Positions 1 through 43,782 of a stretch of 43,782 nucleotides of DNA are shown here, piece after piece (positions within the stretch are counted from its first letter, which is position 1; each line of letters opens with the position of its first letter). Below the pieces are notes generated by a model. The model worked only from the letters and a program-made list of their open reading frames with translations, had not been told where the DNA came from and did no database searches. Source of the stretch: Acidobacteriaceae bacterium (GTDB lineage: Bacteria > Acidobacteriota > Terriglobia > Terriglobales > Acidobacteriaceae); assembly GCA_027452125.1 (NCBI GenBank), contig DAIDGZ010000154.1, forward strand, positions 1-43,782, given 5' to 3'. A program made the translations under genes and the position numbers.

Positions 1-468
1 GGCAACCTGCGCGCCTTCATCCAGGCCAAGCTGCGCAACCTGAGGTCCGGCGCGATGTTTGAGCACCGCTTCCGCTCTGCCGACGCCATCGAGAAGGTTG
101 TGGTGGACGAAGTGGCGATGGAGTTCCTGTACGCCGACGGCGACGACTACTACTTTATGAACCCGGAGAACTACGAGCAGACCATGCTCAAGGCCTCCAC
201 CCTGGGCGAAGCCGTGGAATACCTGACGCCGAACCTGCAGATTCACGTCAGCTACCACGACGGTCAGGCCGTGGGCATCGAACTGCCCACCTTTGTGGAA
301 CTCACCGTGGTCGAGACCGAGCCGGGCCTTAAGTCCGCCACCGCTTCCAGCGTGACCAAGCCGGCCAAGATGGAAACCGGCCTTGTGGTGCAGGTGCCGC
401 CCTTCATCAACGAGGGCGAGAAGATCCGCGTCGACACCAGCGAAGGCGCCTACCTGAGCCGCGCGTAA
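1..468 (+). CDS. efp: Elongation factor P, 5'-truncated by window edge
   Basis: Elongation factor P binds between the P and E sites of the ribosome and relieves stalling at consecutive prolines. The frame is open from base 1 and 155 residues are visible, against about 185-190 for the family, so roughly the first 32 residues lie outside the window. The visible part begins in the domain I loop (GNLRAF), continues with the KLRNLRSG and FRSAD region, the conserved DGDDYYFMNPENYEQ stretch of domain II, and ends with the C-terminal domain III signature (KIRVDTSEGAYLSRA). Aligning the loop to E. coli PGKGQAF puts Asn at the position of the modified Lys34, assuming the missing preceding residues are Pro-Gly or similar. 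An efficient terminator follows directly. Identification is very secure; only the start is unseen. Confidence 0.96.
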   Translation, partial: GNLRAFIQAKLRNLRSGAMFEHRFRSADAIEKVVVDEVAMEFLYADGDDYYFMNPENYEQTMLKASTLGEAVEYLTPNLQIHVSYHDGQAVGIELPTFVELTVVETEPGLKSATASSVTKPAKMETGLVVQVPPFINEGEKIRVDTSEGAYLSRA

Positions 469-483
469 GCCACTGAATTCCTG

Positions 484-535
484 AAAAAGCCCCATCGTCG
501 CCTGTTCCCGGGGACCGCCGACGATGGGGCTTTTT
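484..535 (+). terminator. Rho-independent terminator of efp, bidirectional
   Basis: A perfect 17-bp inverted repeat (484-500 with 519-535) starts with five A and ends with five T around a GC-rich core, with an 18-nt loop. It lies 16 nt after the efp stop codon. The A-run on one side and T-run on the other would let it work in both directions. Confidence 0.93.
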
Positions 536-561
536 CTTTGGCAACTCCTTCGGGATGCAAG

Positions 562-594
562 AAAAGAGGTCACAGCCGCACAAGCTGTGACCTC
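562..594 (-). terminator. Rho-independent terminator of serA
   Basis: An 11-bp perfect stem (566-576 with 584-594) is followed, reading the minus strand, by TTTT (565-562). It lies 22 nt downstream of the serA stop codon. Together with the efp terminator it separates the two convergent genes. Confidence 0.85.
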
Positions 595-615
595 GAGTGA
601 TTCGCTCAGCTACGC

Positions 616-2442
616 TTACTTGCCGTTGCGCAGGCTCACCGGACGCGCTTCCAGCAGGGCCGGAATCGTCTTCAGGCTCTCCAGCACCTCATCCGGCGCC
701 GGTGCATCGATCTGCACCACCGCCAGCGCCTTCACCGGATCGGCGCCTCCGCGCTCACGGCCCAGGGCGAAGTTGGCAATGTTCACGCCGTGCTGCCCGA
801 GGATGGTGCCGATGCGGCCGATAACGCCGGGGACGTCGAGGTTGCGGCAGACCAGCAGGTTGCCCTCGAGCGGCGCCTCGATGTCGATGCCGTCGAACTC
901 CAGCAGGCGGGGCTGCTCGCCGTGGATCACGGTCGCCGCGGCCCGGCTGATGCCGTCCGCCGTGCGCAGTTGGACTGAGAGCACCGTGGCGCCGCCGCCG
1001 CGCGAGCTCTCCTGCTTCTCCTCGTGCACGCGGATGCCGCGCTCCTGCGCGATGGCTGCTGCGTTGATGCGGTTCACATTCTCCAGGCCTTCCAGCAGAG
1101 CCGCGATGGCCGCGTTGCGCACCAGCTCGGTCTTGGCCTCGGCCAGCGCGCCGCCGTACACCAGGTCAATGCCCTCGATGCCGCTTTTGCCGGCCTGCGC
1201 CAGGAAGGAGCCCACACGAGCCGCCAGATCGATGTAGGGAGCCAGCTGCACGTACTCTTCGTGGGAGAGCGACGGCAGGTTCACCGCGTTCTGCACCACG
1301 CCGAGCTTCAGGTACTCGCGCACCTGCTGCGCAATCTGCACACCCACGGCCTCCTGCGCCTCCGCGGTGGAGCCGGCGATGTGCGGGGTCAGGATCACGT
1401 TGTCCATGCCGAAGAACGGGCTGTCCTTGGGAGGCTCCACGGTGAACACATCCAGCGCCGCACCGCCCACGTCGCCGCTCTTCAGCGCCGCCGCCAGCGC
1501 GCCTTCGTCCACCAGCTCGCCACGGGCGCAATTCACAATACGCACGCCCTTCTTCATGGTGGCCAGGGTCTTGGCGTTAATGATGCCGGCGGTCTGCGGG
1601 GTCAGGCCCACATGCAGCGTCAGATAATCGGCCTGCGCAAATAGCTCCTCCACTGTCACCAGGCGGATGCCGTTTTCACGCGCTACCGCAGCAGAGACAA
1701 ACGGATCGGAGCCGATCAGCTCCACGCCAAAGGCGCGGGCGCGCTTGGCCACTTCCAGGCCGATGCGGCCCAGGCCGAGAATACCCAGCGATTTGCCGCG
1801 CAGCTCGCTGCCCTGCAGATTCTTCTTTTCCCACCGGCCGGCGTGCATGCCGGTGTTGGCCACAGACAGCTTGCGGGCCAGGGTAATCATCAGGCCCAGG
1901 GTCAGCTCAGCCACGGCCACGGCGTTGGCGCCGGGCGTATTCATCACCACGATGCCGCGGCGGGTGGCTGCGTCGGCATCGATGTTGTCCACGCCCACAC
2001 CGGCGCGGCCAATCACGCGCAGCTTCGGGGCGTGCTCCAGCAGCGCATCGTCCACCTGCACGGCGGAGCGCACCACCAGGGCATCGGCATCGGCCAGCGC
2101 GGCGGGCAGGCCGTCGGGCAGCTTGTCGTGCGTCAGAACTTCCCATCCCGGCTCGGCCGCAAACACGGCCAGTGTTGCCGGGGAAACCTTCTCAGCCAGA
2201 ACTACCTTCATCGCGTCTCCTCTGCTGTTCCCTGCGGTTGCGTACTCATCAAAGCGAATATTGTGTTTTTCGCACAGCATCTCAAACATGCGCACAACAG
2301 CGGCGTGCGGCTTGCCCTCGCCGCGCTCATACTTGGTCAGCGAGTTGGGATGCACTCCCAACTGCTCGGCCATCTGGTACTGGTAGAGGTCAAGCTGCCG
2401 TCGCGCGATGATCAGCTTTTCCCCAAATGTGAGTTCAGCCAT
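616..2442 (-). CDS. serA: D-3-phosphoglycerate dehydrogenase with in-frame N-terminal XRE helix-turn-helix
   Basis: SerA oxidises 3-phosphoglycerate to 3-phosphohydroxypyruvate, the first step of serine synthesis. The enzyme part starts at an internal Met (codon at 2211-2209) and is 531 residues, the normal length of the long SerA type. It shows the NAD-binding GLGRIG motif, the NCARGELVDE (catalytic Arg) and TPHIAGST (catalytic His) motifs, then the intervening ASB domain and a C-terminal ACT domain (LDVPGVIGRIGTILGQHGVN). Upstream, in the same frame and with no stop codon, 77 codons encode an XRE-type HTH (EQLGVHPNSLTKYERGEGKP). Both possible starts have a Shine-Dalgarno: AAGGAA before 2442 and AGAGGAGA before 2211. 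The locus may therefore make a 608-residue fusion, a 531-residue SerA, or both. It follows an aminotransferase gene on the same strand, probably as an operon. Confidence 0.95.
   Translation of the reverse strand: MAELTFGEKLIIARRQLDLYQYQMAEQLGVHPNSLTKYERGEGKPHAAVVRMFEMLCEKHNIRFDEYATAGNSRGDAMKVVLAEKVSPATLAVFAAEPGWEVLTHDKLPDGLPAALADADALVVRSAVQVDDALLEHAPKLRVIGRAGVGVDNIDADAATRRGIVVMNTPGANAVAVAELTLGLMITLARKLSVANTGMHAGRWEKKNLQGSELRGKSLGILGLGRIGLEVAKRARAFGVELIGSDPFVSAAVARENGIRLVTVEELFAQADYLTLHVGLTPQTAGIINAKTLATMKKGVRIVNCARGELVDEGALAAALKSGDVGGAALDVFTVEPPKDSPFFGMDNVILTPHIAGSTAEAQEAVGVQIAQQVREYLKLGVVQNAVNLPSLSHEEYVQLAPYIDLAARVGSFLAQAGKSGIEGIDLVYGGALAEAKTELVRNAAIAALLEGLENVNRINAAAIAQERGIRVHEEKQESSRGGGATVLSVQLRTADGISRAAATVIHGEQPRLLEFDGIDIEAPLEGNLLVCRNLDVPGVIGRIGTILGQHGVNIANFALGRERGGADPVKALAVVQIDAPAPDEVLESLKTIPALLEARPVSLRNGK
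2212..2223 (-). promoter_or_regulatory. Internal ribosome binding site inside the XRE-SerA frame
   Basis: Reading the minus strand, AGAGGAGA (2223-2216) is followed by CGCG and the ATG at 2211. This is a strong Shine-Dalgarno at near-ideal spacing, exactly where SerA homology begins. It argues that SerA is also initiated internally. Confidence 0.7.
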
Positions 2443-2562
2443 GGGTTCCTTCCACGTGGGCGTTGCTCGCGGTGTTCGCCGCGCTTCGCGCGTGTGAGCG
2501 GAGTCAGAAGAGCCGGATCGCCGTACTGACTTCGCCAGCTCCGCTCACTCCGCTGCCGTCTT

Positions 2563-3738
2563 TTACGCCTTTGCCGCTTCCGCGTACACCTTCTGCGCGG
2601 CTGCCACTGCCGTGCCGTACTCCACGGGCAGCTTCAATACGTCCTTGGCGATGTGCTCCATCGCGGCCAGCAGGGCTACGGTGTCCAGGTAATCAAAGAA
2701 GCCGAGATGCGCCACGCGGAAGATCTGCCCCTTCATCGAGCCCTGGCCGTTGGCGATCACCGCGGCAAAGCGCGACTTGAGCGCCTTGACCACGTCGCTC
2801 GAATCCAGCCCCTCGGGCACCGCCACCGCAGTGGCTGCCGCTGAAGGCGAATCGGGCGAGAACAGCTTGAAGCCCAGCGCCACCAGGCCCGCGCGGGTCG
2901 CCGCAGCGTTGGTGATCGCGTTGTTGACCAGCGCGATGCGGCCCTTCTCCAGATCGCCACCCGCCTGGCCGGCGATGTAGTCGAGCGCCGCGCCGAGACC
3001 GGCAATCAAAGCCACCGAAGGCGTGTACGCGCTCTCGCCCTTGACCGCGTTCTTGCGCTCCTTGCGCAGGTCGAAGTAGTAGCGCGGATTCTTGGAGGCA
3101 TCCATCGCCTTCCACGCCTTCTCGCTCACGCTCAGATAGGCCAGACCCGGAGGAATCATCACGGCCTTCTGCGAGCCGCCGATCAGAATATCGATGCCCC
3201 ATCCGTCCACATCAAAGTGCGTGGTGCCCAGGCCGGTGATGCCGTCCACCACCAGGATCGCCTCCGGAGCCACCTCGTCGCGCAGCCTGGCGACAGCCTG
3301 CACGTCGTGGTTGGTTGCCGTGGAGGTCTCCGAGGCCTGCAAGTAGATGGCCTTGGTATCCGGCTTCAAAGCCGCCTTGATCGCGGCCAGCTGGAAGGTC
3401 TGCCCGTAAGGCGCCTCAACCACATCCGCCTGGCATCCAAAGGCCTTCACCAGGTCCACCCAGCGCTCGCCAAACTTGCCCGCCGTCAGCACCAGAACGC
3501 GGTCGCCGGGCGAGGTCAGGTTCGAAACCGAAGCCTCCATGGCGCCTGTGCCGGAGCAGGCCAGCAGCAGCACATCATTCTGCGTGCCGACAAACACCTT
3601 CAACTGCGCCAGCACCTTCTGGTAGAGGGCGCGGAACTCAGGGGTGCGGTGGTGGATATCCGCCGCAGCCATGGCAAACTGTGCAGCGGGAAGCAGCGGG
3701 GTCGGGCCGGGGGTGAACAGGCGAGTTTTGCGAATCAT
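2563..3738 (-). CDS. Class V PLP-dependent aminotransferase (alanine-glyoxylate/serine-pyruvate type)
   Basis: A fold-type I, class V aminotransferase of 391 residues. Visible marks are the N-terminal FTPGPTPLLP, HHRTPEF, the cofactor-loop ACSGTGAMEASV, the Asp of ILVVDGITGLG, and the PLP-lysine motif GGSQKAVMIPPGLAYLSV. Family members act as alanine-glyoxylate, serine-glyoxylate or serine-pyruvate transaminases. In some lineages relatives serve as phosphoserine aminotransferase, and the position 120 bp before serA on the same strand makes that role likely here (inference). The start at 3738 is chosen over an upstream Met because GGGAGGA lies just before it and TPGPTP then falls at the usual distance. 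A sigma-70-like promoter lies at 3785-3813. Confidence 0.9.
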   Translation of the reverse strand: MIRKTRLFTPGPTPLLPAAQFAMAAADIHHRTPEFRALYQKVLAQLKVFVGTQNDVLLLACSGTGAMEASVSNLTSPGDRVLVLTAGKFGERWVDLVKAFGCQADVVEAPYGQTFQLAAIKAALKPDTKAIYLQASETSTATNHDVQAVARLRDEVAPEAILVVDGITGLGTTHFDVDGWGIDILIGGSQKAVMIPPGLAYLSVSEKAWKAMDASKNPRYYFDLRKERKNAVKGESAYTPSVALIAGLGAALDYIAGQAGGDLEKGRIALVNNAITNAAATRAGLVALGFKLFSPDSPSAAATAVAVPEGLDSSDVVKALKSRFAAVIANGQGSMKGQIFRVAHLGFFDYLDTVALLAAMEHIAKDVLKLPVEYGTAVAAAQKVYAEAAKA

Positions 3739-3784
3739 GATTCCTCCCAGAGGGTTGGAGCGAAGATGGGTCGTGCGCAATCAC

Positions 3785-3813
3785 AGAATACACAAGTTTG
3801 TGGTTTTTGTGAA
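3785..3813 (-). promoter_or_regulatory. Sigma-70-like promoter of the aminotransferase-serA unit, with palindrome in spacer
   Basis: On the minus strand TTCACA (3813-3808) and TATTCT (3790-3785) are separated by exactly 17 nt, predicting transcription start near 3778 and a leader of about 40 nt. The spacer contains an inverted repeat CACAAGTTTGTG (3791-3802 on the plus strand; arms CACAA/TTGTG), a plausible operator. Confidence 0.6.
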
Positions 3814-3905
3814 TTTCGATTTAAGAATCTTTCGCGAATACCGGCCGGACGCGTCCAGGTAGCCAACACTGCAACGCTAACCGGGCGTCTGAACGACGCC
3901 AAACG

Positions 3906-3939
3906 CAAAGAGCCCTCCGGTTTCCGGGAGAGCTCTTTG
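3906..3939 (-). terminator. Hairpin terminator after the FecR-domain gene
   Basis: CAAAGAGC (3906-3913) pairs with GCTCTTTG (3932-3939), and an imperfect GC-rich inner stem closes on a TTT loop. It lies about 45 nt downstream of the FecR gene stop codon. The trailing T-tract is weak, so direction is uncertain. Confidence 0.6.
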
Positions 3940-3985
3940 GCTATACTTCGTATTTTCTTGTGCTTACAGCAGTATCTGAACGAGT

Positions 3986-5053
3986 TTACCTGCGTCCGCC
4001 GCCGCCGCCGTGGAAGCTACCGCCGCCACCGCCATGAAAGCCGCCTCCGCCGAAGCTACCGCCTCGGAAACCGCCACCGCTGAAGCCACCGTGGAAGCCA
4101 TTGTTGCCGGGAGTGCCGCCCATCCGGCCGGGGATGGTGACATGATTCTGTCCGGCAGCGCCGCGATAACCACCATAGGGAGCCCGATTGCCCATACGGT
4201 CGCCATCTCCATCCCGGAACCCATAGCCGCCATAGTAGCCGCCATAAAAGCCCGGGCCCCAACCGCCGCCCCATCCCCACCAGGGGTTGTAGTATCCCCA
4301 GCCGAACGGGCTATAGAACGGATCCATGCCGATATAGGTGTAGCCCAAGCCGTACGGATCCCAATACCAGCCGGGACCAAAGCCGGACTCATCGGCATAT
4401 TCCTGGGCAATGGAGCGGTTCTCCTGTGCCAGGTAGCGCGAGCGGAGGCTGCTCCAGCGGAAGAGCCCATCCTCTGCATCCTTGGTATTAAAGCCGCGAG
4501 GATGCAGGCGGGTGCTGGCATCCAGCAGCAGCATGTGGTGCTGCTTGACCGTGATCGGCTTGCCGGCGGTCTGCTCCACCTGGGCCTTGCCGGAGAAGAC
4601 CAGCACGGTGGGATGGCCAGCTTCGAACTCGTAAAAGCCGGTCTTGAGCAGCCGCGTGGTTACGCCGCCATCCATCACTTCGAGATCGTTTTGCTCGAAG
4701 AGCTGATCGACCTCAAGACCGGCTTTGCCTTGCAGCAACTCAACCTGCGTCTGCACAATATCCGGCGAGACCATCCGGACTGCGCTCTGTCGACCTACCC
4801 GCAGAAAGACGCCCGGGGTCAGCAGAACCTCAGCCCTGCCCTGCCCGGTATGCAGCACATCGCCCTGCTGCATCACAACACTCCCCACACTCTTGTTATT
4901 CAGGGCTCGGCCCGCGAGTGTGACCTGTCCCTCTACGTAGTTCAGCATTCCGGGGCGCGCCTGGTCCTGCGCGGAGGCTGCAACGCAGAGAGAACCCAAG
5001 GCAAGAAGAGCAAGCATTGACATTCTTATGAGATTGGGCTGTCGGCTCATCAT
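3986..5053 (-). CDS. Secreted FecR-domain protein with glycine-rich tail
   Basis: The 356-residue product begins with a signal peptide (hydrophobic LALLALGSLCVAASA), followed by a FecR-type beta domain: YVEGQVTLAGRAL, QGDVLHTGQGRAEVLLTPGVFLRVG, then a second repeat-like part with EFEAGHPTVLVFSGKAQVE. After a KDAEDGLFRWSSLRSRYLAQEN segment the chain becomes rich in Gly, Tyr and Trp (about residues 230-300) and ends in Gly/Phe/His/Ser repeats and GGRR. Classical FecR transduces iron-citrate signals to a sigma factor, but no ECF sigma or TonB receptor gene is adjacent, so a signalling role is not supported; a surface or envelope role is possible. Start chosen at the ATG ATG pair (5053/5050), with GAGGG about 10 nt upstream; the longer frame would bury the signal peptide. 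Confidence 0.8.
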   Translation of the reverse strand: MMSRQPNLIRMSMLALLALGSLCVAASAQDQARPGMLNYVEGQVTLAGRALNNKSVGSVVMQQGDVLHTGQGRAEVLLTPGVFLRVGRQSAVRMVSPDIVQTQVELLQGKAGLEVDQLFEQNDLEVMDGGVTTRLLKTGFYEFEAGHPTVLVFSGKAQVEQTAGKPITVKQHHMLLLDASTRLHPRGFNTKDAEDGLFRWSSLRSRYLAQENRSIAQEYADESGFGPGWYWDPYGLGYTYIGMDPFYSPFGWGYYNPWWGWGGGWGPGFYGGYYGGYGFRDGDGDRMGNRAPYGGYRGAAGQNHVTIPGRMGGTPGNNGFHGGFSGGGFRGGSFGGGGFHGGGGGSFHGGGGGRR

Positions 5054-5246
5054 TTTTCTAATACCCTCACACCTCTTTGAACGCGATCCGCAGGAAAAAG
5101 TTCTGCATGGTACGACCATCCAAATGCAACCTGCTTTTCATCCTGCGAAAAATACACCGCCCCGCTTGCCAGCCCGATCGGCCACAGAGCCTGTATTCAC
5201 CATACGCCACAACGATTCGTTACTATTGCACAAGAGGAAGAGATTT

Positions 5247-5729
5247 ATGTCAGAAGCGGGTGAGTTGGAAGCCCTTATCAGTCAGCAGGTTGTTGTGGCC
5301 ATGAAGGCCCACGACGCGGAGCGCACCGGCACGCTGCGCCTGATCAAGACCGCGCTCAAGAACAAGGCCATCGACAAGCGCGCCCCGCTCACGCAGGCGG
5401 AGAGCGAACAGGTGCTGGCCACCATGATCAAGCAGCGCCGCGACTCTATCGAGCAGTTCACCAAGGGCAACCGTCCTGAACTGGCGGCGAAAGAGGCCTC
5501 CGAGATCGTTGTGATCGAGGAGTTCCTGCCCAAGGCGCTTGATGAAGTTGCCCTGGCAGCGCTGATTCAAGAGGCTGTCGGCGAGGTGACTGCCGCATCA
5601 GGCCAGAAGCCCGGCCCGAAGGAGATGGGCGCGGTGATGAAGGCTGTGCAGGCCAAATTGCAGGCAAAGAGCGTGCGCGCCGAGGGCCGGGTGGTCAGCG
5701 ACCTGGTGAAGAAGGCGCTGGCCGGCTAG
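5247..5729 (+). CDS. GatB/YqeY domain protein
   Basis: A 160-residue protein of the YqeY family, which shares the tail domain of the GatB subunit of Asp/Glu-tRNA amidotransferase; the precise role of stand-alone members is not settled. Visible family marks are the helical N-terminal half (MKAHDAERTGTLRLIKTALKN, KQRRDSIEQF, ELAAKEASEI), the IEEFLPKALDE linker, and the C-terminal KPGPKEMGAVMKAV segment. Start at 5247 follows the strong Shine-Dalgarno GAGGAAGAG; a longer frame upstream has no support. The transporter gene begins about 33 nt after the stop, so the two may be co-transcribed. Confidence 0.9.
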   Translation: MSEAGELEALISQQVVVAMKAHDAERTGTLRLIKTALKNKAIDKRAPLTQAESEQVLATMIKQRRDSIEQFTKGNRPELAAKEASEIVVIEEFLPKALDEVALAALIQEAVGEVTAASGQKPGPKEMGAVMKAVQAKLQAKSVRAEGRVVSDLVKKALAG

Positions 5730-5762
5730 AGCGGCGCATCTCTGCTGCCGGGCAGTGCCCCC

Positions 5763-7442
5763 GTGCGCGCCTGGCTTCGATTCGTGTGGCGGGCCGGGAA
5801 TTCCGCGCTGCAAGCCACCCGTGAAAGCTACTGGACCCCCTTGGAACCGGCCGGCAAAGCACAATACGAGGCAATCGATCGGGCCTGGAAGCCTAGCCAT
5901 AACGTCTGGCTGATTGCCTTCTCGGTCATGCTGGCCACCTTCATGGAGGTGCTCGACACCTCCGTGGCCACCGTTTCGCTGCCGCATATCGCCGGAAACC
6001 TCTCCGCCACAACCGACGAGTCCACCTGGGTCCTCACCAGTTATCTCATCTCCAACGCTATTGTTCTTCCCTCATCCGGGTGGCTCAGCAATATGCTGGG
6101 GCGCAGGCGCTATCAGCTTCTCTCGGTTTGCCTCTTCACGCTGGCCAGCATGTGGTGCGGCGCAGCCACCAGCCTGGGCATGCTGATTGCGGCGCGCGTA
6201 CTGCAGGGCGCAGCCGGCGGCGGGCTGCAACCGGTATCCCAGGCGGTGCTGCTGGAGAGTTTTCCCGTGCAGAAGCGCGGCCAGGCGATGGCGGTCTATG
6301 GCATGGGCATTATCGTCTCGCCGCTACTGGGCCCGCTGATGGGCGGCTGGATCACGGATAACTACTCCTGGCGCTGGATCTTCTACATCAACGTGCCCAT
6401 CGGCATCCTCGCCCTGTTCATGATCTACACCTTCGTCGAGGATCCGCCGTATATCGGCCGCAACACAGACCGCCGCATCGACTACATCGGCTTTGGCCTG
6501 CTCGCGCTGGCTCTTACCGCTCTGCAAACGGTCTTTGACAAGGGCCAGGAGGCAGACTGGTTTTCTGCCCTCTGGGTACGGTGGTTTGTCGCCATTGCGG
6601 CCGTGTCGCTGGTCGCCTTCGTCGTGCATGAGCTCACCACTCCTGCGCCGCTGGTGAATCTGCGCGTGCTGATCAACCGCAACCTGGCCACCGGCACCTT
6701 CCTCATCGGCCTGCTGGGCGTCATCATCTATGGCACCACTGCGATTCTCCCGCTCTTTTTGCAGGAGCTTATCGGCTACACCGCCTACAGCAGCGGCATG
6801 GCCGTGGCGCCACGCGGCATAGGCGCCATTCTTTCCATGATGATCGCCGCGCGGCTGGTGGGCCGATGGGACGAGCGCCTGCTGATTACCATCGGCGTAC
6901 TGATCCGCGCCGCATCTCTGTTTATGCTGGGCGACCTGAACCTGACCATGAGCATGGGCAGCGTAGTCTGGCCCAATATCGTGAATGGATTTGCCAACGG
7001 CTTTCTCTTTGTGCCGCTGACCACGCTCACCATGAAGACCCTGCCCAATGAGTTGATGGGTGCGGGCACCGGCCTCTACAACCTGCTGCGGAACCTGGGC
7101 GCCAGCCTGGGCATCTCCATGGTCACCACGCTGCTCACCCGCGGCGAACAGGCGCACCAGAACTTCCTCGCCGCCCATCTGAACCTCAGCGATCCCGTCT
7201 ACTGGAGCACGCTGCAAAAGCTGAAACATTTTCTCGGGCTGCAGATGGGCACAGCCAACTCCAGCCATGCCGCCCTGGGCCTGCTCTACCGCAACCTGCA
7301 GCAACAGGCTGCGCTGTGCTCGTATATCGACGACTTTCGGTTGCTCGGCTACCTGAGCCTCACCTGCCTGCCGTTTCTGCTGCTCTTTCGCAATGTGAAA
7401 GGCAGGAAGCCTGAGCGGCAAGTTCGCGGTCGCTCTGCGTGA
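5763..7442 (+). CDS. DHA2-family MFS drug/H+ antiporter (EmrB/QacA type)
   Basis: A 559-residue inner-membrane exporter with the pattern of 14 transmembrane helices expected for DHA2 proteins. Visible signatures are MLATFMEVLDTSVATVSLPHIAG (motif D1 region, helix 1), GWLSNMLGRRRY (motif A), RVLQGAAGGGLQPV (motif B) and GPLMGGWITDNYSWRWIFYINVPIG (motif C and following). Such proteins expel drugs or toxic metabolites, usually with an HlyD-type partner and an outer membrane channel; neither is adjacent here. The start is uncertain: 5763 is GTG with no clear Shine-Dalgarno, and no ATG exists before helix 1, so TTG or GTG codons a little downstream are alternatives. The substrate cannot be told from sequence. 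Confidence 0.9.
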   Translation: MRAWLRFVWRAGNSALQATRESYWTPLEPAGKAQYEAIDRAWKPSHNVWLIAFSVMLATFMEVLDTSVATVSLPHIAGNLSATTDESTWVLTSYLISNAIVLPSSGWLSNMLGRRRYQLLSVCLFTLASMWCGAATSLGMLIAARVLQGAAGGGLQPVSQAVLLESFPVQKRGQAMAVYGMGIIVSPLLGPLMGGWITDNYSWRWIFYINVPIGILALFMIYTFVEDPPYIGRNTDRRIDYIGFGLLALALTALQTVFDKGQEADWFSALWVRWFVAIAAVSLVAFVVHELTTPAPLVNLRVLINRNLATGTFLIGLLGVIIYGTTAILPLFLQELIGYTAYSSGMAVAPRGIGAILSMMIAARLVGRWDERLLITIGVLIRAASLFMLGDLNLTMSMGSVVWPNIVNGFANGFLFVPLTTLTMKTLPNELMGAGTGLYNLLRNLGASLGISMVTTLLTRGEQAHQNFLAAHLNLSDPVYWSTLQKLKHFLGLQMGTANSSHAALGLLYRNLQQQAALCSYIDDFRLLGYLSLTCLPFLLLFRNVKGRKPERQVRGRSA

Positions 7443-7476
7443 TCCCGGCCTGCAATGCAGAACAACGATCACGCAG
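7435..7476. terminator. Possible hairpin between convergent genes
   Basis: CTGCGTGATC (7435-7444) and GATCACGCAG (7467-7476) form a 10-bp inverted repeat between the convergent MFS and GH95 genes. No T-tract follows on either side, so it may be a weak or factor-assisted terminator. Confidence 0.4.
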
Positions 7477-7485
7477 CGCCTTGAA

Positions 7486-10041
7486 CTAAGCGAACAGCAC
7501 GCGATAACTCTGCTTCCCTTCCAACTGGACGCTTACGCTGCCATCCGCTTCGGACTTCAGCTCTGCCGCGGCGCCGGCGATGACGCTCTGAATCTTTTGC
7601 CCGGCAGGCGCGCGCAGCTTGTAGACGCCGGCAAACTGCGGGCGCAGCGCCGCATGCACCGCTTTTCCGTGCTCCCAGCGCAGATCCACCTCCACCGCGC
7701 CGCGCGCCCGCAGGCCGCGCACCTCACCCTCCGTCCAACTGGCAGGCAAGGCCGGCAGCAGGTCAATCGACCCCGCATGGCTTTGCAGCAGCATCTCTGC
7801 CAGCGCGGCTGTCGCGCCAAAGTTGCCATCGATCTGGAAGATGTGCGCACGGCCTTCGTAGATGTCCATCAGGTTGATGTTGGTGCTCACCTTCATGAGC
7901 ATGTTCAGTGACTCAGCGGCTTTGTCGCCCTCGCCCAGCCGCGCCCAGAAGGCGATGGCCCACGCCCGGCTCCAGCCGGTGTACGCGCCGCCATGCGCCA
8001 GCCGCCGCTCCAGCGAAACGCGCGCTGCCTGCGCCAGTTTCGGCGTCTCGCGCGGGGTAATCTCACCGCCCGGATACAGCGGATAGAGATGCGACATGTG
8101 CCGCTGCCCCGGCGTCGACTCGACAAAGTCAATCGACCACTCCTGCAACTGCCCATAGCGGCCAATCTGATACGGCACCAGTTTGGCTCGCGCATCGGCC
8201 AGCTTGCCGGCAAAGTCAGCATCCACGCCAAGTTCCTTCGCCGACTCGATGCAGTTGGCAAACAGCTCGCGGATCAGCGCCATGTCCATGGTGCAGCCCG
8301 CGCTGGTCATGGCCGGCTTGCCATCCGGGGCCATGAAGTTGTTCTCCGTCGACTCCGACGGACAGGTCGTCAGATGGCCTTCGCCATCCGGAATCAGCCA
8401 CGCCAGGCAAAACTCCGCCGAGCCCTTCATCAGCGGATAGGCACGCGTGCGCAGGAACGCCCTGTCGCGCGTGAAGCGATAGTGTTCGTACAGGTGCGCA
8501 CAAAGCCACGGCCCGCTCATGCACCAGTTGGCCCACGTTGGCTTGCCGACGCCCATGCCCACGGGGTTTGCCGCACGCCACAGGTCGATATTGTGGTGAG
8601 ACACCCATCCCGGCAGCCCGTAGGTCTCCTTGGCGGCGCGCGCCCCGGTGTGGCTCAGCCCCTCGACAAGATCGAAGAGCGGCTCGGCGCAGTCGCTCAG
8701 GTTGCACGTTTCCGCCGGCCAGTAGTTCATCTCGATATTGATGTTGGAGGTCCAGTTTGAACTCCACGGCGGCTGCACCTGGTAGTTCCAAATGCCCTGC
8801 AGGTTGGCCGGCTGCGTTCCAGGACGCGAACTGGCGATCAGCAGATAACGCCCGAAGTGAAAGTACAGCGCCAGCAGCGCGGGATCGGGCGCACCGGGAA
8901 ACGCGGCGACGCGCACGTCCGTTGGCCGCGCGTCGGGTTCGCCCGCGCCCAGGCGCAGCGAAACCCGCTCAAACAGGCGGCGATGATCGGCCACATGCCG
9001 CTCGCGCAGTTGCTCATAGCTGCTGCGCAGCGCAGCAGACAGTTGCCGTGCTGCCCGTTGCTCAATCTGATTCGGGCGCGCATCGGGCATCTTGTCATAA
9101 CCGCGAAATCCGGTTGCGGCGGTCAGGTAGAGCGTCATGGCCGCCGCGCCTTCCACGCGCAGCCGGTCACCGTGCGCCGTCACATGGCCGCCTTCCGTGC
9201 TCACGTGAAGACAAGCGGCGTAATACATGCCTTCTCCGGGCACATCGCTGAACACCACGGGCTTTTCGCTGCCGGGATGTCCGGCTCCAGCGACATGCCG
9301 GGCTGCTTTGCCGGTCATCCACAGGCCATTGCCGCCGTGCGCGCGCACCTGCTGCACCAGCGCTCCATCCATCCAGATGGAGGCACTCAATGCGCCCGGC
9401 TTGCTGGCGGTCATGCGCAGCACCATCACCTGGTCCGGCGCGGAGACAAACGCCGTCCGCTCGAACTGCGCGTCTCCCACGCGATAGCGCACGCCGGCCA
9501 GTGCCGTAGCCAGATCCAGTTCGCGGCGATACTCGGTGACAGCGCCGTCGTGGGCGCAGTCCACGTGCAGATAGCCCATCGATTGATAAGCCTCGGCGAA
9601 CAGGCCCTGCATCCCGGTGCAAAGCTTGTCGGCCAGGTGATAGTCCTTCTGCTTGAGCACGGCATCGCGAATGGCGGGCAGATACTGCTTGGCCTGCAGA
9701 TTGTTGCCATCCACCGGCATCCCTGACCACAGGGTGTCCTCGTTCAACTGCAAGGTCTCCTTCGCGGGATCCATGGCAACGTCGTTCGTTTGATGCTGTG
9801 CGCTTGGATCATTTGCGTTGAAGGGGGCAACTGGGCCGCCGCCATACATCATGGCGCCAAGGCGTCCGTTGCCAAGCGGCAATGCGTCCACCCACTGCGC
9901 CGCAGGGCGTGTATACCAGAGCTTCAGATCGCTCGCTGCGTGCTGCGAAGACTGGGCAAGCCCCACGCGGCGAGCCAAAGGCATGGCGCCGGCTACAGCG
10001 GTGGCAGAAGCAAGAAAACGTCGGCGTGTGGTGCGGCTCAT
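7486..10041 (-). CDS. Exported alpha-L-fucosidase, glycoside hydrolase family 95
   Basis: An 851-residue GH95 enzyme, the inverting family that removes alpha-1,2-linked L-fucose (some members act on L-galactose). The start has a twin-arginine signal (TTRRRFLAS followed by a hydrophobic stretch), so it is exported folded. The N-terminal beta domain has [15 protein letters not shown] and LNEDTLWSG. The catalytic (alpha/alpha)6 barrel shows [16 protein letters not shown] (about residue 430, the Asn pair that activates water), [10 protein letters not shown] (about 562, acid Glu) and [17 protein letters not shown] (about 737, Asp). All catalytic positions known from Bifidobacterium AfcA seem present. 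It is divergent from a Tat aldo/keto reductase, with two palindromes between them. Confidence 0.93.
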
Positions 10042-10121
10042 CCCTTTAGTTCCTCTCGTGAATCAACGAAATGCGTATCGCACCAAGACTAGCGGTGCAT
10101 GGACACTGCGGGCAAATATGC

Positions 10122-10135
10122 TTCACGCGCGTGAA
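10122..10135. promoter_or_regulatory. Perfect 14-bp palindrome, candidate operator
   Basis: TTCACGCGCGTGAA is a perfect palindrome with a central CG step, the style of LacI/GalR operators, in the shared upstream region of the GH95 and aldo/keto reductase genes. No regulator gene is adjacent. Confidence 0.45.
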
Positions 10136-10155
10136 ACATTCTGCTTCGATCGGAT

Positions 10156-10167
10156 GGATGCGCATCC
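10156..10167. promoter_or_regulatory. Perfect 12-bp palindrome, candidate operator
   Basis: GGATGCGCATCC is a second perfect palindrome with a CG centre, 20 bp from the first, in the same divergent intergenic region. Confidence 0.35.
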
Positions 10168-10227
10168 TGATTGCTCTATGCTACGATGCGGGCTATCGGC
10201 TTCCCCGGCCAATTGCGGAGGGTTTCC

Positions 10228-11112
10228 ATGTCCAACACATCCAGGCGAGACATTCTCAAGGCAGGCGTTGCCGCAGGCGCGCTCGCCGGTATCAGCACCC
10301 TATCCTTTGCCGCCGAGCCGGGCGCCAAGGCCACTGACTGGGTCACACTGGGCAAGTCGAATGTGCAGGTCACGCGTCTGGCCTTCGGCACCGGCACCAT
10401 GAATGGCCGCGTGCAGCGCGACCTGGGCCAGGAAGGATTCACGCGCCTGGTGCGCTACGCCTATGACCAGGGCATTCGCTTCTTTGAGACTGCGCAGTCG
10501 TATCCCGAGATGCACACCATGCTGGGCATCGCGCTGAAGGGCCTGCCCCGCGAAAGCTACCGGCTGATGACCAAGCTCACCACGGACGATGCCGACCCGA
10601 TGCAGACCATCGACAGCCTGCGCCGCCAGATTCAAAGCGACTACTTCGACATCATGCTGCTGCATGTGCAGCAGTCTCCCACGTGGCCAACCGACAGCCT
10701 GCGCTGGCAGGAGGGCATCAACGAAGCGCAACAGCGCAAGATCGTCATCGCCCGCGGCGCCAGCGTCCATGGCCTGCCCGCGCTGCACCAGGTACCCACC
10801 ACGGACTGGCTGCAGGTAGCCATGATTCGCATGAACCACAAGGGAACCATCATGGACAACGAACCCGGCCACGCGCATGAACCGGGCAACGTGCCGGAGG
10901 TGGTGAAATACGTGCACATGACGCGGCAGGCGGGTATGGGCGTCATCAGCATGAAGCTGATCGGCGAGGGGCGCTTCACCGAGCGCGAAGACCGGCAGAA
11001 ATCCATGCGCTTCGCCTTCAACCACGCAGGCGTCAACTGCGTCACCGTGGGCTACAAGAGTCCTGCCGAAATTGACGAGGCCATCAGCAACGTCAACCTG
11101 GCCCTAGCCTGA
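10228..11112 (+). CDS. Tat-exported aldo/keto reductase
   Basis: A 294-residue aldo/keto reductase with an N-terminal twin-arginine signal (SRRDILKAG plus a hydrophobic stretch ending near SFAAEPGA). Barrel marks include LGKSNVQVTRLAFGTGTMNG, IRFFETAQSYPEMHTMLGIAL (catalytic Tyr in TAQSYPEM, Asp position replaced by Glu in FFETA), the catalytic Lys in RLMTKLT, the His in IMLLHVQ, and VNCVTVGYKSPAEIDEAI near the C terminus. Start at 10228 follows GGAGGG with suitable spacing; the longer frame would hide the Tat motif. Its divergence from the exported fucosidase suggests action on a sugar or sugar-derived aldehyde, but the substrate is unknown. Confidence 0.88.
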   Translation: MSNTSRRDILKAGVAAGALAGISTLSFAAEPGAKATDWVTLGKSNVQVTRLAFGTGTMNGRVQRDLGQEGFTRLVRYAYDQGIRFFETAQSYPEMHTMLGIALKGLPRESYRLMTKLTTDDADPMQTIDSLRRQIQSDYFDIMLLHVQQSPTWPTDSLRWQEGINEAQQRKIVIARGASVHGLPALHQVPTTDWLQVAMIRMNHKGTIMDNEPGHAHEPGNVPEVVKYVHMTRQAGMGVISMKLIGEGRFTEREDRQKSMRFAFNHAGVNCVTVGYKSPAEIDEAISNVNLALA

Positions 11113-11145
11113 TGAGACTGTTTTTGAGCCGGTGAAAGTCCGTGC

Positions 11146-11175
11146 TTGACGGCCGCCCGCCCACGGGACTAGCTT
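11146..11175 (+). promoter_or_regulatory. Sigma-70-like promoter of the small-ORF unit
   Basis: TTGACG (11146-11151) and TAGCTT (11170-11175) lie 18 nt apart, predicting transcription start near 11182, just before a strong Shine-Dalgarno and a 16-codon ORF. Confidence 0.45.
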
Positions 11176-11208
11176 GTCCTTACACGGGAAAGGAGGTTGA
11201 TCCAGTCT

Positions 11209-11259
11209 ATGCAGAATGATTGTTCCAGTAGTTTCTTACGTGAGGTGACTGAGGCCTAG
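11209..11259 (+). CDS. Candidate 16-residue small protein or leader peptide
   Basis: The frame encodes MQNDCSSSFLREVTEA and stops at TAG (11257-11259). It is preceded by AAAGGAGG (11189-11196), a near-maximal Shine-Dalgarno with 12 nt to the ATG, and by a promoter-like pair at 11146-11175. The peptide is hydrophilic with one Cys, no signal or membrane segment, and I do not recognise it. Its last codons form the 5' arm of a long hairpin, and its stop codon sits in the 6-nt bulge of that hairpin, so translation and folding would interfere. No gene follows on this strand before nrdR, so classical attenuation of a downstream gene is not supported. Translation is unproven; the evidence is the arrangement of signals. 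Confidence 0.45.
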   Translation: MQNDCSSSFLREVTEA

Positions 11260-11366
11260 GGCATCGCGTCCCCAGACTCAGGTAAGACCCGGCGGAGGGT
11301 TCTCCGTCATGGCCCTGGCAGTCGCGGCAGCGCGATGGCCTTAGTCCAATCCCAACAGTTCACCGG

Positions 11367-11397
11367 CAACGGCCTGGGCATCGCGCTCAGGCCGTTG
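11367..11397 (+). terminator. Terminator of the small-ORF/hairpin transcript
   Basis: CAACGGCCTG (11367-11376) pairs perfectly with CAGGCCGTTG (11388-11397) and is followed by TTGCGTTTGG, a moderate T-rich tail on the plus strand. It also lies 30 nt past the poxB stop and may act there too. Confidence 0.6.
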
Positions 11398-11426
11398 TTG
11401 CGTTTGGCGCAGAGTACACCAGTGCT

Positions 11427-13151
11427 CTATCGGAAGAGATTGGTACGCGCCAGATCGACGATCTCGTCGCCGCGCCCGTTCAGAATCGCCTTGATCATGT
11501 AGAGGTTGAAGTCCACGATCTGATCCAGCTTGAGAGACGGCGGCATGGCCAGTTCCTGCCGGTTCACCGCTACATCCACCAGAGCGGGTCCGGGATGCGC
11601 CAAGGCCTTCTCCAGCGCCGGCCGCACATCCGCCGGATCGTCCACATGCAGCCCCAGCACTCCCGCGGCCTCCGCAATCTGCGCAAAGTCAGGATTCTCC
11701 AGGTCTGTCGCGTGGTTCAAAAAGCCAGTGGCTTTCATCTCCAGTTCCACAAAGCCGAGTGAGCCGTTGTTGAAGAGCACAATTTTTACCGGCAGCCGCA
11801 ACTGCCGCAGCGAGAGCAGGTCGCCCATCAGCATTGAGAGGCCGCCATCGCCGCACAGCGCCACCACCTGCCGTCCGCGGTGCGAGATCTGCGCGCCAAT
11901 CGCCTGCGGCAGTGCATTGGCCATCGAACCATGGTTGAACGAGCCCAGCAGACGGCGGCGTCCATTCATCTTCAGATAGCGCGCCGCCCAGATCACCGGC
12001 GTCCCCACATCCACGGTGAAGATTGCGTCGTCTGCGGCCACCTCATGCAGCACCCTGGCCAGATACTGCGGATGAATGGGCAGTTGCCCGGGCTTGCCTG
12101 TCGCCAGGTCATCCAGAATCTTGCGCGCCTCGCGGTAGTCGGCCAGTGCGTTGTCCAGATGGCCACGGCCCTGCTTCTGCTCAATGGACGGCAGCAGCGC
12201 GCGCAGCGTCTCCGCTACGCCGCCCACCACGCCCAGAGTCACATGACTCCGGCGGCCAATCTGCTCCTGCCGGATGTCCACCTGCACAATGCGCGCGTTC
12301 TGCGGGTAAAACTGCTGATAGGGAAAGTCCGTGCCCAGCATCAGCAGCGTGTCGCAGCTCATCATGGCCTTGTAGCCGGAGGAGAAGCCGAGCAAGCCGG
12401 TCATGCCCACGTCGTAAGGATTGTCGTACTCGATGAACTCCTTGCCGCGCATGGCGTGCACAATCGGCGCCTGCAGCTTGCCCGCCACGGCCACCAGTTC
12501 GTCATGCGCCCCGGCGCATCCCGCTCCGGCCAGAATCGTCACCCGCTGCGCGCTGTTCAATTCGCTCGCCAGCCGCGCAATCTCTTCCCTGCCCGGCGTC
12601 ACCTGCGGCTGTGCAACGGCCAGGTTGACGCGCTGCTCGCTCACCACGGCGTCAGAGAGCGCCACGTCCCCGGGCAGCACCACCACCGCTACGTCCCGCT
12701 TGGCCAGCGCTGTCTGGATGGCAATCTCCAGCGTGCGCGGCATCTGCGCAGGATGCGACACCAGTTCGCAGAAGGCGCTGCACTCCTTAAACAGCAGCTC
12801 CGGGTGCGTCTCCTGAAAGTAGCCGCTCCCGATCTCGCGCGAGGGGATGTGCGCGGCAATGGCCAGCACCGGCACGCGGCTGCGATGGCAGTCATAGAGT
12901 CCATTGATCAGATGCAGATTGCCCGGCCCGCAACTGCCCGCGCAGACAGCCAGTTTGCCGGTCAGCGCAGCCTCGGCTCCGGCGGCAAAGGCGGCCGTCT
13001 CTTCGTGGCGCGTACCCACCCACTCCATGCCGTTGCGCACGCGGATCGAGTCAGTGATTCCGTTCAGCGAGTCGCCGGCCACGCCGTAGATGCGCTGCAC
13101 GCCGGCTGCGGCCAGCACCTCCACAAACAATTCCGCCACCTTCTTTGCCAT
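11427..13151 (-). CDS. poxB: Pyruvate dehydrogenase (quinone) / pyruvate oxidase
   Basis: PoxB decarboxylates pyruvate to acetate and CO2 and passes electrons to the membrane quinone pool, using ThDP and FAD. The product has 574 residues, close to E. coli PoxB (572). It shows the N-terminal ThDP domain with the catalytic Glu in [15 protein letters not shown], the central FAD domain ([16 protein letters not shown]), and the C-terminal ThDP-binding motif from [12 protein letters not shown] to LFNNGSLGF. The last residues, SLY-like [30 protein letters not shown] in short pieces ([13 protein letters not shown] then ARTNLFR), resemble the lipid-activated C-terminal peptide of E. coli PoxB. Start at 13151 follows AAGGGAG at 7 nt; the longer frame has no support. 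Acetolactate synthase relatives are less likely given the C terminus. Confidence 0.93.
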
Positions 13152-13352
13152 CTGGTGCTCCCTTCGCACGCCCGGCAGCAAAAACGTTCGGACTCTCTGA
13201 TCGCTTCCGGGCCACTGTAAATGCCCTTTTGTCTTGGTAGATGCAAAGCGATCCGGCAAGGTGCATAGCCGCGCCGGCTTATTCCCGCAGCGTGGGATGT
13301 ATCCGGCCGCCTGATTCTCTTAGTACTCAATCCCTGCGGCCCCTCCATGCCG

Positions 13353-13358
13353 TAGAAT
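13353..13358 (+). promoter_or_regulatory. -10-like hexamer of nrdR, leaderless start suspected
   Basis: TAGAAT ends 11 nt before the nrdR ATG (13370) and no Shine-Dalgarno is present. Transcription would begin within a few bases of the start codon. No clear -35 was found. Confidence 0.4.
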
Positions 13359-13369
13359 CCACATTAGAT

Positions 13370-13846
13370 ATGAAGTGTCCGTATTGCGGTTTTCTGCAGG
13401 ACCGAGTGGTTGATTCGCGCGAGAGCAAGGAGGCGGACGCGATCCGCCGTCGCCGCGAGTGCGAACGTTGCAATCGCCGCTTCACCACCTACGAGCGCAT
13501 CGACGAGATTCCCTACATGGTGGTGAAGAAGGACGGCCGCCGCGAGCGCTTTGACCGCCAGAAGGTGCTGAGCGGCCTGCTCCGCGCCTGCGAAAAGCGG
13601 CCCGTACCGGCCAACAAGCTGGAGTCGATCGTGGACGCGGTGGAGACTTACGTGGCCGAGTCGCCGGAACGCGAGCGCAGCGCCACGGAGATTGGCGAAC
13701 TGATCATGAAGCACCTGAAGGGGCTGGATACGGTCGCTTACATCCGCTTTGCCTCGGTCTACCGGGACTTCAAGGATGTCCGCGAGTTCAAGGAAGAGCT
13801 GGAGACGCTGCTGGGAAGCAAAGGAAGGAAGGCTGCCAGCTCCTAG
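13370..13846 (+). CDS. nrdR: Transcriptional repressor NrdR
   Basis: NrdR represses ribonucleotide reductase genes when its ATP-cone binds dATP/ATP. The 158-residue protein has the N-terminal zinc ribbon (MKCPYCGF and CERCNRRF, two Cys pairs), the signature [20 protein letters not shown], and an ATP-cone from about residue 47 ([19 protein letters not shown]) to [12 protein letters not shown]. Start at 13370 gives the canonical MKCPYC N terminus; upstream frame is not coding. There is no Shine-Dalgarno. The last codons and the stop lie inside a degenerate 7-bp repeat array (13835-13862), so the KAASS tail may be borrowed from the repeat. No ribonucleotide reductase gene is in the window. Confidence 0.96.
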
Positions 13847-13862
13847 CTACCGGCTCCCAGCT
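13835..13862 (+). repeat. Degenerate 7-bp repeat array, 4 units, upstream arm
   Basis: Four consecutive heptamers share the pattern NCNNGCT (GCCAGCT, CCTAGCT, ACCGGCT, CCCAGCT). The nrdR stop codon (13844-13846) lies inside the array. Confidence 0.65.
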
Positions 13863-13881
13863 TTTTCGTGCCGGTGAGTCC

Positions 13882-13910
13882 GCCGCATCCTCAAAAAATG
13901 AGTGTGCGGC
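13882..13910. repeat. Hairpin inside the heptad-bounded element
   Basis: GCCGCA (13882-13887) pairs with TGCGGC (13905-13910) and CTCA (13890-13893) with TGAG (13899-13902), with a 2x2 internal loop and an A5 loop. No T-tract follows, so it is not an obvious terminator. Confidence 0.5.
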
Positions 13911-13943
13911 CCCGCAGCGTAAGACAAGCCAACGATGACAACA

Positions 13944-13985
13944 AGCTTCCAGCGGTCCGCTAGAAGCCAGCAGCCAGGAGCTACA
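13944..13985 (-). repeat. Degenerate 7-bp repeat array, about 6 units, downstream arm
   Basis: Heptamers beginning AGC recur every 7 bp from 13944 (AGCTTCC, AGCGGTC, CGCTAGA, AGCCAGC, AGCCAGG, AGCTACA). They read as the reverse complement of the upstream array pattern. The AGGAG ribosome-binding site of the next gene lies within it. Confidence 0.6.
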
Positions 13986-13989
13986 GACC

Positions 13990-15003
13990 ATGTCCCAGCA
14001 AAAGACGCACAAAGTTACCCTCATCCCCGGCGACGGCATTGGCCCCGAGGTCACGCTGGCAGTCACGCGCATCCTCGAAGCGACCGGCGTCAAGTTTGAG
14101 TGGGAGCGCTTCGCCGCCGGCGCCGAGGCCTTCGAGATTCACGGCGAATACATCCCTGCTGCTCTCTACGCATCGATCGAACGCAACCGCGTCGCCTTGA
14201 AGGGACCCGTTACCACGCCCATCGGCGGCGGATTCAAGAGCATCAACGTCACCCTGCGCAAGAAGTTCGATCTCTTCGCCAACCTGCGCCCCATTCGCAA
14301 TCTGCCTGGTCTGGAGACCAAGTGGCCCGGGGTCGATCTGGTCATCGTCCGCGAAAATACCGAGGGCGAGTACGTCGGCCTGGAGCATGAAGTCGTTCCC
14401 GGCGTCGTGGAGAGCATCAAGGTCATCACGGAGAAGGGCTCCACGCGCATTGCTCGTTTCGCCTTTGAGTACGCGCGCAAGCACAATCGCAAAAAGATTC
14501 ACGCCATCCACAAGGCCAACATCATGAAGCTCTCGGATGGCCTCTTCCTGCGCTGCTCCCGCAAGGTGGCCGAGGAGTACGCGGACGTCGTCTACGCCGA
14601 GCACCTCATCGACAACACCTGCATGCAGTTGGTGATGAATCCCTTCCAGTACGACACGCTGCTGCTGGAGAACCTCTACGGCGACATCGTCAGCGACCTG
14701 TGCGCCGGACTGGTCGGCGGCCTGGGCCTGGCTCCCGGCGCCAACCTCGGAGCGGAATGCGCCATCTTCGAGGCCGTACACGGCTCTGCGCCGGATATTG
14801 CTGGGAAGGACCTGGCCAACCCAACCGCCCTGCTTCAGTCCTCCATCCTGATGCTGCGCCACCTGGACGAGGATGCCGCCGCAGACCGCGTACAGAAGGC
14901 GCTGGAGACCGTCTATGCCGAGCGCAAGACGCTCACCCGCGACGTGGGCGGCACGGCTGGCACCGTTCAGTTCACTGACGCAATCCTGGCAGCTCTCGGC
15001 TAG
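13990..15003 (+). CDS. Isocitrate dehydrogenase, NAD+-type
   Basis: A 337-residue beta-decarboxylating dehydrogenase. Isocitrate to 2-oxoglutarate fits best: the N-terminal [13 protein letters not shown], the substrate-loop [43 protein letters not shown], and the metal-binding [15 protein letters not shown] with the cofactor region [21 protein letters not shown] are all present. The His-containing [12 protein letters not shown] cofactor loop and short length match the NAD-dependent, eukaryote-like subfamily; isopropylmalate or homoisocitrate dehydrogenase are less likely. AGGAG lies 9 nt before the ATG and comes from the end of a heptad repeat array. It is separated from nrdR by the repeat-bounded element. 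Confidence 0.88.
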
Positions 15004-15057
15004 CACCCGTATGCCGCTGGACTCCCGGCGCCGCCATCCGCGGAGTGTGAACAGGCC

Positions 15058-15501
15058 CTAGGCAGCCGCGGCGGGCGTGGCCTTCTCAAACCGCCGGTTG
15101 ACCACCGCGATGCGCCCGCTGCACACGTGGCAGTAAAAGCCCTGCGTCCTGAGCACGCTGCTCACCCTGGCCCCGCACCACGGGCACTTGCCGCGGAGGG
15201 CGCCGATGCCCAGCATGGGGCCGAGCAACGGCGCAAGGATGCCGCCGATAATCATTGGAATCCCGGCGATCGCGCCGAGCCCGGTGAGGCAGAGCATGGT
15301 ACCCACAATCAGCATGACCGGCGCAGCCAGCAACCCAAACAAAAGCCCGCTGAAAGCGCCCAGAACCGGCGCGCTCTGCGGCCGGACCGGGGCCTCGGCT
15401 GGATGCTCCGCCGCCTCATGAATCACGCCCAGCCCGCACTGCGGACAGAACTTCCACTGTGCCTCCAGTTGCGATTGACATCTCCTGCAGATCCCTTCCA
15501 T
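15058..15501 (-). CDS. Membrane protein with two zinc ribbons flanking transmembrane helices
   Basis: A 147-residue protein of unknown function. The N terminus has a zinc ribbon (CRRCQSQLEAQWKFCPQCG), then a Pro/Ala linker, a hydrophobic segment of about 60 residues that can form two helices (GAFSGLLFGLLAAPVMLIVG and GLGAIAGIPMIIGGILAPLLG), and a C-terminal second zinc-binding module (CPWCGARV and CHVCSGRI). Both metal sites would face the same side if there are two helices. It sits alone on the minus strand between the isocitrate dehydrogenase gene and asd. GGGAG lies about 10 nt before the ATG. Confidence 0.75.
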   Translation of the reverse strand: MEGICRRCQSQLEAQWKFCPQCGLGVIHEAAEHPAEAPVRPQSAPVLGAFSGLLFGLLAAPVMLIVGTMLCLTGLGAIAGIPMIIGGILAPLLGPMLGIGALRGKCPWCGARVSSVLRTQGFYCHVCSGRIAVVNRRFEKATPAAAA

Positions 15502-15690
15502 GGCCTTGCCACTCCCTCAGGCGCTGGCGACTATACCGCCCTTTGATACGCCTGCGATGTGCGCCACAACACAGTGGGGCAGTGTCCAGGCCTGCTCCAG
15601 CCGGGCCGTCCTGTTCACTCTTTCTTACTTCCCGCAGCCGGCGCGCTGCCGCCGCAAGCCGTCCTCCTGTACACTGAAAGGTTCACGACC

Positions 15691-16767
15691 ATGCAAACCA
15701 AATATCCAATTGGCATCCTGGGCGCGACCGGAATGGTCGGCCAACGCTATATTCAGCTCCTCGAGAACCATCCGTGGTTCGAAGTCGCCTGGCTGGCGGC
15801 CAGTGACCGTTCCAGCGGCAAGCCTTATGGCGAAGCCGCCAAGTGGCGTCTGGACACTCCCCTGCCCGAGCGCATTGCCCGCATGACCGTCTCTCCGGCC
15901 GAGCCCACCGGCGCGCCGAAGATTATCTTCGCCTCGGTCGATGCTCCCATTGCCCGCGAGCTGGAGCCGAAGTTTGCCGCCGCCGGTTGCGCGGTCCTCT
16001 CCAACTCCAGCGCCTTCCGCATGGCTCCCAACGTGCCCCTGGTCATCCCCGAGGTCAACGCCGAGCATCTGCACCTGATTGAGGAGCAGGAGTCGCGCAA
16101 GCAGTCCGGCGGCTACATGGTCACCAATCCCAACTGCTCCACCATCGGCCTGGTGATGGCTCTCAAGCCGCTGGAAGAGCGTTTCGGCATCGAGAAGATC
16201 TTTGTGACCACGCTGCAGGCCGTCAGCGGCGCCGGCTATCCCGGCGTACCCTCCATGGACATTCTGGGCAACGTGGTCCCCTACATCGGCAGCGAAGAAG
16301 AAAAGATGGAGGCCGAGACCCTGAAGCTGCTGGGGCGCCTGGAAGGCCATGCCGTCACCCCGCTCTCTGCCGGCATCACCGCCCACTGCAATCGCGTGGC
16401 CGTGGTCGACGGACACACGGAGTGCGTCTCGGTGAAGTTCCGCAAGCAGGCCACCCGCGAGGACATCCTGGCCGCCTGGGCGGAGTTCAAGCCGCTGGCC
16501 GGCAAGGATCTGCCTTTTGCCCCGCAGCAGCCGGTCTACTTCGACGGCCAGCCGGACCGCCCGCAGCCGCGCCTCGACAGCAATCGCGAAAAGGGCATGA
16601 CGGTGACCGTAGGCCGCCTGCGCCCCTGCAACCTGCTGGACTGGAAGTTTGTGGCCCTCTCGCACAACACCGTGCGTGGAGCCGCCGGCGCCACCATCCT
16701 CAACGCAGAGCTGCTCGCGAATCTGGGCAAGCTGGAACCTGTTGCTGAAGGCGCGGCGCGCGCTTAA
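15691..16767 (+). CDS. asd: Aspartate-semialdehyde dehydrogenase
   Basis: Asd reduces aspartyl phosphate to aspartate semialdehyde with NADPH, the branch point to lysine/diaminopimelate, threonine and methionine. The 358-residue protein has the NADP-binding GILGATGMVGQRYIQLL, LSNSSAFRM, the catalytic cysteine in VTNPNCSTIGLVMALKPL, QAVSGAGYPGV, and the catalytic His region ITAHCNRVAVVDGH. The VTNPNCSTI context and length match the archaeal/fungal subclass. Start at 15691 follows GAAAGG at 9 nt; the longer upstream frame lacks support. It is followed after 24 nt by lysC, so the two are co-transcribed. Confidence 0.95.
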   Translation: MQTKYPIGILGATGMVGQRYIQLLENHPWFEVAWLAASDRSSGKPYGEAAKWRLDTPLPERIARMTVSPAEPTGAPKIIFASVDAPIARELEPKFAAAGCAVLSNSSAFRMAPNVPLVIPEVNAEHLHLIEEQESRKQSGGYMVTNPNCSTIGLVMALKPLEERFGIEKIFVTTLQAVSGAGYPGVPSMDILGNVVPYIGSEEEKMEAETLKLLGRLEGHAVTPLSAGITAHCNRVAVVDGHTECVSVKFRKQATREDILAAWAEFKPLAGKDLPFAPQQPVYFDGQPDRPQPRLDSNREKGMTVTVGRLRPCNLLDWKFVALSHNTVRGAAGATILNAELLANLGKLEPVAEGAARA

Positions 16768-16791
16768 TCGTGCAGGATTGAGAAGATACAG

Positions 16792-18213
16792 ATGAATCTC
16801 GTAGTCATGAAGTTTGGCGGCACGTCGGTCGAAGACCCGGTCGCCATCGGTCGCACTGCGGCCATCGTGGCCGGCCGCGTGGCTGCCGGCAAGAGTCCCG
16901 CCGTGGTGGTGAGCGCCATGGCCAAGGTGACAGACCAACTGCTGCGCGCAGGCGCTGCCGCTGCCCAGGGCGACCGCACCGGCGCACTGGCCATCTGTTC
17001 CCGCCTTCGCTCCCGCCACCGCGACACCGCCATTGAGCTGGTCAAGGATCAGGCCGACTGCTCCACACTCCTCGACTTCATCGATCAGAAGTTCGACTCG
17101 CTGGACGAGGTGCTGCGCGGCCTCTCCGCCATCCTCGAACTGACCCCGCGCATCTCTGACCTGATCGTCAGCTACGGCGAGCGCATCTCCAGCCGCATTG
17201 TGGCCGCGGCCTTCCGCGAGCGCGGCATCAACGCCGTCCACGTGGACGCGCGCGACATCATCATCACCGACTCGCAGTTCCAGAAAGCCGTTCCCCAGGA
17301 TGACCTGATCGAAAAGCGCGCCGCGGAGAAGCTGCTGCCGCTGTTTGAGCAGGGCCAGGTTCCCGTGATGGGCGGCTTCATCGGCTCCAACGATGCGGGG
17401 ATCACCACCACCCTGGGCCGGGGCGGCTCCGACTTTACCGGCGCGCTCATCGGCGGCGCCATCACCGCGGAAGCCATCGAGATCTGGACCGACGTGGACG
17501 GCATCATGACCACCGACCCCCGCGTCTGCCCCGATGCGCTGCGCGTCAAAGTCATCAGCTTCGAGGAGGCCGCGGAGCTGGCCTACTTCGGCGCCAAGGT
17601 GCTGCATCCGGCCACCATTCTGCCCGCCGTCAAAAAGAACATCCCGGTGCTGGTGCTCAACAGCCGTAACCCCTCGTGCGAGGGCACGCGCATCATCTCG
17701 CTGGCGCCGCACTGCCAGAGCCCCTTCAAGTCGATCGCGGTAAAGAAGCGCCTGAGCATCATCGACGTGGTGGCCAGCCGCATGCTGATGACGCACGGCT
17801 ACCTGCGCCAGATCTTCGAGGTCTTCGACAAGCACAAGTGCGCCGTCGATATGGTTTCCACCAGCGAGGTCAGCGTCTCGCTCACCGTGGACTCCAATGA
17901 GGCGCTGCCTGCCATCGCCGCCGACCTGAGCAAGCTGGCCGACGTCAAGTACGAGGGCAAGAAGGCTCTGATCTGCCTGGTCGGCGAAGACATTCGCGGC
18001 CAGAACGGCATCGCCGCGCAGGTGTTTTCCGCCGTGAAGCACGTCAATGTGCGCATGATCTCCCAGGGCGCCAGCGAGATCAACATGAGCTTCATGGTGG
18101 AAGAGGAGGATGCCGAGGAAGCGATTCGCTCGCTGCACGCCGCGTTCTTCCAGAACCCCGATCCATCGGTCTTCGACGTCGAGGCAAGAAAAGCAGTGGT
18201 CAGTGGACAGTGA
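16792..18213 (+). CDS. lysC: Aspartate kinase
   Basis: Aspartokinase phosphorylates aspartate, the committed step of the aspartate family. The 473-residue protein starts with the kinase signature VMKFGGTSVEDP, continues with SYGERISSRI, GGFIGSNDAGITTTLGRGGSDFTGA and WTDVDGIMTTDPR, and ends with two ACT domains (LSIIDVVASRMLMTHGYLRQIFEVF and KALICLVGEDIRGQNG), the usual place of feedback inhibition by lysine or threonine. It is the monofunctional, long type. The last residues (about AVVSGQ) and the stop are encoded within a degenerate 7-bp repeat array that begins at 18193, so the C terminus appears to have been altered by insertion of that element. Confidence 0.95.
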   Translation: MNLVVMKFGGTSVEDPVAIGRTAAIVAGRVAAGKSPAVVVSAMAKVTDQLLRAGAAAAQGDRTGALAICSRLRSRHRDTAIELVKDQADCSTLLDFIDQKFDSLDEVLRGLSAILELTPRISDLIVSYGERISSRIVAAAFRERGINAVHVDARDIIITDSQFQKAVPQDDLIEKRAAEKLLPLFEQGQVPVMGGFIGSNDAGITTTLGRGGSDFTGALIGGAITAEAIEIWTDVDGIMTTDPRVCPDALRVKVISFEEAAELAYFGAKVLHPATILPAVKKNIPVLVLNSRNPSCEGTRIISLAPHCQSPFKSIAVKKRLSIIDVVASRMLMTHGYLRQIFEVFDKHKCAVDMVSTSEVSVSLTVDSNEALPAIAADLSKLADVKYEGKKALICLVGEDIRGQNGIAAQVFSAVKHVNVRMISQGASEINMSFMVEEEDAEEAIRSLHAAFFQNPDPSVFDVEARKAVVSGQ

Positions 18214-18220
18214 TCAGTGG
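18193..18220 (+). repeat. Degenerate 7-bp repeat array, 4 units, upstream arm
   Basis: Four perfect-phase heptamers of pattern NCAGTGR (GCAGTGG, TCAGTGG, ACAGTGA, TCAGTGG). The lysC stop codon (18211-18213) lies inside. Confidence 0.75.
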
Positions 18221-18243
18221 TCGATTGAGGAGCAAGGATTTCC

Positions 18244-18609
18244 ATGGCGCAGTCATTCCGAGACTTGCAGGTGTGGCAGCGATCCATGGACCTTGCCTGT
18301 TCAATCTATCGTTTGACACAGGAATTTCCGCGTGAGGAGCTTTACGGGCTTACGAGCCAGATGCGGCGTTCCGCCATCTCAGTGCCCAGCAATATTGCAG
18401 AGGGGCAGGCCAGAAATAGCACCGGAGAGTTTCGCCAATTTCTGGGCGTGGCACGCGGATCAAATGCAGAGTTGCAGACGCAGATTCAGCTCGCAGGCAG
18501 ACTACAGTTCGGCAATCCAACGCTGCGTGGCGAGGTCGAGCTCCTGTCACACGAAGTAGGAAAGATGCTTTACGCCATGCTGGAATCACTGAAATCGACC
18601 ACCCACTAA
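18244..18609 (+). CDS. Four-helix bundle protein (23S rRNA intervening-sequence protein family)
   Basis: A 121-residue protein of the family found in 23S rRNA intervening sequences, also structurally related to the Avd accessory protein of diversity-generating retroelements. Family marks are FRDLQVWQRSMDLACSIY, LYGLTSQMRRSAISVPSNIAEGQAR (the SxPxNIAEG core), FRQFLGVARGSNAELQTQI and the C-terminal helix LLSHEVGKMLYAMLESL. Members form pentamers or other oligomers and are basic; biochemical function is unknown. Here there is no 23S rRNA and no reverse transcriptase nearby. The gene lies inside the lysC-dapB interval, bounded on both sides by inverted arrays of 7-bp repeats, which suggests arrival as a small cassette. 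AAGGA lies before the ATG. Confidence 0.9.
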   Translation: MAQSFRDLQVWQRSMDLACSIYRLTQEFPREELYGLTSQMRRSAISVPSNIAEGQARNSTGEFRQFLGVARGSNAELQTQIQLAGRLQFGNPTLRGEVELLSHEVGKMLYAMLESLKSTTH

Positions 18610-18612
18610 AAA

Positions 18613-18660
18613 CTGTTCTCTGCTCGCTGTTTGCTGTTTGCTGTTCACTGTTCACTGTTC
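18613..18660 (-). repeat. Degenerate 7-bp repeat array, about 7 units, downstream arm
   Basis: Seven units begin CTG every 7 bp (CTGTTCT, CTGCTCG, CTGTTTG twice, CTGTTCA twice, CTGTTC). Reverse-complemented they read ACAGTGA and ACAGCAA, matching the array before the gene in inverted orientation. The dapB Shine-Dalgarno follows directly. Confidence 0.75.
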
Positions 18661-18675
18661 CCAAGGAGCCTTCCC

Positions 18676-19353
18676 ATGCTCATCCTCGTACTCGGCAAAG
18701 GCAAAACCGGATCGCTCGTCGCGGAGATCGCGCGCGAGCGTGGTCACGGCGTCCGCGCGCTTGACATTACTGAGAACCAGCACGCCTCCGCGCTCACTGC
18801 GCCGAACCTGGCCGGGGTGGATGCCGTCATTGACTTCACCGCGCCCGAGGCGGCGCTTGAAAACATGCGCGCCGTGCTGGCCCTTGGCGGACGCATTGTG
18901 GTGGGCACCACCGGCTGGTATGACCGCCTGAACGAGATGAAGGCCCTGGCCATCGCGCGCGGCGGCGGCCTGCTCTACGGCACCAACTTCTCCATCGGCG
19001 TGCAGAAGCTCTTTCGCCTCACCGCCGAGCTGGCCAGACTTGATGGCTACAGCTACTCGATCGAGGAGACGCACCACACCTCCAAGCTCGACTCGCCCTC
19101 CGGCACGGCGCTCACCCTGAAGGAGATTATCCACTCCATTCGCCCGGGCCTGGACGTGCCCATCCAGGCGCACCGCGTGGGCGACGCCAAGGGCGAGCAC
19201 ATCGTCACCGCCGCCAGCGATGTAGACACCCTGCAGATCCGCCATGACGCGCACAGCCGCCGCGGCTTTGCTCTGGGCGCCGTGCGCGCAGCGGAGTGGC
19301 TCGCCGGCAAGCAGGGCGCATGGGAGTTCCGCGAAATCTTCGATCAGTTGTAA
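18676..19353 (+). CDS. dapB: 4-hydroxy-tetrahydrodipicolinate reductase
   Basis: DapB reduces the dihydrodipicolinate-level intermediate on the path to diaminopimelate and lysine. The 225-residue protein is at the short end of the family. It shows a compact N-terminal nucleotide-binding start (LVLGKGKTGSLVAEIA, where longer members have GxxGRMG), DFTAPEAALENM, the VVGTTGWYD segment, the NFSIGVQKL motif, and the catalytic/substrate motif EETHHTSKLDSPSGTALTL (His-His and Lys). AAGGAG at 7 nt fixes the start at 18676; that site lies just after the heptad repeat array. It likely belongs to the asd-lysC operon, now split by the four-helix-bundle cassette. A strong terminator follows. Confidence 0.93.
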   Translation: MLILVLGKGKTGSLVAEIARERGHGVRALDITENQHASALTAPNLAGVDAVIDFTAPEAALENMRAVLALGGRIVVGTTGWYDRLNEMKALAIARGGGLLYGTNFSIGVQKLFRLTAELARLDGYSYSIEETHHTSKLDSPSGTALTLKEIIHSIRPGLDVPIQAHRVGDAKGEHIVTAASDVDTLQIRHDAHSRRGFALGAVRAAEWLAGKQGAWEFREIFDQL

Positions 19354-19387
19354 GAGAAGAATGTAAGCGAACTGGATCGGCTTCATC

Positions 19388-19428
19388 TGCCGGCAGGCTG
19401 CTCAGTGGATCGATGCAGCCTGCCGGCA
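19388..19428 (+). terminator. Terminator between convergent dapB and uvrA
   Basis: A perfect 14-bp stem (19388-19401 with 19415-19428) with a 13-nt loop is followed by AATCTGTTTA on the plus strand. It ends the asd-lysC-dapB run and may also serve uvrA. Confidence 0.75.
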
Positions 19429-19435
19429 AATCTGT

Positions 19436-22342
19436 TTACAGCACCTGTGCCAGCCACTTGCCGGTGTGCGAGTGCAGGTTGGCTGCAATCTCTTCCGGCG
19501 GTCCCACGGCCACAATCTGCCCGCCGCCGCTGCCGCCCTCCGGTCCCAGATCGATCACCCAGTCCGCGCTCTTGATCACGTCCAGGTTGTGCTCAATCAC
19601 AATCAGCGACCCGCCGCCATCGATCAGCTTCTTAAAGGCCGTCAGCAGCTTGGACACATCGTCAAAGTGCAGTCCAGTGGTCGGCTCATCCAGGATGTAG
19701 AGCACCCGGCTGGCCTGCGACGGCTTGGCGTTGGCATTGGCCGCGCGCACCTGCGCCAGATGCGCCGCCAGCTTGACGCGCTGCGCCTCGCCGCCTGAGA
19801 GGGTCGTGGCAGACTGGCCCAGCCGCAGATATCCCAGACCGATCTCTTCCAGTACGGCCAGCTTGTCCTGCAGCTTGTTGTGCCCGGCAAAGAAGTGCAG
19901 CGCCTCCTTCACGGTCAGCTGCAGCACATCGTGAATGCTCTTCCCTTTGTAGTGCACATCGAGGATGCGCGGCTGATAGCGCGTGCCGTTGCAGTCCTCG
20001 CAGGGCAGCTCCACGTCGGCCAGAAACTGCATCTCCACCGTCACCGTGCCGTCGCCCTCGCAGGTGTTGCACCGCCCGCCCGGCACGTTGAAGGAAAAAT
20101 GCCCTGGCGTCAGCCCCATGCGCTTGGACTCTGGCTGCGAGGCAAACAGCTCGCGCACCAGGTCGAAGGCCTTGATATAGGTCACCGGGTTGGAGCGCGG
20201 CGTCCGCCCGATGGGCGTCTGGTCCACCAGCACCACATCGTTCAGCCGCTCCACGCCCGTCAGCGATTTGAACACCGCCGAGGGATCGCCGCCGTCCGTC
20301 TGCCCCAGCGCATGCGCCACCGCGCGATACAGCACCTGGTGCACCAGCGTCGATTTGCCCGACCCCGAGACACCGGTAATCGCCACCAGCAGTCCCAGCG
20401 GAATCTCCACGTCGAGACCGTTCAGATTGTTCACCCGGGCACCGCGCAGCACCAGCTTTTCCCTGCCTGGGGCGCGCCGCCGTGTCGGCACGGGAATTGA
20501 CAGCTTGCCGGAGAGATAACGCCCGGTCAGCGAGTTGGGATTGGCCTCCACTTCGGCCAGCACACCCTCCGCCAGCAGCTTGCCGCCAAACTCACCTGCG
20601 CCCGGTCCAAGATCGAGCAGATGATCCGCCGCCTTCAGCACGTCGGGATCGTGCTCCACCACCACAATTGTGTTGCCCAGGTCGCGCAGTTGCTTGAGAA
20701 TCCGGATCAGCCGGTCCGTGTCCCGCGAGTGCAGGCCGATGGACGGCTCATCCAGCACGTAAAGCGCGCCCACCAGTTGCGAGCCCAGCGAGGTTGCTAG
20801 TTGAATCCGCTGCGCCTCGCCACCGGAGAGCGTAGAGGCCAGCCGGTCCAGCGTCAGGTACTCCAGCCCCACCGCATCCAGAAACACCAGCCGCTGCCGC
20901 ACCTCTTCCAGCACCGGCCCGGCAATCTCCTCCTGCATGGGCGACAAGTGCAGCCCGGCAAAGAACTCCTTCGCCTGGCCAATGGTCAGCGCCGCCGCCT
21001 GGCAGATATTCCTGCCCTCGATGCGCACGGAACGCGCCTCGGCCCGCAGCCGCTGCCCCCGGCAATCCGGGCACTCCGCGTAGCCGCGATACTTGCTCAG
21101 CATCACGCGCACATGCAGCTTGTACTTCTTCCGCTCCATCTGCGCAAAGAAGCCGTGCACACCGGCGAAACCGCCCTTGCCGCGCAGCACCGTCTCACGC
21201 GCCGCCTCGCTCATCTCCCGCCAGGGCACATCCATCGGCACGCCCAGTTCGGCCGCCTGGCGCTTCAGGTCAGTGAACCAGGGCCGGTACTTGGGCCGGT
21301 TCCACGGATCGATGGCGCCATCATTCAGGCTGAGCCCCTTGTCTGGAATCACCAGGTTCAGGTCGTAGTCCACGGTGTTGCCGAATCCCTGGCAACGCGG
21401 ACACGCTCCGAAGGGATTATTGAAGCTGAACAGGCGCGGCTCCGGCTCGCGGCCTGGCCGGTGGCAGCTGGTGCACTCATAGCCTCCGCTGAATCGCCAG
21501 CGCCGCCGCTCCGCTGCCTCTTCGCGGGGCGCTTCCTCAAAGACCGCTTCGCCGCCCTCGCGGTAAGCAATCTCCACCGCGTCCACGATGCGCGCCCGGT
21601 TCTCCGCGTTCACAGCAATGCGGTCCAGAAGGATGAACACAGGAAGGGTGAAGTCTAAATCCAGCAACGACTCAGGGGTTGAAAACTCGAATATTCTTCC
21701 ACTCTGGAAGAGCCGGTTAAAGCCCCCTGTCCGCAGCTCATTTAGCCGTGCTTTGAGCGTCTCGGTATGGGGTGAATCTCCGGCTGCTGCCGGCTTGGCG
21801 GCCTTGCTTCGGCCCCGCGGCTTCGCAGGCTTGGCGGCGGCGGCTTCTGCCACGTCTGGCGCCGGAGTAGCCGTTACCACTGGAAACAGCGCATTCAGCC
21901 GCGTTCCCTCGCCCAGGGCCAGAATCACTGACACCGCCTCGTCCACCGAGTCGCGCTTCACAATGCCGTCGCAGTGGACGCAGTGCACCGTGCCGCAACG
22001 CGCATAGAGCAGGCGCATGTAATCGTAGATTTCGGTCGCCGTGGCCACCGTGGACCGGGGATTGCGCGTGGTGTTTTTCTGTTTGATGGCGATGGCCGGG
22101 GCCAGCCCATCGATCTCGTCCACGTCGGGCTTCTCGATGCGCTCCAGAAACTGCCGCGCATAGGCCGACAGCGACTCGACATACCGGCGCTGCCCCTCGG
22201 CATAGATTGTGTCGAAGGCCAGCGAGCTCTTGCCCGAGCCCGACACGCCGCTGATCACTGTCAGCTTCCCGTGTGGGATGTCGCAGGACAAGTTCTTCAG
22301 ATTATGTGTCCGCGCACCGCGGATGATGATGGCGTCGTTCAA
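19436..22342 (-). CDS. uvrA: Excinuclease ABC subunit A
   Basis: UvrA is the damage-sensing ATPase of nucleotide excision repair. Two ABC modules are visible: Walker A ISGVSGSGKSSLA and ITGVSGSGKSTL, signatures LSGGEAQRIQLA and LSGGEAQRVKLA, and Walker B VLDEPSIGLH and ILDEPTTGLH. Zinc modules are at CTSCHRPGREPEPR...ACPRC and RCNTCEGDG...PCEDC. An Ala/Lys/Pro-rich insert (about 30 residues, near residue 180) lies in the UvrB-binding region. The frame extends to a GTG at 22438, but a perfect TATAAT overlaps the first ATG (22420). The TTG at 22342 gives an N terminus (NDAIIIRGARTHNLKN) that matches E. coli UvrA; this start, giving 968 residues, is preferred although no Shine-Dalgarno is seen. 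Confidence 0.93.
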   Translation of the reverse strand: MNDAIIIRGARTHNLKNLSCDIPHGKLTVISGVSGSGKSSLAFDTIYAEGQRRYVESLSAYARQFLERIEKPDVDEIDGLAPAIAIKQKNTTRNPRSTVATATEIYDYMRLLYARCGTVHCVHCDGIVKRDSVDEAVSVILALGEGTRLNALFPVVTATPAPDVAEAAAAKPAKPRGRSKAAKPAAAGDSPHTETLKARLNELRTGGFNRLFQSGRIFEFSTPESLLDLDFTLPVFILLDRIAVNAENRARIVDAVEIAYREGGEAVFEEAPREEAAERRRWRFSGGYECTSCHRPGREPEPRLFSFNNPFGACPRCQGFGNTVDYDLNLVIPDKGLSLNDGAIDPWNRPKYRPWFTDLKRQAAELGVPMDVPWREMSEAARETVLRGKGGFAGVHGFFAQMERKKYKLHVRVMLSKYRGYAECPDCRGQRLRAEARSVRIEGRNICQAAALTIGQAKEFFAGLHLSPMQEEIAGPVLEEVRQRLVFLDAVGLEYLTLDRLASTLSGGEAQRIQLATSLGSQLVGALYVLDEPSIGLHSRDTDRLIRILKQLRDLGNTIVVVEHDPDVLKAADHLLDLGPGAGEFGGKLLAEGVLAEVEANPNSLTGRYLSGKLSIPVPTRRRAPGREKLVLRGARVNNLNGLDVEIPLGLLVAITGVSGSGKSTLVHQVLYRAVAHALGQTDGGDPSAVFKSLTGVERLNDVVLVDQTPIGRTPRSNPVTYIKAFDLVRELFASQPESKRMGLTPGHFSFNVPGGRCNTCEGDGTVTVEMQFLADVELPCEDCNGTRYQPRILDVHYKGKSIHDVLQLTVKEALHFFAGHNKLQDKLAVLEEIGLGYLRLGQSATTLSGGEAQRVKLAAHLAQVRAANANAKPSQASRVLYILDEPTTGLHFDDVSKLLTAFKKLIDGGGSLIVIEHNLDVIKSADWVIDLGPEGGSGGGQIVAVGPPEEIAANLHSHTGKWLAQVL

Positions 22343-22418
22343 AGGGAAGGCACCGGGAAGAATTCGGGGCCGCCTCTCTGTCGCCTTTGCCGGGCTGGAG
22401 ATGCGGCTTTCCATCTTC

Positions 22419-22424
22419 ATTATA
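22419..22424 (-). promoter_or_regulatory. -10 box (TATAAT) of uvrA
   Basis: A consensus TATAAT on the minus strand predicts transcription start near 22412, downstream of the first two ATG codons of the frame. The -35 region (AGTTAC at 17 nt) is weak. A GTGCGCAC palindrome lies in the spacer. Confidence 0.5.
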
Positions 22425-22532
22425 GGCCGCGTGCGCACGCCGTAACTGTGCGCCGCACAACACCTTTCATCCCGTCACAATGCGCCGTTCAATCTGCCTC
22501 ATCCCGCTTGCGGCTTCCCTGCTCTCGGGCCG

Positions 22533-23741
22533 TCAGTTCCCCTTGTAGGGACTGCGCAGATAGCGCCGTGCCGTGTCTGCCCGGGTGGTGTTGGGACCGG
22601 TGGCGATGGCTGCCTGATAGTCGTTCAGCGCCAGTTGACGCTGGCCACTCAGGTCGCGGCACTGCCCGGCCGCCAGCAGCGAGCGAATCTTCAGCTCCGG
22701 CCCTACGCCGGGCGTCCAGCCTGCATGCTCATACGCCGCAGCGGCCTCTTCATAGTGCCTCTGCCCGCGCAGGGCCTCACCCAGGCCGTAGTCAGCCAGC
22801 TCCAGCTTGGCAGAGGCAAAATAGCCGGGCTTGGCGGCGTTGGCCAGCAAATCGCGATAGGCCTGCACGGCCAGCATGCCCTCGCCGGCATCCTTGCGCA
22901 GGTTCGCATCCTCCAGGCAGAAGAGGAAGTCGCGGGGATACTCAGCCTCCAGCGAGCGAACCACCTTGATGGCATCAAGATACTTGCCTTCGCGGCGCAG
23001 GAAGAGCGCGGTGACCGTACGCGCCTCCACGCTGGTGATTACGCCGTGTTCGCCGTCGTCGCGCAGCATGGCCAGCCCTTTGGACTTGGAACCGCTGATC
23101 CCGGCAAAGCCGATGAGCAGCTTGAACGGCCAGGGCAGCGCGCCCACCACATACTCGTACACGCCCGCAATCAGCTTGGCATCCACGTAGTTGGGATCGA
23201 GTTGCAGAGCGCGGACAGCATCGTCCTTGGCCTTCATAGCCAGGCGAAAACCGGAGCTGAATCCGCGCTCCACCATCGCGATGTACGTACACTCCAGGCT
23301 GCGCGCCCAGGCACGGGAAAAGAGTGCGTCGATGTCATTGGGATTGCGGCTGAGCCGCCAGTCGGCCTCGCGCACCGCTTCGTCGGCCAGCGCTAGAATC
23401 TGTGCCTTCTTCGCGGGATTCTCTTCGGTAGCGTGTTTGCCGCTCAGGAAGCCGTCGTTGGCGTAGAAGGTGGTATCCATCAGGTCCTGGCGATACAGCT
23501 CCTGAAAGATCTCCGCATTCAGCAGGTAATCCGTGGCTTGGGGGTCGCCGGGATGCTCCTCATGGAAGCGCTGGAAGCGCTCGACCGCCCCCTCGTAGTC
23601 CAGGTTGTAGAAGTGCTGGTAGGCCTCGCGCACCTGCGGGTCGTAGTTCATCGGGTTGGTGTCTACCCGGGCCGCCCACGCCGGAGCCACCGCCAGCAGC
23701 AAAACGGCCAAACCGCACATCCGCAACAACATCCTGTTCAA
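22533..23741 (-). CDS. Secreted TPR-like protein of unknown function
   Basis: A 402-residue protein with a signal peptide (LRMCGLAVLLLAVAPAWA) and helical repeats of TPR character: REAYQHFYNLDYEGAVERF, KDDAVRALQLDPNYVDAKLI, FLRREGKYLDAIKVVRSLEAEYP, LGEALRGQRHYEEAAAAYEHAG and GQRQLALNDYQAAI. The central VGALPWPFKLLIGFAGISGSKSKG segment contains a hydrophobic stretch. TPR proteins mediate protein contacts; no partner is indicated. The start is taken as TTG at 23741, 9 nt after AAGGAG, which places the signal peptide at the N terminus; GTG at 23765 and ATG at 23732 are alternatives. It is followed by uvrA on the same strand after about 190 nt. Confidence 0.8.
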   Translation of the reverse strand: MNRMLLRMCGLAVLLLAVAPAWAARVDTNPMNYDPQVREAYQHFYNLDYEGAVERFQRFHEEHPGDPQATDYLLNAEIFQELYRQDLMDTTFYANDGFLSGKHATEENPAKKAQILALADEAVREADWRLSRNPNDIDALFSRAWARSLECTYIAMVERGFSSGFRLAMKAKDDAVRALQLDPNYVDAKLIAGVYEYVVGALPWPFKLLIGFAGISGSKSKGLAMLRDDGEHGVITSVEARTVTALFLRREGKYLDAIKVVRSLEAEYPRDFLFCLEDANLRKDAGEGMLAVQAYRDLLANAAKPGYFASAKLELADYGLGEALRGQRHYEEAAAAYEHAGWTPGVGPELKIRSLLAAGQCRDLSGQRQLALNDYQAAIATGPNTTRADTARRYLRSPYKGN

Positions 23742-23960
23742 CGTATCTTTCTCCTTCTTCGGCACGAGCAGACCGTGCCTATTGGACGCATCCGCGGCGG
23801 GCGACGATTGTTACGATTCGCGTCAATCCATCAATCCCGGGCAAAACCTCACGAGACACGAAAACCACCACCGCCGGAACCGGAGCCATCCATGCCGTAA
23901 CAGCGATGTATGCCTTCAGTCTACCGGTTGCCATGTGAATCACCGCACCGGCCAATGGGA

Positions 23961-23966
23961 TACGAT
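23961..23966 (+). promoter_or_regulatory. -10-like hexamer of pyrF, leaderless start suspected
   Basis: TACGAT ends 6 nt before the pyrF ATG (23973), and no Shine-Dalgarno precedes the ATG. This spacing would place the first transcribed base at or next to the start codon. Confidence 0.4.
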
Positions 23967-23972
23967 TTGGAT

Positions 23973-24758
23973 ATGCCCATCCCGGAACGCCTGAACCCCA
24001 GTTTCTCCCCCAACCGCCCGACGGCGCCGCCCCGGCCTGACCCCGTGGAAGCCGCGCGGAAGCGGCTGATTGTTGCTCTGGATGCCCCGGATGCACGCTC
24101 CGCGCTCAAGCTGGTCGATCGCCTTGACGGGCGCTGCCAGTGGTTCAAGGTCGGACTGGAGCTCTTCACCGCGGCGGGTCCATCGGTGCTGCAACCGCTG
24201 GCCAAGAAGGGCTACTCCATCTTCCTCGATCTCAAGTTTCACGACATTCCCAACACCGTGGCCGGAGCCGTGCGCTCAGCGGCCTCGCTGGGTGTGCGCA
24301 TGCTCACGTTGCACGCCGGGGGTGGACCCGCCATGTTGACGGCCGCGCGCGCCACTTTGGCTGGCATCGAAAATCCGCCGGAACTGCTGGCTGTTACCGT
24401 GCTTACCAGCATGGACCAGGCGCAGCTGAGCGCCACCGGGCTCTCCCGGCCGCCGGGCGATCAGGTGGAGATCCTCGTCCGCATGGGCCTGGCCACCGGC
24501 ATGCACGGCTACGTCTGCTCCTCGCAGGAAGTTGCCACGGTACGCGCACTCACGGGACCGGAAGGCGTGCTGGTGGTGCCGGGCATCCGTCCGGCGGGAG
24601 CCGACACCGGCGACCAGAAGCGAATTGCCACGCCGGCGGATGCGTTGCAGGCCGGCGCCAGCTACCTGGTGGTGGGGCGACCTATCACCCAGGCAGCCAA
24701 CCCGGCTGAGGCGGCGGAGGCCATTGTGCGAGAGATGGGCGAGGCTCTGGACGCCTGA
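23973..24758 (+). CDS. pyrF: Orotidine 5'-phosphate decarboxylase
   Basis: PyrF decarboxylates OMP to UMP, the last step of pyrimidine synthesis. The 261-residue protein has a Pro-rich N-terminal extension of about 28 residues, then RLIVALDAPDARSALKLVD, FKVGLELFTAAG, the catalytic FLDLKFHDIPNTVAGAV (Asp-Lys-Asp array), LTLHAGGG, VTVLTSMDQ, and the phosphate-binding VVPGIRPAGADTGDQKR and ASYLVVGRPIT. It belongs to the short, bacterial type 1 group. ATG at 23973 is used; an in-frame ATG at 23955 is less likely. No Shine-Dalgarno is present. A strong terminator follows. Confidence 0.95.
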   Translation: MPIPERLNPSFSPNRPTAPPRPDPVEAARKRLIVALDAPDARSALKLVDRLDGRCQWFKVGLELFTAAGPSVLQPLAKKGYSIFLDLKFHDIPNTVAGAVRSAASLGVRMLTLHAGGGPAMLTAARATLAGIENPPELLAVTVLTSMDQAQLSATGLSRPPGDQVEILVRMGLATGMHGYVCSSQEVATVRALTGPEGVLVVPGIRPAGADTGDQKRIATPADALQAGASYLVVGRPITQAANPAEAAEAIVREMGEALDA

Positions 24759-24774
24759 TCAGGCACGCGATGCC

Positions 24775-24811
24775 AAGAGAAAAGCCCGGCAATCTGCCGG
24801 GCTTTTCTCTT
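24775..24811. terminator. Bidirectional terminator between pyrF and the zinc-ribbon gene
   Basis: A perfect 17-bp stem (24775-24791 with 24795-24811) with a 3-nt loop has an A-rich left arm and T-rich right arm around GCCCGGC, so it can end transcription from both sides. Confidence 0.93.
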
Positions 24812-24831
24812 CCTGAAAGTTCAAGTACAGC

Positions 24832-25011
24832 TTAAAGCTTCTCGTAGAAGTCGCAGGCGGAGCAGGAAATGTAGATTCCGCCCGGAACGCCGCGCTCACG
24901 GTCCTTGACGCGCTTGACGATGCGCGTGGGCTTGCTGCACTTGGGACAGTCGGTCGACTTCGTCGTGTCCATTACCTTCTTGCGGTCACCAGTTTTTGCA
25001 ATCTTGGCCAT
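24832..25011 (-). CDS. Small zinc-ribbon protein, 59 residues
   Basis: A very basic N-terminal part (MAKIAKTGDRKKVMD) is followed by two CxxC knuckles, CPKCSKPTRI and CSACDFYEKL, which would bind one zinc. In between is RVKDRERGVPGGIYISC. The fold resembles small rubredoxin-like or ribosomal zinc ribbons; nucleic-acid binding is possible but not shown. The frame extends upstream, but the Met at 25011 starts the conserved-looking part; AAGGAG is 13 nt away, slightly long. It sits just past the terminator shared with pyrF. Confidence 0.7.
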   Translation of the reverse strand: MAKIAKTGDRKKVMDTTKSTDCPKCSKPTRIVKRVKDRERGVPGGIYISCSACDFYEKL

Positions 25012-25169
25012 GCTTGGGGTGTTTCTCCTTATGGGGTTGTCTCTGCCCACACGCGCAAACGGGTTGCGCGCGGCTTCAACGGCGCGGCTGCCGCGTCTTT
25101 CCTGCTGCGCCAACAGCGCAACTTTGCAGCATACTCGCTCGATTCATTTTACATGAGACTTGATGGCCG

Positions 25170-26474
25170 TTATTTCGACTGGCCGGCATCCGGCTGCGAC
25201 GAGGCAGGGGCGCCAGAGGCAGGGGCAGGATCAGCCTGAGCGCCCGGCTGCTGCGCCGTGGCATCCGGCGAAGCGGGCTGCTGATCATCTGGATTGGCGC
25301 CGATCTGTGGCTCCGGCTCCTGCCTGGGGAAGCGTACCGGGCGCATGACGCCGACGCGTTGGTCATCGGTGGGCAGGGTTTCTCCTGGCTTGCGTAGGCT
25401 GGGCGGCGGCGCGGGCGCCTCTTTGTCGGGGTCGCGTTGCACATCCCCTTCCTTCACCACGCGCACGTTTTGCGCCTGCAAAACCGGAGTCCCGTCGGTG
25501 CGCATCATCCCTTCCACCACATCCCGGTCATACACCACGGTCGGCTTGCCCGTGGCGCAGACCTCCAGGCGGATGACGCGGTTGCCATTGATGCGGACAA
25601 AGTCTACCGTCTCCGGCGGCTTGCCGTAGATCCAGATGTCGATGGGCATCTGGCCATCCATCTCATGCAGCTTTTTTTGCGGCTGGCCCTTGGCAAAGAG
25701 CACCATGTCGGTGGTCATGCCTACCAGCACCTGGTGGCCGAGGATCGCCTCTTTCAGCGGCGTGGGCAGCGTATCGGTAAAGGCCTGGATCGGCGTCTTC
25801 ACATCGAAGGAGATGAGCGGAGCCAGCAGCGCCTTTACCTGCGCGGGCGTCAGTTCCGGTACCTGACCGTGAAAGGTAAGCGTGATGCGTGAGCCGGTGG
25901 GTTCCCCGTCATTGCTGCGCACTACTGGCGAGGTCATGTCCGGGCCGGGCCCCACCGAGATGTGGCGCAGAAAGCGATGCTTCCAGTCCGGCCCGCCGTT
26001 GATCTGCAGGACGATCTGGTCATGCTCGATCTTCACATCGGTGAGGACGACACGGTCGCCCGGCTTGGCCGAGAGTCCGGCGGCGATCACCATATTCAGA
26101 TAGCTTTCGCCCGCGGGCGAGAGCTTGCCGTTGGCTGCCAGCGTTAGCCCTTTGTGGCCGCGCGGCAGAGGACGCATCGCAAATCCCTGATCCGACTGCA
26201 GCACGCGCATCAGCTCAATCCGCGCCCGGCCGCTCAACGGGGTCGCAGAGAGAGGGACGCTGGTTGGCTGAATCTGCTGGTAGCGGCGGTCCACCGGCGC
26301 ATTCGCAACCACAGGACCCTTGCCGCTGGTATCGATGGTGATGACCTGCGCTGTGGCCGTGATCGTGAGGAAGGCGCAGCAAAGGACTCCCAGCCGCGCG
26401 ATGCGGCTGCTCAACGTCGCGGCAACCCGCAGGTTGCGCGGCTGCCCCTTGCGGAGAAGACAAAGCCGGTCCAT
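25170..26474 (-). CDS. Secreted protein of unknown function
   Basis: About 434 residues. I do not recognise a named family. An N-terminal basic stretch and hydrophobic segment (IARLGVLCCAFLTITATAQ) look like a signal peptide. The middle part is mixed alpha/beta (VVLTDVKIEHDQIVLQINGG, RITLTFHGQVPELTPAQVK, DIWIYGKPPETVDFVRINGN, RLEVCATGKPTVVYDRD), and the last 100 residues are rich in Pro, Ala, Gln and Asp and probably disordered. VVYDRDVVEGMMR precedes the tail. Start at 26474 is chosen because GGGGG lies 5 nt before it; 26486 and a TTG at 26507 are alternatives. The CPBP gene follows upstream on the same strand after about 90 nt. Confidence 0.65.
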   Translation of the reverse strand: MDRLCLLRKGQPRNLRVAATLSSRIARLGVLCCAFLTITATAQVITIDTSGKGPVVANAPVDRRYQQIQPTSVPLSATPLSGRARIELMRVLQSDQGFAMRPLPRGHKGLTLAANGKLSPAGESYLNMVIAAGLSAKPGDRVVLTDVKIEHDQIVLQINGGPDWKHRFLRHISVGPGPDMTSPVVRSNDGEPTGSRITLTFHGQVPELTPAQVKALLAPLISFDVKTPIQAFTDTLPTPLKEAILGHQVLVGMTTDMVLFAKGQPQKKLHEMDGQMPIDIWIYGKPPETVDFVRINGNRVIRLEVCATGKPTVVYDRDVVEGMMRTDGTPVLQAQNVRVVKEGDVQRDPDKEAPAPPPSLRKPGETLPTDDQRVGVMRPVRFPRQEPEPQIGANPDDQQPASPDATAQQPGAQADPAPASGAPASSQPDAGQSK

Positions 26475-26561
26475 GGGAGCCCCCATGCCCTCATCACACC
26501 GCAACAATAGCGCCGTTGCCGGGCAAATGCAACTGCCGGCCGGACACGAAAAGAGGAGGCT

Positions 26562-27572
26562 TTAGTGAGCGTCGGGTGCGGGCGGCGGTGGAGGCGGTGT
26601 TACCGGAGCAATCTGCACCAGCGTGGGCTGGGCTGGCTCACTGGGCCCCATGGCAGCCTCATGCTGGGCCTTCGCCAGGGCATCCAGATCGACGGGGATT
26701 CCACCGGGCACAAGCTCCGGCGCGTTGTAGCGGAAATCCAGATCGCGGGTCACGCGGAAGAGCAGCGGCAGCGCAGCCAGCATCAGGAAGAAGGCCAGCC
26801 AGCTTCCGTCCAGGCCATAGCCGCCGCCGGTAAGCCAGAAGTTCCCCATGGCATCGCCCTGCACCACCGGCGAGTGAACGTTCACCCCACTGATGGTGAG
26901 GCCGAACAGCAGCGCCCGGCTCGCCTTCCAGCCGAAGTTGACGCCCCAGCTCACCCACAGCGCGCGGGTGCGCAGATACGCCACGGAAAGCAGCAGGTTG
27001 AAGAGGAAGGCTACGGCAAGGCTCGGGTGATCGGCCCCGGGCCGCAGAGACTGCACAATCGCGTAGTAGAGCCCAAAACCGATCGATGCGCCCACGGGCC
27101 CGACCGCGGCAATAAAGCGCTGAAAGGCATAGCCGCGAAAGGCGATCTCCTCAGCGAGAGCGACCAGTGCAAAGAAGGCCGCATCGGCCACAAGCCAGCC
27201 CCAGGCGGAAGGTCGCGTGTAGATGGCGACAGCAATGCCGCCGAAGACCGTCAACGGCAACACGCAGGCTACGGCCAGGCCCCAGCCAAATGCCAGCCCC
27301 AGGCCAGCCTCGCCTCTCCAACCGGTGCGGAAAGGCAGCCCCTGCTCGCGGATTGGCTGGCTCTGGCGGTTGAGCCAGTAGCCCATGGTGCCATAGCCCA
27401 GCAACAACAGAAAGACCAGCATGGCCTGCTGCACCAGCGGCGTCCACTGTTCGGCCACCAGGCCGTGCGCGGCATGGCGGGCCAGTCCCTGGGCGGCAAA
27501 GAAGTACAGCACCGCCGCGACAAACTGAAAGTAGGCACGCATCCGTTCTTTTCTCTGCACTGGTTCGTTCAT
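26562..27572 (-). CDS. CPBP/Abi family membrane protein with degenerate active site
   Basis: A 336-residue protein with about eight hydrophobic segments. The CPBP (CAAX-processing and bacteriocin-immunity) signature is present at motif 1, EEIAFRGYAF (about residue 141), supplying the two Glu and the Arg. Motif 2 (normally FxxxH) reads FGLYY, and motif 3 (normally HxxxN or HxxxD) reads NFGWK in GVNFGWKAS, so both histidines seem to be replaced. Such a protein may not be a working intramembrane protease, or may use other residues. The C-terminal 50 residues are a Pro/Ala-rich cytoplasmic or periplasmic tail. Start follows GGGGG; accA lies upstream after 102 nt. Confidence 0.8.
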   Translation of the reverse strand: MNEPVQRKERMRAYFQFVAAVLYFFAAQGLARHAAHGLVAEQWTPLVQQAMLVFLLLLGYGTMGYWLNRQSQPIREQGLPFRTGWRGEAGLGLAFGWGLAVACVLPLTVFGGIAVAIYTRPSAWGWLVADAAFFALVALAEEIAFRGYAFQRFIAAVGPVGASIGFGLYYAIVQSLRPGADHPSLAVAFLFNLLLSVAYLRTRALWVSWGVNFGWKASRALLFGLTISGVNVHSPVVQGDAMGNFWLTGGGYGLDGSWLAFFLMLAALPLLFRVTRDLDFRYNAPELVPGGIPVDLDALAKAQHEAAMGPSEPAQPTLVQIAPVTPPPPPPAPDAH

Positions 27573-27674
27573 GCGCGTCCCCCGGCGGGATCCGGCTGCA
27601 CGTCAACCGGTCCGTAGTGCGGCAATCTCTCCACCATCCGAGCGTCTTCCTTCCGATGCGCGCTGCGCCGGCAA

Positions 27675-28520
27675 TCAGTCTTCGGTGTAGAACTGGGCAA
27701 TGTTGCGGAACTTCTGTTGGCGCGCGGCCACAAGCTGATCCACGGGGATCGCCTTGAGCTCCGCCAGATGCTTGCGCAGCACGGTGCCCAGCAGGCCGCA
27801 GCCCGCCTCACGATCCATGTGGATGCCGCCGATAGGCTCGGGAATAATCTCGTCCACGCAGCCGAGCGCCGCCACCTCGGGAGCCGAGATGCGCATGGCC
27901 TCCGCGGCAAGCTGCTTCTGGTTGGCGTCGCGCCACATGATCGCCGCGCAGGACTCCGGCGTAATCACGAAGTAGAGCGCATTCTCCAGGATCAGCACGC
28001 GATCGCTCACGGCCAGCGCCAGCGCCCCGCCGGAGCCGCCTTCGCCGCTGATGATGGAGATGGTGGGCACACGCAGCCGCGACATCTCCAGGATGTTGCG
28101 GGCGATGGCCTCGGCCTGGCCGCGCTCTTCCGCACCCAGACCGGGAAAGGCGCCGGGCAGATCGATAAAAGAGATCACCGGCCGGCCAAATTTTTCCGCA
28201 ATGCGCATGCAGCGCAGCGCCTTGCGATATCCCTCGGGATGCGGCATGCCAAAGTTGCGGCGCACACGCTCCTTGGTGGTGCCGCCCTTGCGGTTGCCGA
28301 TGACCATCACCTCTTCGTCGCCGAGGCGGGCCATACCGCAGGCCACAGCCTCATCGTCGCCAAAGGCGCGATCCCCGTAAATCTCGCTGAAATCGGTGAA
28401 GACCCGCTCGATCAAGTCCATGGGGTAGGGCCGTTGGGGATGCCGCGCCCGCTCGATTCTGGTCCATGCCGGCGAAACCGCCTGCGCCTGAACGGAAGTG
28501 CCTGATTCGTGTTCGCTCAT
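27675..28520 (-). CDS. accA: Acetyl-CoA carboxylase carboxyltransferase subunit alpha
   Basis: AccA, with AccD, transfers CO2 from carboxybiotin to acetyl-CoA to make malonyl-CoA for fatty acid synthesis. The 281-residue protein has ARHPQRPYPMDLIERVF, YGDRAFGDDEAVACGMARL, IGNRKGGTTKERVRRNFGM, the crotonase-type core FIDLPGAFPGLGAEERGQAEAIARN, ISGEGGSGGALALAVSDRV and TPESCAAIMW. It is about 35-40 residues shorter at the N terminus than E. coli AccA, with a replaced polar leader (MSEHESGTSVQAQAVS). No accD gene is in the window. Upstream purine-rich sequence (CAGGATGG) is a weak ribosome-binding site. Confidence 0.94.
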   Translation of the reverse strand: MSEHESGTSVQAQAVSPAWTRIERARHPQRPYPMDLIERVFTDFSEIYGDRAFGDDEAVACGMARLGDEEVMVIGNRKGGTTKERVRRNFGMPHPEGYRKALRCMRIAEKFGRPVISFIDLPGAFPGLGAEERGQAEAIARNILEMSRLRVPTISIISGEGGSGGALALAVSDRVLILENALYFVITPESCAAIMWRDANQKQLAAEAMRISAPEVAALGCVDEIIPEPIGGIHMDREAGCGLLGTVLRKHLAELKAIPVDQLVAARQQKFRNIAQFYTED

Positions 28521-28700
28521 CGATATCCGGAGCCATCCTGACTGCCGTTACGGCTCTCCAGTGATTCTAAGGGCGAAAGGCGCTCACGACAAATGGGCGT
28601 ATCTCTAAGGAGGCCCCGATTGCCTCGCAAAAGGTCCAGCCGAACCGCCCTCTGCGAGTCATTTGGCTTGTATGCCGCGGTGCAGTAAAGAGCAGGCCCG

Positions 28701-29414
28701 TTATGCGGTCAGCCGTTCCAACTGTTCCGGCTTCACAATCGTCAGACTGGTGCCTTTGATGGTGATCCACTGGTCGCGGCGGAACTGGTTTAGCAGCCGG
28801 GTCACGGTCTCCCGCGAGGTACCCGCCATATTGGCGATCTCCTCGTGGGTCAGCGCCATGGTGAAGCGGATCTCCTGCTTGCCGTTGGAGGCCGACCGGC
28901 CCCAGTCCAGCAGCAAACGAGCGAGTCGCCCCGCAGCAGACCCGGACAGGGCCAGACGCTTGGCATCGTGAAAGACCGTCAGGTATTCGCTGGAGAGAGA
29001 CTGCGCGGCGTGCATCGAGGCGATGCCGTGCCGTCCCAGGAAGTCGATGAACTCCTGCTTGCGAACGGTCTTCACCTGGCAGGGCTCAATGGCCTCCGCC
29101 GTCACCTCATGCGGGACATTGGCCAGCACCGCGCTCAAGCCCATCACATCGCCGGGACCGGCAATCTTCAGAATCATGGTCTTGCCGTCGCGCGAGGTGG
29201 AGGAGATTTTGACGTGTCCAAAGCAGATGACGAAGACGTTTCGCGCCGGATCGCCCTCTGAGAACAGCTTGGCCCCACGCGCATGGCTCATCATGATGCC
29301 AATCCCATCGTAGTCAGCCAACGCTTCAGGCGTCAGGTTACAGAACATCCGCAGATGCCTGTGCTCGCAATTCAAACAATCTTCCGGAGCGTGATGGGAA
29401 TGGATTGAGGCCAT
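28701..29414 (-). CDS. Crp/Fnr-family regulator with FNR-like cysteines
   Basis: A 237-residue regulator: cyclic-nucleotide-binding-like domain followed by a winged HTH. Near the N terminus Cys13, Cys16 and Cys25 (CLNCEHRHLRMFC), and then Cys112, are arranged like the four ligands of the FNR [4Fe-4S] cluster, though the third spacing is longer (X8 instead of X5). The HTH is LTHEEIANMAGTSRETVTRLLNQF; its RETVTR recognition helix resembles CRP (RETVGR) more than FNR. This predicts a TGTGA-N6-TCACA-type target, and one lies at 31252-31267. Start at 29414; a TATACT -10 box is at 29443-29438. The neighbours (a CNB-domain protein and a universal stress protein) fit a redox or oxygen response. Ligand and cluster are inferred. 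Confidence 0.88.
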   Translation of the reverse strand: MASIHSHHAPEDCLNCEHRHLRMFCNLTPEALADYDGIGIMMSHARGAKLFSEGDPARNVFVICFGHVKISSTSRDGKTMILKIAGPGDVMGLSAVLANVPHEVTAEAIEPCQVKTVRKQEFIDFLGRHGIASMHAAQSLSSEYLTVFHDAKRLALSGSAAGRLARLLLDWGRSASNGKQEIRFTMALTHEEIANMAGTSRETVTRLLNQFRRDQWITIKGTSLTIVKPEQLERLTA

Positions 29415-29437
29415 ACTTGTTCCGCTGATTAAAAGGC

Positions 29438-29443
29438 AGTATA
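29438..29443 (-). promoter_or_regulatory. -10 box (TATACT) of the Crp/Fnr gene
   Basis: TATACT on the minus strand lies 23 nt before the ATG at 29414. The -35 position has no good match, as in activator-dependent promoters. Confidence 0.4.
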
Positions 29444-29514
29444 ACCCATTTCGCTCAAAGCCATCTGTGACATCCAACATTCCCGTGCCGACGGACTCCG
29501 CAGCGTCACCCGCC

Positions 29515-30012
29515 TTATGCTTCCGCCACGCGCGGCTCCCGGCGCCGCGTGTGGGCCGGCCAGCCAATGCTGCAACTGATGTAGGCCCGTGATACCTCGC
29601 GCGCCAGTTCCTCGAGCAAGCGCATGCGCAACGGGGGAAAGCTCTGAAAGGCCTGCTGCAGCGCCTCCATGGGCAGCATCAGCAGGGTTCCGGAGACCAC
29701 AGCGCTCAGGGTGTAGGTGTGACGGCCATCGCCCAGCGCCGCGGCCAGTTCCACCAGGTCTCCGGCGCGCGCCGGCCCTAGCGTCACGCGCGATTTGAGG
29801 CGCTCCGCCTTGCGTACAAACTGCCCAGAGACAACGACATATAAGCCTTGGCAAACCTCGCCCTGGCGAAAGACCGTTTCGCCGGCATCCAACTCAAGAC
29901 ACAGCGCGGAACCGTGCAGCAGATCGCCGGCCTCCTGCGGACACTCCAGCAGTTCGGCCAGCGGATGCGCCGCCACAGCAGCCATTCGTCGATAACTGGC
30001 TTCGGACTCCAT
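29515..30012 (-). CDS. Stand-alone cyclic-nucleotide-binding-domain protein
   Basis: A 165-residue protein with a single Crp-type effector domain: LELDAGETVFRQGEVCQGLYVVVSGQFVR, RVTLGPARAGDLVELAAALGDGRHTYTLSAV, and a C-terminal dimer-like helix FPPLRMRLLEELAREVSRAY. The winged HTH found in Crp/Fnr regulators is missing. The CNB phosphate cassette is altered (GDLVELAAALG lacks the Arg-Ala pair that holds cAMP), so it may not bind cyclic nucleotides. Start at 30012 follows AGGAAGAGG at 5 nt; the upstream frame is not supported. It lies between the FNR-like gene and the universal stress protein gene on the same strand and could be a partner or a sensor without DNA binding. Confidence 0.8.
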   Translation of the reverse strand: MESEASYRRMAAVAAHPLAELLECPQEAGDLLHGSALCLELDAGETVFRQGEVCQGLYVVVSGQFVRKAERLKSRVTLGPARAGDLVELAAALGDGRHTYTLSAVVSGTLLMLPMEALQQAFQSFPPLRMRLLEELAREVSRAYISCSIGWPAHTRRREPRVAEA

Positions 30013-30249
30013 GGTTGCCTCTTCCTTTTTTCTGGCACAGCGCCCGGTCAGGCGGCGCATGGAGCGCGCACCCCGCTCTTTTCCTGGCCCGGCGCTTCGA
30101 GGGTGATGCAAGGCGCGATCTCTCATACGCGGAATCCCCCTCTCCTGCTCTCGGCTTTCCCCTTATCTCAACGAGGAAATCCATGCAACGCAATGAAATT
30201 GGGACTGCTTTCTTCCGCACAGCGGACCGGTCTCTGCTGCGTGCCGGAC

Positions 30250-31149
30250 TCAGATCACCTCAGCCGGCGCGCACACCTCTTCAAGATTCTCCTCGTCCAG
30301 CGTATCCGGAGGCACGCACAGCACAGGCACGCGCGAACGGGCCAGCAGAGCAAAGGCCGTGCCATGCGGACCGGGCGTTTCACTCATGCGCTTGACGCCC
30401 ACTACGAGAATGCTGGGATGGTACTGCGTGATCGCTTCGGCCACCGCATCCGCAGGCATACCATCCTTCACTATGCAGCGAACCTGCAACCCCACATCGG
30501 AACGAATGCCGAATTCCTCCAGCCGCTCCATGCAGGGATTGAGGAAGGCCGCGGCCTCAGCCGTAGTGCGCGCATGCACCACAAAGAGCGGACGTTGGAA
30601 GATCCGTGCCAGCGAAGCAGCCACATCCGCGGCAGCATGCGCGGCTTCGTTGTGCTCCATGGCCAGCATCACGCCGCCGCCCGGGGTCGGCCGATAGGGT
30701 CCGGCATTCCAGTCCGCGGCCACGGCCAGCACCGGACACGGCGCCAGGCGAACCAGGCGCTCGGCAATGGCGCCCACCACAACCGGCCCCGCGCCTTCCC
30801 TGCCTCGTGTTCCAATCACGATCAGTCCGGCGCCGTACTGGCGGGCGATGTCCACCAGCAGATCGACGACTGCGCCCTGTCGAACCTCTGAGTGACTGTG
30901 AATCCCCTCACGGAGCAGATCATTGGCCAGCTGGTCGAGCACCGAGCGCGCCTGTACGGTCAGGTCCTCCAGCACGCGGCCGGGAACGGCTTCAATCGCG
31001 GCATATTCCAGGGGGTCCAGACCGTGCGCCAGAACAATGCGCGCTCCGTAAGCTCCTGCAATCTTGCGTGCATACTCCAATGCCGCCTCCGACTGCCCGT
31101 GCAGATCGGTAGCTACCACAATCGTCTTTAAGCCCTTTGCGAAGTTCAT
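30250..31149 (-). CDS. Tandem universal stress protein (UspA domains)
   Basis: A 299-residue protein with two Usp domains. Domain 1 (about 1-150) has TIVVATDLHGQSEAALEYA and the ATP-binding loop GTRGREGAGPVVVGAIAERL, which keeps the G-x2-G-x9-G pattern. Domain 2 (about 155-290) has VMLAMEHNEAAHAAADVAAS and a degenerate loop (VGVKRMSETPG), so it may not bind ATP. Tandem Usp proteins are typical of oxygen-limitation and stationary-phase responses. AGGAGG at 5 nt fixes the start at 31149. A CRP/FNR-type palindrome lies about 105 bp upstream. It heads a minus-strand group with the CNB-domain and FNR-like genes. Confidence 0.9.
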   Translation of the reverse strand: MNFAKGLKTIVVATDLHGQSEAALEYARKIAGAYGARIVLAHGLDPLEYAAIEAVPGRVLEDLTVQARSVLDQLANDLLREGIHSHSEVRQGAVVDLLVDIARQYGAGLIVIGTRGREGAGPVVVGAIAERLVRLAPCPVLAVAADWNAGPYRPTPGGGVMLAMEHNEAAHAAADVAASLARIFQRPLFVVHARTTAEAAAFLNPCMERLEEFGIRSDVGLQVRCIVKDGMPADAVAEAITQYHPSILVVGVKRMSETPGPHGTAFALLARSRVPVLCVPPDTLDEENLEEVCAPAEVI

Positions 31150-31251
31150 CGCCGCCTCCTGGCATACCCTGTTCTGGGGAATCACTGCTGTTTGAATTCA
31201 GAGTCTGAACCAGCGGCCGGAGACCAGGCAGTGACCACTTTCACCTCCTCT

Positions 31252-31267
31252 TGTGATCTAAATCACG
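31252..31267. promoter_or_regulatory. CRP/FNR-type binding site
   Basis: TGTGATCTAAATCACG contains a perfect GTGAT-N4-ATCAC inverted repeat that matches the CRP pattern TGTGA-N6-TCACA in 9 of 10 positions. It lies between the divergent Usp and GH92 genes, about 105 bp before the Usp start and 122 bp before the GH92 start. On the plus strand a TACACG hexamer at 31293 would place the site near -45. Confidence 0.65.
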
Positions 31268-31388
31268 TTTTAACAGCGCATTTGCGAAGAGGTACACGAA
31301 GATGAACACTTGGCGATCTCTGGTGGGATCGATCACAATGGTTCGGCTGGATCTGCCCGCCGATTCAACCGACCAAATGAGGTGCACA

Positions 31389-33632
31389 ATGAAGAACCTT
31401 CTCCGAGCCGTTGCGGCTGTCGCGGTGCTGGCGCTGCCCTGGGGTGCCTCGGCGCTGGCACAGAACCAGCCTGCCCGCCTGGTGGACCCGTTTCTGGGCG
31501 CCGCCGGTGGAGGCAATGTCTTCCCCGGCCCCGTCGTGCCCTTTGGCATGATCAAGCCCGGACCCGACATGGCCCGGCCCAACGGCTTCAATCCCAATGC
31601 CGGCTGGGACACGACGGACGCGATCCTGGGCTTCAGCCAGACCCACGTAAGCGGCACCGGCGGCGGCGACAAGTACGGCAACGTGCTGGTTACTCCCACC
31701 AGCGGCGCACCCTCGCCACTTGATTCCAGTTCGGCACGGACAGATGAAAAAGCCTCGGCGGGCTACTACGCGGTGACCCTGGCCCGCTACCGGGTGCGAG
31801 CTGAGATCAGCGCGGCGCGGCGCTCGGCGATCTATGTCTTCCACTTCCCTGCCGGCAAGCCGGCCAACCTGCTGTTCAATGTGGGCCACTGCCTCGTCTC
31901 CGGCGTGGCGACGGGGGAAAACCAGTCCATCAGCGGCTCGCGCATCAAGGTGCTTTCACCCACGCAGATGGAAGGCTCCACCAGCGTCACCGGCGGCTGG
32001 AACAAGCAGCCGAACTCCTACACCGTCTACTTCTATGCTGTGACCGACAGTCCCGCACAGACCTGGGGCACGTGGACCGGCTCCGAACTGGATGAGGATG
32101 CGAAAGAGGCTGTGGGCCCGGCAAAGACCAGCAATGGCGCATGGTTGCAGTTTGCCGCCGCTGGTGCGCGGACGGTGCGCATGAAGATCGGCATCTCCTT
32201 CCTCAGCGTGGAGCAGGCCCGGCGCAACGTCGCTGCGGAGATTCCCGGCTTCGACCTTGAAAAGGTACATGCCGCTGCTGTGGCCGCATGGAACCAGGCT
32301 CTGAGCAAGGTCGACATTGCGGGCGAGACGCCGGAGCAGGCGCAGGCCTTTTACACCGCGCTATATCACGCCATGCTGATGCCCACCGACCGCACCGGCG
32401 AGAATCCGCTGTGGCAGTCGAGCGAGCCTTACTACGACGACTACTACGCCATCTGGGATATCTTCCGCAGCTCGGCGCCGTTGCTCACGCTCATCGCGCC
32501 GCAACGCGAAACGGACATTGTGCGCTCGCTGATCAACATCTATGAGCACGATGGCTGGCTGCCCGACGCGCGCAGCGGCAACTACAACGGGCGCACGCAA
32601 GGCGGCAGCAACGCCGAGTTCATGCTGACCGACGCCTACGTGAAGGGCCTGAAGGGCATCGACTGGAAACAGGCGCTGGCCGCCGAGATCCACGACGCCG
32701 AAGTGCCGCCCAGCGATCACTTCAAGGAAGGTCGTGGCGGGCTGGAAGACTGGCACAAGCTGGGCTACGCCTCTCTGGAGGGCACTGACCGGCCCGGCTC
32801 CGTTTCCATGGAGTATGCCGCGGACGACTTCGAGATCGCCCTCCTGGCCAAAGGACTGGGCGACACCGCCGCCTATCGCACATATCTGGCGCGCTCCGGC
32901 AACTGGCAGAACCTGTGGGATGCAGACCTGAGCGATGGAGGCTTCACTGGCTTCATCCGGCCCCGGCATCGCGACGGAAGCTGGCTGACGCCGTTCACCG
33001 CGATGGACAGTTGCAGTTGGAATGGCAAGACGTTCTATGAGGGCAACTCCTGGACCTACTCCTTCTTTGTGCCGCAAAATGGAGCCGGGCTGATCGCAAA
33101 GATGGGCGGCCCTGCGACCTTCGTAAAGCGTCTGGATGCCTTTTTCGACGTGCCCCGGCGTTATGACGTGGGGGATGAGCCCGGCTTCCTGACGCCCTAT
33201 CTCTACATCTGGGCAGGCCGCCCGGACAAGACCGACGCGCGGGTGCGGCAGATCATCGCCGCGCATTTTGGCACCGGCCTGAAGGGGCTCCCTGGCAACG
33301 ACGACTCGGGGGCGATGTCGTCGTGGTACGCCTTCGGCCAGATGGGCATCTTTCCCAACGCCGGGCAGCCGGTCTACCTGATCGGCAGCCCGGCCTTTCC
33401 GCGCACCACGCTGCATCTGGCCGGCGGCAAAAACTTCACCATCGAGGCACGCAATCTGTCTGCCGCGAATATCTATGTGGTGGCCGCCACGCTGAACGGC
33501 AAGCCTCTGGACCGCGCCTGGCTGCGTCACAGCGAGATCACGGCCGGCGGGACGCTGGTGCTCACCATGGACAGCCGGCCCGCACACTGGGGTGAGCGCA
33601 ACCCGCCGCCCTCGACAGCGGCGCTGCCCTGA
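31389..33632 (+). CDS. Secreted GH92 alpha-mannosidase
   Basis: A 747-residue glycoside hydrolase family 92 protein; the family consists of calcium-dependent, inverting exo-alpha-mannosidases, often alpha-1,2. A signal peptide (LLRAVAAVAVLALPWGASALA) precedes the N-terminal beta domain starting DPFLGAAGGGNVFPGPVVPFGM. The catalytic barrel carries GFSQTHVSGTGGGDKYGN, DDYYAIWDIFRSSAPLLTLIAP, SGNYNGRTQGGSNAEFMLTDAYVKG, YEGNSWTYSFFVPQ and GNDDSGAMSSWYAFGQMGIFP, the hallmark motifs. The start at 31389 follows GAGG at 6 nt and places the signal peptide at the N terminus; ATG 31302, also with a GAGG, would add 29 residues. A CRP/FNR-type site lies upstream. A perfect stem terminator follows. Confidence 0.94.
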   Translation: MKNLLRAVAAVAVLALPWGASALAQNQPARLVDPFLGAAGGGNVFPGPVVPFGMIKPGPDMARPNGFNPNAGWDTTDAILGFSQTHVSGTGGGDKYGNVLVTPTSGAPSPLDSSSARTDEKASAGYYAVTLARYRVRAEISAARRSAIYVFHFPAGKPANLLFNVGHCLVSGVATGENQSISGSRIKVLSPTQMEGSTSVTGGWNKQPNSYTVYFYAVTDSPAQTWGTWTGSELDEDAKEAVGPAKTSNGAWLQFAAAGARTVRMKIGISFLSVEQARRNVAAEIPGFDLEKVHAAAVAAWNQALSKVDIAGETPEQAQAFYTALYHAMLMPTDRTGENPLWQSSEPYYDDYYAIWDIFRSSAPLLTLIAPQRETDIVRSLINIYEHDGWLPDARSGNYNGRTQGGSNAEFMLTDAYVKGLKGIDWKQALAAEIHDAEVPPSDHFKEGRGGLEDWHKLGYASLEGTDRPGSVSMEYAADDFEIALLAKGLGDTAAYRTYLARSGNWQNLWDADLSDGGFTGFIRPRHRDGSWLTPFTAMDSCSWNGKTFYEGNSWTYSFFVPQNGAGLIAKMGGPATFVKRLDAFFDVPRRYDVGDEPGFLTPYLYIWAGRPDKTDARVRQIIAAHFGTGLKGLPGNDDSGAMSSWYAFGQMGIFPNAGQPVYLIGSPAFPRTTLHLAGGKNFTIEARNLSAANIYVVAATLNGKPLDRAWLRHSEITAGGTLVLTMDSRPAHWGERNPPPSTAALP

Positions 33633-33658
33633 CGAGCGGCACAGAATCTCTGGCAAAA

Positions 33659-33697
33659 GCGAATGGCCACCCAGATTCGATCCGGGTGGCCATTCGC
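33659..33697. terminator. Terminator between convergent GH92 and Bax-inhibitor-1 genes
   Basis: A perfect 14-bp stem (33659-33672 with 33684-33697) with an 11-nt loop. On the minus strand it is followed by TTTTGCC, so it best serves the minus-strand gene; preceding AAAA gives an A-tract for the other direction. Confidence 0.8.
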
Positions 33698-33714
33698 CTA
33701 TCAGGGGGTATCCG

Positions 33715-34491
33715 TTAACGGCGATCGTTGAGCTTGGCCAGCAGGCGCAGCATCTCCAGGTAGAGCCACACCAGCGTGACCATAATGCCGAACGCGGCGT
33801 ACCACTCCATATACTTGGGCGCGCCAAAGGATACGCCCTGCTCCACGAAATCGAAGTCCAGCACCAGGTTCAGCGCGGCCACCGCAACGATAAACAGGCT
33901 GATGCCGATGCCGATGATGCCGCTTCCATTCAGCGTGTTGAAGTGGACGCCGAAGAAGCCCAGGATCATCTCGGCAAAATAGAAGACCATGATGCCACCG
34001 GTGGCCGCCACCACGCCCAGGCGGAACTTCTGCGTGACCCGGATCATGCCCGAGCTGTAAGCCAGCAGAAGAACCAGCAGCGTGCCAAAGGTCAGGCCCA
34101 CGGCCTGGATGGCGATGCCGGGGTAACGCGCGTCAAACACCGCCGACAAACCGCCCAGCACCAACCCCTCCAGCAGCGCGTAGATCGGCGCGGAGATCGG
34201 CGACCACTCTTTCTTGAAGACCGTGACCAGCGCGCAGATGAGACCGCCGAAGGTGCCCAGCATCAGCAGGCCGGAAACGGCTGCCAGATCATGCGCAGTC
34301 AGGAACAGGTGCCAGGTCCACGAGGCGGTAAGCAGGGCGCACAGCAGCAGAACGCCGGTCTTGTTTACGGTGCCGCTCAGCGTCATGCGCGCGGCCGCGT
34401 CAATCATGCTCCCGTAGCCGTAGCCGCTGCCGGCAACGCCACGGAAGGTGTTCTCGCCGAGAGCGGGATTCGATGTCTTCATCAGTGCCAT
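33715..34491 (-). CDS. Bax inhibitor-1/YccA family membrane protein
   Basis: A 258-residue protein with seven hydrophobic segments, the pattern of the BI-1/YccA (UPF0005) family. N-terminal signature SNPALGENTFRG followed by a cytoplasmic segment is typical of the acidobacterial and actinobacterial long form (MKTSNPALGENTFR). Later segments include ISAPIYALLEGLVLGGLSAVFD, a conserved GLxLG-type turn, and FDFVEQGVSFGAPKYMEWYAAFG with the conserved Asp pair near the C terminus. Bacterial homologues leak calcium in a pH-sensitive way; the physiological role here is unknown. GGAGAAG lies upstream of the ATG at 34491. Confidence 0.9.
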   Translation of the reverse strand: MALMKTSNPALGENTFRGVAGSGYGYGSMIDAAARMTLSGTVNKTGVLLLCALLTASWTWHLFLTAHDLAAVSGLLMLGTFGGLICALVTVFKKEWSPISAPIYALLEGLVLGGLSAVFDARYPGIAIQAVGLTFGTLLVLLLAYSSGMIRVTQKFRLGVVAATGGIMVFYFAEMILGFFGVHFNTLNGSGIIGIGISLFIVAVAALNLVLDFDFVEQGVSFGAPKYMEWYAAFGIMVTLVWLYLEMLRLLAKLNDRR

Positions 34492-34614
34492 GGATGTTCT
34501 TCTCCGTACTGCACAGCGGAGTTGGGGATGCTCCGGGTGTGAACCGGAAACCGACCGCTGTCATTATTTTAGACCCCGCTCACATGAATTTGGTTGCGCT
34601 CCCCTGCGCGCGGC

Positions 34615-35394
34615 TCAGCGCACCTCGCCCGCCGCGTTGGCAAACAGCACCTTCGAGAAGACCGCGGTGTCTACCGTGGCCGGCTGATGCGAGCAGAAGC
34701 CAATGCCCACGTAAAACGGCGCGTCGAGGTGCAGCGTCACCGGCGGGCCCAGCGGATGCATCGGTTCTCCGGTCAGGCTGGCATAGATGGTGATCGTATC
34801 GCCGCGCTTCTCAATGCCGATGCGCTGGGCATGCACATTGGCCAGCGCGCCGCCAAAGCGATACTGCATGTCCTTGAGAAAGGCGCCCTTGTCGGCGCGC
34901 CACGCCAGGTGGATCATCCCTGTGCCATGCTCGCCGAGCATGGCCTCCCTGGCGTCGTCGTCCAGGCTTTGCCGAATCACCAGCACCACCTTGCGGTCGC
35001 CGTAGCCCTCCGTATTGGGGAAGCTTGCATCCGCCGCCAGCGATACGTCGCCCTCCACCTTCTTCCACAGAAAGCGGAACTCATCGCGCCCGTACCAGAT
35101 GTTGTATCCGGCGGAATGAAGGGTGTAGACGCCCTGAATCGGGTCATAGCTGGCGCTGCCCGGAGCCAGCGCCGCGCCTATGTCCGATTGCCCGTCGAAG
35201 ATGCCGATCGGCGTGAAGAAGTTGCGGCTGGGTCGATGGAACCCCGCAGGCGGCGGCACCTGCTTGTGCGTGGGCGAGCCGGGCAACGCCCAGTCCGGCA
35301 CCGCGGGCGTCTGCGCGCAGACAGTGAAGGCCGCCATGAGCAGCAACAGGATCAGGATTCCGTGGAAGCGCGAGCCGAGGCATACATTTTTCAT
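34615..35394 (-). CDS. Secreted concanavalin-like (beta-sandwich) protein
   Basis: A 259-residue protein with a signal peptide (ILILLLLMAAFTVCAQ). The body resembles the DUF1349/concanavalin-like domain that is often attached to TolB-type PD40 proteins in Acidobacteriota: GIFDGQSDIGAALAPGSASYDPIQGVYTLH, NIWYGRDEFRFLWKKVEGDVSLAADASF and RKVVLVIRQSLDDDAREAMLGE, ending with FYVGIGFCSHQPATVDTAVFSKV. Such domains probably bind carbohydrate; no catalytic residues are obvious. Start at 35394 places the signal peptide at the N terminus; the longer frame begins with an unlikely acidic segment. It is divergent from the SRPBCC gene with only 62 bp between them. Confidence 0.65.
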   Translation of the reverse strand: MKNVCLGSRFHGILILLLLMAAFTVCAQTPAVPDWALPGSPTHKQVPPPAGFHRPSRNFFTPIGIFDGQSDIGAALAPGSASYDPIQGVYTLHSAGYNIWYGRDEFRFLWKKVEGDVSLAADASFPNTEGYGDRKVVLVIRQSLDDDAREAMLGEHGTGMIHLAWRADKGAFLKDMQYRFGGALANVHAQRIGIEKRGDTITIYASLTGEPMHPLGPPVTLHLDAPFYVGIGFCSHQPATVDTAVFSKVLFANAAGEVR

Positions 35395-35456
35395 ACGACC
35401 GAACTCTACCAGAGGCGGGTCTGCCACGGCAGGTCCGTGGCGGTTAGGCTTGAATC

Positions 35457-35957
35457 ATGGCCTGGCAATTCACGCTGCGCGATGAGATTGTGGTGCACGC
35501 TCCCGCCGAGCGCTGCTTTCAGCTCTCCACCTGCGTTGACATTGTGGCGCTGGAGTTGAAGATGCGTCCCGTGCAGGGGCGTACCTCGGGCTGCGTGCAG
35601 GATGCCGACACGATCCTGTGGCGCGGCTGGCAACTCGGCCTCCCGCAGTACCATAAGAGCCTGATTGAGGCCCACGATGCTCCCCGTTTCTTCCGGGATC
35701 GCATGATCGCCGGACGTTTTGCTGCGTTTGAGCATGACCATGCTTTCGTCCCGCAGCCGGATGGCTCGATGCTGCTCCGCGACGAGGTGCGCTTTTCCAT
35801 GCCCTGGGGCTGGGCGGGACGGCTCATCGGCAGGTGGATCATGTTGCCGCATATCCGGGGCCTGATGCAGAGGCGCTTTGCGCGGCTCAAGCGGCTGGCC
35901 GAAGGCAATGCATGGCGCCGCTTCCTGCCAGCGGATGAAGCGCCCTTCTCAGGCTGA
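35457..35957 (+). CDS. SRPBCC (START-like) family protein
   Basis: A 166-residue protein with the helix-grip pattern of SRPBCC proteins: FTLRDEIVVHAPAERCFQLST at the N terminus, a long central beta region (FFRDRMIAGRFAAFEHDHAFVPQ, GSMLLRDEVRFSMPWGWAG), and the C-terminal long helix LMQRRFARLKRLAEG. Such proteins bind hydrophobic ligands or act as cyclases. No ligand can be predicted. There is no Shine-Dalgarno, but TAGGCT ends 6 nt before the ATG, so a leaderless transcript is possible. The C-terminal tail (FLPADEAPFSG) is extra. Confidence 0.8.
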   Translation: MAWQFTLRDEIVVHAPAERCFQLSTCVDIVALELKMRPVQGRTSGCVQDADTILWRGWQLGLPQYHKSLIEAHDAPRFFRDRMIAGRFAAFEHDHAFVPQPDGSMLLRDEVRFSMPWGWAGRLIGRWIMLPHIRGLMQRRFARLKRLAEGNAWRRFLPADEAPFSG

Positions 35958-36060
35958 TACAGCAGACCGATTCTGCACAAATTCCAATAGACAACAGCAC
36001 ATCAACCATGCCCTGGAGCGCTGTACAAGGCGTCGCCCACTGCGGTACCCTTGCGGCGTT

Positions 36061-38619
36061 ATGAAAAACCTGTTGAATCGCCATCTTTTCTCATCGGTTG
36101 CCTTCGCCTTCACTCTCCTGTCGCTGGCCCTGCCCGCGGTGAAAGCCGTTGCGCAGGCGCCTGTGCCGGACTCACCCGCCATTGAAGCCAACGCGCACGC
36201 CATGCTCGCCAAGCTCACGCTGGAGCAGAAGATCGAGCTGCTAGGCGGTGTGGACAGCATGTATACCCGCGCCGTGCCCTCGATTGATCTACCCCGCTTC
36301 AAGATGTCGGACGCATCGGTGGGCGTGCGCACCTGGGGCCCGACCACGGCCTATGCCGGCGGCGTAGCCCTGGCAGCCACCTGGGACCCCGCCTTTTCCC
36401 GTGAGTTGGGCGAGAGCCTGGGCAAGGACGCCCGCGCGCGCAGCGTCAACTTCCTGCTCGGCCCGGGCGTCAACATCGCCCGCTCCGCCGTTGCCGGGCG
36501 CGATTTTGAATACCTCTCCGAAGATCCCTACCTGAACTCCGTGATGGTGGTCCCGTTCATTGAGGGAGTGCAATCCGAGGGCGTCATCGCCACCGTGAAG
36601 CATTACGCGCTGAACAACCAGGAGTTCAACCGCCACAATGCCAGTTCCGACGTGGACGAGCGCACCATGCGCGAGATCTATCTGCCCGCCTTCAAGGCCG
36701 CCGTCACCAAGGCGCACGTGGATGCGGTGATGAACTCCTACAACCTGATCAACGGCGTGCACGCCACGCAGAATGAGTTCCTCAACCTGAAGCTGCTGAA
36801 GGGCGAATGGGGCTTCAAGGGCGTGCTCATGTCAGACTGGAATGCCACCTACGACGGGGTGGAGGCGGTGAACAACGGCCTGGATCTGGAGATGCCCAGT
36901 TCCAAGTTCATGAATGAGAAAAACCTGCTGCCCGCTGTGAAAGATGGCCGGGTCAAGGAATCCACCATCGACGACCACGTGTTGCGGCTGCTGCGCACCG
37001 AACTGCGCTACGGCTTCACCGAGCGTCCGCAGTTTGATCCCAATGTCTCCACGTACTCCGTGGCCGACCGCGCCGTGGCGCTGAGGGGCGCGCTGGAAAG
37101 CATCACGCTCCTCAAGAACGAGGGCAACATCCTCCCGCTCGACAAGGCAAAGGTGAAGACCATCGCCATCATTGGACCCGACGCATGGCCTGCGGTACCG
37201 GGCGGCGGCGGCTCCTCGCATGCCGAGGCCTTTGATCCGGTCAGCATGGTCACCGGCATCGCCAATTTCGTTGGACCGGATGTGCACGTGCTCTACAGCC
37301 GCGGCCTGCCGGACATGGTCGATGTCTTCCGTCATACGCAGTGGGAGAACGGAATCCAGGTGGAAACCTTCCCCAGCCACGACTTCACCGGCACGCCTGA
37401 AAGCGGCAAACGCGCCAACGTGGCCGACTGGAAGCCTGCCCAATGGCAGCCCGCAGATAAGTCCGCGCGCAGCATCCGCTACTCCACCGAGTTCAAGGCC
37501 GATAAAGCCGGCGAGTATCTGCTGCTGGCTGCGGCCTCGGGCGAGGATTCTTTCAAGGTCATGATTGACGGCAAGCAGACGCTCGATCAGATGCACGCCG
37601 AAGGTCAGGTTCCCAAGTACACCACGCTCACGCTGACCGCCGGCCAGACGATCAAGGTGGTTGCCGACTACGTGCCCCACGCCGCTGGCGTCCGCTTCGG
37701 CATGGGTCTCGCCTATGAGCCGGACCTGGTGGCTGCCGATGCCAGGAAGTTCGCCTCGCTCGCCGACGTCGTCGTGGTCGCGGCGGGCTTTGACTCCGCC
37801 AGCGAGGGCGAGGGGCATGACCGCACCTTTACCCTGCCCTGGGGCCAGGATGCGCTGATCGAGGCCATGGCCGCGGCCAATCCGCACACGGTGGTGACTC
37901 TCACCGGCGGCGGCGGCATGGACGTGGAGCGCTGGCTGAATAAGGTGCCCGCGCTGCTGCACGTGTACTATCCCGGCCAGGAGGGGGGCACGGCAATCGC
38001 CCAGGTGCTCTTCGGCGAGCATGATCCCGAAGGCAAGCTGCCCGTCACCTTCGACCGTACCTGGCAGGACAGCGCTTCTGCTCCGTACTACTATCCCGTG
38101 CCGGGCGCCGACACTACGCTGCACACCATCGGCGTCGACGGCAAGCCGCTCGACTATACCATCCAGCACATCCGCTACGGCGACCGGCTGATGGTCGGCT
38201 ACCGCTACTGGACCACCATCGGCAAGCAGCCGCTCTTCCCGTTTGGCTATGGCCTCAGCTACACAACCTTCAAGTTCGCCAACCTGCAGGCGCCGGCAAC
38301 GGCGGCCTCCGGCTCCACGGTGCCGGTCAGCTTTGACGTAACCAACACCGGCAGCGTGAAGGGAGCGGAAGTGGCGCAGCTCTACGTCTCCGATCCATCC
38401 GCGAAGGTGGTTCGTCCGGAGCGCGAGTTGAAGGGCTTTGAGAAGGTCCGCCTGGCTCCCGGCGAGACCAAGCATGTGACGCTCAACCTCGATGCCAGCG
38501 CCTTCAGCTTCTGGGATGAGGCCGCGCACAAGTGGTCCATCGATCCCGGCAAGTTCGTGCTGCGTGTAGGCGACTCCAGTGAAAACACGCCGTTGCAGGC
38601 GGACATCACGCTGCAGTAG
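36061..38619 (+). CDS. Secreted GH3 beta-glucosidase/xylosidase with PA14 domain
   Basis: An 852-residue glycoside hydrolase family 3 protein. A signal peptide (FAFTLLSLALPAVKAVAQ) is followed by the TIM-barrel domain with LTLEQKIELLGG, FKMSDASVGVR, IATVKHYALNNQE (KH substrate residues) and the catalytic nucleophile in VLMSDWNATYDG (about residue 258). The second domain contains a PA14 insertion (about 436-548; PESGKRANVADW, GEYLLLAAASGEDSFKVMIDG) and the acid/base Glu region SEGEGHDRTFTLPWGQ (about 580). A fibronectin-III-like domain ends the chain. PA14-GH3 enzymes act on beta-glucosides or xylosides. ATG at 36061 is used; no Shine-Dalgarno is seen, and TACCCT ends 9 nt before it. A terminator follows. 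Confidence 0.93.
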   Translation: MKNLLNRHLFSSVAFAFTLLSLALPAVKAVAQAPVPDSPAIEANAHAMLAKLTLEQKIELLGGVDSMYTRAVPSIDLPRFKMSDASVGVRTWGPTTAYAGGVALAATWDPAFSRELGESLGKDARARSVNFLLGPGVNIARSAVAGRDFEYLSEDPYLNSVMVVPFIEGVQSEGVIATVKHYALNNQEFNRHNASSDVDERTMREIYLPAFKAAVTKAHVDAVMNSYNLINGVHATQNEFLNLKLLKGEWGFKGVLMSDWNATYDGVEAVNNGLDLEMPSSKFMNEKNLLPAVKDGRVKESTIDDHVLRLLRTELRYGFTERPQFDPNVSTYSVADRAVALRGALESITLLKNEGNILPLDKAKVKTIAIIGPDAWPAVPGGGGSSHAEAFDPVSMVTGIANFVGPDVHVLYSRGLPDMVDVFRHTQWENGIQVETFPSHDFTGTPESGKRANVADWKPAQWQPADKSARSIRYSTEFKADKAGEYLLLAAASGEDSFKVMIDGKQTLDQMHAEGQVPKYTTLTLTAGQTIKVVADYVPHAAGVRFGMGLAYEPDLVAADARKFASLADVVVVAAGFDSASEGEGHDRTFTLPWGQDALIEAMAAANPHTVVTLTGGGGMDVERWLNKVPALLHVYYPGQEGGTAIAQVLFGEHDPEGKLPVTFDRTWQDSASAPYYYPVPGADTTLHTIGVDGKPLDYTIQHIRYGDRLMVGYRYWTTIGKQPLFPFGYGLSYTTFKFANLQAPATAASGSTVPVSFDVTNTGSVKGAEVAQLYVSDPSAKVVRPERELKGFEKVRLAPGETKHVTLNLDASAFSFWDEAAHKWSIDPGKFVLRVGDSSENTPLQADITLQ

Positions 38620-38635
38620 TCAACTCCTCACCACC

Positions 38636-38672
38636 GGCAAGGGCTCCGCACACTGCGGGGCCTTTGCCTTTT
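38636..38672 (+). terminator. Rho-independent terminator of the GH3 gene
   Basis: A 15-bp stem with two G-U pairs (38636-38650 with 38654-38668), CAC loop, and a TTTT tract (38669-38672), 17 nt after the GH3 stop. Confidence 0.9.
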
Positions 38673-38693
38673 CAGAGCCAGCCCCGCGCACCG

Positions 38694-38699
38694 TATCAT
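38694..38699 (+). promoter_or_regulatory. -10-like hexamer of the PP-loop gene, leaderless start suspected
   Basis: TATCAT ends 7 nt before the ATG at 38707, directly after the GH3 terminator, and no Shine-Dalgarno is present. A TTTCAG at about the -35 position lies at the terminator T-tract. Confidence 0.45.
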
Positions 38700-38706
38700 C
38701 GAGTAC

Positions 38707-39369
38707 ATGAAACGGGTTCTTCTCTCCTGGAGCAGCGGCAAAGATAGCGCCTGGGCTCTGCATCTGCTGCGCCGCGATCCAGAGGTGCAGGTCTGTGGAC
38801 TGGTCACCACGCTCAACAGCGAGTTCGATCGCGTGGCCATGCATGGCGTCCGCCGCAACGTGCTGGAAGCGCAAGCGCGCGCTGCCGGGCTGCCTCTGTG
38901 GATCGTGCCCCTGCCCTGGCCCTGCTCCAACGAAATCTATGAGCAGCGCATGGCCGAACTCTGCGAGCGCGCCGTAGCGCACGGCATCGACGCAGTGGCC
39001 TTTGGCGATCTGTTTCTGGAGGAGATCCGCGCCTATCGCGAAAAGCAACTGGCGCCCACCGGGCTGGAGCCGCTGTTTCCCGTCTGGGACATACCCACGG
39101 ACACGCTGGCCCAGCAGATGATCGCCGCCGGCCTGCGCGCCCGTCTGGCCTGTGTGGATAGCAAACAACTACCTGCGAGTTTTGCCGGGCGCGAGTTCGA
39201 CGCAGCCCTGCTGCACGATCTGCCAGCGAGTGTCGACCCCTGCGGCGAACGCGGCGAGTTCCACACCTGCGTCTACGCCGGGCCTATGTTTACGGAGCCG
39301 GTAGCGCTGGAGACTGGTGTCGTGGTGGAGCGCGATGGTTTTGTGTTTACTGACCTGCTGACCAGCTAG
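38707..39369 (+). CDS. PP-loop ATPase, diphthine-ammonia ligase-like (DUF71/ATP_bind_4)
   Basis: A 220-residue N-type ATP pyrophosphatase. The PP-loop SWSSGKDSAWALHLL (residues 7-21) binds ATP by adenylation of a carbonyl. Further marks are the conserved FGDLFLEEIRAYREKQL and the C-terminal DPCGERGEFHTCVYAGP with the GEFHT motif of this family, related to archaeal/eukaryotic Dph6. Bacteria lack diphthamide, so bacterial members must act on other substrates, perhaps in thiolation or amidation. It begins right after the GH3 terminator with its own putative leaderless promoter and is convergent with the SDR gene. Confidence 0.87.
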   Translation: MKRVLLSWSSGKDSAWALHLLRRDPEVQVCGLVTTLNSEFDRVAMHGVRRNVLEAQARAAGLPLWIVPLPWPCSNEIYEQRMAELCERAVAHGIDAVAFGDLFLEEIRAYREKQLAPTGLEPLFPVWDIPTDTLAQQMIAAGLRARLACVDSKQLPASFAGREFDAALLHDLPASVDPCGERGEFHTCVYAGPMFTEPVALETGVVVERDGFVFTDLLTS

Positions 39370-39399
39370 AGACCGTCATTCGGGCAGGGTGACCAGGCG

Positions 39400-40140
39400 C
39401 TAATACGTCGCCCGGCCACCGCTCACGTCATAGCACTGCCCGGTCACAAACGAGCAGTCGCGGCTGGCCAGGAAGTGCACCACCGCCGCCACCTCTTCCG
39501 GCTGCCCGGTGCGCTTCATCGGGATACGCTGCACCATGTAATCGACCTGCGCGGGCGTCAGTTGGTCCAGAATCTTGGTGCGGATCACCGCCGGCGATAC
39601 GGCATTCACGCAGATGCCTTCCGTTGCCACCTCTTTGGCCACGGACTTGGTCAACCCAATGATGGCCGCCTTCGACGCGGAGTAGGCCACCATGTTCGGG
39701 TTGCCTTCCTTGCCCGCGATGGACGCAATGTTCACGATGCGCCCGTACCCTTTTGCGCGCATGTGCGGCAACGCGGCGCGGCACATGTAAAACGGCCCAT
39801 GAATATTGATGGCCATCACGCGATGCCAGTCCTCGTCGGATTGCTCCCAGATGGGCGCGGCGCGGCCGGCGATGCCCGCATTGTTGACCAGAATCTCCAG
39901 CGAACCGGCCGTGGCCAGAGCCTGTTCCACCGCAGTCTGTGCCTGCTCCGCGCGGGTCACATCCAGCATCACCGCGAATGCGCCTCCACCAATTGACGCG
40001 GCAGTGGCCTGCGCCGCGGCAAAATCGAGATCGGCTACCGCAACCCGCGCGCCAGCGCTCGCCAGCCTGCGCGCAATCACCTCGCCGATCCCTGTCGCCG
40101 CGCCGGTCACCAACGCTGTTTGTCCTGTCAGCTCAAACAT
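39400..40140 (-). CDS. Short-chain dehydrogenase/reductase
   Basis: A 246-residue classical SDR. The cofactor motif is TGAATGIGE (TGxxxGIG) near residue 12, with Asp at the end of strand 2 (VAVADLDFAA), which favours NAD. NNAG, and the catalytic Ser-Tyr-Lys (NIASIAGKEGNPNMVAYSASKA) are present, followed by VNAVSPAVIRTKI and the SGGRATY C terminus. Relatives include FabG-like reductases and sugar or polyol dehydrogenases such as 2-keto-3-deoxy-L-fuconate dehydrogenase. The proximity to xylulokinase hints at sugar use (inference). AAAGGAA at 7 nt fixes the start at 40140. The NTF2-like gene ends 30 nt upstream. Confidence 0.9.
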   Translation of the reverse strand: MFELTGQTALVTGAATGIGEVIARRLASAGARVAVADLDFAAAQATAASIGGGAFAVMLDVTRAEQAQTAVEQALATAGSLEILVNNAGIAGRAAPIWEQSDEDWHRVMAINIHGPFYMCRAALPHMRAKGYGRIVNIASIAGKEGNPNMVAYSASKAAIIGLTKSVAKEVATEGICVNAVSPAVIRTKILDQLTPAQVDYMVQRIPMKRTGQPEEVAAVVHFLASRDCSFVTGQCYDVSGGRATY

Positions 40141-40170
40141 GTAGATTCCTTTGTCTCCCACCGTGTCTGT

Positions 40171-40842
40171 TCAGCGCCACACATCTTCGACGCTCTGTAG
40201 CGCCTTTTTTGCAAGACGCAAATACAAGGCTGGCTGCAACACATCCCCAGCCTCAGGGTCACCGTCGTTCCATTGAAACTGTATCTGTCGAAACTGCCAT
40301 ACAGAGCCATTGCGCTTCAGCACAGCAGTCAGCCGCAGCGGTCGAGACCCATTCTTCCAGTCAACCTGGCCCAGAGTCGCTGACCAGGCAACATCGCCGC
40401 TCGACCACACAGCCGATTCCGCGCCGTTGAGCCGCATATTGCCCCATAGCTGCCAGTCGCTGGCAATAAAGCGTTCTGCCTCCTGCTGGCCATGGATCGA
40501 CTCCAGCGGGCTTCCGGCGGTTCCCAGCAGCAGCACCTCCGCATCGGCGGGAAAGAGCCGGTGCACCATTCCCGGCAGCTTGGTAAGATCGCGATCCTTA
40601 TAGCCCTGCTGCAAGTCGTCCAGAGCGGCAATCACCCCAGACCGCACCTCCGGCGAAGCGTCACCGGGATACTGCAGGTGCTGCTTGCGCAGCGAATCCT
40701 GCATACTCGCCCGCCCATGCACGCACGCAATATAACCAACTGCAAACCCCGCCACACCAGACAACATCGCCGCCGCCATGCAGAGTGCCAGCCCGCGTGT
40801 TACGCCACGTGCCAAAGACCACCTCGTACGAACGCCCGGCAT
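40171..40842 (-). CDS. Membrane-anchored NTF2/SnoaL-like protein
   Basis: A 223-residue protein with an N-terminal membrane anchor (ALCMAAAMLSGVAGFAVGYIA, about residues 19-39) and an outside or periplasmic domain of NTF2-like character: IAALDDLQQGYKDRDLTKLPGMV, ADAEVLLLGTAGSPLESIHGQQEAERFI, GDVAWSATLGQVDW, and RPLRLTAVLKRNGSVWQFRQIQFQW. NTF2-like folds bind small ligands or act as lyases/isomerases; no catalytic residues are evident. GGAAGGTGA directly before the ATG is a strong ribosome-binding site. It precedes the SDR gene by 30 nt, probably one transcript. Function unknown. Confidence 0.65.
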   Translation of the reverse strand: MPGVRTRWSLARGVTRGLALCMAAAMLSGVAGFAVGYIACVHGRASMQDSLRKQHLQYPGDASPEVRSGVIAALDDLQQGYKDRDLTKLPGMVHRLFPADAEVLLLGTAGSPLESIHGQQEAERFIASDWQLWGNMRLNGAESAVWSSGDVAWSATLGQVDWKNGSRPLRLTAVLKRNGSVWQFRQIQFQWNDGDPEAGDVLQPALYLRLAKKALQSVEDVWR

Positions 40843-41008
40843 TCACCTTCCGGGTATTTTCCATGGCCAACCGCGGCTGCCATGATGAACCCAGCATCCT
40901 GCCTCATTTCAGCGCCGCCAGTAGTATACCCACGACGATGCTGCCCAGGCTGTGCTGCTCCGTCATTTCTGTGCGTCAGCGGATATTCTTGAGTGGTCTA
41001 ACTCCGTG

Positions 41009-42208
41009 TTAGATCCGGACGAATATCTTCTTCCGAAACATCCAGTACAGCACCAGCCAATAGGTTGCCAGCGTCAGCGCGCCCAGCACGGTTGGCTCCA
41101 CAACTGGGCCCAGGCAGTTCAACGCCCGCATGCCCAGGTTGATCCGGATGCTGCTTTCCACAAACCCCTGACTTAACTGTGCAATCACATACGCCGCAAT
41201 TGAGTTCATGCCGACCACCACCAGCGGAAACGCAATGCCGCGATGCTTCTTCACATCCACAAACCAGGAGAAGGCCGCCAGGAACCAAAAGCAGACGCCG
41301 CCGCTGAAGAGCGTCCACGCCGGAGTCCAGATGCGCTTCACAATGGGACACACACCGGTGAAGTGCAACAGCAGTCCGGCAGCCACCAGTGCCGCGCCTG
41401 CCAGCCAGAAGCGCCGCAGGGGAATCTGGGGCGACGCCTCATGAAACCACCTGCCCGCCACCACGCCCAGCAGCATGGTGCCCAGCGTGGGAATAAAGCT
41501 GAGCGTAAGGTAGCCGCCCTTGTTGTAGACAAACGGAGTGGTCCGCGGAAACAAATTAAGGAACCATACGTCAAAGGCCTGCCCCAGGTTGCTGTTCTTG
41601 TTCCAGTGCGCGGCAAAGCCGGTGAAGAGGTGCTGGTGCCAGTCCTGCGGCACACCCACCGCAGCCCAGTTGAAGCTTGCGCCCGGCGCCGGATAGAGCG
41701 CCCAGGCCAGCCAGTAGCCAAAGAGAATGCCGCCCAGCGAAATCCACTGCCAGCGCGGCCGCACGTAGTTAAGTAGAAACGCGAACGTGTAGCCAAGACC
41801 GATCTGTGTGAGCGTGTCCTCAAACGTAAAGTAGGTGATGGGTCCGGCGGTGGATCGCAGAAAGACGCCCAGTGCGATCAGCACCAGGCTGCGCCAGAGG
41901 GTGTGCAACAGCATCTGCCGGAAGCTCTTCCCCTTGCGCTGACGGCTGCGGATGGAGTACGGCAGCGCCACACCCACCAGAAACGTGAATCCGGGCTGGA
42001 TGGTGTCATGCAGACTCATCCCCGCCCATTCCACGTGGGACTGATTGAAGGCCAGAAACTGCCAGATTGCGTTGCCGGGGAAGGATCGCGCCACGCGCGC
42101 AAACTCCAGCACCTCGCCCATCATCAGCAGCATTACAAAGCCGCGGTAGGCATCCACCGCGATATTCCGCTGCTGTTCAAGGGCCGTTCTCTCTACCAGG
42201 TCACTCAC
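41009..42208 (-). CDS. DUF5009/HGSNAT-like membrane acyltransferase family protein
   Basis: A 399-residue protein with about ten transmembrane segments. The N-terminal motif IAVDAYRGFVMLLMMGEVLEF and the SLHDTIQPGFTFLVGVALPYSI segment are typical of the DUF5009 / heparan-alpha-glucosaminide N-acetyltransferase-like family. The conserved His of that family is present in MSLHDTIQP. Members are thought to acetylate sugars across the membrane, often next to glycan-utilisation genes, which fits xylB and the glycosidases. Start is GTG at 42208, 8 nt after GAGG; the longer frame would begin at TTG 42244, without a ribosome-binding site. Xylulokinase lies 66 nt upstream on the same strand. Confidence 0.83.
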   Translation of the reverse strand: MSDLVERTALEQQRNIAVDAYRGFVMLLMMGEVLEFARVARSFPGNAIWQFLAFNQSHVEWAGMSLHDTIQPGFTFLVGVALPYSIRSRQRKGKSFRQMLLHTLWRSLVLIALGVFLRSTAGPITYFTFEDTLTQIGLGYTFAFLLNYVRPRWQWISLGGILFGYWLAWALYPAPGASFNWAAVGVPQDWHQHLFTGFAAHWNKNSNLGQAFDVWFLNLFPRTTPFVYNKGGYLTLSFIPTLGTMLLGVVAGRWFHEASPQIPLRRFWLAGAALVAAGLLLHFTGVCPIVKRIWTPAWTLFSGGVCFWFLAAFSWFVDVKKHRGIAFPLVVVGMNSIAAYVIAQLSQGFVESSIRINLGMRALNCLGPVVEPTVLGALTLATYWLVLYWMFRKKIFVRI

Positions 42209-42274
42209 GCACGCATCCTCGTCGTTCAGAGGCTCCGCCGTCAATGTTTTTGTGCGTTTGTGGTTATCTGATCT

Positions 42275-43750
42275 CTACCGCAGGCTCCTCAGTGCCGGAT
42301 ACAGCTTGCGCCACTGCGCATAGCCCGCATGATACGCCGCCAGGTCAGCCGCGTCAGGCTCAATGCGCTGCGCCACCTCGATAGCCTGCGTACAGGCTGC
42401 ATCCAGATTGGCCCAGTGCCCGGCGCCCACGCCAGCCATCAGCGCACATCCAAAGGCGCCGCCTTCCTCGGCCGTCAGCACCTCCACGGCATGGCCGTAG
42501 ATTCCAGCCTGAATCCGCCGCCACAGCGCGCCGCGCGCGCCGCCGCCGCCCAGCCGGATGCCGCTGACGGGAATCCCCAACTCCGCAAAGAGCGTAAAGG
42601 TATCCTGCAGCGAGTAGGCCACGCCCTCCAGCACGGCACGCACAAAATGCCCTGCGCCATGCTGCACGCCAATGCCGGCAAAGGCCGCGCGCACCTCGGG
42701 ATCGAGATGCGGCGTGCGCTCACCCAGCAGATACGGCGCCCACAACAATCCTTCGCTGCCTGCCGGAGCCTTGGCCGCTGCCTCGTTCAGCGCGTCGTAT
42801 CCCTGCCCGGCAAAGAAGGTTTCCTTGAGCCAGCTCAGGCTAAGGCCCGCGGACTGCGTTACTCCCATCACATGCCACAGGCCCGGCACCGCATGGCAGA
42901 AGGTGTGCAGGCGGCCGCGCGGGTCTTTGGTCGGCTGGGCCGTGGCCGCAAACACCACGCCCGAGGTGCCGATGGTTGCCGAGACGCTGCCCGGCTGCAG
43001 AATGCCCATGCCCACGGCGCCAGCCCCTTGATCGCCCGCACCCGCCGCCACCGGCGTTCCCGCCTTCAGCCCCGTCAGTCCCGCAGCCTCTTCACTGATG
43101 CGGGCGCAGATCTCCGGCGACTCAAAAACCCGCGGCAGCCAGCTCTCGGGGATACCTGCTGCCTCGGCCACCTCGCTCGACCAGCGGCGATGCGTCACAT
43201 CCAGCAGCAGCGTGCCCGACGCCTCCTGCACGTCGATGGCAAACTCGCCGGTCAGCCGGTAGCGCACATAATCCTTGGGGCACATGATGTGGCGAATCCG
43301 GGCAAAGATCTCCGGCTGATGCTTCTTCACCCACAGCAGCTTGGTCAGCGTGAAGTTGGGCAGCGCGGGGTTGCAGGTCAGCTCGATCAGGCGCTCATAG
43401 CCAATCTTCTCCGTCAGCCAGTCGCACTCGGGCTGGGTGCGCGTGTCACACCAGATCAGCGACGGGCGCAGCACTGCGCCCTGCTCGTCGAGCATCACGG
43501 CGCCGTGCATCTGGCCGGTCAGCGCCAGTGCGGCAATGGGCTGACGCGGCTCCGGCGTAGCGGCCAGCGCCTTGCGGATGGCCTCCTGCGCGGCACGCCA
43601 CCAATCCTCGGGGTCCTGCTCCGCCCAGCCGGGATGCTCGGCGCGAAACGGCGCGTGTTCACTGGAAGCGCCGGCGATCAGCCGCCCTTCGGCATCCACC
43701 ACAACGGCCCGCGTGCCGCCCGTACCCACATCCATGCCCAGAAACCACAT
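42275..43750 (-). CDS. xylB: Xylulokinase
   Basis: XylB phosphorylates D-xylulose to xylulose 5-phosphate for the pentose phosphate pathway. The 491-residue FGGY kinase shows GMDVGTGGTRAVVVDAEG (phosphate 1), ALTGQMHGAVMLD (substrate loop with Met-His, typical of xylulokinase), WCDTRTQPECDWL, the catalytic Asp in AGAGDQGAGAVGMG, IGTSGVVFA, and LGGGGARGALWRRI (nucleotide site). The family also contains L-fuculokinase and rhamnulokinase, but the TGQMHG motif and length favour xylulokinase. AAGGAG at 9 nt marks the start at 43750. No xylose isomerase is in the window; the operon may continue upstream. Confidence 0.92.
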   Translation of the reverse strand: MWFLGMDVGTGGTRAVVVDAEGRLIAGASSEHAPFRAEHPGWAEQDPEDWWRAAQEAIRKALAATPEPRQPIAALALTGQMHGAVMLDEQGAVLRPSLIWCDTRTQPECDWLTEKIGYERLIELTCNPALPNFTLTKLLWVKKHQPEIFARIRHIMCPKDYVRYRLTGEFAIDVQEASGTLLLDVTHRRWSSEVAEAAGIPESWLPRVFESPEICARISEEAAGLTGLKAGTPVAAGAGDQGAGAVGMGILQPGSVSATIGTSGVVFAATAQPTKDPRGRLHTFCHAVPGLWHVMGVTQSAGLSLSWLKETFFAGQGYDALNEAAAKAPAGSEGLLWAPYLLGERTPHLDPEVRAAFAGIGVQHGAGHFVRAVLEGVAYSLQDTFTLFAELGIPVSGIRLGGGGARGALWRRIQAGIYGHAVEVLTAEEGGAFGCALMAGVGAGHWANLDAACTQAIEVAQRIEPDAADLAAYHAGYAQWRKLYPALRSLR

Positions 43751-43782
43751 ATCCGTCTTCTCCTTGCCTAAATCGGTTTTCC

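Follow-up and report, generated by a model that had tools for sequence, protein, structure and literature searches.

A conserved stand-alone RNA gene of Acidobacteriaceae with a mini-ORF whose last codons also serve as helix strands

Several bacterial RNAs, e.g., SgrS/SgrT and RNAIII, unite an open reading frame (ORF) and a structured regulatory part in one molecule; their peptides are functional, and the ORF and regulatory parts are separate or only partly overlapping. In leader peptides coupled to attenuators, the position of the ribosome decides the folding of the transcript. The RNA gene considered here resembles the former in harboring an ORF together with a structured part, with the difference that its codons and its helices are the same bases. 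With the latter it would share the dependence of folding on ribosome position; unlike them, it is a stand-alone gene with no constant gene downstream. Passages of PMC11109978 give uORF motifs such as ilvB as leader-peptide examples.

The closest described family is Ms_IGR-5 (Rfam RF02471). Excerpts of the respective papers list it as RNA-seq validated in S. lividans (PMC8079986), count it among the sRNA transcription units of S. avermitilis (PMC8780764), show it overlapping a detected sRNA in M. smegmatis (PMC10454040) and report ribosome reads on its homologues in M. abscessus and M. smegmatis (PMC4974804). Since, according to the same portion of PMC4974804, most E. coli ncRNAs show ribosome reads, such footprints are weak proof of translation. 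What has been published on the actinobacterial relatives is consistent with their being transcribed and associated with ribosomes, the ribosome reads being limited to the mycobacterial ones. In the open-access passages retrieved, Ms_IGR-5 figured only as an orphan actinobacterial sRNA; a mini-ORF, an overlap of codons with helices or a wider distribution was not found there. Another RNA to be compared is the Caulobacter sRNA CC2171 (RF01867), whose consensus contains GAAAGGAGGUGAUCCAGUG, as does the RNA described here, and is readable as a short ORF, lacking, in contrast, the E-V ending. The shared GAAAGGAGGUGAUCCAG and the GUG start of that readable ORF were noted besides; CC2171 may be an alphaproteobacterial analogue. 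An excerpt of PMC4117421 describes Caulobacter ncRNAs as not translated, CC2171 not being named in it.

The locus lies in a window of 43,782 nucleotides, i.e., the whole stretch of DNA analysed, from an Acidobacteriaceae bacterium (contig DAIDGZ010000154.1). The RNA gene, about 215 nt long, is situated on the plus strand between two metabolic genes: an aldo/keto reductase (Pfam PF00248) ending at 11112 on the same strand and a PoxB-type thiamine-diphosphate enzyme (PF00205/02775/02776; 11427-13259, minus strand). The order read from the sequence is promoter, Shine-Dalgarno (SD) element, mini-ORF, structured domain and a terminator hairpin reaching 11397; all features of the RNA given below are on the plus strand. 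The genome to which the window belongs, 67% complete, contains the gene once. Elsewhere in the window, a tRNA-Thr (ggt) occupies 40328-40415 of the minus strand. A plasmid or phage origin was rejected: plasmids yielded no matches, and the three matches in phages, none longer than 39 nt (E 0.3), were taken as chance.

The promoter comprises a -35 element TTGACG (11146-11151), an 18-nt spacer and a -10 element TAGCTT (11170-11175). Relatives support it: TTG[AC]-N14-20-TA occurred at the corresponding place in 86 of the 91 representatives with enough upstream DNA (from a total of 93), as compared with a mean of 4.0 and a maximum of 9 in 200 letter shuffles. Judging from the distance to the -10 element, the RNA is predicted to begin with ACACG (11182-11186). 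The terminator hairpin CAACGGCCTGGGC/GCTCAGGCCGTTG, with 13-nt arms that are 92% complementary, is followed by TTGCGTTT (11367-11397). A generic scan called no promoter and no terminator for the unit, presumably because of the weak -10 element and the interrupted U-tract. The sequence-only reading of this stretch had proposed a compact self-contained unit, and its promoter, SD element, ORF and terminator were confirmed. It was also observed that GGGCATCGCG is present twice, after the stop codon (11258-11268) and in the terminator hairpin (11376-11387), so that either copy could pair with 11329-11341; the repeat was not seen in the terminators of two relatives, L003 and L004.

The SD element AAAGGAGG (11189-11196) is followed by an extra T and then by TGATCCAGTC, and the whole stretch (11189-11207) is complementary to the 3' tail of 16S rRNA, GGCUGGAUCACCUCCUUU; this tail was located in 7 of the 21 relatives searched and was not located in the incomplete genome of the window itself. 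Counted with one bulge and G-U pairs allowed, a complementarity of 13-18 nt was found in 91 of the 93 representatives, and the window contained one site with such a long match versus 0.04 expected. The string AAAGGAGGNTGRTCC was encountered in 48 of 150 family genomes and never more than once per genome. These observations speak for an RNA whose function is the match itself, i.e., one which titrates or parks 30S subunits or signals the availability of the anti-Shine-Dalgarno tail, and the part of PMC13009471 at hand describes extended SD pairing as compatible with initiation in S. aureus. On the other hand, that same part expects bS21 to get in the way of such pairing in E. coli; the complementarity admits G-U changes and a bulged base, not every group retains the match beyond GGUGRUC, and the covarying P0/P2 domain and the AAUCCCAACAG strand described below would be left unexplained. 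We consider such a ribosome-binding RNA, in which the mini-ORF would let the ribosome leave and thereby reset the RNA, unlikely.

The mini-ORF (11209-11259) comprises 16 codons, MQNDCSSSFLREVTEA, and ends with TAG at 11257-11259; among the copies, its length ranges from about 11 to 20 codons. Its reading frame was examined in 191 copies (81 found by covariance model and 110 by pattern), a start being counted when it lay 5-15 nt 3' of GGAGG and in phase with GAGGUG. In the 110 pattern loci GAGGTG..TAG is fixed by construction, so only the start and the open frame are tests there. A start codon in frame with E-V-x-x-x-stop was present in 187 of the 191 copies, the other two frames giving 26 and 3; with ATG alone as start, the counts were 140 versus 10 and 0. 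All 191 copies were free of stops in the ORF frame, as compared with 78 and 11 in the other frames. The SD-start spacing ranges from 7 to 14, so a constant distance between the two does not account for the frame. Indels come in multiples of three as well, and the comparative evidence for the frame is strong. By reading, the four copies without a start (L136, L147, L178 and L180, from Zixibacteria, GN15 and an unassigned bacterium) have ATT at the expected place. In a further 20 actinobacterial loci, 17 had a start, L265 and L267 had none and seemingly have CTG or ACG instead (again by reading), and L261 was unparsable. As to the composition of the sets, L129 was dropped, as no SD was found at its edge; L170 (Bipolaricaulota, probably a chance match) is counted among the 191 and not among the 93; L107, L126, L168, L170 and L177 are absent from the 93, having lacked a usable 3' anchor or been excluded beforehand. 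Set A2 leaves out L095, L098 and L099 (weak and without the anatomy), loci from repeated places and, with no reason given, L049.

The conservation of frame, start and stop, together with a C-terminal E-V that precedes mostly small residues in all groups examined (distant acidobacterial copies, translated by hand, end with EVAAP*, EVATS* and EVASS*), could indicate a small-protein gene, in which the peptide of 11-20 residues is the product and the structure a stabilizing 3' UTR. The slight synonymous excess in 43 close pairs (a synonymous fraction of 0.24 vs. 0.17 expected, significance uncomputed) leaves room for some peptide constraint. However, changes in these pairs are distributed over codon positions 1/2/3 as 40/42/55, and the residues upstream of E-V evolve nearly freely. 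Moreover, E-V is always encoded by GAG GUG, which is required by helix P1, and a His-for-Arg change in L010 retains the pairing of helix P0 (CACG/CGUG turned into CAUG/CAUG). Overall, a small-protein gene appears unlikely, slightly more so than the ribosome-binding RNA. As the upstream peptide is nearly free to vary, translation rather than the peptide seems, from these sequence comparisons, to be under selection. The GC content of the upstream codons is 36% against 63% for the window, and AGT accounts for 174 of 267 serine codons in the mini-ORFs versus 9 of 121 in five window ORFs, as if this stretch were kept unstructured.

The 226-nt RNA folds better than its shuffled versions (z -2.6; 2 of 200 shuffles as good), and three helices have their 5' strand or their 3' strand in the last codons. 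Helix P0 joins the 5' end of the RNA (11183-11186) with CGTG at 11239-11242, which directly precedes AGGUG. In 59 author-chosen sequences (set A3), 90.3% of 236 P0 cells were paired, 40 cells displayed a double change versus 11.9 in shuffles, and the score was 0.457 versus 0.172. Two of the five measures were not clearly above the shuffles (pairs with a double change, 89/500; pair types, 140/500), and the helix is only 4-6 bp long, one of its four pairs being unpaired in 16 of the 59 sequences. In a swap test over the 93 representatives, a sequence's own P0 partner beat partners exchanged between species (0/500). Helix P1 connects GGTGA (11244-11248, including the codon GTG) with TCACC (11360-11364); it is nearly invariant, paired in 98.9% of the sister-clade cells with zero double-sided changes. 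The 5' strand of P2, GACTGAGGCC (11247-11256), has two bases in common with P1, ends just 5' of the stop codon and pairs with GGCCTTAGTC (11337-11346). P2 showed no double-sided change within the sister clade; in the swap test over the 93 representatives, its mean helix score was 18.1 versus 13.6 (sd 0.31; 0/500). The swap test ignores relatedness, and at least three of the 93 3' anchors were misplaced (L026, L087 and L106). Thus, the last codons play a dual role, being both codons and the strands of P0, P1 and P2.

The 16-bp helix which the sequence-only reading had drawn between 11247 and 11346 survives in its outer 10 bp, GACUGAGGCC/GGCCUUAGUC (11247-11256 with 11337-11346), i.e., the conserved P2. 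Its inner extension GGGCAUCGCG/CGCGAUGGCC competes with a local hairpin and loop pairing and, when 27 close relatives (24 from the genus and 3 from another) were inspected by eye, found no clear support, so this part was abandoned. The ORF and the helix were found to be real and conserved features; the initial inspection had overlooked P0 and how far the RNA is complementary to the 16S tail. A further hairpin, P3 (GGGC/GUCC; 11259-11271), read in the window from the sequence, has a loop AUCGC able to pair with GCGAU at 11332-11336. In the sister clade (38 sequences), the pseudoknot formed by the loop of the P3 counterpart had 4 of 6 pairs double-changed and 93.9% of cells paired; this extra hairpin and its loop pseudoknot covary there, and P0, P1 and P2 hardly vary. 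One pair proposed for a helix P4 in that clade was paired in none of the 38 sequences and was discarded.

Between P2 and P1 lies the conserved strand AATCCCAACAG (11348-11358), a motif recurring in other families and phyla; the AAUCCCAACAG strand and P1 (GGUG with CACC) are nearly constant. A conserved strand within a stand-alone gene might be expected of an antisense sRNA, in which AAUCCCAACAG or another strand pairs with mRNAs and the mini-ORF merely protects or clears the RNA. At the same time, the Zixibacteria RNAs themselves contain a sequence complementary to the strand (GUUGGG), so the strand may be structural; across all groups its pairing with an apical strand is marginal (13.0 vs. 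12.4, sd 0.22, 0/500), being clear by eye in Zixibacteria. We regard the antisense explanation as improbable, somewhat more so than the small-protein gene. In one relative, 7.2 kb of sequence surrounding the 16S end, with the 23S gene presumed inside, yielded no rRNA target for AAUCCCAACAG; one 13-nt and a few 10-12-nt other stretches complementary to the window RNA were recorded in it.

The order of ORF, hairpin and terminator would suit a leader-peptide attenuator of the next gene, and thiG-like or ruvC-like genes (names from reading) follow the RNA in some genomes. Nevertheless, the next gene in the window is on the opposite strand, and the downstream genes differ across 81 loci. The flanking genes vary likewise between genomes, as judged by crude ORF picking and names taken from the translations read. 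The changing context largely refutes the attenuator, to which we assign only a very slight probability, and agrees with the original view that the unit is not a simple attenuator. In many of the 81 loci (e.g., L021, L023 and L036; mostly genus g34), a thiG-like gene, so named from its translation, was seen 3' of the RNA on the same strand.

A search of the window against Rfam returned nothing above cut-off, acidobacterial motifs included, so the suggestion of a known motif of that kind did not hold. CC2171 (cut-off 75 bits) scored 14.9 bits in the window and had no match in its own genome; the control matched in Caulobacter vibrioides. Ms_IGR-5 (cut-off 45 bits) had no match in the window or in its own incomplete genome, the control genomes being likewise without a match. 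Its model, however, scored 176 to 60 bits on actinobacterial copies and 54 to 62 bits on Zixibacteria-type copies, the cut-off being reached by 3 of 20 loci in one set (L112, L134 and L109) and by 13 of 20 in another. It was not reached by the acidobacterial loci given (L085, L086, L088, L002, L018, L115 and L150), nor by the actinobacterial L255 or by L104, L110 and L180 (Zixibacteria or unassigned). By reading, the window RNA and the Ms_IGR-5 consensus have in common the 5' end (ACAC...), the SD (GGAGGugGuCc), a short ORF ending with GAG GUG ... UAG, the strand AAUuCC..CAG..CACC and the terminator; the window copy differs in the extra bulged SD base, a longer ORF and different apical hairpins.

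Of 29 loci from other groups, R1, a covariance model built from nine Acidobacteriaceae, recovered 28, and of the 24 outside Acidobacteria it recovered 23 (E<=0.01), although these loci were author-chosen via a pattern sharing the strongest motifs of R1 and are not fully independent. Since RF02471 matches relatives and R1 finds the other groups, these RNAs form one superfamily in which the window copy lies outside the curated Rfam boundary. By this sequence evidence, the window RNA is a distant relative of Ms_IGR-5, reached via Streptomyces and Zixibacteria relatives. Of the identities first offered, these comparisons leave a structured RNA with an apparently translated frame; a peptide product is disfavored by the variability of the peptide.

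A blastn search with 11130-11405 had matches, counting short pieces due to chance, in 104 of 200 family genomes (E<=0.01). At the same threshold, R1 matched 213 of 249 genomes of the order, weak matches included, and 46 of 297 genomes of a phylum sample; of its 16 phylum-sample genomes outside the family, 13 displayed the full anatomy, and L095, L098 and L099 did not. A second covariance model of the 5' module, R2, whose training set includes some of the searched genomes, matched 117 of the 297 (E<=0.01; 55 of these weakly), including 31 family genomes, all at E<=4e-16 and with no listed family genome lacking a match, and 31 genomes in ten other acidobacterial families (E<1e-7). R2 also matched 95 of 198 genomes of Actinomycetota, the phylum to which a Streptomyces genome belongs, once per genome (E<=1e-4). 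All 15 genomes reached via other-phylum loci had a match, 14 of them a single one and the remaining one a weak second match besides, and in a small phylum 2 of 3 genomes were matched, weakly in one case. Scanning named genomes for the pattern returned 111 stretches versus about 1 estimated by chance, and among the 80 listed were Zixibacteria, Sumerlaeota, Nitrospinota, Binatia, 'Deltaproteobacteria', Acidobacteria, Streptomyces, Kineosporia and Trebonia. A missing match does not amount to absence, since the large searches use strict filters which lose weak matches.

The usual copy number is one match per genome. Two deviations were recorded: one genome (G310) has two strong copies (C88:16330-16519 and C43:243-428), and in L014 (G083) the gene is split by an insertion into two matching pieces 197 bases apart. 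Being kept mostly as one per genome in several distant phyla, the RNA looks old and widely retained. The blastn relatives, the covariance-model distribution, the frame test and the helix swap test rule out a chance feature. The identity and conservation of the RNA gene are, in our estimation, close to certain; the finding is real, old and under-described.

The best reading of the above, to which we would give about an even chance, is an RNA acting in trans, with a fold that ribosomes on the mini-ORF would gate. Its basis is the conservation, the reading frame, the P0/P2 covariation and the stand-alone context; the switch, the action in trans and a regulated target are inferred. A housekeeping-type promoter would give rise to an RNA of about 215 nt from a single-copy gene; the unusually long 16S-tail match would recruit a ribosome, which would translate some 11-20 codons and stop. 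The last codons and the stop region would provide the 5' strands of P0, P1 and P2, closing the structured 3' domain. A ribosome at the last codons or the stop would cover all three of these strands, so translation and complete folding would exclude each other, in line with the early proposal that a terminating ribosome disrupts the hairpin. Ribosome occupancy would then serve as input, and the 3' domain with the AAUCCCAACAG strand, folded (or opened), as output, the peptide being mostly a by-product. As the neighboring genes differ, this output would act either in trans or upon its own RNA. In a nested folding model with the ORF blocked, the exposure of AAUCCCAACAG did not change uniformly (more exposed in 24 of 93 sequences, less in 37); a uniform unmasking of this strand by the ribosome was not seen in this simple model.

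Only a few RNAs are known to persist as a single copy in the genomes of several phyla, namely tmRNA, RNase P, SRP and 6S RNA. A bolder proposal, somewhat unlikely on present evidence, is that this multi-phylum RNA, at least as old as the split of Actinomycetota and Acidobacteriota unless transferred, represents a general sensor of translation capacity hidden as an orphan sRNA. Initiation via the near-maximal 16S match would keep the last codons occupied, and upon failed initiation the same bases would fold into the conserved domain acting elsewhere in the cell. The covariance model built here finds the gene where Rfam does not and, if the gating is true, it becomes testable whether translation is sensed in bacteria by an RNA dedicated to this task.
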